This document shows, one piece after another, positions 1 through 39,689 of a DNA stretch of 39,689 nucleotides (position 1 is the first letter of the stretch; each line of letters starts with the position of its first letter). This DNA comes from Gammaproteobacteria bacterium. Its GTDB lineage: Bacteria; Pseudomonadota; Gammaproteobacteria; Beggiatoales; Beggiatoaceae. A program made the position numbers and the translations under genes. The notes under the pieces were generated by a model. That model ran no database searches, was not told where the DNA came from, and was given only the letters and a program-made list of their open reading frames with translations. The stretch lies in contig QNES01000017.1 of assembly GCA_003645255.1 (NCBI GenBank), positions 1-39,689 of the forward strand, written 5' to 3'.

Positions 1-62
1 ATTCACAATGAACCTAGCGGTTACGCACTGAAACAATTCACAATTCCCCAAAATGAATTATC

Positions 63-1757
63 ATGTCAAATACACTTTCAATCACAGCCGGTCATTATTC
101 ACAAACCGGTCGCAAAGCAAAAAACCAAGATGCTATCGGTGTTTCGGCACCTAAAGAACCCTTACTTACCAGCAAAGGAATAGTCGCTGTGATCGCGGAT
201 GGCGTGAGCAGCAGTGAAGCAGGGGGTGAAGCCAGTGAATACAGCGTTAAAAGTTTTTTAGGCGACTATTTCAGTACGCCAGAATCTTGGACTGTTAAAA
301 CCGCAGGCCAAAAAATCCTTATGGCTCTGAATCGCTGGTTATATGGTCAAGGTCAGCATATCTATGGAACACATAAGGGATTGGTAACCACATTCAGTGC
401 ACTCGTTATCAAGTCAAGAAAAGCCCACTTATTTCACGTCGGGGATACACGCATTTATCGTTTACGAAATAAAGTGCTAGAATGTTTTACCACCGATCAC
501 CGTGTCATAATATCTCCAGAAAAAGAGTATTTGTCCAGAGCGATGGGTATTGAATTGCATGTTGATATAGATTATCGCACTGTGAGTGTAGAAGCTGATG
601 ACTACTTTATTTTTTCAACCGATGGTGTACATGAATACATTAAAAGTAAAGACATTGTCCGTAATGTGCTTGAAAACCCTGAAGATTTAAATAAAGCCAG
701 TCAACTATTAACCGATTTAGCCTATCAAAATAACAGTCCTGATAATTTGACAGTACAAATTGTACGGCTCGATAGTGTTCCTACCCAAGATGTTAATGAT
801 TTTTATCAAAAGCTAACTGAGTTGCCTTTTCCGCCTCCATTATCCGTTGGTATGAGCTTGGATGGCTATAAAATTTTGCGGGAAATACATGCCAGCAATC
901 GTTCTCAATTATATCTCGCATTGGATGAAGAAACACAAAAAGAGGTCGTACTCAAAACACCCTCAATGAACTTTGAAGATGATCCGGTCTATATTGATTT
1001 ATTTCTTCACGAAGAATGGATCGGCAAACGCATGAAACACCCGCATGTGATGAAAGTTTATGAACACGCGCGGCATCGTCAATGCTTATATTATGTGTCG
1101 GAGTATGTTGAGGGTCAAAATTTGCGCCAATGGATGGATGATAATCCTGATCCCGCTTTGAGTGAGGTCAGACATATCATTGAACAAATTGCGGTGGGAC
1201 TGAGGGCATTTCACCGTATGGAAATGATTCACCAGGACCTTAAACCGGAAAATATCATGTTGGACAGATATGGCACAGTTAAAATAATTGATTTTGGTTC
1301 CACCAAAATTGCTGGTCTTGAAGAGATCACCACGCCTATTGAACGGATCAGTATGCTGGGTACTAAAAACTATACAGCCCCAGAATACTTACTGGGTTAT
1401 ACCGGTAGCATTCAAGCGGATATTTTTTCGTTAGGTGTCATTACCTATGAAATACTTACTGGTAAATTGCCTTATGGGGAAGCTAAAATAGGACAAGCAC
1501 CTCGTAAAATGAATTATGTGTCAGCTTGTCATTACAAGCCATCATTACCAGTATGGGTGGATTATGCCCTTCAAATAGCGGTTCATCCTAATCCAGAAAA
1601 ACGTTATCGAACCTTGTCAAAATTTATCCATGATCTTTCCCATCCTGCTCGCACCGTTCCAATGTTGGTACGTAATCCTGTGTCTTTTTGGCGTGGAAGT
1701 GCAATCATTTCCTTGATTATCAATTTGTTGTTTTTAGTTTATTTTTTGAGTAAATAA
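63..1757 (+). CDS. Bifunctional PP2C phosphatase / Ser-Thr protein kinase, C-terminal membrane anchor
   Basis: The 564-residue product joins two opposing activities. Residues about 8-240 are a PP2C-type phosphatase with the metal-binding acidic residues in place: D23, D46 (IADGV), D128 (VGDTRIY), D187 (STDG) and D227 (SPDN). Residues about 268-535 are a Hanks-type kinase with the likely catalytic lysine K298 (VVLK), HQDLKPEN with D392, DFG with D410, and an APE motif. The glycine-rich loop is degenerate (EIHASNRSQLYLA has no GxGxxG), so kinase efficiency is uncertain. A hydrophobic segment at about 543-561 should anchor it in the inner membrane with both domains cytoplasmic. Substrates are unknown. 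No clear Shine-Dalgarno precedes the ATG. It probably ends at the hairpin at 1798-1818. The upstream neighbour lies outside the window. Domain assignment is firm. Confidence 0.93.
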   Translation: MSNTLSITAGHYSQTGRKAKNQDAIGVSAPKEPLLTSKGIVAVIADGVSSSEAGGEASEYSVKSFLGDYFSTPESWTVKTAGQKILMALNRWLYGQGQHIYGTHKGLVTTFSALVIKSRKAHLFHVGDTRIYRLRNKVLECFTTDHRVIISPEKEYLSRAMGIELHVDIDYRTVSVEADDYFIFSTDGVHEYIKSKDIVRNVLENPEDLNKASQLLTDLAYQNNSPDNLTVQIVRLDSVPTQDVNDFYQKLTELPFPPPLSVGMSLDGYKILREIHASNRSQLYLALDEETQKEVVLKTPSMNFEDDPVYIDLFLHEEWIGKRMKHPHVMKVYEHARHRQCLYYVSEYVEGQNLRQWMDDNPDPALSEVRHIIEQIAVGLRAFHRMEMIHQDLKPENIMLDRYGTVKIIDFGSTKIAGLEEITTPIERISMLGTKNYTAPEYLLGYTGSIQADIFSLGVITYEILTGKLPYGEAKIGQAPRKMNYVSACHYKPSLPVWVDYALQIAVHPNPEKRYRTLSKFIHDLSHPARTVPMLVRNPVSFWRGSAIISLIINLLFLVYFLSK

Positions 1758-1797
1758 GGAAGGCGCATAAAATTTAAATATTTTGGCCTAAAGACCT

Positions 1798-1818
1798 GTC
1801 AGGTTTTAGAAACCTGAC
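1798..1818. terminator. Hairpin of the AACCTG-type repeat family between convergent genes
   Basis: GTCAGGTTT and AAACCTGAC form a perfect 9-bp stem around a 3-nt loop, 40 nt after the kinase stop. Downstream on the plus strand is a T-rich stretch rather than a clean T-run. The same core recurs at 9191-9208, 25038-25052 and 35406-35430, so this is a repeat that may serve as a terminator. Confidence 0.5.
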
Positions 1819-1864
1819 AAGTTTGATAAGTTTAATTTTTCTGAAAACCCATAAGCAGCTAGTG

Positions 1865-1879
1865 GGCAGCAAAGCTGCC
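1865..1879. repeat. Short palindrome GGCAGC-AAA-GCTGCC
   Basis: A perfect 6-bp inverted repeat with a 3-nt loop lies in the gap between the convergent kinase and cysC genes. It could help terminate either transcript, but no T-run follows. Confidence 0.4.
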
Positions 1880-1913
1880 TACCATACTGAAAATCTTAAA
1901 AGATTGTACTTAT

Positions 1914-2534
1914 TTATTGTTGCTTAGGCTTATAAATACCGCGCTGTATTAAGTATTGCAATATTTGTTCTACACATTGATCGATACTGTCATTATCACT
2001 ATCAATTGACAATTCTGGATGTAGGGGGGGTTCGTAAGGTGATGAAATACCCGTAAAATCTTTAATTTCACCTGCCCTGGCACGGCGGTATAATCCTTTG
2101 ACATCACGCTGTTCACAGGTTGTTACCGAACATTTGCAGTAAACTTCAATAAAATCCTCACCCACTAAACTTCTCCCTTTATCTCGATCAGATCGAAACG
2201 GAGAAATAAATGCTGTTAAAACAATTACTCCGGCTTCAACGAACAATTTAGCGAGCTCATTAATGCGACGAATATTTTCTACCCGATCTTCATTGGAAAA
2301 GCCTAAATCTCCACTTAAGCCATGACGTACATTATCACCATCAAGCACAAAGGTATGATAGCCCATTTGATAAAGTCTTTCTTCTAGGGCATGAGCTAAG
2401 GTAGATTTACCCGCGCCGGATAAACCCGTAAACCACAATAAAACACTTTGATGAGAATTGAGTTCAGCCCGACGCTGACGTGTTACAGTGGCATGATGCC
2501 ATACAGTATTACTACTTTTAGGTTTGTTTTCCAT
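1914..2534 (-). CDS. cysC: Adenylyl-sulfate (APS) kinase
   Basis: CysC phosphorylates adenosine 5'-phosphosulfate with ATP to give PAPS, in assimilatory sulfate activation or for sulfotransferase supply. The 206-residue protein has the P-loop GLSGAGKST (37-45), the APS-binding region LDGDNVRHGLSGDLGFSNED (64-83), the FISPFR motif around the usual phosphoserine position (S111) and the conserved KGLYRRARAGEIKDFTGI segment (146-163). Length fits stand-alone CysC. There is no adjacent cysDN, cysH or cysI, so it is a solitary gene here. No good Shine-Dalgarno is visible before the ATG. It is convergent with the kinase gene. Confidence 0.96.
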   Translation of the reverse strand: MENKPKSSNTVWHHATVTRQRRAELNSHQSVLLWFTGLSGAGKSTLAHALEERLYQMGYHTFVLDGDNVRHGLSGDLGFSNEDRVENIRRINELAKLFVEAGVIVLTAFISPFRSDRDKGRSLVGEDFIEVYCKCSVTTCEQRDVKGLYRRARAGEIKDFTGISSPYEPPLHPELSIDSDNDSIDQCVEQILQYLIQRGIYKPKQQ

Positions 2535-2737
2535 TATAATAACTGTTCCAATAAACTTGGACTTTCATTGCCTATTAGGTAAAATTCAATAATAATAAAT
2601 TAATAAGGATGAATGAAAATATTAAAATTAAAATTTCTAATTTTAAAAAAGTTCAATTAAATAAATTCTAATGGATAAATGCTAAATTCGACTAACTAAA
2701 CCCATTGCCGAGTATCCTAAAGGGTAGTTTAGCTTGT

Positions 2738-2960
2738 TTATTCTTGCAGCTAAAAACCGTTTTGCAAGAGCCTCCATTATAATTAAATAGTATCACTATT
2801 TGCATTAACTAAAGTAGATAAAAAATAAAAATACCGACTTATTGCCACGTTTTATCACTGGCTTACTGTAGATATTAGACGGATTTAATCGCTATAATAT
2901 CTAATTTATAATATATCGTTTGAGGCTCTTGCAAAACGGTTTTTAACCTTGAAAGAATAA
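2738..2960. mobile_element. MITE-like element with about 37-bp terminal inverted repeats
   Basis: The left end (2738-2774) and the reverse complement of the right end (2922-2960) share a near-identical run. It is read as CCGTTTTGCAAGAGCCTC next to AAAAA, then a diverged outer part beginning TTATTCTT. The central 147 bp are AT-rich and do not code. Size, termini and lack of a gene fit a miniature inverted-repeat element. No obvious target-site duplication was found. Confidence 0.65.
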
Positions 2961-3042
2961 ATGATCTCCGCTCCGATCCGTTACTGCGTTTTTAAGGCAA
3001 ACAGCTAAAGTACTTGTTAGGGTATTACTAGGCAGTCTTTTT

Positions 3043-3092
3043 AGTCGGTTTTAACCGATTTTAGCTATTAGCCTTAGAATTTATTCTAAGGC
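3043..3092. repeat. Two adjacent hairpins, possible IS200/IS605-like end or REP-type repeat
   Basis: The first hairpin is TCGGTT/AACCGA (3045-3050 with 3053-3058). The second is a perfect 10-bp stem GCCTTAGAAT/ATTCTAAGGC with a TT loop (3071-3092). Twelve bases separate them. Paired subterminal palindromes are typical of IS200/IS605-type ends and their REP derivatives, but no transposase lies here. Confidence 0.5.
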
Positions 3093-3341
3093 GATTTGCT
3101 TTATTAATATTTTTTATGTGGAATGATATTTATTATTCAATAAGTTATCAGTTGAATTATTGATTTCCAAACTGGGCAACTTGGGCAACTTAAACTGGTC
3201 ACCATAAGGAACGACTCGTCGCCACCCTTTTCAGATAAATAATTTCTAGCAAAAGAAACAAGTTTTTTCATAACGACTTCGCGTGTTTAACATGCTTGAT
3301 ATGATGGTATATTTTTTATAAAAAATCTAAGGAGACTATAA

Positions 3342-3707
3342 ATGTCAAAAATTTTACTGGTAGAAGATAATGAAATGAATCGTGACATGCTTTCCAGGCG
3401 TTTAGAACGTAAAGGGTTTGAAGTCGTTGTTGCGAAAGATGGGGGGGAAGGGGTGGATACGGCACATTTTTCGCATCCCGATTTAATATTGATGGACATG
3501 AGCTTACCAGTCAAAGATGGTTGGACCGCCACCAAAGAAATTAAAGAAGCAGAAGATACTCAACATATTCCGGTTATTGCTCTGACAGCTCATGCGATGT
3601 CTGGTGATCGAGAACAAGCACTCGCTGCTGGTTGTGATGACTATGATACTAAACCCATAGAATTGCCCCGTTTGCTAGGTAAAATTGAAACATTACTAGC
3701 ACGATAA
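3342..3707 (+). CDS. Single-domain response regulator (CheY/DivK-like)
   Basis: The 121-residue protein is a receiver domain and nothing else. It has the acidic pair in LLVEDNEMN, phospho-acceptor D52 in LMDMSLP, the conserved Thr in ALTAHAM and Lys in TKPIE. It starts at an ATG 7 nt after AAGGAG. The cyclase gene begins 19 nt downstream on the same strand, so they form a two-gene unit. Its own sequence (SRRLERKGFEV) resembles the receiver inside that cyclase (SRRLDKQGFKV), suggesting duplication. With no output domain it should act by protein-protein contact or as a phosphorelay step. Its cognate kinase is not in the operon. Confidence 0.93.
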   Translation: MSKILLVEDNEMNRDMLSRRLERKGFEVVVAKDGGEGVDTAHFSHPDLILMDMSLPVKDGWTATKEIKEAEDTQHIPVIALTAHAMSGDREQALAAGCDDYDTKPIELPRLLGKIETLLAR

Positions 3708-3726
3708 GAGCACAGAGAGATTCGCT

Positions 3727-5415
3727 ATGATCGCGGTAGAAAAAGGCTATTCGGAGCCATTCGGCGAGAGCGATTTCAGTGGGGAAATTGAACTGGTGGA
3801 CATGGGGCATGATCTATTGACCCCCACCAGCACCATTATTGCCTATATTGAAATGCTCTTAGAATATGCTGATGAGCATCTAAAGTATCCTGATTTTATT
3901 TCGGATATGAATAAAATGTTGACGGCAGGTGAACAATTATCAGCTTTAATTACACAATTGTTTTCTAAAAAAGATTATCGAAGTGGTGAAATTGACTTTG
4001 AAGCCTTTACTTCCACGGTCCGTCATGACTTACGCAACCCCATCAATGCCATTATTGGTTATGGTGAAATGTTGCTTGAAGATATTGAGGCAGAAATTCA
4101 CCCAGAAGCTTGTGTTAATCTACAAAAAATTTTGACATCAGCACAACGTTTACTGATTTTGATTGGTGATCTATCTTATCTTTCCAAGAAATCAGAAACT
4201 GCACCTAAAAAGAAATCAGAATTGATGAATTCAAATTCCACATTATTAGTCAATAAAGAAGTATGTACGGTATCGACTTCCTCTAATAAAGAAAATTTAA
4301 ACCGTCAAGCCGTTTTATATTCGTCGAAAGTTAATAGACAGGCAGGAGAATCTTCGGTTGATTTAAATTCGGGACAGCTATTGGTAGTAGATGATAAAGA
4401 AAGTAATCGTGATTTATTATCACGCCGCTTAGATAAACAAGGATTTAAGGTACAAGTCGCCGAAAATGGTCGCCAAGCCCTAGATAAAATTCGCCATCAA
4501 AACTTTGATTTAATTCTACTTGATATCATTATGCCAGAAATGGATGGTTATCAAGTATTGGAAGAAATCAAAGCTGATCAAGAACTTTGGCGCATTCCTG
4601 TTATTATGATTTCGGCTTTAGATGAAATTGATAGCGTGGTGCGCTGTATAGAAATGGGGGCAGAAGATTATTTGCAAAAACCGTTTAATCAAGTTATTTT
4701 AAACGCCAAAATTTCTGCCACCCTTGAACGTAAAAAGCTCAGAGATCGTGAACGTGACTTTCTGAAAAAATTGCAAAATGAACAACAAAAATCAGAAAAT
4801 TTATTGTTAAATATTTTACCCCAAGCTATTGCAGAGCGTCTGAAAAAAGGCGAACATACCATTGCCGACAGTTTTTCTGAAGCGACGGTATTATTTTCTG
4901 ATTTAGTGGGGTTTACAGAATTGTCTACCGGCATTTCAGCCTCAGAATTAGTTGATAAACTCAACCAAATTTTTTTAGCTTTTGACCAATTAACGGAAAA
5001 GCATGGTTTAGAAAAAATTAAAACGATTGGTGATGCGTATATGTTGGTAGGGGGTGTACCGACAGCACGTCCTGATCATGCAGAAGCGGTTGCTAACTTA
5101 GCTTTAGAAATGCTTAAAAAACTTGAAATATTAAACAAACAATATCACGATGATTTTAAAATTCGTATTGGAATCCATACAGGTCCGGTTGTTGCAGGCA
5201 TTATTGGTAAACATAAGTTTAATTATGATTTGTGGGGAGATACGGTGAATATTGCCAGTCGTATGGAATCGCAAGGTATCCAGGATGAGATACAAATTTC
5301 AGAGACAACTTACCAACGTATCAAAGATAAATTTATTTGTCAACAGCGGGGTTCTATTAATGTAAAAGGTAAGGGAGAAATGGTGACTTATTTACTTAAG
5401 GGGAGAAAAAAATAG
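3727..5415 (+). CDS. Tandem H-box modules, receiver and class III adenylate cyclase fusion
   Basis: The 562-residue protein is predicted to make cAMP under control of a receiver domain. Residues about 20-85 and 92-155 each resemble a histidine-kinase dimerisation module, with H-boxes at H28 (GHDLLTPTSTI) and H100 (RHDLRNPINAI), but no ATPase domain follows either. A receiver spans about 218-335 with phospho-acceptor D266 (LLDIIMPEMDG). A short coiled coil leads into the cyclase domain (about 380-555). It has metal-binding D392 (FSDLVGFT) and D436 (IGDAYM), the adenine-type pair K432 and D501 (YDLWG), and transition-state residues N508 and R512. The K/D pair favours ATP over GTP. It follows the lone receiver gene by 19 nt. 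It appears soluble, with no membrane segment. Confidence 0.92.
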   Translation: MIAVEKGYSEPFGESDFSGEIELVDMGHDLLTPTSTIIAYIEMLLEYADEHLKYPDFISDMNKMLTAGEQLSALITQLFSKKDYRSGEIDFEAFTSTVRHDLRNPINAIIGYGEMLLEDIEAEIHPEACVNLQKILTSAQRLLILIGDLSYLSKKSETAPKKKSELMNSNSTLLVNKEVCTVSTSSNKENLNRQAVLYSSKVNRQAGESSVDLNSGQLLVVDDKESNRDLLSRRLDKQGFKVQVAENGRQALDKIRHQNFDLILLDIIMPEMDGYQVLEEIKADQELWRIPVIMISALDEIDSVVRCIEMGAEDYLQKPFNQVILNAKISATLERKKLRDRERDFLKKLQNEQQKSENLLLNILPQAIAERLKKGEHTIADSFSEATVLFSDLVGFTELSTGISASELVDKLNQIFLAFDQLTEKHGLEKIKTIGDAYMLVGGVPTARPDHAEAVANLALEMLKKLEILNKQYHDDFKIRIGIHTGPVVAGIIGKHKFNYDLWGDTVNIASRMESQGIQDEIQISETTYQRIKDKFICQQRGSINVKGKGEMVTYLLKGRKK

Positions 5416-5432
5416 GGCATTTGCGGTGGTCT

Positions 5433-5462
5433 GCCCCTACGTTTACGTTTTTTTGTAGGGGC
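5433..5462. terminator. GCCCCTAC/GTAGGGGC hairpin between convergent genes
   Basis: GCCCCTAC (5433-5440) pairs perfectly with GTAGGGGC (5455-5462) across a T-rich loop. It lies between the ends of the cyclase gene (plus) and rmlC (minus), so it could end both transcripts. The sequence is a member of the dispersed TGTAGGGGC repeat family described in the findings. Confidence 0.45.
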
Positions 5463-5497
5463 GAAGTGTTCACCCACGCATTTCGGCGGATTCGTGT

Positions 5498-6025
5498 TTA
5501 CAAGTCTTTTAAAAAAGGTGCATTAGCATCCTTAGCTGACAATGTGGGTTCAGTGATGGGCCATTGAATGCCTATTCCTGGATCATCCCAACGGATACTG
5601 CCATCATCTTCCGGATGATAATAATCGGTACATTTATAGTGAAAATCAGCAAATTCTGATAAGACACAAAAGCCATGGGCAAAACCGGGTGGAACATAAA
5701 ATTGTTGATGATCGTCAGCGGATAAAGTGACACCCACCCATTGTCCAAACGAGGGTGAATTTTGACGAATATCGACGGCAACGTCAAATACGCTACCAAG
5801 GGTGACATAAACTAATTTACCTTGCGGATATTGCTTTTGAAAATGCAAACCGCGTAGTACGCCTTTGGCGGAGTGGGAATGATTATCTTGTACAAAGGGT
5901 CCTGGAATACCTGCCTCAGCATAACGGGCTGCATTAAATGTTTCTAAAAAAAAACCGCGTGAATCCCCAAATACTTTGGGGGTTATCAATAATACATCTG
6001 GGATGGCTGTGGTTGTGACTTTCAT
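5498..6025 (-). CDS. rmlC: dTDP-4-dehydrorhamnose 3,5-epimerase
   Basis: RmlC epimerises C3 and C5 of dTDP-4-keto-6-deoxyglucose, the third step of dTDP-L-rhamnose synthesis. The 175-residue cupin has the family signatures FGDSRGFFLETF (19-30), QDNHSHSAKGVLRGLHFQ (46-63) with the catalytic-base histidine H61, and FYVPPGFAHGF (109-119). Its ATG overlaps the stop of rmlA by one base (TAATG), so it is translated as the last gene of rmlBAC. No rmlD follows, so the final reductase must be encoded elsewhere or the product must leave as the keto sugar. Confidence 0.97.
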   Translation of the reverse strand: MKVTTTAIPDVLLITPKVFGDSRGFFLETFNAARYAEAGIPGPFVQDNHSHSAKGVLRGLHFQKQYPQGKLVYVTLGSVFDVAVDIRQNSPSFGQWVGVTLSADDHQQFYVPPGFAHGFCVLSEFADFHYKCTDYYHPEDDGSIRWDDPGIGIQWPITEPTLSAKDANAPFLKDL

Positions 6026-6897
6026 TAGAGTTCTTGTACCAAAATGGATTTGAGATATTGACCGTAATTATTTTTTATCAAGGTGTTAGCTAAAGCCGCT
6101 AATTGTTCATCGTTGATATAGCCCTTCCGCCATGCAATTTCTTCAGGACAAGCAATTTTAAGCCCTTGTCTTTTTTCAATGGTTTCTACAAATAAAGAGG
6201 CTTCTAACAGTGCAGCATGGGTACCGGTATCTAACCAAGCCATGCCACGCCCCATTTTTTCGACTGACAACGTATTGCGCTGTAAATAAACTTTATTGAC
6301 ATCAGTGATTTCTAATTCACATCGGGCAGAAGGTTTAATGTGCTTGGCAATATCTACGACATCATTGTCATAAAAATACAAGCCGGTTACGGCATAGCGA
6401 GATTTGGGTGAGTTAGGTTTTTCTTCAAGACTTATTGCTTTACCGTTCTTATCAAATTCAACGACCCCATAACGCTCTGGATCATGTACCTGATAAGCAA
6501 ACACGGTGGCACCTCTGGTTAAAGTAGTAGCTTGTTGTACCTGGTTTTGGAAACGGTGACCATAAAAAATATTATCACCCAGTACCAGCGCACAAGTTGA
6601 GGTACCAATAAACGATTCACCGATAATAAAAGCTTGTGCCAAACCATCCGGTGACGGTTGTACGGCATAGCTGATATTAATACCCCATTGATGACCATCA
6701 CCTAATAATTGTTCAAAACGGGGTGTATCTTGGGGAGTCGAAATCAATAAAATATCAGTAATATCCGCTAACATTAAGGTGGTTAATGGATAATATACCA
6801 TTGGTTTATCATAAATGGGTAGTAATTGTTTAGACACCACCTGAGTAACGGGGTGCAAACGTGTACCAGAGCCACCTGCCAAAATAATACCTTTCAT
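6025..6897 (-). CDS. rmlA: Glucose-1-phosphate thymidylyltransferase
   Basis: RmlA joins glucose-1-phosphate and dTTP to form dTDP-glucose, the first step of dTDP-rhamnose synthesis. The 290-residue protein has the nucleotidyltransferase signature [13 protein letters not shown] (6-18), the KPMVYYPL motif (about 31-38), [17 protein letters not shown] and the late [12 protein letters not shown]. Length matches the family (about 290). Its start overlaps the stop of rmlB by four bases (ATGA) and its stop overlaps the start of rmlC, indicating translational coupling. Soluble and cytoplasmic. Confidence 0.97.
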
Positions 6898-7949
6898 TTA
6901 ATTAACCCCAAACGTTCGCCCCGATAACTACCATCGCGTACTCGTTGCCACCAATCGGAATTTTTTAAATACCATTCCACTGTTTTACGTAAACCAGTGT
7001 CAAATGTTTCAATCGGTTCCCAACCTAAAGTTTTTTGAATTTTGCTGGCATCAATAGCGTAACGCAAATCATGTCCTGGGCGATCCGTTACAAAGTGGAT
7101 TAATTGACTATGGGGTTTATGGAGCGACGTTGGTAATAGTTCATCAAGAGTCGTACATAATGTTTGCACCACTTCTAAATTTGTTTTTTCGTTATGCCCA
7201 CCAATATTATACGTTGCACCTACTTGCCCCCGTTCTAAAACTAAATAAAGTGCCAGGGCATGATCATCAACGTACAACCAATCACGTACATTATCACCTT
7301 TACCATAAACGGGCAATGGCTTACCTTCTAACGCATTGAGAATGATTAAGGGAATCAGCTTTTCAGGAAATTGATAAGGACCATAATTATTAGAACAATT
7401 CGTGGTCACAATCGGTAATTTAAAAGTGTGGTGCCAAGCGCGTACTAAATGATCGGAAGCTGCTTTACTTGCTGAATACGGTGAATTGGGTTGATAAGGG
7501 GTTGATTCAGTAAAAAGTCCCTCTTTTCCTAAAGTCCCGTACACTTCATCAGTCGAAACGTGATGAAAACGAAAGCGTGTTTTTGCGACATCATCAAGAC
7601 TTTGCCAATAATGTCGCACCGCTTCAAGTAAGGTGTAGGTGCCAACAATATTAGTATTAATAAATTCAGCCGGACCATCTATAGAGCGGTCCACATGCGA
7701 TTCGGCTGCCAAGTGCATAATAGCATCAGGTTTGAACTGGGTAAATAGCTGTTGTAATGCCGGCGCGTCACAAATATCAACTTGAGCAAAATGGTAACGG
7801 AAATTATTTTTTACAGTGGATAAAGACTCAAGATTGCCTGCATAGGTGAGTTTATCAATATTTAAAACCGTCACATCGGTTTCATTAATAAGATAACGAA
7901 TCACTGCCGAGCCAATAAAGCCTGCACCACCAGTCACTAGAAGTTTCAT
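6894..7949 (-). CDS. rmlB: dTDP-glucose 4,6-dehydratase
   Basis: RmlB oxidises and dehydrates dTDP-glucose to dTDP-4-keto-6-deoxyglucose. From the chosen start the 351-residue SDR protein begins [14 protein letters not shown], which puts the NAD-binding GxxGxxG at its usual N-terminal position. It has [19 protein letters not shown] and the catalytic YSASK. The open frame continues 21 codons upstream to 8012, but that extension contains the rho-independent terminator of the preceding gene (7972-8007) and lacks family similarity, so I reject it. The Shine-Dalgarno at 7949 is weak. First gene of rmlB-rmlA-rmlC. Confidence 0.96.
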
Positions 7950-7971
7950 CAGATTTAAGTTATCAATAAAA

Positions 7972-8007
7972 AGCAAAAAAAATGCGATGTCCCTTATGGA
8001 ACATCGC
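7972..8007 (-). terminator. Rho-independent terminator of the OmpA-family gene
   Basis: On the minus strand GCGATGTTCC and GGGACATCGC form a strong hairpin (stem ends at 8007 and 7984) with an ATAA loop, followed at once by a run of eight Ts. It lies 82 nt past the stop of the gene at 8089 and just upstream of rmlB. It therefore separates the two units and argues against the longer rmlB start. Confidence 0.85.
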
Positions 8008-8088
8008 AACAAGTCCTTTATGACTTAAGATATGAACCTAACGGCTACTTCGTTTCATAACCAAGGGACATTGAAATTGAGAACACTT

Positions 8089-8976
8089 TTATTTTTTCTT
8101 AAACTGCGTGAACTTAATTTCGACACGACGGTTTGTAGCACGACCCATCTTGGTGCTGTTATCAGCAATTGGGTTACTTTCACCTTCGCCAAAGCTGACT
8201 ATGCCACTGGCTTGGATACCGAGGCTAATTAGGTAATTGGCAACACTATTCGCCCGTTTTTCAGACAGTTTCATGTTGTACTTTTCACTACCCACACTAT
8301 CCGTATGACCTACGACTTGTATACTTTTAATGAAGCCAACTCCAACTCTATTGACGAGTTCTCTGAGGGTTGTCTCGGCTTGCGAAGTTAAAATAACCTT
8401 ATCAAAGGCAAAAGTCACATCGCCGGCAAGGACTACGTCTATTGTTTTCTCGTCTATAATAGCACAGCCATGCTCATCAACCGCAGCACCATAAGGTGTA
8501 TTTTGACACAAGTCTCTATAATCAGGCACACCATCCTGATCTGTATCTAGCGGACAACCGCGTGAATCGACACCTTTAGAAATTTCTAAAGGCGTGTTTT
8601 CTGGACAATCGTCACGATAATTCTGGACACTGTCATTGTCGGTATCTATAGGACAGCCTTTCTTAGAGCCACTTTGGTTAACACCTTTTGATATTTCTTC
8701 AGGCGTGTTATCGGGACAAACGTCTTCGTCATCCATTATACCATCTTTATCTCGGTCAAAAACATCACCGCAAATTTCAAACGGCTGATTTGGCGTGTTA
8801 GCTGTTCTAGGGGTCTGGACACATTCGTCCCGTTTTGTCAACACCGGTTTTCCCTGAGAATCAAGAAGATAATGAGTAGTTTTATCATTGGCAGCCAAAA
8901 CGGAAAACGCTGCTGTTGACAACAGAGTACCCGTGACTAGCCCGATTAATATCTTACGACCAGAGCAATCAAACAT
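8089..8976 (-). CDS. OmpA-family outer-membrane protein with thrombospondin type 3 repeats
   Basis: The 295-residue product has a signal peptide (about 1-28, ending near SVLAA). Next come about three calcium-binding TSP3-type repeats (about 70-160, for example DRDKDGIMDDEDVCPD, DTDNDSVQNYRDDCP, DTDQDGVPDYRDLC). A C-terminal OmpA domain (about 180-292) has the peptidoglycan-binding pattern GHTDSVGSEKYNMKLSEKRA and GRATNRRVEI. It lacks an N-terminal beta-barrel of normal size, so it is probably a periplasmic or outer-membrane-associated linker to peptidoglycan rather than a porin. AAGGAAA lies before the ATG and a strong terminator follows. It is a single-gene unit upstream of rmlBAC. Confidence 0.93.
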   Translation of the reverse strand: MFDCSGRKILIGLVTGTLLSTAAFSVLAANDKTTHYLLDSQGKPVLTKRDECVQTPRTANTPNQPFEICGDVFDRDKDGIMDDEDVCPDNTPEEISKGVNQSGSKKGCPIDTDNDSVQNYRDDCPENTPLEISKGVDSRGCPLDTDQDGVPDYRDLCQNTPYGAAVDEHGCAIIDEKTIDVVLAGDVTFAFDKVILTSQAETTLRELVNRVGVGFIKSIQVVGHTDSVGSEKYNMKLSEKRANSVANYLISLGIQASGIVSFGEGESNPIADNSTKMGRATNRRVEIKFTQFKKK

Positions 8977-9184
8977 AAATTAAGTTTCCTTATTGTGATG
9001 ATTAATTTGACATCAAAAGAAAAATTTAAAATTCCAAACACGACGGCTTCACATTGAAACAAAAGTCTAAGCCAATAATTCTGGGTGTTTCAATTTAATC
9101 ACTGATAGTTGTTCAAATAAATTCCAAAAGGTTTGTAGTGTGAAACTTCGTTCCTAGGAATGAGAATTGAATAATATACTTTCG

Positions 9185-9208
9185 AGGTTTTTAAAACCTG
9201 TCAGGTTT
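9185..9208. repeat. AACCTGTCAGGTTT repeat
   Basis: The sequence AGGTTTTTAAAACCTGTCAG and the following GTTT contain two overlapping inverted repeats of the AGGTTT/AAACCT type. The same core is found at 1793-1824, 25038-25052 and 35403-35430. Confidence 0.5.
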
Positions 9209-9646
9209 GGCTTGAAAGTTTCTTCTGTTATTAAAGCTTCATTCCTAAGTTAAATTATTCTTCAGCAACGTCTATCAAGTTCAAAATTAGTAACTACCCA
9301 AATTAATGATTAGTATAGACTATTTAAAAATTTAACTCTGTTTCATACGTGTTGTCATCAAAATTTTATTCAGTGTAACTTATTTACCACATTTAATCTA
9401 AGTTTTTATCACATATATAGCGATATGCTATCATGAAATTTAGTACAATTCAATAGATTTAAATGCAATATAAAGTCATTAAAAGTCAATCAATAAGTGA
9501 TTATTAACAACACCTCAAAACTGTACTTGATTATTATTTTAGTGGTATTTTAAATATTATTTAAAATCTTAATGTCAATTCATTAATTCGAAATAGATTA
9601 ACATTTAAGGTTAACATTTAAAATTAAAATAACTTTTGATGATATT

Positions 9647-9941
9647 TAGTAACTACTCAGATAAATCTCAAGGCTAAAAACTAAGGTATGCTGAAGCCAG
9701 TTAAACTACTTATACTCTTTGCTGTAACAAACTTTTGCCTGAAAAACTTTTTTCAATGGGCTACATAAAAGTTTAAGTTATGCCCGTGTGCAGTATAGGA
9801 ATGTGCACAAAATCACTTTTAAAACACTTCGTTCAAACATGACAGGTTAGTTGTCGAAGTTATTTCAGGCACCTTCCTTAGGCGGCTAGAGCAGATTTTA
9901 GCTTTTAACCTTGAAATTTATCTCAAAGCTGAGTAGTTACA
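9647..9941. mobile_element. MITE-like element bounded by TAGTAACTACTCAG repeats
   Basis: The left end (9647 to about 9690) and the inverted right end (about 9893-9941) share GTAACTACTCAG, then AGATAAAT and TCAAGG with TAAAA, about 40 bp in all with a small gap. The inner 200 bp code for nothing recognisable. The outer 11-mer also occurs alone at 11781, 19613, 29996 and 38061. Confidence 0.6.
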
Positions 9942-9963
9942 ATATTTATTAATAATGGTATGA

Positions 9964-10218
9964 CTAACATAGTAAGGACTCAAGTTCTCCTTCTAAATCC
10001 AGTTCAACCAAATCATCATAACCGCCCACATGTCTATCTCCAATAAAAATTTGGGGTACTGTGCGCCGTTTGGTGATTTTAATCATGTTTTCCATTTCTT
10101 GGTGGTTTATATCTACCAATATTTTTTGTATTTTTTGTACCCCTTTTAGATTTAGTAAGCGTTCGGCCTTCATGCAAAAAGGGCAAATATTTGTACAGTA
10201 CATGCGGACATTCGGCAT
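9964..10218 (-). CDS. grxC: Glutaredoxin 3 (GrxC-type)
   Basis: An 84-residue thioredoxin-fold protein with the dithiol active site C12-P-F-C15, an extra cysteine at C8, the conserved cis-proline region TVPQIFIG and the glutathione-binding GGYDDL. It reduces protein disulfides and mixed disulfides with glutathione in the cytoplasm. Length matches GrxC. AAGGAG precedes the ATG by 9 nt. The upstream small gene ends 92 nt away behind a terminator-like hairpin, so grxC probably has its own promoter or depends on read-through. Confidence 0.95.
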   Translation of the reverse strand: MPNVRMYCTNICPFCMKAERLLNLKGVQKIQKILVDINHQEMENMIKITKRRTVPQIFIGDRHVGGYDDLVELDLEGELESLLC

Positions 10219-10270
10219 AAATGATGTTCTCCTTAACTCAGTGAAGGCTTGTTTAGAGAATATATCAAAA

Positions 10271-10301
10271 AGAAACCAAGTTTTTGAAAAACTTGGTTTC
10301 T
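10271..10301 (-). terminator. Strong hairpin after the 65-residue gene
   Basis: AGAAACCAAGTTTTT and its complement (10271-10301) form a nearly 14-bp stem with a 2-nt loop. On the minus strand it lies 9 nt beyond the stop at 10310 and is followed by TTTTTGATA. It fits a rho-independent terminator for the small gene; the perfect symmetry also allows bidirectional action. Confidence 0.7.
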
Positions 10302-10309
10302 ATACTAAT

Positions 10310-10507
10310 TTATTTTTTGAGCCATTGGGCAAAATTACCTGTATTGCCCTCATTGCCATCAGCATAACCAGCTTCGTAAGTTTCATTCAGGCGTTGTTCT
10401 TCACGCATGGGATTTTGTAAATAGCCTCCCATCCAACCCAGCACATACTCACGGTTGACTTGCGTTTTTTCCATTTCAGTGACGGCATCGTAATAAGTTT
10501 TATCCAT
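10310..10507 (-). CDS. Small conserved-looking protein of unknown function
   Basis: The 65-residue product is acidic, with no signal peptide or membrane segment. Its middle reads GWMGGYLQNPMREEQRLNET and its end YEAGYADGNEGNTGNFAQWL. The regular helix then Gly-rich pattern and an AGAGGT Shine-Dalgarno 11 nt before the ATG suggest a real gene, and a strong terminator follows the stop. I do not recognise a family with certainty; the layout (EEQR, YEAGYxDG) recalls short uncharacterised proteins of sulfur-oxidising gammaproteobacteria, which is memory, not a search. It is upstream of grxC on the same strand. Confidence 0.7.
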   Translation of the reverse strand: MDKTYYDAVTEMEKTQVNREYVLGWMGGYLQNPMREEQRLNETYEAGYADGNEGNTGNFAQWLKK

Positions 10508-11119
10508 GGTTTATACTTACCTCTTTCATCAGTTAATCAAAGTTTTCAGATTGTAATTCTGTTGTTAAATATTAACATCTATTGATAAATGTCAATAAAT
10601 CAAAACATGGGAACGATCAACCCATTATTCCATCCTCAAAAGTGACAATTGGTTATGATATTGTATTTAAGCTTCTTTTGTCAACTCTATTTTGCTTTGA
10701 TTGCGAAACCCAATGTATTGATTTTTTGTTAATTTAAGTTCTTTTATCAAATGAATGTTAATACAATATTTTCGCCAATTTAAAAATATAGCCATTGTTA
10801 AAAATACTTTTTTTATTTTTAGTAAAATCAATAACTTACAAATTTACGGGTGCTCGAAATTGACGATTTTTACAATTTAGCGAAGGTATTGTTAATAGTT
10901 ATCAATATTTTTGCTAGAAAATTGAAAATTGGATTTTTTATTTCTATAATATTGTATATTAGAATATACTAATATTGACATAACATAAATTGATATACTT
11001 AATTATAATTATCCCTAAAATTTTGTCAGGCAACATTTGATTGGCAAGCAAAAATTTGTCTGGATAAATATATTGATTTTTAACAAGGTACTTTATTTTC
11101 TGACATAGGTGACGTAGCC
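10508..11119. other. AT-rich divergent intergenic region
   Basis: It holds the promoters of the divergent 65-residue protein gene (minus) and the rhodanese gene (plus). A TTGACA at about 10976 lies upstream of the rhodanese, but no well-spaced -10 could be fixed. No gene, hairpin or repeat of note was seen in these 612 bases. Confidence 0.5.
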
Positions 11120-11608
11120 ATGAAAAAAAGTTTCCAAGATATTATTAATGACTGTCTTGATTCAGTCGATGAAGTGTTCCCTTGGGATTTACAAGATCAG
11201 ATAGTAACTGAACAAGATGCCCCGCTGTTACTTGACATACGTGAGCCTTATGAATTTGATACCTTACATATAAAAGGCTCTATGAATGTACCGCGTGGCA
11301 TTTTAGAACCCGCTTGTGACTACGGTTATGATGATACTAGACCTGAACTTGTCGGGTCACGGGAAAAAGAGATTATTGTGATTTGCCGTTCCGGTCAACG
11401 TAGTGTCCTTGCAGCTTATACAATGCAAATGATGGGTTATCATTCAGTCAAGTCGTTAAAAACCGGTGTGAAGGGATGGAATGATTTTGAACTGCCTTTG
11501 GAAGATGTGAGTGGGCAGATGGTAGATATTGATGATGCCGATGAAATTTTGATGCCAAAAGTTAAAGTTGAACAAATGCAGTCTTCTTTACAAATGGATA
11601 ATGATTAA
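11120..11608 (+). CDS. Single-domain rhodanese-like sulfurtransferase
   Basis: The 162-residue protein has one rhodanese domain (about 25-128). It contains LLDIREPYEFDTLHIKGSMN at the N-terminal side and the active-site loop C89-R-S-G-Q-R, followed by the typical LAAYTMQMMGYHSVKSLKTG and GW. C89 can carry a persulfide, so it may move sulfane sulfur. The loop length fits sulfur rather than phosphate substrates. The 30-residue tail is acidic and specific to this protein. No signal peptide, so cytoplasmic. AGGTGAC lies before the ATG. It stands alone; the next gene begins 203 nt later behind two repeats. Confidence 0.92.
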   Translation: MKKSFQDIINDCLDSVDEVFPWDLQDQIVTEQDAPLLLDIREPYEFDTLHIKGSMNVPRGILEPACDYGYDDTRPELVGSREKEIIVICRSGQRSVLAAYTMQMMGYHSVKSLKTGVKGWNDFELPLEDVSGQMVDIDDADEILMPKVKVEQMQSSLQMDND

Positions 11609-11666
11609 TTCTTCCGTTAGGCGGGACTTCCAATATGGTTGCTCCTAACATTTTTGAAGGTGCCGG

Positions 11667-11756
11667 GCTCAAGCGAACACATGGATTCGCCCTTACAAAA
11701 AGCCGAAAATTTGACCGTGCGGAGTATATGTAGGGGCAATTTCACGCGTAAGCCCT
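11667..11756. repeat. Two TGTAGGGGC-family repeats
   Basis: GGGCTCAAGCGAAC to CGCCCTTACA (11667-11700) and TGTAGGGGCAATTTCACGCG to AGCCCT (11729-11756) are two members of the family. The second matches, in reverse, the copy at 30005-30034, including the shared TGA(A/G)TAGTTAT that follows. Confidence 0.55.
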
Positions 11757-11811
11757 GAATAGTTATGAGCTATTAAAAGCTGAGTAGTTACTAAATAATA
11801 AGGTTATTATA

Positions 11812-12825
11812 ATGAATATAAGTGTCAAAATTTATTTAATTCTAATTATTTTGATGATTCTAACAATTGGTTTAAGTTTTGAAAAACAAAATGCGTTAGC
11901 TGATAATGCATCTAAAATGGAATCTAGTTCTTTATACCATTTACCAACTCAGGTTTTACATACTCTATTCGGGCATCAGCGTAATGTCACTTCAATAGCT
12001 TTTAGCCCGAATGGAGATATACTTGCTTCTGGAAGTGAAGATGAAACGATCAAACTTTGGAGAGTTAGTACAGGCAAATTACTCAAAACTTTTAAAGCGC
12101 ATAATTTTTGGGTGACATCTCTTGCATTTAGTCCTTCTGGAAAAATTCTGGCCTCCGGCGGTGAAGATAAAACTATCAAATTGTGGGATATGGAGACGGG
12201 TAAAGCACTGCGTTCATTACAAGGACATGAAAATTCTGTCACTTCTGTCGCCTTTAATTCTAGTGGTAGCATTTTAGCTTCAGCCAGTTGGGATCGAAAA
12301 ATTCATTTATGGCGAGTGAAAACTGGAACTAAAATACGTACTTTAAAAGGGCATAAACGCAATATACCATCTGTTGCTTTCAGCCCTAAAGGGAGTATAT
12401 TGGCTACCGCCAGTTGGGATAAAACCATAAAACTGTGGGACGCACGTACCGGTAAAAAACGACATACTTTGAAAGGACATAGAAGTTGGTTAAATACTGT
12501 CGCCTTTAGTCCCGATGGTAAAATGATTGCGTCGGGTAGTTTAGATCGTACTATCCGGTTATGGGATGTTGAAACGGGAAAAAAAATCCGTATTTTGAAA
12601 GGACATCGTTCTGCTGTTATGTCGCTTGCCTTTAATACAGACGGCAATATCCTTGCTTCAGGTAGTTTAGATAAAACGATCAAGTTATGGGAAGTGAGTA
12701 GCGGCAAAAAGCTTATTACTTTGAAAGGGCATTGGGGTCATGTTCTATCGGTGGCTTTTAATCCTGATGGAAGCGGTATCCTAGCTTCGGGTAGTGAGGA
12801 TAAAACAATAAAATTGTGGAAATAA
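11812..12825 (+). CDS. Exported seven-blade WD40 repeat protein
   Basis: The 337-residue protein starts with a hydrophobic signal peptide or anchor (about 6-25). Seven WD40 repeats of about 42 residues follow, each with GH near the start and a D(K/R/E)TIKLW-type end. Seven repeats make one closed beta-propeller. There is no enzymatic or other domain, so it is likely a periplasmic binding scaffold; the partner is unknown. The repeats are very alike at the DNA level (about 126-bp units), which suggests recent internal duplication. AAGG precedes the ATG, and TGAGTAGTTAC lies 31-21 nt upstream. The stop is followed after 11 nt by a TAACTGA repeat. Confidence 0.93.
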   Translation: MNISVKIYLILIILMILTIGLSFEKQNALADNASKMESSSLYHLPTQVLHTLFGHQRNVTSIAFSPNGDILASGSEDETIKLWRVSTGKLLKTFKAHNFWVTSLAFSPSGKILASGGEDKTIKLWDMETGKALRSLQGHENSVTSVAFNSSGSILASASWDRKIHLWRVKTGTKIRTLKGHKRNIPSVAFSPKGSILATASWDKTIKLWDARTGKKRHTLKGHRSWLNTVAFSPDGKMIASGSLDRTIRLWDVETGKKIRILKGHRSAVMSLAFNTDGNILASGSLDKTIKLWEVSSGKKLITLKGHWGHVLSVAFNPDGSGILASGSEDKTIKLWK

Positions 12826-12836
12826 TCTCGAATTTA

Positions 12837-12857
12837 TAACTGATAACTGATAACAGA
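12837..12857 (+). repeat. TAACTGA direct repeat ending at a start codon
   Basis: Two perfect TAACTGA heptamers and one TAACAGA lie head to tail, and the next three bases are the ATG of the ORF at 12858. TAACTGA direct repeats just upstream of start codons have been described in marine Beggiatoaceae and some cyanobacteria; this is recalled, not searched. Confidence 0.8.
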
Positions 12858-13058
12858 ATGGATGAACGTGAAATGGTTGATTGTATTTCATCAACAGCGC
12901 AGGTACGTTGTGTTAAACTACTTGAACAGTTATACCAAAAAGCTCGGTTTGCTATCAAACAGGTACGTAGTCCACTCTCTCATATTCAGGCTATGAAAGT
13001 TCAATGTGGCGGATTAAGAGGTATTCGGAAACATGGAAAATTTTCCTATAGATTGTGA
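12858..13058 (+). CDS. Small hypothetical protein behind a TAACTGA repeat
   Basis: A 66-residue basic product with a predicted helix around residues 14-40 (RCVKLLEQLYQKARFAIKQV) and three cysteines. I recognise no family. The only support is position: the ATG touches a three-unit TAACTGA repeat, where such repeats are reported to precede genes, and it is on the same strand between the WD40 and SGNH genes. No Shine-Dalgarno is visible. It could equally be a chance frame. Confidence 0.4.
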   Translation: MDEREMVDCISSTAQVRCVKLLEQLYQKARFAIKQVRSPLSHIQAMKVQCGGLRGIRKHGKFSYRL

Positions 13059-13137
13059 GATTTATTAGTCATTATCAAGTTCGTGTTAAACGTGTCCATC
13101 ATTAAGAAGTATATATATCAAGTCTAGTGAGGTTTAA

Positions 13138-14337
13138 ATGAAGAATAAAGAAATTAAATACTATATTCTAAGTAGTTTATTAATTGTCATTGTGGGATTT
13201 TCATCCATCGAATTAGCAACTCGAAGCCTTTCATGGCTATCAGGGAAAGGATTTACATTAGCCTTACATGAGCTAGAACCCTACGATAAAGAAATTGATG
13301 ATCTTTATCAGTGGCATCCGTTTACTGGCATCATTTTTACGCCCAAATCCATTTTTCAAGGCGGACATCCCAATCAGGAAAAAAGGGCGTTAATTATAAC
13401 CGATCAACATGGATTTTTAGCTAACACGCCGATTTTAAACTACACCAAATCCGCTAATGAAATCAGAATTGCCACTATTGGTGCTTCAACAACCGCCAAT
13501 ATCAATTTATCTTATGATGAAAATTGGCCTGGCTATCTTGGCTCATTAGTTCAACAAGCTTTACCAGAACAAAAAATTCAAGTGATTAATGCCGGTGTGC
13601 CTGGTTTTGATACCGCTCAAAGTATTGGAAATTTAGCTTTGCGTGTGATGCCGTTTCAGCCTGATGTGGTGATAATTTATCATGCTTATAATGATTTGAA
13701 AGCAATCAGAAAACATGTCACTTTCAAGCCAGATTATTCACATATTCATACTAAACCTTACGGTTATCACCAAAAGCCCTTATTTCTAATTCGGTGGTTA
13801 GATCATAGTATGTTCTATGTGAGATTACGTCACCAATATCGTGAATATCAGCAAGAAATGAAAAAGTTGAATGCCTTGAAAAATGAAAGGCTTGGAAAAA
13901 CCAATCGGCTCACTCATATTCCTCAAGAAGCGAGAGAAACCTTTGCACAACATATACGCAGCTTAATATCTATTGCAAAGACATCAGGAAGTGCTGTTGT
14001 ATTATCTTCTTTTGCAACTCTCAATGATCCTAAATTGGATTATTCCAAAGCAGAAAGCATTGAAGGACTGAGTCAATTTCAGAAACAAGGATTATATGGA
14101 CTGATGCACTTTACATCTGGTTTAAGCTTAAAAGCTATTTTAGAAGGTCTCAATTTATATAATGATACCCTCAGAAATATAGCCATTCAAGAAAAAACGG
14201 GGTGGGTTGATAATGCCTCATTGGTACCTCATGAAGATAAATATTTTGTTGACCGTGTTCATTTTTCCAGTGAAGGTGCAGCCTCTATGGCAAAAAACTT
14301 ATTGCCAGTTGTGTTGGAACAATTGAAAAAAAGATAA
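13138..14337 (+). CDS. SGNH/GDSL-type hydrolase, membrane anchored
   Basis: The 399-residue protein has one N-terminal transmembrane segment (about 8-27) and a large periplasmic SGNH-hydrolase domain (about 108-395). The nucleophile is S117 in IGASTTA; the glycine and asparagine blocks are in NAGVPGFDTAQS and HAYNDLK; the catalytic pair is D372 and H375 in DRVHFSSEG. Such proteins remove or add acyl groups on polysaccharides or lipids; the substrate here cannot be read. GAGGT lies 5 nt before the ATG. It may be transcribed with the small ORF at 12858. Confidence 0.9.
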   Translation: MKNKEIKYYILSSLLIVIVGFSSIELATRSLSWLSGKGFTLALHELEPYDKEIDDLYQWHPFTGIIFTPKSIFQGGHPNQEKRALIITDQHGFLANTPILNYTKSANEIRIATIGASTTANINLSYDENWPGYLGSLVQQALPEQKIQVINAGVPGFDTAQSIGNLALRVMPFQPDVVIIYHAYNDLKAIRKHVTFKPDYSHIHTKPYGYHQKPLFLIRWLDHSMFYVRLRHQYREYQQEMKKLNALKNERLGKTNRLTHIPQEARETFAQHIRSLISIAKTSGSAVVLSSFATLNDPKLDYSKAESIEGLSQFQKQGLYGLMHFTSGLSLKAILEGLNLYNDTLRNIAIQEKTGWVDNASLVPHEDKYFVDRVHFSSEGAASMAKNLLPVVLEQLKKR

Positions 14338-14519
14338 TGTTTATTTGAAATGTAATATAGATTTTATCATCAGAATTAGACAAGATTGGTATAAACAAAA
14401 GCTTTCTTAATAGATCGTTTTTGATGTGGTTATTTTATGAATTCTAATTGTATTATCAGTCATTTTTAAGTTGAGTTAAGGGTAGATGGCATTGTTCAGA
14501 GTCAAGTTAATAAGTCAAT

Positions 14520-14546
14520 GTCGGGTTACGTTATCACTAACCCGAC
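14520..14546. terminator. GTCGGGTTA/TAACCCGAC hairpin between convergent genes
   Basis: A perfect 9-bp stem with a 9-nt loop lies between the SGNH hydrolase (plus) and GspA (minus) ends. The sequence resembles a palindrome common between genes in many bacteria. No T-run follows, so its role as terminator is uncertain. Confidence 0.45.
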
Positions 14547-14571
14547 CTACCAGACTATAATTCCCAATTCC

Positions 14572-16329
14572 CTATTCCCCATTCTCCATTTCCAAAACAT
14601 CAGATAGCAACGGCTTTTCACCTGACAATGCTTGTAACGTCAACATCGTTCGTTCACCAACGACACCATCTGGATCAAGTTTATACTGACGCTGAAATGC
14701 AATAACTCGTCGTCTTAACGCATAGTCAAATCGTGGTGATAAAGAATTAAGATCAGTACTACGCCCTTCAATTGTATTCAAATGTTTTCTAATCCAAACG
14801 ACGGAATCATTTGTGAGACCTACCTTCAGGACAGGTACCGGTAATATGGGGGGTTGCCAAAGTAGTAAGAATTGCCCTAACCAAAATTCATTGATTTCAT
14901 TAATCGAAAACTCAAACGTTTGTCCCGAAATATCCAAAATAGCAACGTCATCTTGCAATTGTTTAACCACCAAATGGTGTTGTCTCCCATTCTCAGTTAC
15001 CAATTCAAGTACGGCTGGTCGATTGAAATGACGAATATCTTCCCAAGTACCCGTTCTTAACAAACAAGATAAGCCTTGCGTTGCAGCACGTTGACAAGCT
15101 TTTTCACCCCTCAAGCTGGTATAGTCCACCTTCCATAGATGAAATAGCGTGATAAAAGCGGATTCCGTGTTAGCAGTTTGTAATAGGCTCAATAAATCTG
15201 TGGAAGACGATGGAACTATTGTTTGAGGGAAGGCAAGTTCAGGGGAAGCTGGTTCACTGGGAAGAGTGGAATTCTGCTCATCAGTAGAAACAGGATTTGG
15301 TGGAATGGGAGCCACTATAGCAGTGACTTCAGCTTGTGATAACGTGGCTTTAGGTTCTTCTTGTGATGATAAAGAAAATCCATTAGTTAATGTATTTAAC
15401 TGTTTGAAAAAGGCTTGGTCAGGAAGAAAGTTCCATCCCCAGATTAATACAGCCATAACCAAAATGATTGCCAACGTACTAACTAACCAACTTGTCAGCG
15501 GCGAACGACGGTTCTTGATGCTTTCACCACGCACCTCTTGGACCGCTTTACGCACAATCTGACTATTTATATGATTTTCATTATTGACATATCCACCTAA
15601 TAAAGCGCGATCACAAATAATATTAATCAAACGGGGAACACCTCCAGAATAACGATAAACAAGGCGCGTTGCGCTATTCAGAAATATGGGGCTTTTAGCA
15701 CCACTTATAGCTAACCGATGATTAATATAAGCTTGGGTATCTTTTGAGGATAGAGGCAACAGATGATAGCGTGCGGTAATACGTTGTGCGAGTTGGCGAA
15801 GATTATTGCGCTTGATGAGCTTATTTAACTCTGGCTGACCAACCAAAATTATTTGTAGCAGTTTTTGATTTGAGGTTTCCAGATTGGTTAATAACCGCAC
15901 CTGTTCTAGCACCTCTATGCTCAAATTTTGTGCTTCATCAAGAATAAGCACTGTCCGACGATTTACAGTATGGGCGGTTAGTAGATAGCTATTCAGCGTA
16001 TCAATATAATCTTTGAGCGTATATTGTTGTGGATTATAACTGATTCTTAATTCATCAAATAGGGTAGCCAACAACTCAATTGGGGATAGGCGCGGATTGA
16101 GTAATAACGCGACATCCACCGAGTCAGGGAGTTGTTCAATCAAACTGCGACAAAGCGTGGTTTTACCTGTTCCTACTTCGCCTGTAAGTAATACAAAACC
16201 GGGTCCTTCATTAACACCATATAATAAATGTGCCAGAGCTTCACGATGACGTACACTCAGATAGAGATATTGTGGATCGGGGGTAATAGAAAAGGGTGCT
16301 GCTTTCAGTCCAAAATGTGCTGTGTACAT
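14572..16329 (-). CDS. GspA/ExeA-type AAA ATPase with peptidoglycan-binding domain
   Basis: The 585-residue protein begins with the family signature YTAHFGLKAAPFSITPDPQ, then an AAA ATPase (about 40-265) with Walker A GEVGTGKTT (50-58) and Walker B LILDEAQN. A transmembrane segment follows (about 282-300), then a Pro/Ser-rich linker. The periplasmic part has a C39-peptidase-like fold region without an obvious catalytic cysteine (about 375-480) and a PG_binding_1 domain (about 505-570, FQRQYKLDPDGVVGERT). In type II secretion ExeA/GspA helps place the secretin through the wall. No gspB or other secretion gene is adjacent, so it could serve another envelope complex. Confidence 0.93.
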   Translation of the reverse strand: MYTAHFGLKAAPFSITPDPQYLYLSVRHREALAHLLYGVNEGPGFVLLTGEVGTGKTTLCRSLIEQLPDSVDVALLLNPRLSPIELLATLFDELRISYNPQQYTLKDYIDTLNSYLLTAHTVNRRTVLILDEAQNLSIEVLEQVRLLTNLETSNQKLLQIILVGQPELNKLIKRNNLRQLAQRITARYHLLPLSSKDTQAYINHRLAISGAKSPIFLNSATRLVYRYSGGVPRLINIICDRALLGGYVNNENHINSQIVRKAVQEVRGESIKNRRSPLTSWLVSTLAIILVMAVLIWGWNFLPDQAFFKQLNTLTNGFSLSSQEEPKATLSQAEVTAIVAPIPPNPVSTDEQNSTLPSEPASPELAFPQTIVPSSSTDLLSLLQTANTESAFITLFHLWKVDYTSLRGEKACQRAATQGLSCLLRTGTWEDIRHFNRPAVLELVTENGRQHHLVVKQLQDDVAILDISGQTFEFSINEINEFWLGQFLLLWQPPILPVPVLKVGLTNDSVVWIRKHLNTIEGRSTDLNSLSPRFDYALRRRVIAFQRQYKLDPDGVVGERTMLTLQALSGEKPLLSDVLEMENGE

Positions 16330-16502
16330 GGAATTCTATTTAGACATTATTGAAAAATTAAGCATAACGAAAAAAACAATAAAAAATTAAAATATTGACT
16401 TAATTTATTTTCCAATAATGTTTACACTATGTGTTTCACGCAAACATTTTTTTGTACATTTTGCGTGAAAATTAGTTTTGTGAAAATATAAAATATCCAA
16501 AA

Positions 16503-16530
16503 AAATACTATTTTTTAAATAAGTATTTCT
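16503..16530 (-). terminator. AAATACT/AGTATTT hairpin after the tRNA operon
   Basis: AAATACT (16503-16509) and AGTATTT (16522-16528) form an AT-only stem, followed on the minus strand by Ts. It lies about 63 nt beyond tRNA-Leu. Similar palindromes follow three other minus-strand units (27625, 29971, 33173). Confidence 0.4.
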
Positions 16531-16592
16531 TACACACATTTTTTTTTGAGTGTGTTCAGTATATGACTGACGCTCAATTAAAGAAGGGAAAA

Positions 16593-16980
16593 TGGTACCC
16601 GGGACCGGACTCGAACCGGTACGGTGTTTCCACCGAGGGATTTTCTTACCAACTACAGTTTTCACTGCCATACTCATAATTAATCAAATATGTTTGTGGT
16701 CTGGACCATTTCTTTGCCTTTAAATTTTCTCTAACCCAATGGGGATAGGGGAATTTAGTCAGGCAGGAGCCGTATGGCCTCTACACTTTCAGATGCTCTA
16801 CCAAGAAGATAAGGGGAAGGGGAAAATTTTTGCCCATAATCCTTGACATAAGCTTAAGCTTAGCTCGACGTTGCCAGTTTAAAGGTTTCACCGAATTAGA
16901 CTCCATTCACCTAAAGATTTCGCCTTAGGTGCTCAAATTAGTTTAAGTCCCTTGCGTCTACCAAATTTCGCCACCCGGGC
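16593..16980 (-). tRNA. tRNA-Leu(UAA), interrupted by a group I intron
   Basis: The two exons are 16945-16980 (36 nt, minus) and 16593-16644 (52 nt). Joined, they give an 88-nt class II tRNA. The acceptor stem is GCCCGGG with CCCGGGT, CCA is encoded, and the D stem is GCG/CGC. The anticodon stem AGGGA/TCCCT holds loop CUUAAAA (anticodon UAA), the long variable arm is CGGTG/CACCG, and the T arm is ACCGG/CCGGT. The 300-nt interruption falls between U34 and A35. It is the last of three tRNA genes (Gly, Cys, Leu), the order of glyW-cysT-leuZ in enterics. Exons are intact, so this is a functional split gene rather than a pseudogene. Confidence 0.96.
16645..16944 (-). ncRNA. Group I self-splicing intron in the tRNA-Leu(UAA) anticodon loop
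   Basis: The 300-nt intron has the group I hallmarks. P1 is CUUAAA/UUUGAG, with the splice site after the U of a U.G pair. P2 is CACCUAAGG/CUUUAGGUG. P4 is UUCGGUG/CGUCGAG, flanked by GAAACC and GGCAA. P7 is GGCCAU/AUGGUC within R-like GGCCAUACGG and S-like AUGGUCC. P8 is UGCCU/AGGCA. A GAAA-capped CAGU/ACUG stem lies near the 3' end, and the last base is G. Insertion between U34 and A35 is the site used by the cyanobacterial and plastid tRNA-Leu(UAA) intron. No homing endonuclease frame is present. Confidence 0.92.
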
Positions 16981-17017
16981 AAAATGACTGTGATTCTGCA
17001 TCAATTAATGAGTATTA

Positions 17018-17091
17018 TGGAGGCTGAAGCCGGAATCGAACCGACGTCCACGGCTTTGCAGGCCGCTGCATAACCACTCTGCCACTCAGCC
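17018..17091 (-). tRNA. tRNA-Cys(GCA)
   Basis: A 74-nt gene with encoded CCA. The acceptor pairs GGCTGAG with TTCAGCC (minus strand), the anticodon loop reads CTGCAAA, and the T loop is TTCGATT. It lies 37 nt after tRNA-Gly and 37 nt before tRNA-Leu, so the three are one transcript. Confidence 0.97.
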
Positions 17092-17128
17092 AGTCAATTT
17101 AATTGTCAGCAATCAGAGTCTTTAAAAC

Positions 17129-17204
<76 letters not shown>

Positions 17205-17226
17205 TTTTAAGTAAAATATGAACTCT

Positions 17227-17254
17227 ATTCTACCAGCTAAATTTAATTTGTCAA
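17227..17254 (-). promoter_or_regulatory. Sigma-70-type promoter of the tRNA operon
   Basis: On the minus strand a perfect -35 TTGACA (17249-17254) is followed by a 16-bp spacer and -10 TAGAAT (17227-17232, one mismatch). The start would fall about 15 nt before tRNA-Gly, as expected for a stable-RNA operon. Confidence 0.8.
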
Positions 17255-17368
17255 GTGTTTTATCAAAATTTTTAAAAAAAAACTCAAATAAAGTTTTAAA
17301 ACCGCCAAAGACAAGGCTTTAAAATGATAAAAAATTTTTTGAATTTTCGCCATAATTTTCGTGCAACC

Positions 17369-17422
17369 CTTTAAGGTTTTTCTTAAAGGCAATCACAAGG
17401 GATTGCTTTAGCAACTGTGATT
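17369..17422. terminator. Two hairpins downstream of the M48 peptidase gene
   Basis: AATCACA/TGTGATT with an inner TTGC/GCAA stem (17391-17422) and CTTTAAG/CTTAAAG (17369-17388) lie 25-78 nt past the stop of the minus-strand gene at 17447. The pair could end the YbjQ-M48 transcript before the tRNA operon promoter. No long T-run follows either. Confidence 0.45.
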
Positions 17423-17446
17423 GATTTGCTAATGGGCAATTTCCAA

Positions 17447-18313
17447 TTATTCTGCTTGTTCACACGGTTTCATATTTGAACAATGTAACCATTGTGGTAA
17501 TGGGGTTACCTCTTCTTCCATTTTCCAGCCCTGTTTAGCGGCTTCAGCATTAAGATCATTTATTCGATCCTGGCTAAGAGGATGCGTCAAAAAATATTGA
17601 GATACTTTTTGTAATTTACTTTCTCCCTTTGCAAGCCGTTCAAAGAAATCAAGACTATGTCCCCCATGTCCATAGTGTTTAACAACCCGATTAAAACCAT
17701 AAATATCTGCTGCTCTTTCTTGTATTCGACTATAATTTAAATTAGTCAATTCAGAAGTTAAAGGAATAATTTTAGGTAAACCGCCCGATTGTGACATGCC
17801 CACACCTAGTATGCTAGAAACCGTCAAAAAAACAAGTGAACGCCCCAAACTTTTGAGCGGATCATGGGCTTGAAAATGCCCTAGTTCATGTCCCAATACT
17901 AAAGCTAACTCATTTTCAGATTTCACGGTTTCTAACAGTGCCGTATGAACCAAAACATGCCCTCCAACGGTAATAGCAGCATTGATGACATCATTATTAA
18001 TTAAATGAACTTGTAAGGGTAAACGAGTTGTTTCGCCTGGGATAAGTAAAGAATTTAGGAGTTCCTCAATATATTGAATACGTTTATCATCAGTTATTTC
18101 TTTATCCAAAGCAGGCTGAACCAACATATCACCTATTTGAGTTTCGGTTTCTGGACTGACGCGAATAACCAGCCATTCTGCAACAAACCCTAACACAACA
18201 AAAATAAAAATACTGACTGCCACCACCGTTCCAAGTAAATAGGCAAAATTGAGCAAGGGATGGCGGGAAGTGACATTGATGCCTTCAGGTATTTTTTTGG
18301 GGATGTATTTCAT
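17447..18313 (-). CDS. M48-family zinc metallopeptidase, membrane bound
   Basis: The 288-residue protein has one transmembrane segment (about 28-50) and an M48 peptidase domain. Zinc ligands are H142 and H146 in the HELGH motif (142-146), and the third is E199 with D203 in ERAADIYG. The NAAITVGGHVLVHTALL region is typical of the family. It resembles BepA/LoiP/YcaL-type periplasmic quality-control peptidases but has no TPR domain and no lipobox. Its ATG overlaps the preceding gene's stop by four bases, so it is the last gene of a YbjQ, YbjQ-like, M48 operon. Substrates are unknown. Confidence 0.92.
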   Translation of the reverse strand: MKYIPKKIPEGINVTSRHPLLNFAYLLGTVVAVSIFIFVVLGFVAEWLVIRVSPETETQIGDMLVQPALDKEITDDKRIQYIEELLNSLLIPGETTRLPLQVHLINNDVINAAITVGGHVLVHTALLETVKSENELALVLGHELGHFQAHDPLKSLGRSLVFLTVSSILGVGMSQSGGLPKIIPLTSELTNLNYSRIQERAADIYGFNRVVKHYGHGGHSLDFFERLAKGESKLQKVSQYFLTHPLSQDRINDLNAEAAKQGWKMEEEVTPLPQWLHCSNMKPCEQAE

Positions 18314-18768
18314 TTAACTCCCGTACCATACGCAATGACTTCAATTGAACCAGGACCACTGTTATTTCCTGAACTACCACCAATCGTAGCTGTTTCCAAG
18401 CGTACATTCAGAATTTGATTCGCACCCCATTTGATCGCATCCTCCTTCATTCGCAATAATGCTTCCCTACGTCCACGATCTAACAAACTTTCATAAACAG
18501 TCACTCGACCCCCCACTAAATTCCTAAATGCAGCTGAAATCATCTTGAAATAATCAATCGAAATCACCACACTTCCCGCAAACAACGCTGCTTCCTGGAC
18601 ATCAATTAAAGACTGTTTAGCACCGAAATTGACGATGGGTATATTAAGGGTCTTCTTTTCCCGTCTTAGAATACTTTTATAATGACGTTTTTCAAAATAA
18701 CGTCCCCAAAAGTAACCAAGAATGAGTAAAACGACAAAAAACAGGATTTGTACTAAAGCATCCATCAC
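18310..18768 (-). CDS. Membrane-anchored YbjQ-like (UPF0145) protein
   Basis: A 152-residue protein with an N-terminal transmembrane helix (about 6-22) and a YbjQ-like domain (about 60-150). Recognisable parts are FRNLVGGRVTVYESLLDRGRREALLRM, then AIKWGANQILNVRLETATI, and VIAYGTGV at the end. A Gly/Ser/Asn loop (GGSSGNNSGPGS) replaces the shorter turn of YbjQ. The family forms small oligomeric rings of unknown function; older metal-binding labels are weakly supported. Both ends overlap neighbours by four bases. Confidence 0.85.
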   Translation of the reverse strand: MMDALVQILFFVVLLILGYFWGRYFEKRHYKSILRREKKTLNIPIVNFGAKQSLIDVQEAALFAGSVVISIDYFKMISAAFRNLVGGRVTVYESLLDRGRREALLRMKEDAIKWGANQILNVRLETATIGGSSGNNSGPGSIEVIAYGTGVK

Positions 18769-19082
18769 GATTCCACCTTAACAGCTGTTCCGTAAGCAAA
18801 AAGTTCTGCCACACCCTGGGCAACAGATGAAGTGGAAAAACGGATATTGACCACGGCATTAGCACCCAGTTCAGTCGCCTGTTCAACCATACGCTCAAGA
18901 GCCTCTTTACGGGACTCTTGTAATAATTCCGTATATCCTTTAAGTTCACCACCTACAATATTTTTAAAGCTGGCCATAATGTCTTTACCAATATGTTTGG
19001 CACGAATTGTGCTGCCTTGCACAAGTCCATAATGTTCCATAATGGTTTGACCTGGTACACCTTCTAGTGTTGTTAAAATCAC
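18765..19082 (-). CDS. YbjQ-family (UPF0145) protein
   Basis: A 105-residue cytoplasmic protein starting at GTG. The sequence reads ILTTLEGVPGQTIMEHYGLV, with the central FKNIVGGELKGYTELLQESRKEALERM, then LGANAVVNIRFSTSS and FAYGTAVKVE. I chose the GTG at 19082 because AAGGAG lies 7 nt before it and the family starts at this residue; an upstream ATG at 19106 would place that Shine-Dalgarno inside the gene. First gene of the operon with a membrane-anchored paralogue and an M48 peptidase. No signal peptide. Function is unknown for the family. Confidence 0.88.
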   Translation of the reverse strand: MILTTLEGVPGQTIMEHYGLVQGSTIRAKHIGKDIMASFKNIVGGELKGYTELLQESRKEALERMVEQATELGANAVVNIRFSTSSVAQGVAELFAYGTAVKVES

Positions 19083-19515
19083 ATTTTTCTCCTTTTTGTT
19101 ATTCATAGCATTGGGGTGTTTAAATTATAAATTTAATAAAATCAATAAGTTATAATTATGTACTGATTATGTTTGTTAATTATCGACTCATTTCATTTAT
19201 TATGGTAACATATTTTTTAACCTTAAATCTTATTTGAAGCCGAGCCACTTTGTACAGGATATTTTTTTGTCTGATCGAGGTTAGGAGCGTTCCTTAATGT
19301 TTTTTTGCAAAAACATTAGCCTCGATATCAAAATTGACGAAATTATTGAATTATTCAGAATGGGTTTGTTGACGTTAGGAACGTGCAATGCGAATTAAGG
19401 GATTCCAAAATTCCTATAAATTTTATCCCTATTTACGGGATTTCTTTATGTCCATTTATTAAATCTTATTCATTCCCGAGTTATCTTCATTTTTAAATCC
19501 TTTTTTTTATATACA

Positions 19516-19553
19516 ATCCTTGTAGTTATTGTTTGGCTTTAGAAAAAACTTGA
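19516..19553. repeat. 38-bp direct repeat, copy 1
   Basis: The 38 bases starting ATCCTTGTAGTTATTG and ending AAAAAACTTGA recur exactly at 19878-19915, with 324 bp between the two copies. Confidence 0.85.
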
Positions 19554-19877
19554 ACATTGAATGTAAGGGAGCCGTTAAATCTTATTTGAAGTAGATTAAA
19601 ATAAATCGTATAGTAACTACTCAGGCACCTATTCCAAAATAATGAGATTGACAAGTCTTCGCTATTTCACGGTGTACTTTTTGCACAGGATAATGTTAAT
19701 GACTCTTTCGCAGCACCTGTATAAATTAGAGTTCCACCGATTTCTTATGTGGCTATTCACATTTTACCCCTTTGGGGTTGAAAATCCATGAGCCTGAAGG
19801 GCTAAAACATGAATATCCTTATGTGAAACATAAGGAAATATTGGGAGTGAAAAAATTGGCCAAATCATGACTTTTTT

Positions 19878-19915
19878 ATCCTTGTAGTTATTGTTTGGCT
19901 TTAGAAAAAACTTGA
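19878..19915. repeat. 38-bp direct repeat, copy 2
   Basis: Identical to 19516-19553 in the same orientation. The bases flanking the two copies differ after the repeat. Confidence 0.85.
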
Positions 19916-20084
19916 TGCTCAAGTTAAAAGTGGTAATATAAAGTTTTCACTCAGTCAATTGAATATGACTAATTCTACTTGGTTAGATTATAATTAAGTT
20001 CTTGATTTTATTATATTTATATATTTTTCGTCTTTTAAAAAATCCTAAAAATCAATAAATTATTTTGAATCTAACAAAGTAGAA

Positions 20085-20201
20085 CTAAGGAACGTGCATA
20101 AAATAACTTAGGAAACGTAAGGGCAAGGGATTACCCCTACAAACCCTTTATGTTATCGGGGCAATCTTTTATGGTTGCCCTAAGTTATGCACATTCCTAA
20201 G
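20085..20201. mobile_element. MITE-like inverted-repeat element, 117 bp
   Basis: CTAAGGAACGTGCATAAAAT with AACTTA (20085-20110) pairs with CCTAAGTTATGCACATTCCT and AAG (20179-20201), reading in from both ends with a short gap and one mismatch. The centre contains a second pair of the GGGCAA/TTGCCC and ACCCCTAC type, making it nearly palindromic. It has no coding content. A related TAGGAATGTGCACAAAAT occurs at 9796 inside the 9647-9941 element. Confidence 0.6.
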
Positions 20202-20298
20202 CCCTGTCAAATTTTCGGTTTTTCAGTAGGGCGACAGTCTCAAATCTGAAATCTTGCTCGTTTGAAATATAGATAGTTGTGATGATATAAAAAATATT

Positions 20299-21621
20299 AT
20301 GAATCAAGAAAATAAACACATTTTTCAAAATAACGATGATTTATTTAGTCAGGACAACATTGTTTTTCAGGAAGAAGAAGTATTTGCTGATGAGGTGGAA
20401 CCCGTAGCACTTCCTGAAGAGGTGTGGGAAGTAATGATTATTGATGATGAAGAAGATGTTCATCAATTGACGCGTTTTGTACTGGAAGATTATGTTTACG
20501 AAGGGCGGAAATTAAAATTTACGAGTGCCTATTCTGCTAAAGAAGCCAAAATTTTAATTCAACAACATCCTAATGTGGCAGTGATTCTTTTAGATGTGGT
20601 GATGGAAACCAGTGATGCCGGCTTGAAGTTGGTAGAATATATACGTGAACAACAGCACAATCGTTTTGCCCGTATTATCCTACGCACTGGACAACCGGGT
20701 TATGCACCAGAAAAACAAATCATCCTAAAATATGATATCAACGACTATAAAAATAAGACTGAATTGACCGATCAAAAGCTGTTTACCGTAATAACAGCTA
20801 GTTTACGTGCTTATTCAAATATTATGATCGTTGAATCGTATCGACAACATTTGGAAGAAAAAGTGGTTGAACGTACTCACGAACTTCAACAAAAAAATGA
20901 AGTACTTGTCAATCTCAATCAACAATTAACTCAACTTAATCAAGATAAAAATGAGTTTTTGGCTATTGCAGCGCATGATCTCAAAAATCCCTTGGCATCT
21001 ATTCAATCATTGGCAAACCTTATTAGGACTTCTTTTGATGATTTTCCGAAACAAAAAACGATTGAATTTGCACAGATGATTGAAATCAGTGCTCATAAGA
21101 TGTTTGCTTTAATCAAGAATCTATTAGATGTTAATGCCATTGAATCGAATCAGATGAATTTATCTGTGAACGCCTTTAACATACTTCTTTCTTTACAAAC
21201 TGTTATCAACAATTATGTTGAGCCTGCAAAAGCCAAGGAAATCGTATTAGAATGCGAATTCAGCCAAGCTGAATACAAAGCTCTAGTAGATGAAAATGCG
21301 ACATACCAGGTATTAGATAATCTTATTTCAAATGCCGTTAAATATTCACCACGAGGTAAAAATATCTATATTCGCCTGTTTAAAACGGAAAATGTGATAC
21401 GTTGTGAAATACAAGATGAAGGTTTGGGACTCAGTGAAGCAGATCAAGCTAAATTATTTGGTAAATTTGTTCGTTTAACTCCACGTCCAAGTGGTGATGA
21501 ACATTCTACTGGTTTAGGTTTATTCATTGTCAAAAAATTAGTCCATGCAATGAACAGCAAGGTGTGGTGCGAAAGTCAATTAGGAAAAGGGAGCACGTTT
21601 ATTGTGGAGTTCCCAATTTAA
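20299..21621 (+). CDS. Receiver-histidine kinase fusion
   Basis: A 440-residue soluble protein. An acidic N-terminal stretch (1-45) leads to a receiver (about 47-170) with DDEED and phospho-acceptor D99 (ILLDVVM). A coiled coil follows (about 182-220, EEKVVERTHELQQKNE). The HisKA domain has H226 in AAHDLKNPLASI, and the HATPase domain (about 320-440) has NLISNAVKYSP, DEGLGLS and GLGLFIVKKL. The receiver-first order suggests it is itself a target of another kinase. The GQPGYAPEK insert in the receiver is characteristic of a class found with HAMP-free cytosolic kinases; that is recall. No obvious Shine-Dalgarno. No partner regulator sits beside it. Confidence 0.93.
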   Translation: MNQENKHIFQNNDDLFSQDNIVFQEEEVFADEVEPVALPEEVWEVMIIDDEEDVHQLTRFVLEDYVYEGRKLKFTSAYSAKEAKILIQQHPNVAVILLDVVMETSDAGLKLVEYIREQQHNRFARIILRTGQPGYAPEKQIILKYDINDYKNKTELTDQKLFTVITASLRAYSNIMIVESYRQHLEEKVVERTHELQQKNEVLVNLNQQLTQLNQDKNEFLAIAAHDLKNPLASIQSLANLIRTSFDDFPKQKTIEFAQMIEISAHKMFALIKNLLDVNAIESNQMNLSVNAFNILLSLQTVINNYVEPAKAKEIVLECEFSQAEYKALVDENATYQVLDNLISNAVKYSPRGKNIYIRLFKTENVIRCEIQDEGLGLSEADQAKLFGKFVRLTPRPSGDEHSTGLGLFIVKKLVHAMNSKVWCESQLGKGSTFIVEFPI

Positions 21622-21731
21622 TGATTAATGATTAACGGTTAATGGGGAATAGTTTACGATCAAATATTAAAAGAGTGTGACTTCAATACCATTAACCATT
21701 AAAAACTATTATTTAGACGACGGAGAAAAAT

Positions 21732-22802
21732 ATGAAAGTCATAGCAATAGGTGTTCATTCAGCCTTTGCCGTTGGAGGGTATGAAGAAATGATCTCTACA
21801 AAACAGGCGCGTGAGCTGATTTTTAAAATAGCGCATGAACCTGAATTTAAAGATGCCTCTGAAAAGGTCATTACAGCTGAAATTGATAAATTAAGTCAGC
21901 CTTTTTATACGCCTAAATGGCAATCTAATTTCTTGATTGAATTTGATATGCCAAGTAAAAAAGGCAAACGCCCCTATCGTTTATTGATTGATGCTGGAGG
22001 CGATGTGAGACATGCCTTAAGAGAAATAGGTTTAAAATCGGCAGATATCGATGGCGTTTATATTTCACACCCCCATAATGATCATATTGGGGGCATGGAA
22101 TATCTTGCGTTGACCACGTTTTTTAATCCCTTTTATACCCCGGCTAAAAAAGAATGGCTTAATAATCAATTTATTGCTGATAAATTGTTCTTTGAACAAG
22201 AATGGTGGTCAGTGCCGCCCGGTAATACCAAACCCGATCTATTTATTCATAAAAAAGTGCTTAAGCCTTTAAAAAGAGCACTTGGACCTGGCTTAGATAC
22301 CTTACAAGGTGTACCCAATGTTTGCCTAGAAACCTATTTCGATATTCATGTCCTAGGTAAACAGAAAAATGGTGAAACGAAATCACAGGTATTTATAGAT
22401 GGAGAAGGATACTGGACTTTAACACCTATTTTTGCCATGCATGTCATTTCCAGCTCTGAAGAAATGCCAAGTTATGGTATTAGTTTGCAACATTCCAGTG
22501 GTTATAACGTCCTGATGCCCACTGACATACATTCTGTCTTACCCACGCAATTAAGATCGCATTACAAACGAGCTAATGTGATTTATATGGATTGTGAAAC
22601 ATCGTCATTTCCATCCGGCGTACATCCGTATCTGGCTGATTTGATTAATAAAATGGATGAAGAGGTTCAAAAAAAATGCTTGCTTTATCATTATGAAAGT
22701 TATCCAGAAGTACCAAAGGATATGTTTTATGGTATTTTAAAAACAGGCGATTCACACACCTATCCGGATGAAACATTTCACAATGAAATGATGGAAAAAT
22801 AA
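21732..22802 (+). CDS. MBL-fold metallohydrolase
   Basis: A 356-residue cytoplasmic protein with the metallo-beta-lactamase signature H113-P-H115-N-D117-H118 (SHPHNDHIGGMEYL), then D in PTDIHS and a downstream MDCETS that can bridge metals. The fold resembles RNase Z/phosphodiesterase-like members, but two long insertions (about 135-215) make the substrate unreadable. A Shine-Dalgarno GGAG precedes the ATG by 6 nt. The CobW-type GTPase starts 6 nt after the stop, so the two are co-transcribed. The CobW neighbour hints at a metal-delivery relationship, which is inference. Confidence 0.88.
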   Translation: MKVIAIGVHSAFAVGGYEEMISTKQARELIFKIAHEPEFKDASEKVITAEIDKLSQPFYTPKWQSNFLIEFDMPSKKGKRPYRLLIDAGGDVRHALREIGLKSADIDGVYISHPHNDHIGGMEYLALTTFFNPFYTPAKKEWLNNQFIADKLFFEQEWWSVPPGNTKPDLFIHKKVLKPLKRALGPGLDTLQGVPNVCLETYFDIHVLGKQKNGETKSQVFIDGEGYWTLTPIFAMHVISSSEEMPSYGISLQHSSGYNVLMPTDIHSVLPTQLRSHYKRANVIYMDCETSSFPSGVHPYLADLINKMDEEVQKKCLLYHYESYPEVPKDMFYGILKTGDSHTYPDETFHNEMMEK

Positions 22803-22808
22803 AACCCA

Positions 22809-23906
22809 ATGAAAACCTTAGCAAAAGAAAATTCGCATACTCGCTTGCCCATTCATTTGATAACCGGTTTTTTGGGTAGTGGTAAAACCACGTTGCTTAA
22901 TCAATTGGTACATCAACCAGGGATGCAAAATACTGTAGTGATTGTTAATGAATTTGGCGAAATTAGTGTGGATCATTTATTGGTTAAAGCAACGACTGAA
23001 GACATGATGGTATTGGAAGGGGGGTGCGTATGTTGTTCGGTACGTTTTGACTTACTCAATACCTTAGAAGACTTATTTCATAAACGAGCGCGTCAAGAAA
23101 TCTCTGCTTTTGAACAAATATTGATAGAAACCACCGGACTGGCAGATCCTGCTCCCATTTTGCGCACCTTGATAAATGACCCGTTTATAGTTGCCCATTA
23201 TCGTTTAGAGATCGTTGTAACTACCGTTGATGTTTTATATGGTGCACAACAACTGGATGAATATGATGAATCCGTTAAACAAGCTGCTTTGGCAAATCAC
23301 TTGATCTTGACGAAAATTGATCTGATTGATGCAAAAATGCTTGAAAATTTCAAACATCGTTTACGCCGTCTTAATCCCACTGCTATTCTACATGAAGTTA
23401 ATCTTAATCAACAAACTATTGAAGCTGCTACTTTATTTAATACCAGCCATTACCATCTTCAAACTCAAAAACTTGATATAGAACGTTGGCTACAAGCTGA
23501 TGTTTACCTTAAACCTCAAAAAACAACTCAATTTCCTATCTCCCACCAACATGATGCTTATATCAAAACTTTCTGTATTGAACACACTGAACCACTACAT
23601 TGGCTCACCTTAGAACGGTGGATACAACAATTAACTCGTTTGCGTGGTAAAGATTTACTTAGAGTCAAAGGTATCGCTTATACTTATGAAACTGATTTAC
23701 CTGTCGTCATCCAGGGTGTTCAACACATTTTTCAGCCTCCTAGCACTTTAGATGCTTGGCCCACCTCACAACGGCGTTCACAGATTGTCTTTATTACTCG
23801 CAATCTTGAAAAAAAGATCGTTGAACAAGTTCTTTACGCCCTGATTGATAGTCAAACGCCAGCCGAAGTTTGTCAGGCTGCCTTAATTTTATTAGGGCAA
23901 AATTAA
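22809..23906 (+). CDS. CobW/G3E-family GTPase (COG0523-type metal chaperone)
   Basis: A 365-residue P-loop GTPase with Walker A GFLGSGKTT (20-28), the metal-binding C73-V-C75-C76 in GGCVCCSV, the EFGEISVDH loop, ETTGLADP and the TKID guanine motif. A CobW C-terminal domain follows (about 260-350). This family loads metals, often zinc, into target enzymes using GTP hydrolysis. The MBL hydrolase gene just upstream (6-nt gap) is a plausible metal client. Its stop overlaps by four bases the stop of the convergent DUF302 gene. Confidence 0.94.
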   Translation: MKTLAKENSHTRLPIHLITGFLGSGKTTLLNQLVHQPGMQNTVVIVNEFGEISVDHLLVKATTEDMMVLEGGCVCCSVRFDLLNTLEDLFHKRARQEISAFEQILIETTGLADPAPILRTLINDPFIVAHYRLEIVVTTVDVLYGAQQLDEYDESVKQAALANHLILTKIDLIDAKMLENFKHRLRRLNPTAILHEVNLNQQTIEAATLFNTSHYHLQTQKLDIERWLQADVYLKPQKTTQFPISHQHDAYIKTFCIEHTEPLHWLTLERWIQQLTRLRGKDLLRVKGIAYTYETDLPVVIQGVQHIFQPPSTLDAWPTSQRRSQIVFITRNLEKKIVEQVLYALIDSQTPAEVCQAALILLGQN

Positions 23907-24823
23907 AACTCCCCATTAGCTCCTGCTTTCATCATTTCCATCAAAATATCACGAATCTTGATTGCCTCCTGTTTCAAGTCTGGAGGTAAATGACCTAAAA
24001 TGATGAGTAGATCCAAATTCATCATTACAAACCAGCCTTGCCCCTGTTGATTTTCAACCAAAATAATATGACAAGGCATATAAGCAGCAAAGCCTATATA
24101 ATGCTCAAGCATTTTTTGAGCAACTCTACCATCACAAAATTGGAAATATTCGATGCGTTTAATATGAGTAAGTTCTAATTTTGAGTACTCATTAATCAAA
24201 ATTTTATGACCCACTAATTTCATATTCAAATCATTTGCACGCCGTTTTAAGGAGTCAACCGCATCATCTATAGATACGTCTTCAGCAATCGGCGTTTTAA
24301 CGGCTATTTTCAGGCTGCTTAGATGGGACAAAGCGGTGGCTGTGAGAACTGATGAACCACCAATAACTTTCATCAAATTGCCACAAACGCGATCAACCAA
24401 GCTTCGCAAATCTGCTGGCAACTGACTCGTTAAAAGTGCCGGATCGCTCATTACGAACCATCCTTTACCTTGTTTATCTTCAACTAAAGCAATTCGGCAG
24501 GGCAAAAATGCAGCATAGTCCATGTTGTATTCAATCAATGCCATAGCGACTTTGGCATCGCAAAATTGGAAACACTCGGTACGCCTAATATTTGATAAGC
24601 CCAGTGCTTCATATTCTTGAGTTAAAGGACTATAGCCAATCTGTGAAATATTCAACATGCTGGCACGTTGTTTGAGTTCCTTAATGGCATCGTCCATGGA
24701 CTGATTAACAATCGGTACTTTGATAATAATCATATTAATATCAAAACCTGGCTGCTTATGTTCTGCTAGTCCATTGGTTATCAACAATAGAGATAATACA
24801 ATAGTGATTAAACGTGGTATCAT
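23903..24823 (-). CDS. Exported tandem DUF302 protein
   Basis: From the chosen start the 306-residue product begins with a signal peptide (MIPRLITIVLSLLLITNGLA). Two DUF302 domains follow (about 35-140 and 178-285), each with MDDAI or VDDAV, IRRTECFQFCDAKVA or IKRIEYFQFCDGRVA, a PCRIALVEDKQGKGWFVM or PCHIILVENQQGQGWFVM strand, and a L(L)xxL end. The frame continues upstream to 24913, but AAGGAAA lies 9 nt before the ATG at 24823 and the extra residues are not signal-like. DUF302 function is unknown. The paired Cys in FQFCD and LPC/MPC could form disulfides in the periplasm. Confidence 0.88.
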   Translation of the reverse strand: MIPRLITIVLSLLLITNGLAEHKQPGFDINMIIIKVPIVNQSMDDAIKELKQRASMLNISQIGYSPLTQEYEALGLSNIRRTECFQFCDAKVAMALIEYNMDYAAFLPCRIALVEDKQGKGWFVMSDPALLTSQLPADLRSLVDRVCGNLMKVIGGSSVLTATALSHLSSLKIAVKTPIAEDVSIDDAVDSLKRRANDLNMKLVGHKILINEYSKLELTHIKRIEYFQFCDGRVAQKMLEHYIGFAAYMPCHIILVENQQGQGWFVMMNLDLLIILGHLPPDLKQEAIKIRDILMEMMKAGANGEF

Positions 24824-25278
24824 GGCGATTTTTTCCTTATTCTTGATATTCAAATTAGCAATTTCTAATAAAATAATATATACCTTATGACAATCTATTT
24901 TGAACAATGACAATCAAGGGTTGGGAGTGATGTCTGAAAGTTATTTTAAGGTATATTAGAATATTATTATATTAACAAATTCTAATTTTATTATCCAGTT
25001 TTCGCTATAGACGTTCAGAAAAATAATTTCACACAATAAACCTGTCAGGTATTCAAATTGTTTTTTGAATTTATCAATATATTATTTATTTTTTTGTATA
25101 ATTAATAATCTTTGTATTGGACATTTTATTTAACTTCTTTATTTAACTAAATTTTAATTGTTTGAATCAGAATTAACAAAATTTTAGAATTATTCAGAAT
25201 AAACCCATTGTAGGGGCAGATCTACGTGTCTGCCCTTTGTGAATTTATTTTTCTGAACATCTATAGAAAAAAACAAAA
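24824..25278. other. Gene-free gap with two repeat copies
   Basis: About 455 bases of AT-rich spacer between divergent genes. It includes an AAACCTGTCAGGT copy (25038-25052) and a TGTAGGGGCAGATCTACGTG to GCCCT copy (25209-25236). The latter lies about 40 nt upstream of the SPFH gene. No promoter could be fixed. Confidence 0.5.
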
Positions 25279-26922
25279 ATGTTATTTAATACAACCATGG
25301 ATGCGCTAAAAAAGTTCCTTATTTACAATATTTTCCTGGTTATTTTCGGTGTGATTGGATTTCTACTTTGGAAATCCCTTTTTATAACTGAATCAGGTTA
25401 CATTTACCATTTTCAAGATCGGATTATGCGTAAAGAGTCAGTGATTTTCGTTCCGGGACTTCATTTTAGATTTCCCTTTTCGTTTCGTGTCACACGTTAT
25501 ACCAGAGCATGGACGGTATCTTTTGGTGATTTTTATAGCGGTTATCAGGTTCGCCGTAAGGGTCCACTGAAGATTACTTTTGCAGATAGCTACACCGCAA
25601 CAATACCAGCCAATTTCCGCTTTAAATTACCAGGGGAAAAAGACTCTGAAAAGTGGATTATTAGAATTCATCAAGATTTTAGAAGTTTTGATGAATTGAT
25701 TGATTCTCTTTTGATTGAAATAGCTCGTGATGTGGCAGTGAATACGGCAACACAATTCACAGGCGAAGAATTTTTTCTGGGTGGCTTCAATCAGTTCAAA
25801 GCCGCATTAGCGGATCAACTCCGTGGCGGTGTCTATAAAACTGAACGCAAACAATTTGAGGTTGAAGAAATGGGTTTAGCCCGTATTGGTCTAGGGCAGG
25901 AAAAGTCAACGCAATTGCAAAAAACCACTAAACTGGTTTGGAAAACCGTGCCGATAAGGGGTGAAGATAATAAGGTGGTGCGTTTAGAAAATCCCCTTGA
26001 TGATTATGGAATTGAAGTTACCCAGATCACTTTGGGTGAACCGGTTGCTGAACGGCTATTGCAAATGATGCTGGTTGACAATAAACGTTTAGTTGCTGAA
26101 CGTATAAAAGCCGTGCAAACGCAAGAAACCAATAAAGAACAGGCAAGAACGGTGCAACTTCAGTTTGAGATTGAACGTATTCGGAATTCGCAAAAAAAGC
26201 TCAACGAAAAGGAAATGGCTCTCATCGACAAACAACGTGAAATTGAAGAAGCCAAAAAACAAGCCGAAAAGGAAATTGTTGAGTATGAAAAAGCTAAGGA
26301 TTTAGCTTTCCTTCAAAAAGCGAAAGAACTCGTTATTGTTCAGGAAAACCAGAAGATTGAGTTGGCAAAAAAAGCGGAAGAACTCGCCGTTGTTAAAGCT
26401 AATGAACAAGTTCAGGTGGCGAAAAAAGCCGAAGAATTAGCATTGGTTGAAGCAGAACAGAAAATTCAATTGGCGAAAAAAGCGGAAGAATTAGCTATTG
26501 TTGAGGCGGAAAAGAAAATCAAAATGGCGAAAAAATCGGAAGAATTAGCCGTTTCTCAGGCAAATAAGGAAATTCAAAAAGCTAACTTTGAATCGGCACA
26601 ATTTGAGGCTCAGGCGATTCAAGAAACAGGGATTGCTGAAGCTAAAATTATCAAGGCAAAGTATGATGCCCTGAATCCAGATATTTACCTGGCTGAAATT
26701 AAAAGAGACATTGCCGGCGTTATTTACCCTAATTTAAAGGGGATAAATTTAACAATGCCACATAACATCGTTAATTTGGGGGCTGGTAAAGAAAGTCATC
26801 TTCAAACTAACCTTGATGTATTATCAAGCTTTGCGACTATTGGTGTCATGGATAGCTTGGAGAAAAAAGCGCAAGGGCATGAAACAAAGAAGGGCGATAA
26901 CGAAGATTCGCCCCTACAATAG
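25279..26922 (+). CDS. SPFH/Band 7-like membrane protein with 18-residue helical repeats
   Basis: The 547-residue product has an N-terminal transmembrane segment (about 14-32) and an SPFH/prohibitin-like region (about 35-265), then a long charged helix (about 270-450). Residues 346-435 are five consecutive 18-residue repeats of the form KKAEELAxVxAxxxIxLA. The C-terminal part (about 450-547) holds YLAEIKRDIAGVIYPNLKGI and a loose tail. SPFH proteins build oligomeric membrane scaffolds. Starts at 25279 and at M9 (25303) are both possible; neither has a clear Shine-Dalgarno. The last codons are encoded by a dispersed DNA repeat. Likely followed by the convergent DUF697 gene. Confidence 0.85.
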   Translation: MLFNTTMDALKKFLIYNIFLVIFGVIGFLLWKSLFITESGYIYHFQDRIMRKESVIFVPGLHFRFPFSFRVTRYTRAWTVSFGDFYSGYQVRRKGPLKITFADSYTATIPANFRFKLPGEKDSEKWIIRIHQDFRSFDELIDSLLIEIARDVAVNTATQFTGEEFFLGGFNQFKAALADQLRGGVYKTERKQFEVEEMGLARIGLGQEKSTQLQKTTKLVWKTVPIRGEDNKVVRLENPLDDYGIEVTQITLGEPVAERLLQMMLVDNKRLVAERIKAVQTQETNKEQARTVQLQFEIERIRNSQKKLNEKEMALIDKQREIEEAKKQAEKEIVEYEKAKDLAFLQKAKELVIVQENQKIELAKKAEELAVVKANEQVQVAKKAEELALVEAEQKIQLAKKAEELAIVEAEKKIKMAKKSEELAVSQANKEIQKANFESAQFEAQAIQETGIAEAKIIKAKYDALNPDIYLAEIKRDIAGVIYPNLKGINLTMPHNIVNLGAGKESHLQTNLDVLSSFATIGVMDSLEKKAQGHETKKGDNEDSPLQ

Positions 26923-26954
26923 AAGGGCGAACACTTATGTTCGCCCCTACGCCC
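26891..26954. repeat. TGTAGGGGC-family repeat overlapping the SPFH gene end
   Basis: AGGGCGATAACGAAGATTCG to CCCCTAC (26891-26917) and AGAAGGGCGAACACTTATG to TCGCCCCTAC (26921-26950) are two family members in tandem. The first encodes the last residues of the SPFH protein. Confidence 0.6.
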
Positions 26955-26956
26955 TT

Positions 26957-27526
26957 TTATGTTGGAGTTTCAGCCGGTTGAGCGGTTTTAGGCGTGACAA
27001 ATTCTTTACCCTTTTCAAAGAGGGCTTTAAATTTCTCCCGAACTTTATCGGGATCAAAGCTAAGAAATGTGCCACCTGATTCAAAGTGTTCAATAAATAC
27101 CTTGCCAACAGCATAAGTGCCAGCACCACCCAGAGCAGCCATACTTACCATACCTGACACTTGTCCAACCACGGGAATAACCTTGACAAGACTCGCAAGG
27201 GGAGCTGCAGCTGTAACGGGGAGTGCACCACCCAATAAAGAAGCTATTAATGGTTTCACAATATCCTTTGAAAATTCAACGTCATACTGCGTAGCGAGAC
27301 TATGCAACATTTGAAGTTGGACGCTGGTCAAAGCAGCGAGATCCAGCAAGGGTATCGGTACTAAACCGACTGCTATTGAACCCACAGCATATTTATTGAC
27401 TGTGTTGTGAGCATGGGTAAATCTTTCAACTCTTTCGTCAATAGCCTGCTCCATAGTTGTTGAAGTAGGATTGTCGGTTGCAACGTTGGCTTTATTATGT
27501 TCGTTGTTAGTGTCAGTCGTTTCCAT
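26957..27526 (-). CDS. DUF697-family membrane protein
   Basis: A 189-residue protein with a polar N-terminus rich in Thr and Asn (1-30), then helical hydrophobic stretches (about 45-65, 87-110, 110-135) typical of DUF697: VGSIAVGLVPIPLLDLAALT, LASLLGGALPVTAAAPL and the glycine-rich VGQVSGMVSMAALGGAGTYA. A charged C-terminal tail follows. DUF697 partners often sit with GTPases (YcjX/YcjF type). AGAGG lies before the ATG. It is convergent with the SPFH gene, so joint function is only suggested. The membrane location is inferred from hydrophobicity. Confidence 0.85.
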   Translation of the reverse strand: METTDTNNEHNKANVATDNPTSTTMEQAIDERVERFTHAHNTVNKYAVGSIAVGLVPIPLLDLAALTSVQLQMLHSLATQYDVEFSKDIVKPLIASLLGGALPVTAAAPLASLVKVIPVVGQVSGMVSMAALGGAGTYAVGKVFIEHFESGGTFLSFDPDKVREKFKALFEKGKEFVTPKTAQPAETPT

Positions 27527-27624
27527 ATCAAAACCTCTTTTTTATCAAAATTTCCCATAAAGGGACGTACTTAATTAAGGCAATATCGAAAATTATATAC
27601 GCCGTTTGAGAACGCGCATCAAAC

Positions 27625-27654
27625 AAATACTATTTTTAAAAAAACAGTATTTCT
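27625..27654 (-). terminator. AAATACT/AGTATTT hairpin after the channel gene
   Basis: AAATACT (27625-27631) and AGTATTT (27646-27652) flank an AT-only loop, 38 nt past the stop of the minus-strand gene at 27692. It matches the palindromes at 16503, 29971 and 33173. Stem is weak. Confidence 0.4.
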
Positions 27655-27691
27655 CGATCAAACCCTCTTCACGAAGGATAAACAGGTTAAA

Positions 27692-29950
27692 TTAACCTTT
27701 AAGAATAATTATTGTACTCACAAAAATAATAATCATTAAGGGATAAAATACCCTGCTAAAGTATTTTATGCGAGCAATCCAAAGCTGGCTACCCTCAGTT
27801 TTTTCACTACCCTTAAGCCCTAATGACAATTCTACCACAATAATAAATATTGCCAAGAAGTAAATCATATAGAAAAAATATTCCATCAAAAAAATGTAAT
27901 CAATTTTAGGCATTTCTGAAGACATTTTTAAATGAAACAATGAGCTTGCCACTATCATATTAACACCGATACCCACGGCGGTTTTATAATCACCAATAAA
28001 AAATGCAAGATAACCAAGCATAACTATAAACAGGGTTGGCAATAAATTTTTTAAGATGAAGTTAAAAACGTGCCGCTCAATTTCGACTGTCGCGTTGAAT
28101 TGAGAATATTCAATTCGTTGTTGTGCGCCCACCAGTTCAAGCAATCCCAAGGTTGAATCATTCGTTTTGGTGTTTTGAAAAAATGACATATGGTTAACTT
28201 TCCAACCCCCAACTGAAAAGAATTTCTTTGTTTCAGAAGAATTTGCACCTTGCGCTTCGTTCTGACTTAGGTTCATACCTCGTAAATCAGGCACATAGAT
28301 TAAGTTATTTCGGGTCAATGTATTATGCCGAAAATAAATTGGCAAAACTTGTTTATCTAATGGATAATCGCGAAAATCCAAATCGACTTTAAATTGCGTT
28401 TTGATCCGATAAGTTTTCGTTGTCACACCCTGTTCAATAGATGATTCCTGTTCAAGAACCTGTGTTAATAAATTACTATCATCCGGGTCATAAATATTAA
28501 CAAAATTAATATTCTTGTCATTAAACTGACTTTTAAAGCGGAACCAAAGATAAAAATCGGCGGTAAAAGTCGAACTGCCAGCATTGAGTTCACTAACATC
28601 GTTAAAATCAATACCAACATAAACTACCTGCGCTCGGCTCATAAACTTACCTTTGAAATGAATAATTTCATTATCCAGCACTTTTTGTAACAGATTATCT
28701 ATATTCTGCAAATAGCTCAAAGGTTGGTATTGTTCACTGGCGACAAGGCCTATACCACTCTTATAAATACCGATGGGTATTGATTTAATGGCATCACCAT
28801 TTTTATCAAAGTAAATATCACCTGTGACTCCTTCTACGGCATTGGAGATATTAGATAATTGCCATAAGCTATCTTTTACCGCCTCACGCTTTTCTTTAAG
28901 ACTAATCGTCTTTCCCTTCGCTTTTCCCTTTTCCAAGGTTTTTTTGATAGCTTCAACAGCCACCATCGCAGCATCATAGTACATAGCTGAAGTTGCGATG
29001 GATTCTTTTGGGTATTTTTTATCAAAAAATTCACGCTGAAAGTCCTGAGCACGTTTACCCGCAATATCAATGAGAAAGGGTGATGCTAGATAAATACCAT
29101 CAGTATAGTAACCGGGGTAGTTTTTTTCTTGTGGATATTGCTCCTTGAAAGTTTGTATAAAATGACTGCTCGCCAACGCGTCTGCTCCAATCATGGGCAC
29201 TTTGCGTTCTAAGTATCGCAATCTGGTGATAACTTTTATGGCTTCGGTTGAATGCGTTGCCAAAAACAACATACCGTATTCATCTTCTCGCTCCAAGATA
29301 TTAACCATTTTGGTTAACTGCTTATCAAAGCTTGTGCTATCATTGAAACTCCACTGATGTTCAATTTTCAGCTGCATCCCTTTTGCTGCTTGTATAAATG
29401 TTGCAGCCAGTGTTTTTCCATAAGGATCTTCGTCAAAAAGAACATAAGCCTTTTTATGATCCAGAACCTTATGTGTATAGTGTGCGAGTAATGCACCTTG
29501 ATCACTATTATTGAAAATGACGCGGAAATACCAATCGTTATTTTCCGTAATTTCGTTAGCGGTTGCACTACCTGTGATAGCCGCTATGCCCTGTTGTTGG
29601 TAAATGGGAGCCGCTGCCAGGGAACTCCCACTGGTATAATGTCCAATAACTGCCAGGGCATCACTATTCACAATTTCCAATGCCCTTTCTTTCGCCTTAT
29701 TCGCTTCATTTTCATCATCAAATTGAAGCAATTTAACCTGTTGACCGGCAATACCGCCCTGCCGGTTCACATGATCAAGATACAACTGAGCACCTTGGAG
29801 CATTGCCTCACCGTTGCTTTTTTTCATGGGTCCTGCTATAGCGATATAAAGCGTGTCATCACTCAAAAAAACATTTTTTCCAATACTCAATAATATAACG
29901 AAAAATAGAGCAACAAAAAAGAATAATCCAAATTTGGTTTTCAAAGTCAT
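27692..29950 (-). CDS. Pentameric ligand-gated ion channel with N-terminal periplasmic-binding-protein domain
   Basis: The 752-residue product joins a type I periplasmic-binding fold to a Cys-loop-family channel. After an anchor or signal helix (about 8-24), residues about 33-410 match branched-chain amino-acid binding proteins (IAIAGPMKKSNG, GHYTSGSS, DEDPYGKT, SAMYYDAAMVAVEA). Residues about 430-625 form the beta-sandwich ligand domain with the channel hallmark LDFRDYPLDKQVL (about 524-536); there are no Cys-loop cysteines. Four membrane helices follow: TM1 LKNLLPTLFIVMLG with its proline, TM2 about 656-676, TM3 about 685-711, TM4 about 734-750. It aligns with GLIC from Y-K to MPKIDY without gaps. 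I chose the ATG at 29950; a GTG at 29962 is also in frame. The gene lies downstream of a binding-protein lipoprotein gene. Confidence 0.9.
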   Translation of the reverse strand: MTLKTKFGLFFFVALFFVILLSIGKNVFLSDDTLYIAIAGPMKKSNGEAMLQGAQLYLDHVNRQGGIAGQQVKLLQFDDENEANKAKERALEIVNSDALAVIGHYTSGSSLAAAPIYQQQGIAAITGSATANEITENNDWYFRVIFNNSDQGALLAHYTHKVLDHKKAYVLFDEDPYGKTLAATFIQAAKGMQLKIEHQWSFNDSTSFDKQLTKMVNILEREDEYGMLFLATHSTEAIKVITRLRYLERKVPMIGADALASSHFIQTFKEQYPQEKNYPGYYTDGIYLASPFLIDIAGKRAQDFQREFFDKKYPKESIATSAMYYDAAMVAVEAIKKTLEKGKAKGKTISLKEKREAVKDSLWQLSNISNAVEGVTGDIYFDKNGDAIKSIPIGIYKSGIGLVASEQYQPLSYLQNIDNLLQKVLDNEIIHFKGKFMSRAQVVYVGIDFNDVSELNAGSSTFTADFYLWFRFKSQFNDKNINFVNIYDPDDSNLLTQVLEQESSIEQGVTTKTYRIKTQFKVDLDFRDYPLDKQVLPIYFRHNTLTRNNLIYVPDLRGMNLSQNEAQGANSSETKKFFSVGGWKVNHMSFFQNTKTNDSTLGLLELVGAQQRIEYSQFNATVEIERHVFNFILKNLLPTLFIVMLGYLAFFIGDYKTAVGIGVNMIVASSLFHLKMSSEMPKIDYIFLMEYFFYMIYFLAIFIIVVELSLGLKGSEKTEGSQLWIARIKYFSRVFYPLMIIIFVSTIIILKG

Positions 29951-29970
29951 TTTAATTAACACCCTATGTT

Positions 29971-29985
29971 AGAAATAGTATTTCT
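29971..29985. repeat. AGAAATA/TATTTCT palindrome
   Basis: AGAAATAGTATTTCT is a perfect palindrome around one base, between the lipoprotein gene and the channel gene. Its minus strand carries the AGAAATACTATTT motif also present at 33173-33185. Confidence 0.5.
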
Positions 29986-29995
29986 TTCTTTAATA

Positions 29996-30034
29996 TAACT
30001 ACTCAGGGCTTGCGCGTGGGATTGCCCCTACAAT
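29996..30034. repeat. Composite repeat TAACTACTCAGGGCTTGCGC to GCCCCTACAAT
   Basis: A joined copy of the TGAGTAGTTA and TGTAGGGGC families, matching the reverse of 11729-11770. It sits between the lipoprotein gene and the channel gene. Confidence 0.55.
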
Positions 30035-31764
30035 TAATCTTTTAATGACCACCTACTGATGTGTTGCCCACCAAATGCGATATGATACCAATCTTTAACC
30101 CGAGGTTTTACCAAAAATTTGGCATTATTAAAGTAGAGAGGAATAATAGCCACCTCTTCTTCCGTTAATATTTGTTCAGCACGGTGGTTGAATTCCTTTC
30201 TATGTTGTGCTTTCCCTCCAAATTGCCCATCATCTATCATCTTATCAAACAATTCACTGTTTTTTCCACTCAGCCAATTAAAACCAGTACTCGAATGAAA
30301 AGCACCTAACCAATTAATCGCGTCTGGATAATCAACACACACTGAATAGCGAAAAAGATGTGGTGAGGTTGCAGGTTGAAGTGGGATAATAGCATCATTG
30401 TAACGCTTCCAATCAATAGCCTGTATCTCAATGTCAATATTCAAATAATGTTTCAGCAGCGTTTTGATTCCTTCAGCAATCTCTTCATGAGTCTCGCTCG
30501 TATTATGCATCAAAACGAGTTTAGGAAAATTTTTACCATCGGGATAGCCTGCCTCCGCCAACCATTCCTTCGCTTGTTTGGGATTAAATGGAATACCAAC
30601 TTGCTCTTCCTTGGAGTTGACAGAACCAAAACTTAAAGGATGAGCTAGGGTTGTCGCTAAAAAATGACTTCCCTTAATAACAACGTCAATTAAAATCTGT
30701 TTATCAACAGCGGCAGAAATCGCCTTGCGAACCAACAAATTATCAGTCGGAGCTCGTTGAGTATTGAATCCGTACCATTCCGTGCAAGCTTGCTGTACTA
30801 CCTTTATATCCTTAGACAATGTGGGATTAGTTTGAATACGGGGAATTTCCGCCTGTGGCAATTTTAAATACACTTCCCCACCCATAATATCCAGCTCATT
30901 ATTTTCATACATGGCTAAGCCAATTGAACTTTCTGGAATAACATAGTAATGCACCTCATGAATATTAACCTGAGCGGCTTCATAATAATCAGGATTTTTG
31001 GTCAAAACGATTTTATTGCCTTTATCCCATTCAGTTAGCCTATAAGAACCGTTAGTTTGAATGTGCTGCGGTTCGGTCCATTGCTTTCCATATTTTTCAA
31101 TAATATGACGTGGCAATGGCCAATAAACTTCGCCGCTCACCATGGCGGGAAAATAGGCTTCTGCAAACTCAAGTATAAATTCAACCGTGTAATCGTCAAT
31201 TGCCCGGACACCTAAAGATGATCGTTCCATTTTGCCCTGAACGATAGCATCATAATTTTTTATGAGATAAAATTGGGCTTTCTCATTTTCAACTAAATTG
31301 CGTTGCATGGTCCAAACAATATCATGGGCTGTCACCGGTTTACCATCTGTCCATTTGACATCATGACGGAGGTTGAAAGTATAAACAGTACCGTCTTCAC
31401 TGACTTGCCAATCAGTTGACAGTTCAGGCACCACTTGATAAGGAACAGTGCCATTATCCGATTCCATTTCATAAAGTGCTAACTGACTATCAGTATCCGT
31501 TTTTTGATCTGCGGATTTCGGGGCAATTTCAAAATCTGTTAAGCTTAGAAACAGTTGTTCAACCAATTCACTTTGAACCACTTCAGAAACTAACCCTGGA
31601 TCCAGGATACCCACATTACCATCCAAAGGTATCCGAATAACCCCAGGGGGTATTTCAGCCTTTTTTTGTTGAAGGGTACCATCATGATTTTGCTGTTCAC
31701 AGCCGCTGATTAAAACCATGAAACACCCTAGGATTAAAACTATCCATTTGAAAAATATAGACAT
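30034..31764 (-). CDS. ABC-type oligopeptide substrate-binding lipoprotein (SBP_bac_5)
   Basis: The 576-residue product begins with a lipoprotein signal peptide ending in the lipobox LISGC, then an SBP_bac_5 fold (about 60-570) with VPELSTDWQVSEDGTVYTFN, the family DVKWTDGKPVTAHDIVWT and TNGSYRLTEWDKGNKI. The SWxxxxL-type ends of DppA/OppA are in the last third. I chose the ATG at 31764 because GAGGT lies 8 nt before it; the upstream ATG at 31779 would place that signal inside the gene. No ABC permease or ATPase gene is near, which is unusual. It ends about 83 nt before the channel gene start, so it is a candidate partner. Peptide or nickel-type ligand not determinable. Confidence 0.92.
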   Translation of the reverse strand: MSIFFKWIVLILGCFMVLISGCEQQNHDGTLQQKKAEIPPGVIRIPLDGNVGILDPGLVSEVVQSELVEQLFLSLTDFEIAPKSADQKTDTDSQLALYEMESDNGTVPYQVVPELSTDWQVSEDGTVYTFNLRHDVKWTDGKPVTAHDIVWTMQRNLVENEKAQFYLIKNYDAIVQGKMERSSLGVRAIDDYTVEFILEFAEAYFPAMVSGEVYWPLPRHIIEKYGKQWTEPQHIQTNGSYRLTEWDKGNKIVLTKNPDYYEAAQVNIHEVHYYVIPESSIGLAMYENNELDIMGGEVYLKLPQAEIPRIQTNPTLSKDIKVVQQACTEWYGFNTQRAPTDNLLVRKAISAAVDKQILIDVVIKGSHFLATTLAHPLSFGSVNSKEEQVGIPFNPKQAKEWLAEAGYPDGKNFPKLVLMHNTSETHEEIAEGIKTLLKHYLNIDIEIQAIDWKRYNDAIIPLQPATSPHLFRYSVCVDYPDAINWLGAFHSSTGFNWLSGKNSELFDKMIDDGQFGGKAQHRKEFNHRAEQILTEEEVAIIPLYFNNAKFLVKPRVKDWYHIAFGGQHISRWSLKD

Positions 31765-32108
31765 TTTTATAAACCTCATTTTGATCTTTACTATGAACCT
31801 ATCCCACTATTCGTTTTTGAGCTTAGAAATCCGATTTTTGGTCAAAAAACCCATTATTTTTATTCATTATTCTGCATTTTTGAATAGGGCGGATAGGTTC
31901 ATAGTAATTAAATTAATGTTAGATGTCAATTCATTAATTCTGAACTATCCACCATTAATTAATTATTTTTTACCCATTTTCCATAAAAGTTTCCGGTATA
32001 TCACGATCTGCCATCTAATCACCTGCAAAAGGTAAATAACGAAATGCCCTACGGTTGCACTGTCCGTTACAAAGAGAATGTTTTCGGATGGATACTAATT
32101 AACTTGTA
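31765..32108. other. Gap with a perfect 15-bp inverted repeat
   Basis: ACTATGAACCTATCC (31790-31804) and GGATAGGTTCATAGT (31891-31905) bound a 116-bp segment, with a few more matching bases inside (CTATTC/GAATAG). It looks like a short MITE-type element. The rest, up to the hldD stop at 32109, is AT-rich with no gene. Confidence 0.6.
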
Positions 32109-33110
32109 TTAAATTTTGGATGAAATAAACCCTAATACTTTATTGAAAGTGGAAGTTTTTCCCTTTCTAGCATTTAAGCAGTCTAAATATTCCTTTACGC
32201 CTTCCTCTACCGTTTTAAAGTGCCGATCATAACCTATTTCACGTAAAGCGGTGATGTTCGCTTGAGTAAAACTTTGGTAGCAATTTTGCAAATGTTCTGG
32301 GAAGGGAATGTATTCAATCGCACCTTTTCCATGCCAAGCGATAACGGCGTTCGCAACGTCATTAAAACTTTGGCTGCGTCCGGTACCCACATTGAAAATA
32401 CCCATTTTTTTGGGATTATCCATCAACCATAAGTTGACATCAACTACATCACGAACATAAACAAAATCACGGCTTTGTTTACCGTTGGCGTAGCCATCAT
32501 AGCCCTCAAATAATTTAACTTTTTCATCCCTCAATAATTGCTGATTAAAATGATAAGCGACACTCGCCATACTGCCCTTATGTTGTTCACGGGGACCATA
32601 AACATTAAAGTAACGTAAACCAACAATTTGTGAGGTGGCAATTCCAAGAAAGCGGCGCACATATTGATCAAATAAGAATTTAGAATAACCGTACATATTC
32701 AAAGGAGATTCAAGGCTACGCTCTTCTTTAAATACGGTACCGCCACCATAAACTGAGGCACTAGAAGCGTAAAAAAAGGGTACTTGGCGGGATAAACAAT
32801 AATGCAGTATTGTTTTGGAATAATCATAATTATTTGTCATCATGTAATGCCCATCCCATTCGGTTGTACTGGAACAGGCACCTTGATGAAAAATAGCTTT
32901 TATTGAAGCCGAAAAATATTCCCGCTTGGCTATTCGTTTTAAAAAAGCGTCTTTTTCTTGATAATCATAAATTTCACAATCGACTAGATTCTTAAATTTT
33001 TCACCTTTAGTTAGATTATCCACTACCAAAATTTTGGTATAGCCGCGCTCATTGAGTGCTTTGACAATATTGCTGCCAATAAATCCAGCCCCACCTGTAA
33101 CAATAATCAT
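32109..33110 (-). CDS. hldD: ADP-L-glycero-D-manno-heptose 6-epimerase
   Basis: HldD makes ADP-L-glycero-D-manno-heptose, the precursor of the lipopolysaccharide inner core. The 333-residue SDR protein begins [14 protein letters not shown], with [32 protein letters not shown] and the catalytic [25 protein letters not shown] and [11 protein letters not shown] complete the family pattern. AGGAG lies 11 nt before the ATG. It starts 59 nt after the end of hldE on the same strand, so the two are probably one operon. Confidence 0.96.
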
Positions 33111-33169
33111 GGTTTTAATTTTTCTCCTGTTTTATCAAGAAACCGAATCCAAATCTGGGTTGCTTTTTT

Positions 33170-34618
33170 TTAAATAGTATTTCTTGTGCCCCCTATGGCA
33201 TTTTGAGTATTTACCGCATTAATAATAGCTGTTGTAGAGCAACCCTCTATAAAATCTAAAGTTTGTACTTTTCCTCCGTTTACAAGTACACAGTCACTCC
33301 CGGCAATTTGCTTGATTTTATAATCACCTCCTTTCACTAAAATATCCGGTAATATCTGACAAATTAAATTTTTAGGTGTCTCATCAGCAAAGGGTATTAC
33401 CCAATCAACACATTCAAGTGCATTTAATACGGTCATTCGTTTTTCTAAGTTATTGATTGGACGGGAATTTCCTTTGATGCGGCGCACTGAATCATCATCA
33501 TTAATGGCAACAATCAAGCGATCTCCAAGTTGTCGCGCCTGGGTAAGATATTGGATATGTCCCGCATGTATAATATCAAAACACCCATTAGTCATCACCA
33601 GCTTTTCTCCATTGGCTTGAGCCGCTTTGACGGTACTTTGTAAAGTCGTCGCGTTATGTACACCCTTTCCATGTTGCTTATGCAAGGCATATTCAAGCTC
33701 TGGAATACTGACGGTCGCGGCACCTAGTTTAGTAACGGTTATTCCCGCCGCTAAATTAGCCAATGCGGTGGCACTAGCCCAATCTTGCCCGGCAGCTAAA
33801 CCAGCCGCTAAGACACCTATTACAGTATCACCTGCTCCGGTGACATCAAAAACTTCACGCGCATGGGCAGGTAAATGTAAGGGCGGGTGATTTTCCCGCA
33901 GTAGGGTTATACCATCCTGGCTGCGGGTAATTAATAAAGCTTCTAATGCTAAATGTTCCCGTAAATTTTGCCCTTTTTCAACCAATTGAGTTTGGGTGGT
34001 GCAGGTACCAACAACGGATTCAAATTCCGCTAAATTTGGTGTAATCACCGTTGCACCGTGATATTTGTTAAAATCATTACCTTTAGGATCGACTAAAACC
34101 GGTTTGTTAGCAGCCCTCGCTTGCTGAATTAAGGAAAGTGGATCAGCTAAAGTCCCTTTACCATAATCAGATAGAATAACCACATCGACTGCATCCAAAT
34201 AAGTTTGCATTTGACTCTGTACTAATTGTGTATTTAAATTAGTAAAACCTTCTTCAAAATCAAGCCGTATTAATTGTTGATGACGACTAAGAATACGGAA
34301 TTTGGTAACAGTGGGGAATTCAGCTAACCGGATAAAGGCGCAATGTACACCTTTTGCGCTTAATAGTGCGAAAATGCGATCTGCTGCCTCATCAGTGCCA
34401 GTGGCACTGACTAAGCTAACTTGTGCGCCGAGTGCTCTAATGTTAAAGGCAACATTACCGGCACCCCCAGGCAGTTCTTCTTGTTTTTTAATACGAACAA
34501 CGGGGACCGGGGCTTCAGGGGAAATACGCGAGGTGACACCATGCCAGTAACGATCTAGCATGACATCACCTATAATTAGAATATGAGCCGATTGAAATGT
34601 GGGAATGTTGGGAGTCAT
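33170..34618 (-). CDS. hldE: Bifunctional heptose-7-phosphate kinase / heptose-1-phosphate adenylyltransferase
   Basis: HldE carries two steps of ADP-heptose synthesis. The N-terminal PfkB-type kinase (about 1-315) has IGDVMLDRYW, PGGAGNVAFN, VDPKGNDF and the GAGDT motif with its catalytic Asp. The C-terminal adenylyltransferase (about 340-475) has MTNGCFDIIHAGHIQYL and the HxGH motif. Length (482) fits the bifunctional form. hldD follows on the same strand. The last codons and stop overlap the AGAAATACTATTT motif (33173-33185). Divergent from the DUF3108 gene across 69 nt, which must hold both promoters. Confidence 0.97.
   Translation of the reverse strand: MTPNIPTFQSAHILIIGDVMLDRYWHGVTSRISPEAPVPVVRIKKQEELPGGAGNVAFNIRALGAQVSLVSATGTDEAADRIFALLSAKGVHCAFIRLAEFPTVTKFRILSRHQQLIRLDFEEGFTNLNTQLVQSQMQTYLDAVDVVILSDYGKGTLADPLSLIQQARAANKPVLVDPKGNDFNKYHGATVITPNLAEFESVVGTCTTQTQLVEKGQNLREHLALEALLITRSQDGITLLRENHPPLHLPAHAREVFDVTGAGDTVIGVLAAGLAAGQDWASATALANLAAGITVTKLGAATVSIPELEYALHKQHGKGVHNATTLQSTVKAAQANGEKLVMTNGCFDIIHAGHIQYLTQARQLGDRLIVAINDDDSVRRIKGNSRPINNLEKRMTVLNALECVDWVIPFADETPKNLICQILPDILVKGGDYKIKQIAGSDCVLVNGGKVQTLDFIEGCSTTAIINAVNTQNAIGGTRNTI
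33173..33185 (-). repeat. AGAAATACTATTT motif at the hldE stop
   Basis: On the minus strand this 13-mer contains the last codons and stop of hldE and is followed by eight As. The same 13-mer occurs at 29973-29985 and the AAATACT core at 16503 and 27625, all at 3' ends of minus-strand units. Confidence 0.55.
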
Positions 34619-34687
34619 AAAATTAGGAATTAGAAAACATAATTTGTTATTATAGCAAATAGTTTAAAACACATAAAGGAAAAATAT

Positions 34688-35395
34688 ATGAAATCAGTTT
34701 TTATCGGATTATTGTTGTTATGGAGTTATGCCCTATATGGCGCTGACTCTTTTCCACCTCCATTTACTGCCCATTACAAGGTTTATGCTGATGGCTTACC
34801 GGTGGGCAAGGGAACTCGTACTTTAAGTTTTCGGCAAAATGGTGAACTTCAGTTTGATAGCATCGCTGAAACAACGGGTTTAATTTCTTTTTTCAAACAT
34901 ATTCGTATTGAAGAAAGAACTGTATTCACACAAGTGGGTGGAAAAATTCGTCCGAAGGAATACAGCTACCATCAAACGGGTAGTAAACCTCGTTTAACCA
35001 CCATTTCTTTTGATTGGTCCAAAAAGGTAGCTAAAAATACCTTTAAAGATCAAACTCAGGAAATTTTACTGGATGAAGGCACACTTGACAAATTGCTCTA
35101 TCAAGTCGTGCTAATGCAAGAATTGGAACAGGGCAAGCGCCAGCTTAACTATAAAATTGCTGATAAGGGCAAGATCAGCACTTATATTCCTACCTTTATA
35201 GGTGAAGTCCATGTTAAAACCGGTATAGGCAATTTAAAAACGCTTAAATATCAAAGAGTTTCTTCTAACAAAAAACGGCACACGACTTTATGGTGTGCGC
35301 CGAGTTTGCATTATTTGCCGGTACAAGTTGAACATGTCGAGACGGATGGGGATGTATTTAGTATGGTATTACAATCGGTGCAGGGACTGGATTAA
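34688..35395 (+). CDS. DUF3108 periplasmic protein
   Basis: The 235-residue product has a signal peptide (about 1-20, ending near LYGAD) and a DUF3108 domain: FTAHYKVYADGLPVGKGTRTLSF at the start, SIAETTGLISFFKHIRIEERTVF and the late W-C-APSLHYLPVQVEHVETDG. The DUF3108 fold is a beta-barrel-like sheet; the function is unknown, but such genes often lie beside purine or envelope genes. Here it is divergent from hldE, so shared regulation with core lipopolysaccharide genes is possible. AAAGGAA precedes the ATG. It ends at a hairpin (35406-35430). Confidence 0.9.
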   Translation: MKSVFIGLLLLWSYALYGADSFPPPFTAHYKVYADGLPVGKGTRTLSFRQNGELQFDSIAETTGLISFFKHIRIEERTVFTQVGGKIRPKEYSYHQTGSKPRLTTISFDWSKKVAKNTFKDQTQEILLDEGTLDKLLYQVVLMQELEQGKRQLNYKIADKGKISTYIPTFIGEVHVKTGIGNLKTLKYQRVSSNKKRHTTLWCAPSLHYLPVQVEHVETDGDVFSMVLQSVQGLD

Positions 35396-35405
35396 TTGTT
35401 GATAC

Positions 35406-35430
35406 CTGCCAGGTTTTTTAAACCTGGCAG
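35406..35430. terminator. CTGCCAGGTTT/AAACCTGGCAG hairpin between convergent genes
   Basis: A perfect 11-bp stem with a TTT loop, 10 nt after the DUF3108 stop and 22 nt from the end of the hybrid kinase gene. CTCTTTT follows on the plus strand. It probably terminates both transcripts and belongs to the AACCTG repeat family. Confidence 0.7.
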
Positions 35431-35452
35431 CTCTTTTCAATTTGGAACGGTG

Positions 35453-37648
35453 TCAAGTATATGTCGCATTTAAGTCTGGCAATATCTGCGTTTCCATAAA
35501 CTCTTCCCCAGACTCATCAACATTTAAACCGGCAAGTGTTTTCATCACTTCGGTTACAACTTCTTCAAATTGTTTAAGCTGTTCGGGGGCTAATTCTTCC
35601 TCAGATCTAAGTACCATTTCTAACACTTTCGCTGCTTCGTACAAATTCTTAATACTGAGATTACCAGCGGTTCCCTTAAGAGAATGGATCAAAAGTATAG
35701 CTTTTTCATGTTCATTATTTTGTAAGGCTTGATTGATTTTAGTGACAATATCTTGATAGCTTTGATAAAAATCCTGTAGCAATTTATAGTAAAAGTTACG
35801 ATCACCAAGCAGTCTTTTTAAGCCTTCCGCTATATCAATGCCCGGTAACTCAGAAGGCAACGCATCCATGGATTCTTTTTCATGAAGGTGCTCGGTTTTA
35901 CTCACTTTGGAGGAAGGTTGATTTTCTTCTTGAAAGGCATTGGAAGTTTGTTGTATCCATTTTCCTAGGGTGTTAAACAATTGCTTTACATCAATAGGCT
36001 TAATCAGATAATCATTCATGCCGGCAGCTAGGCATTTTTCCCTATCACCGCTCATGCTATTAGCGGTCATAGCAATAATCGGTAATTGATTATATTGTGG
36101 ATTTTTCCTAATTAATCGGGTGGCTTGATAGCCATCCATTTCTGGCATTTGGATGTCCATCAGTACTGCATCAAAATGGGCATCGAAAATCTTTAAAACG
36201 GCTTCTTTGCCATGTTGGGCAATTTCCACCCGTAAACCTTCTTTTTCTATTATTTTCTGTGTGACTTGTTGATTCATTAGATTATCTTCAACCAGCAAAA
36301 TCCGTGTTCCCTTGAGATTTTTTATTGGGGTAGTTGTCGCAATTTTTCGTACACCTTTTTCTAGCGGTTCCACTTGGGTATCAAAGATGACCGTAAAGTT
36401 AAAAGTACTTCCCTTGCCCAATTGGGAATTTACCCAAATGTTTCCCCCCATCATTTTCGTTAGCTGTTTGCAAATTGCCAGCCCCAGTCCGGTACCACCA
36501 AATTTGCGGCTGGTAGAACCATCGGCTTGGGTAAAAGCATCAAATAGGAATGGAATGACATCTTGTGCAATGCCAATCCCTGTGTCTTGGATGGAAAAAT
36601 GCAGCTTGACTTGCTTGTTCTCAAGGGGGAATGCTTTTACCTTAATAATAATTGTACCTTCTTGGGTAAACTTAAGGGCATTAGCGGTGAGATTAATAAG
36701 AATTTGTTCCAGACGTAAGGGATCGCCTAGTAGATAATTAGGTACATCGGCATCGACGTTTAAGCATAATGCCAGTCCTTTTTCCTCAAACTTTATACTT
36801 AACAGATTAGAAAGCTGCTTTAACACTTCATTTAAAGAAAAGGTAATGGACTCTATACTTAACTTGCCTGCTTCAATCTTAGAAAAATCAAGAATGTCAT
36901 TAATAATGCCAAGTAAGCTTTGAGAGGCAGAACGTATCTTCGTGAGATAATCTTGTTGCTTGACCGTCAAAGGGGTTTTTAAAGCCAGTTGTATAAATCC
37001 AATAATGGCATTCATGGGAGTACGGATTTCGTGGCTCATATTAGCCACAAATTCGCTCTTAGTACGATTAGCGACTTCAGCCACTTCTTTAGCCTGGCGC
37101 AGTTCTTTTTCTATTAGCTCACGTTCAGCAATTTCGCGCTGAAGTTGTTTATTTCCCTCTTTCAGTTTCCTGGTTCGCTCGGCCACTTTTTTTTCCAATG
37201 AGACATTCAGTGCTTCTATTTCATTTTGATGCACTTGAATAAGTTTTTCATGACCAAAAAAACCAATCGCCTCATTAACGATCAGGAATAATTGTTCCTT
37301 ATTCCAAGGTTTAGCAATGTACCGGTAAAGATTGCCTCGATTAATGGTACGTGCCATTTCTTCACTACCGGCATGTCCTGATAATAAGACTGTTAAAGTG
37401 GCTGGGGATTTAAGATGGATTTGTTTCATGACTTCATCGCCTTTCATATCTGGCATCAGGTAATCCACGACCGCGATTGGGACTTCCAACCCTTCATCAA
37501 GTAATTCATCAAGCAATGCCAGGGCTTCCTCGCCACTTTCAGCAGTTTCAATGTCATAATAACCGTTAAGCCTTTGCTGCAATTGCTCTGTTAAAGCATC
37601 TAACACAATGCTTTCATCGTCAATACATAAAATAACAGGGTTTTTCAT
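35453..37648 (-). CDS. Receiver-histidine kinase-receiver-Hpt hybrid sensor
   Basis: The 731-residue protein is a complete phosphorelay in one chain. It has receiver 1 (about 4-125, acceptor D62 in [11 protein letters not shown]), a coiled coil (about 140-190), and HisKA with H206 (NMSHEIRTP). The HATPase domain (about 300-420) has [14 protein letters not shown] and GGTGLGLAI. Receiver 2 follows (about 449-565, acceptor D498 in [11 protein letters not shown]) and then an Hpt domain (about 605-700, H655 in [12 protein letters not shown]). No membrane segment, so it senses cytoplasmic cues or acts downstream of another kinase. Its ATG overlaps the stop of the receiver gene before it by four bases (ATGA), with GAGGAAAT as ribosome site. 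No DNA-binding partner is nearby. Confidence 0.95.
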
Positions 37649-38040
37649 AATTTCCTCAATCCGGTTTTGATGGTTTCTACCAGTTCTTCTTCAGACCATG
37701 GCTTAAATATACAAGCATGAAGGTTGGCTAAATTTTTAGCGCGTTTGATAGCCTCTTCGTCAGCTTGCCCGGTTAACATGACATTAACAATACCTGGAAA
37801 TTTTTGATGAACTTTGATTAAAAATTCGTCACCTTTCATGCCCGGCATCAACCAATCAGAAACAATAATAAGAACATCAACATTGTCATTAACCAGTTCT
37901 TCGATGACTTCAAATCCCTCTTCAGCTGTTTCGGCTGTTTCATAAATATACTCTTCGCCTAACCGCTTTTCAAGTTGTTCAACGATGCTTTCTAAAACCA
38001 TTGCCTCATCATCGACACACAAAATGGCTTTGTTTGACAT
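37645..38040 (-). CDS. Stand-alone receiver domain paired with the hybrid kinase
   Basis: A 131-residue receiver with the DD pair at 10-11, acceptor D62 in [11 protein letters not shown], Thr in MLTGQADEE and Lys in FKPWSEEE. It aligns closely with receiver 1 of the hybrid kinase (same D62, MKGDE and KPW), so the two arose by duplication. The genes overlap by four bases, and the receiver is translated first. A small ORF and a TGAGTAGTTAC motif lie just upstream. A likely role is phosphoryl sharing with, or input to, the hybrid kinase. Confidence 0.93.
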
Positions 38041-38060
38041 TATTTTTTTACCTTATTTTG

Positions 38061-38070
38061 TAACTACTCA
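38061..38070. repeat. TAACTACTCA repeat upstream of the receiver gene
   Basis: On the minus strand TGAGTAGTTA is 21 nt before the start of the receiver gene and is followed by CAAAATAAGG, much as at 11781 before the WD40 gene. Confidence 0.5.
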
Positions 38071-38216
38071 ACCTTAACGCAAGAAGTTATTACCGCATAG
38101 AAAGTATTATGCCAACTATTGGAGTCATTAAGCAATTCTTGCTGTGCGTTATTCAAATTAGATTCAAGAGTATTGATTTCATCAAATTTGGTACAACATG
38201 GGCTTGTACGAAACAT
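38064..38216 (-). CDS. Small ORF upstream of the receiver-kinase operon
   Basis: A 50-residue open frame on the same strand as the receiver gene and 23 nt before it. It begins MFRTSPCCTKFDEINTLESN, continues with a short amphipathic helix (NLNNAQQELLNDS) and ends AVITSCVKVE. AAGGA lies 12 nt before the ATG, which is on the long side. Its stop TAG is inside the TGAGTAGTTAC repeat. It could be a leader peptide, a small partner of the receiver, or a chance frame; I recognise no family. Confidence 0.35.
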   Translation of the reverse strand: MFRTSPCCTKFDEINTLESNLNNAQQELLNDSNSWHNTFYAVITSCVKVE

Positions 38217-38476
38217 AATTAGAATATATCCTTAATTTTTTAATTGTTGATTCAGTTATTTATTATATAGTAACCAAATATATTAAATAATATTCAAAAA
38301 TAGGCTGTAATAATCATAAAATATATTATTATGTGTTTATGAGTTCATATTAAAGTATTAATAACTATCACACCAAATTAATTAAGGGTAGAAATTTGAT
38401 GTAATAATCGTTATAATCATGAACTGGTCTATAAATTTCTCTATTCAAGATATTTCAATGAAAAACGGTTATATTT

Positions 38477-39689
38477 ATGCTTTTGACTAGAGTCGAACGA
38501 CATATTGTCGATGTGAATCAGCCATTAATTGATTTGTCTTATGCCTCAAAAAATCTCTATAATTGCGCCACCTTTATTATGAGGCAAAATTTTATAAAAA
38601 ACCATAAGATTATCTATTATGGGACAATGGATAAGATTACAAAACGTGATTATCCAGAGGTTTATAAAGGTCTACCAGCCCAATCTTCGCAACAAACATT
38701 AAGATTGGTTGAAAAGAACTGGAAGTCTTTTTTTAAATCAAATCAGGAATATAAGAAGAATCCGGATAAATTCAAGGGCAGACCTAAACTACCCAAATAT
38801 AAGGATAAAGAAAAAGGATTGAATATAGTTATCTTTACTAATCAACAATGTAAATTTAGAGATAATCAAATCCATTTTCCCAAAAAGGCGGGATTGTCAG
38901 CATTAAATACAACCGTTGATAATCTTCAACAAGTGCGTATTATTCCAAAATACCAGCATTTTGTGATTGAAGTCGTTTATAAAAAAGAGGTATCAAATGA
39001 GAAATTAACCCATGATAATGTTTTAGGTATTGACCTTGGATTAAATAACTTAGCCACATTAGCCTCAAATCAACCAGATGTAAATCCTATGTTGATAAAT
39101 GGTAAGCCATTGAAATCCATCAATCAATACTTTAACAAGAAAAAAGCCAAACTGATGTCGTTTATCGGTGATAAAGGGACAAGTTATTCAATTGGCCGAT
39201 TATCAAAAAAACGTCATCAAAAAATTGATGATTACCTGCATAAAGCGAGTAGAAACATTATTGATTATGCAGTAGAAACTAACAGTGGTCTAATTATTGT
39301 TGGGGAAAATAAGCACTGGAAACAGGAAATCAATATCGGTAAAAAGAACAATCAAAATTTTGTTTCAATTCCTTACGACAAATTCAAGGCAATGATTGAA
39401 TATAAAGCCGAAGAATTGGGTATTGATGTTGTTTTTACGGAAGAATCCTATACTTCCAAATCAAGTCACTTAGACAATGACCCATTGCCTGTTTATAAAA
39501 AGGGTGAATCACATAACTTTACGGGTAAACGTGTTAATAGAGGTTTGTATCAATGGTCTAAGGGTGTAATTAATGCCGATTTGAATGGTGCGATAGGTAT
39601 CATTAAAAAAGTAGTTCCAGAAGCTCTTGATTCACTTATAGAGCTACGGAATAGAGGTGCTGGGTTCGCACCATTTAAGGTTGTGAATA
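38477..39689 (+). CDS. tnpB: IS200/IS605-type TnpB (OrfB) protein, cut by the window end
   Basis: At least 404 codons are open, with no stop before the window edge. The protein starts with the helical N-terminal domain (LSYASKNLYNCATFIMRQNF) and has the RuvC catalytic triad D186 (GIDLGLNNL), E277 (VGENKHW) and D368 (NADLNGA). The usual four-cysteine zinc finger between E277 and D368 is replaced by a cysteine-free stretch (SYTSKSSHLDNDPLPVYKKG, then FTGKRVNRGLYQW), as in one TnpB subgroup. The ATG at 38477 is the first in frame. There is no tnpA beside it. TnpB is an RNA-guided nuclease in characterised elements; the guide RNA would lie past the window end, near the 3' end of this gene. Confidence 0.93.
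   Translation, partial: MLLTRVERHIVDVNQPLIDLSYASKNLYNCATFIMRQNFIKNHKIIYYGTMDKITKRDYPEVYKGLPAQSSQQTLRLVEKNWKSFFKSNQEYKKNPDKFKGRPKLPKYKDKEKGLNIVIFTNQQCKFRDNQIHFPKKAGLSALNTTVDNLQQVRIIPKYQHFVIEVVYKKEVSNEKLTHDNVLGIDLGLNNLATLASNQPDVNPMLINGKPLKSINQYFNKKKAKLMSFIGDKGTSYSIGRLSKKRHQKIDDYLHKASRNIIDYAVETNSGLIIVGENKHWKQEINIGKKNNQNFVSIPYDKFKAMIEYKAEELGIDVVFTEESYTSKSSHLDNDPLPVYKKGESHNFTGKRVNRGLYQWSKGVINADLNGAIGIIKKVVPEALDSLIELRNRGAGFAPFKVVN

Follow-up and report, generated by a model that had tools for sequence, protein, structure and literature searches.

A bacterial channel gene with a fused type I binding domain, and relatives that appear to carry the same sensor on an MscS pore

Introduction

Does the long reading frame at this locus really join a periplasmic-binding domain to a pentameric ligand-gated ion channel (pLGIC), and is the sensor so formed tied to that one kind of pore? 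The frame lies in a window of 39,689 nucleotides (the whole stretch of DNA that was analysed), where the sequence-only reading had seen a type I binding fold followed by the extracellular domain (ECD) and the membrane helices of a pLGIC. It had also voiced the belief that such a pairing had appeared in surveys, and rightly so: as early as 2004 Tasneem et al. (PMC549065) reported PBP-I domains fused N-terminally to bacterial ART-LGICs of M. magnetotacticum and B. japonicum, in the order PBP-I, LBD and 4-TM that is also the order of the window protein, as well as PBP-II genes in the same neighbourhoods as bacterial ART-LGICs. The PBP-pLGIC pairing and the adjacent PBP-II genes are already known, and the architecture of the window gene is one that had been described before. 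Unlike the family presented here, the ART-LGIC description, in the part of that paper's text available to us, names neither forms with a C-terminal SBP_bac_1 domain nor NACHT-like forms (PMC549065), and the word MscS is absent from the paper.

The fusion gene and its relatives

The features of the window that bear on this question are collected in Table 1. In the ORF reading of the minus strand, the gene begins with an ATG at 29950 and its stop codon occupies 27692-27694; an in-frame GTG four codons upstream of the ATG offers an alternative start and would give a protein of 756 residues. The single 752-residue frame described earlier stands as an intact ORF, with its strand now assigned as minus.

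Table 1. Features of the window: positions, strand and residues, with the basis of each assignment
Feature	Positions in the window	Strand	Residues	Basis and remarks
PBP-pLGIC gene (P0001)	27692..29950	-	752 aa + stop codon	ORF and translation; 39 same-plan frames
N-terminal hydrophobic helix, signal or anchor	29867..29935	-	about 6-28	Hydropathy; model helix 4-28
Type I periplasmic-binding domain (PBP)	28787..29836	-	39-388	Pfam, LivJ alignment, conservation counts
pLGIC extracellular domain (ECD)	28073..28663	-	430-626	PDB profile search (GLIC), hhalign
Pro loop LDFRDYPLDKQVL, with P530 and D532	28343..28381	-	524-536	ECD alignment
Pre-M1 arginine R626	28073..28075	-	626	R in 48/48 pLGIC-type frames
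Four-helix membrane domain M1-M4	27698..28072	-	627-751	Alignment; four helices in both low-confidence models
Pore helix M2	27926..27985	-	656-675	K -2', A 0', N 6', V 9', anchored on H673
SBP_bac_5 (OppA/DppA-like) gene, possible co-transcribed partner	30034..31779	-		83 bases upstream of channel gene; Pfam E 3.5e-75
DUF697 gene, possible partner (weak)	26957..27526	-		165 bases downstream; Pfam

Relatives were collected in three genome searches. In 51 of 95 related genomes there were matches with E of at most 0.001, the weak ones covering the PBP region only; a profile of the window-type ECD found matches in 24 of 369 genomes in the class, and a profile of the MscS-type ECD in 43 of 398 genomes in the phylum, short stand-alone frames being counted in both. 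From these searches 98 stretches were fetched, a subset of all matches, and the removal of six exact duplicates left 118 distinct frames that carry both PBP and ECD. The plan PBP-ECD-4TM (window-type) is found in 39 of them, the window gene included, and nine (SBP_bac_1-type) have a second binding protein C-terminally, after M4; these 48 frames together are referred to as pLGIC-type. In 64 frames (MscS-type) an MscS pore follows the PBP+ECD unit instead, often though not always with a cyclic-nucleotide (cNMP) domain behind it; such frames occur in the genome of the window as well as in further groups within the phylum. The remaining six, left unassigned, include fragments, a broken copy and a NACHT-like form (L054), which carries the PBP+ECD module on a NACHT-like ATPase stretch, with no recognised pore. 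A further MscS relative, L088, has the ECD but lacks the PBP.

A frameshift or assembly artefact joining two genes was considered and ruled out, because the frame is intact and the same plan recurs in 39 distinct frames, other genera included. Two of these frames, tandem paralogues that follow a Peripla_BP_6/SBP_bac_5 fusion, come from a Desulfatirhabdium MAG, where the best segment of a relative is 36% identical to the window protein over residues 29-708. Against such recurrence, an artefact or chance origin of the fusion can be left aside as next to impossible. Plasmid records matched the window protein in 325 cases, none of them covering 80% of its length, and no relative was confirmed in two scans of viral contigs.

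Counted on the fetched frames, both pore classes are present in 14 of 51 genomes, and the family is expanded to as many as 10 frames per genome; the genome of the window itself holds two window-type frames, three MscS-type frames and one broken MscS-like frame. Over the matched PBP+ECD region these three MscS-type frames are 33-34% identical to the window protein, while the best BLAST segments of all 64 range from 21 to 37% identity. In a tree of 115 rows, made by a quick search, 62 of the 63 MscS-type rows and three of the unassigned frames lie beyond one well-supported branch (SH-aLRT 98), L107 being the one MscS-type row outside it. With nearly all MscS-type rows on one side of a single branch, one or few switches of the pore would explain the pattern; the tree is rooted for display only and gives the swap no direction.

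Counts of hydrophobic segments following the ECD also bear on topology. Five were found in 49 of 65 MscS-type frames (L088 included) and four in 14, and with five segments the cyclic-nucleotide domain would be cytoplasmic; SBP_bac_1-type frames have four in 8/9, which would place their second binding protein in the periplasm. For window-type frames the hydropathy script counts three segments in 30/39, the window protein included, where three of the four membrane helices are recovered and M2 falls under the threshold.

Domain architecture of the window protein

The type I binding fold had been placed at about residues 33-410, and the Pfam model Peripla_BP_6 fits residues 39-388 (E 7.7e-35; 121.6 bits against a curated cutoff of 31.7). 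Sequence searches of the PDB matched the first half of the protein to Leu/Ile/Val-binding proteins and the second half, residues about 481-742, to GLIC at E about 1e-11. A window-type ECD profile built from 26 ECDs (24 from window-type or SBP_bac_1-type relatives or the window itself, two from L001) reached GLIC at E 5e-6 in the PDB profile search. The same profile aligned to the ECDs of five short pLGIC-like frames with a probability of 99.6 and E 2e-23 (hhalign), although these five were found with window-type or MscS-type ECD profiles and are thus not an independent sample.

Pfam names the channel part below its curated cutoffs, with Neur_chan_LBD at residues 506-599 (E 7.9e-4; 19.4 bits against 26) and Neur_chan_memb at residues 636-706 (E 2.2e-3; 18.7 bits against 28.1). 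One of the short frames, L115, is instructive here. It is a plain pLGIC, found by the MscS-type profile (E 2.3e-13 for one genome, 398 searched), and as the one of the five that was compared with the PDB it matches ELIC and GABA-A receptor structures; yet it fails the Neur_chan_LBD and Neur_chan_memb models too (23.1 against 26 bits), which means that these models are too insensitive to exclude a pLGIC. At E 0.01 Pfam named a pLGIC domain in L115 alone among the five. A Neur_chan_LBD search of the host genome gave nothing, as it did in 14 of 14 control genomes, and is hence uninformative.

At the level of single residues, the hallmark motif and the TM1 proline that had been pointed out earlier are both in place: LDFRDYPLDKQVL starts at residue 524 and the proline is P638. 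The window protein contains no cysteine at all, which makes it a Cys-less 'Pro-loop' receptor. The position of P530 is Pro in 39/39 window-type and 9/9 SBP_bac_1-type frames, that of D532 is Asp in 38/39 window-type frames (47/48 pLGIC-type), and that of R626 is Arg in all 39 window-type frames.

AF2 models, computed on an alignment of three sequences, are poor (mean pLDDT 56.5 and 50.3), and Foldseek matches based on them should be taken as supportive only. With the whole model, LivJ-type proteins came out on top and DeCLIC at ranks 36 and 47; the separate fold search of the second half that the sequence-only reading had proposed (here residues 425-752, again from the poor models) put GLIC on top, with TM-scores of only ~0.24-0.32, and the 50 hits listed were all pLGICs. 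The extracellular and four-helix plan claimed at the outset agrees with the GLIC homology and with the relatives, and judged by homology the window protein is a member of the pLGIC (Pro-loop) superfamily with a type I binding domain in front.

The MscS-type relatives

In the MscS-type frames that were scanned, Pfam names MS_channel domains (MS_channel_2nd at E 7.1e-17) and in some of them cNMP_binding; the binding cassette is kept in 31 of 34 cyclic-nucleotide domains. One such frame, compared with the PDB, matched E. coli MscS at E 1.7e-15, and the 28 sequences listed in that search all belong to entries of seven chains. Membership of the MscS superfamily is defined by homology to the pore helix and the upper vestibule domain (PMC4560390), and on the homology found the MscS-type relatives belong to it.

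The identity of the domain between PBP and pore is less direct. With an ECD profile of 28 MscS-type rows, the PDB search gave no hit up to E 1, and pLGIC models are absent from the Pfam table of the 28 members. Aligned with the window-type ECD profile, the MscS-type profile matches over the whole length with a probability of 100 and 31% identity (hhalign), and against the ECDs of the five short frames, recovered as they were by the profiles compared, it gives a probability of 99.0, E 2.6e-18 and a score of 118. A match by chance or composition was considered and rejected, all controls scoring at most 22.3: 20 column-shuffled profiles reached no more than 19.6, a reversed one 15.0 and four unrelated domains 22.3 at the most. 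These alignments support the assignment of the middle domain as a pLGIC-type ECD, with the window-type ECDs and the short frames serving as bridges.

Coupling residues in the two pore classes

The ECD of the MscS-type frames has a well-preserved core: in an alignment restricted to the ECD, W469, N485 and D555 are each found in 64/64, and R471 and G558 in 63. Quite another picture is given by the residues that we grouped in this analysis as coupling residues, namely the Pro and the Asp of the Pro loop and the pre-M1 Arg. The full set of three occurs in 38/39 window-type frames, in 9/9 SBP_bac_1-type frames (47/48 pLGIC-type) and in 0/64 MscS-type frames, of which 49 retain none, 14 one and a single frame two (Pro in 8/64, Asp in 5/64, Arg in 3/64). 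An alignment-free count of the motif [YFHW]PxD in the ECD gave 38/39, 9/9 and 3/64, respectively. The Pro-loop proline is reported to be the one residue conserved without exception across the superfamily (Jaiteh et al. 2016, PMC4795631), mutants of the Pro-loop Asp prevented activation in ELIC and GLIC, and a mutant of the pre-M1 Arg prevented activation in ELIC, while the GLIC Arg mutant was without expression (PMC4778918). The contrast between a kept core and changed coupling residues is as expected if the ECD had been re-coupled to a foreign pore. Because the coupling triad is complete in none of the 64 frames and an MscS pore stands in place of the pLGIC membrane domain, the MscS-type relatives are, on homology, not pLGICs, though they bear a pLGIC-type ECD.

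In M2, 25 of the 35 anchored window-type frames have a basic residue at position 0'. Only 4 of these 35 carry an acid at -2' or -1', as against 7 of 9 SBP_bac_1-type frames; GLIC, to which the second half is closest, has a Glu at the mouth of its pore. Basic residues at 0' are frequent among pLGICs in general (79%; PMC4795631). The M2 pattern hints at a different ion selectivity between window-type and SBP_bac_1-type channels, and since a basic 0' is so common we make no selectivity claim from it.

A named and cultured example of the MscS-type is provided by Azospirillum brasilense Sp7, in which a PBP-ECD-MscS protein is encoded on plasmid ABSP7_p1. Both Peripla_BP_6 and MS_channel_2nd are above cutoff in this protein, and the family ECD model matches at E 3e-39; its ECD keeps the core residues and the Pro-loop Pro, while the Asp is replaced by Gly and the Arg by Pro. 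Of 583 plasmid records with any match to an MscS-type query, nine covered at least 80% of it, all from Azospirillum. In Azospirillum sp. B510, a protein annotated as 'ABC transporter substrate-binding protein' has MscS and cyclic-nucleotide domains and a partial ECD match (E 6e-20), which suggests that at least one protein under this annotation would be a channel-type membrane protein.

Ligand pocket and neighbouring genes

The pocket of LivJ is formed by S79, T102, Y150, E226 and Y202. Equivalent positions of the window PBP hold S107, T130, Y177 and D257, the last an Asp for Glu, whereas the position of Y202 is taken by H233. Across the 39 window-type frames the pocket is largely retained (S in 37, T in 35, Y in 32, D in 34 plus E in 3), and the ligand of the window PBP is probably an alpha-amino acid; given the His at the LivJ Tyr202 position, it need not be a branched-chain one. 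In MscS-type frames the D257 position is mostly replaced (Asp in 14/64, Ser in 30/64), and their ligand therefore probably differs from that of the window-type.

The SBP_bac_5 gene next to the channel gene also matches an OppA model (E 2.9e-69), although it stays under the cutoff of that model. An SBP_bac_5 gene was found within 1,000 bases in 26/39 window-type, 0/64 MscS-type and 0/9 SBP_bac_1-type frames, at least 600 bases upstream being available for 63 MscS-type and seven SBP_bac_1-type frames in this count. It lies upstream in 25 of the 26 and downstream in one; in L001 it is part of a PBP fusion. Among the 13 window-type frames with none within 1,000 bases, L049 has one about 1.4 kb upstream. 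A lipobox was present in 5 of the 15 SBP_bac_5 frames that are complete at the 5' end. Since Pfam named no transporter permease among the 13 other genes between 17450 and 37648, the SBP_bac_5 gene looks like an orphan. With a peptide-type binding protein encoded beside the channel in one form and a sugar-type one fused to it in the other, a second periplasmic input is suggested for both. As for the DUF697 gene on the other side, one relative (L021) carries this domain as an N-terminal fusion, and in the other loci examined it was not found; as a conserved partner it was set aside as weak.

Discussion

Among solved channels GLIC is the nearest to the window protein by sequence, and both GLIC and ELIC share with it the ECD, the Pro loop, the pre-M1 Arg and the four helices, but have no PBP domain. 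The MscS-type relatives have the pore and beta domain in common with MscS and, in some cases, a cyclic-nucleotide domain as in bCNG channels, where this domain is likewise laid out on the cytoplasmic side; they differ from both by adding a periplasmic PBP+ECD sensor, followed by the five hydrophobic segments seen in 49/65. Animal ionotropic glutamate receptors are tetrameric. The parallel drawn with them earlier holds good for a type I binding fold outside a channel; their pore is unrelated and, unlike the one described here, sits within another binding domain, of type II (PMC549065). DeCLIC, also a pLGIC, resembles the window protein in its additional N-terminal domain in the periplasm, which there consists of two jelly-roll lobes and not of a binding-protein clamshell (PMC9897478). 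MscS subfamilies with ligand-binding domains and large extracellular loops have been described, the text available from that account making no mention of a pLGIC ECD (PMC4560390). In the open-licence literature, searched by titles and the starts of abstracts with few subscription papers covered, no description of a pLGIC ECD on an MscS pore was found among the matches listed. Within the scope of these searches, a family that places one sensor on two unrelated pores, retaining the coupling residues on the pLGIC pore and altering them on the MscS pore, appears not to have been described.

We consider it rather probable that the window gene encodes an amino-acid-gated pLGIC whose PBP+ECD sensor is portable between unrelated pores, with a gating, a ligand and a stoichiometry that we infer. 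An amino acid would bind, the PBP clamshell would close and the ECD would shift; the Pro loop (P530, D532) and R626 would then pass this movement on to the M2-M3 loop, and the pore, a homopentamer, would open. The SBP_bac_5 protein may provide a second, peptide-reading input. The MscS-type relatives would be chemically gated MscS channels, in which the ECD drives the pore via a different interface. On the broader proposal our judgement is evenly balanced: a single sensor may have moved between pentameric pLGIC and heptameric MscS pores, the MscS forms being ligand-gated without the usual Pro-loop/Arg set, with an ECD that is heptameric or meets the pore in a 5-to-7 mismatch and with cyclic nucleotides providing a second input from the cytoplasmic side. 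Against these proposals stands an unexplained conflict of symmetry in the MscS fusions, MscS being heptameric and pLGICs pentameric.

Other readings should be weighed against these. The PBP could be a modulator only, like the amino-terminal domain of animal glutamate receptors, with the agonist binding at the ECD subunit interfaces and the PBP setting assembly, desensitisation or sensitivity; the extra domains of DeCLIC affect gating kinetics, in AMPA and NMDA receptors the N-terminal domains can take up ligands and exert allosteric effects (PMC9897478, PMC12664993), and L088, an ECD without PBP, means that the ECD can occur alone. An amino-acid pocket conserved in most window-type frames and the joint presence of PBP and ECD in both pore classes, in 118 distinct frames, argue against it, and we hold this modulator role to be possible but rather doubtful. 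It would be more surprising still if the window protein were non-conducting, a chemoreceptor or scaffold signalling via the SBP partner or other proteins. We found no electrophysiology reports of the protein, and L054 with its NACHT-like ATPase stretch has no recognised pore; a scaffold, however, would not obviously need the coupling residues of 47/48 frames or an M2-like helix, and this reading seems improbable.

For the MscS fusions, the ECD might be a mere spacer or an oligomerisation collar on pores that are ordinary tension valves, as the never complete coupling triad (0/64) and the Ser at the D257 position in 30/64 would allow. A spacer accords poorly with a near-invariant ECD core and a retained PBP clamshell, and the binding cassette in 31/34 cyclic-nucleotide domains suggests signal integration; we therefore take this explanation, too, to be on the unlikely side, and keep the chemically gated MscS channel as the working proposal.

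How the ECD signals to the pore in channels of the neurotransmitter-receptor type is a long-standing question, and in this family nature appears to have performed a domain swap, with the same sensor on its usual pore and on a foreign one. The findings suggest that some MscS pores, which are regarded as pressure valves, are chemical receptors. The portability of the sensor, with the coupling kept in one class and rewritten in the other, is directly testable, and a comparison of both pore classes could separate what the ECD needs for sensing from what it needs for coupling.

Variants of the module

Nine frames, represented by L022, carry a sugar-type binding protein (SBP_bac_1) behind the last membrane helix (M4) of a pLGIC with a type I binding-protein (PBP) domain; seven of them possess an acidic residue at position -2' or -1' of the pore helix M2, in which they differ from most of the frames composed, as in the window, of PBP, pLGIC extracellular domain (ECD) and four membrane helices. 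In L054, the PBP domain and the ECD are followed by one or two hydrophobic segments (judged by eye) and then by a NACHT-like ATPase stretch, in which a P-loop was recognised by eye and Pfam gave a match to AAA_22 (E 6.8e-4) lying under the cutoff. The frame of L088 places an MscS pore and a cyclic-nucleotide domain directly behind the ECD; a PBP domain was looked for in this frame and none was found, and none of the three coupling residues (the Pro of the Pro-loop, its Asp and the Arg preceding M1) is present. About 250 of the 1382 residues of the MscS-type frame in L086 (PBP and ECD on an MscS pore) are additional at its N-terminus.

Two further frames belong to the window's own genome. The MscS-like copy in L033 is broken: its frame stops inside the ECD, and the genome search reported an in-frame TGA within the match. 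The 659-residue frame of L089 contains a dCache sensor and, in its later part, a weak ECD match in the genome search (E 7.4e-4); it is possibly of the Cache-pLGIC type of Tasneem et al.

Coordinates of the frames described and of other genes in the window
Feature	Location	Strand
PBP-pLGIC with SBP_bac_1	L022:1981-5544	+
PBP-ECD with NACHT-like ATPase stretch	L054:2023-5394	-
ECD-MscS with cyclic-nucleotide domain	L088:1931-4249	+
Extended MscS-type frame	L086:1808-5953	+
Tandem MscS-type genes	L031:1082-7574	
Broken MscS-like copy	L033:1970-3799	-
dCache frame	L089:2019-3995	-
TnpB-family RNA-guided endonuclease gene	window 38477-39688	+
Protein with repeated DUF302 domain	window 23903-24913	-

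Tandem MscS-type genes

MscS-type genes frequently stand in tandem, as in L031 of the window's own genome and at 12 other loci. Thirteen of the 15 same-strand neighbouring pairs combine one copy without and one with a cyclic-nucleotide domain, and the copy without this domain precedes the other in all 13 mixed pairs. It is possible that the products of both genes of such a pair form a hetero-oligomer.
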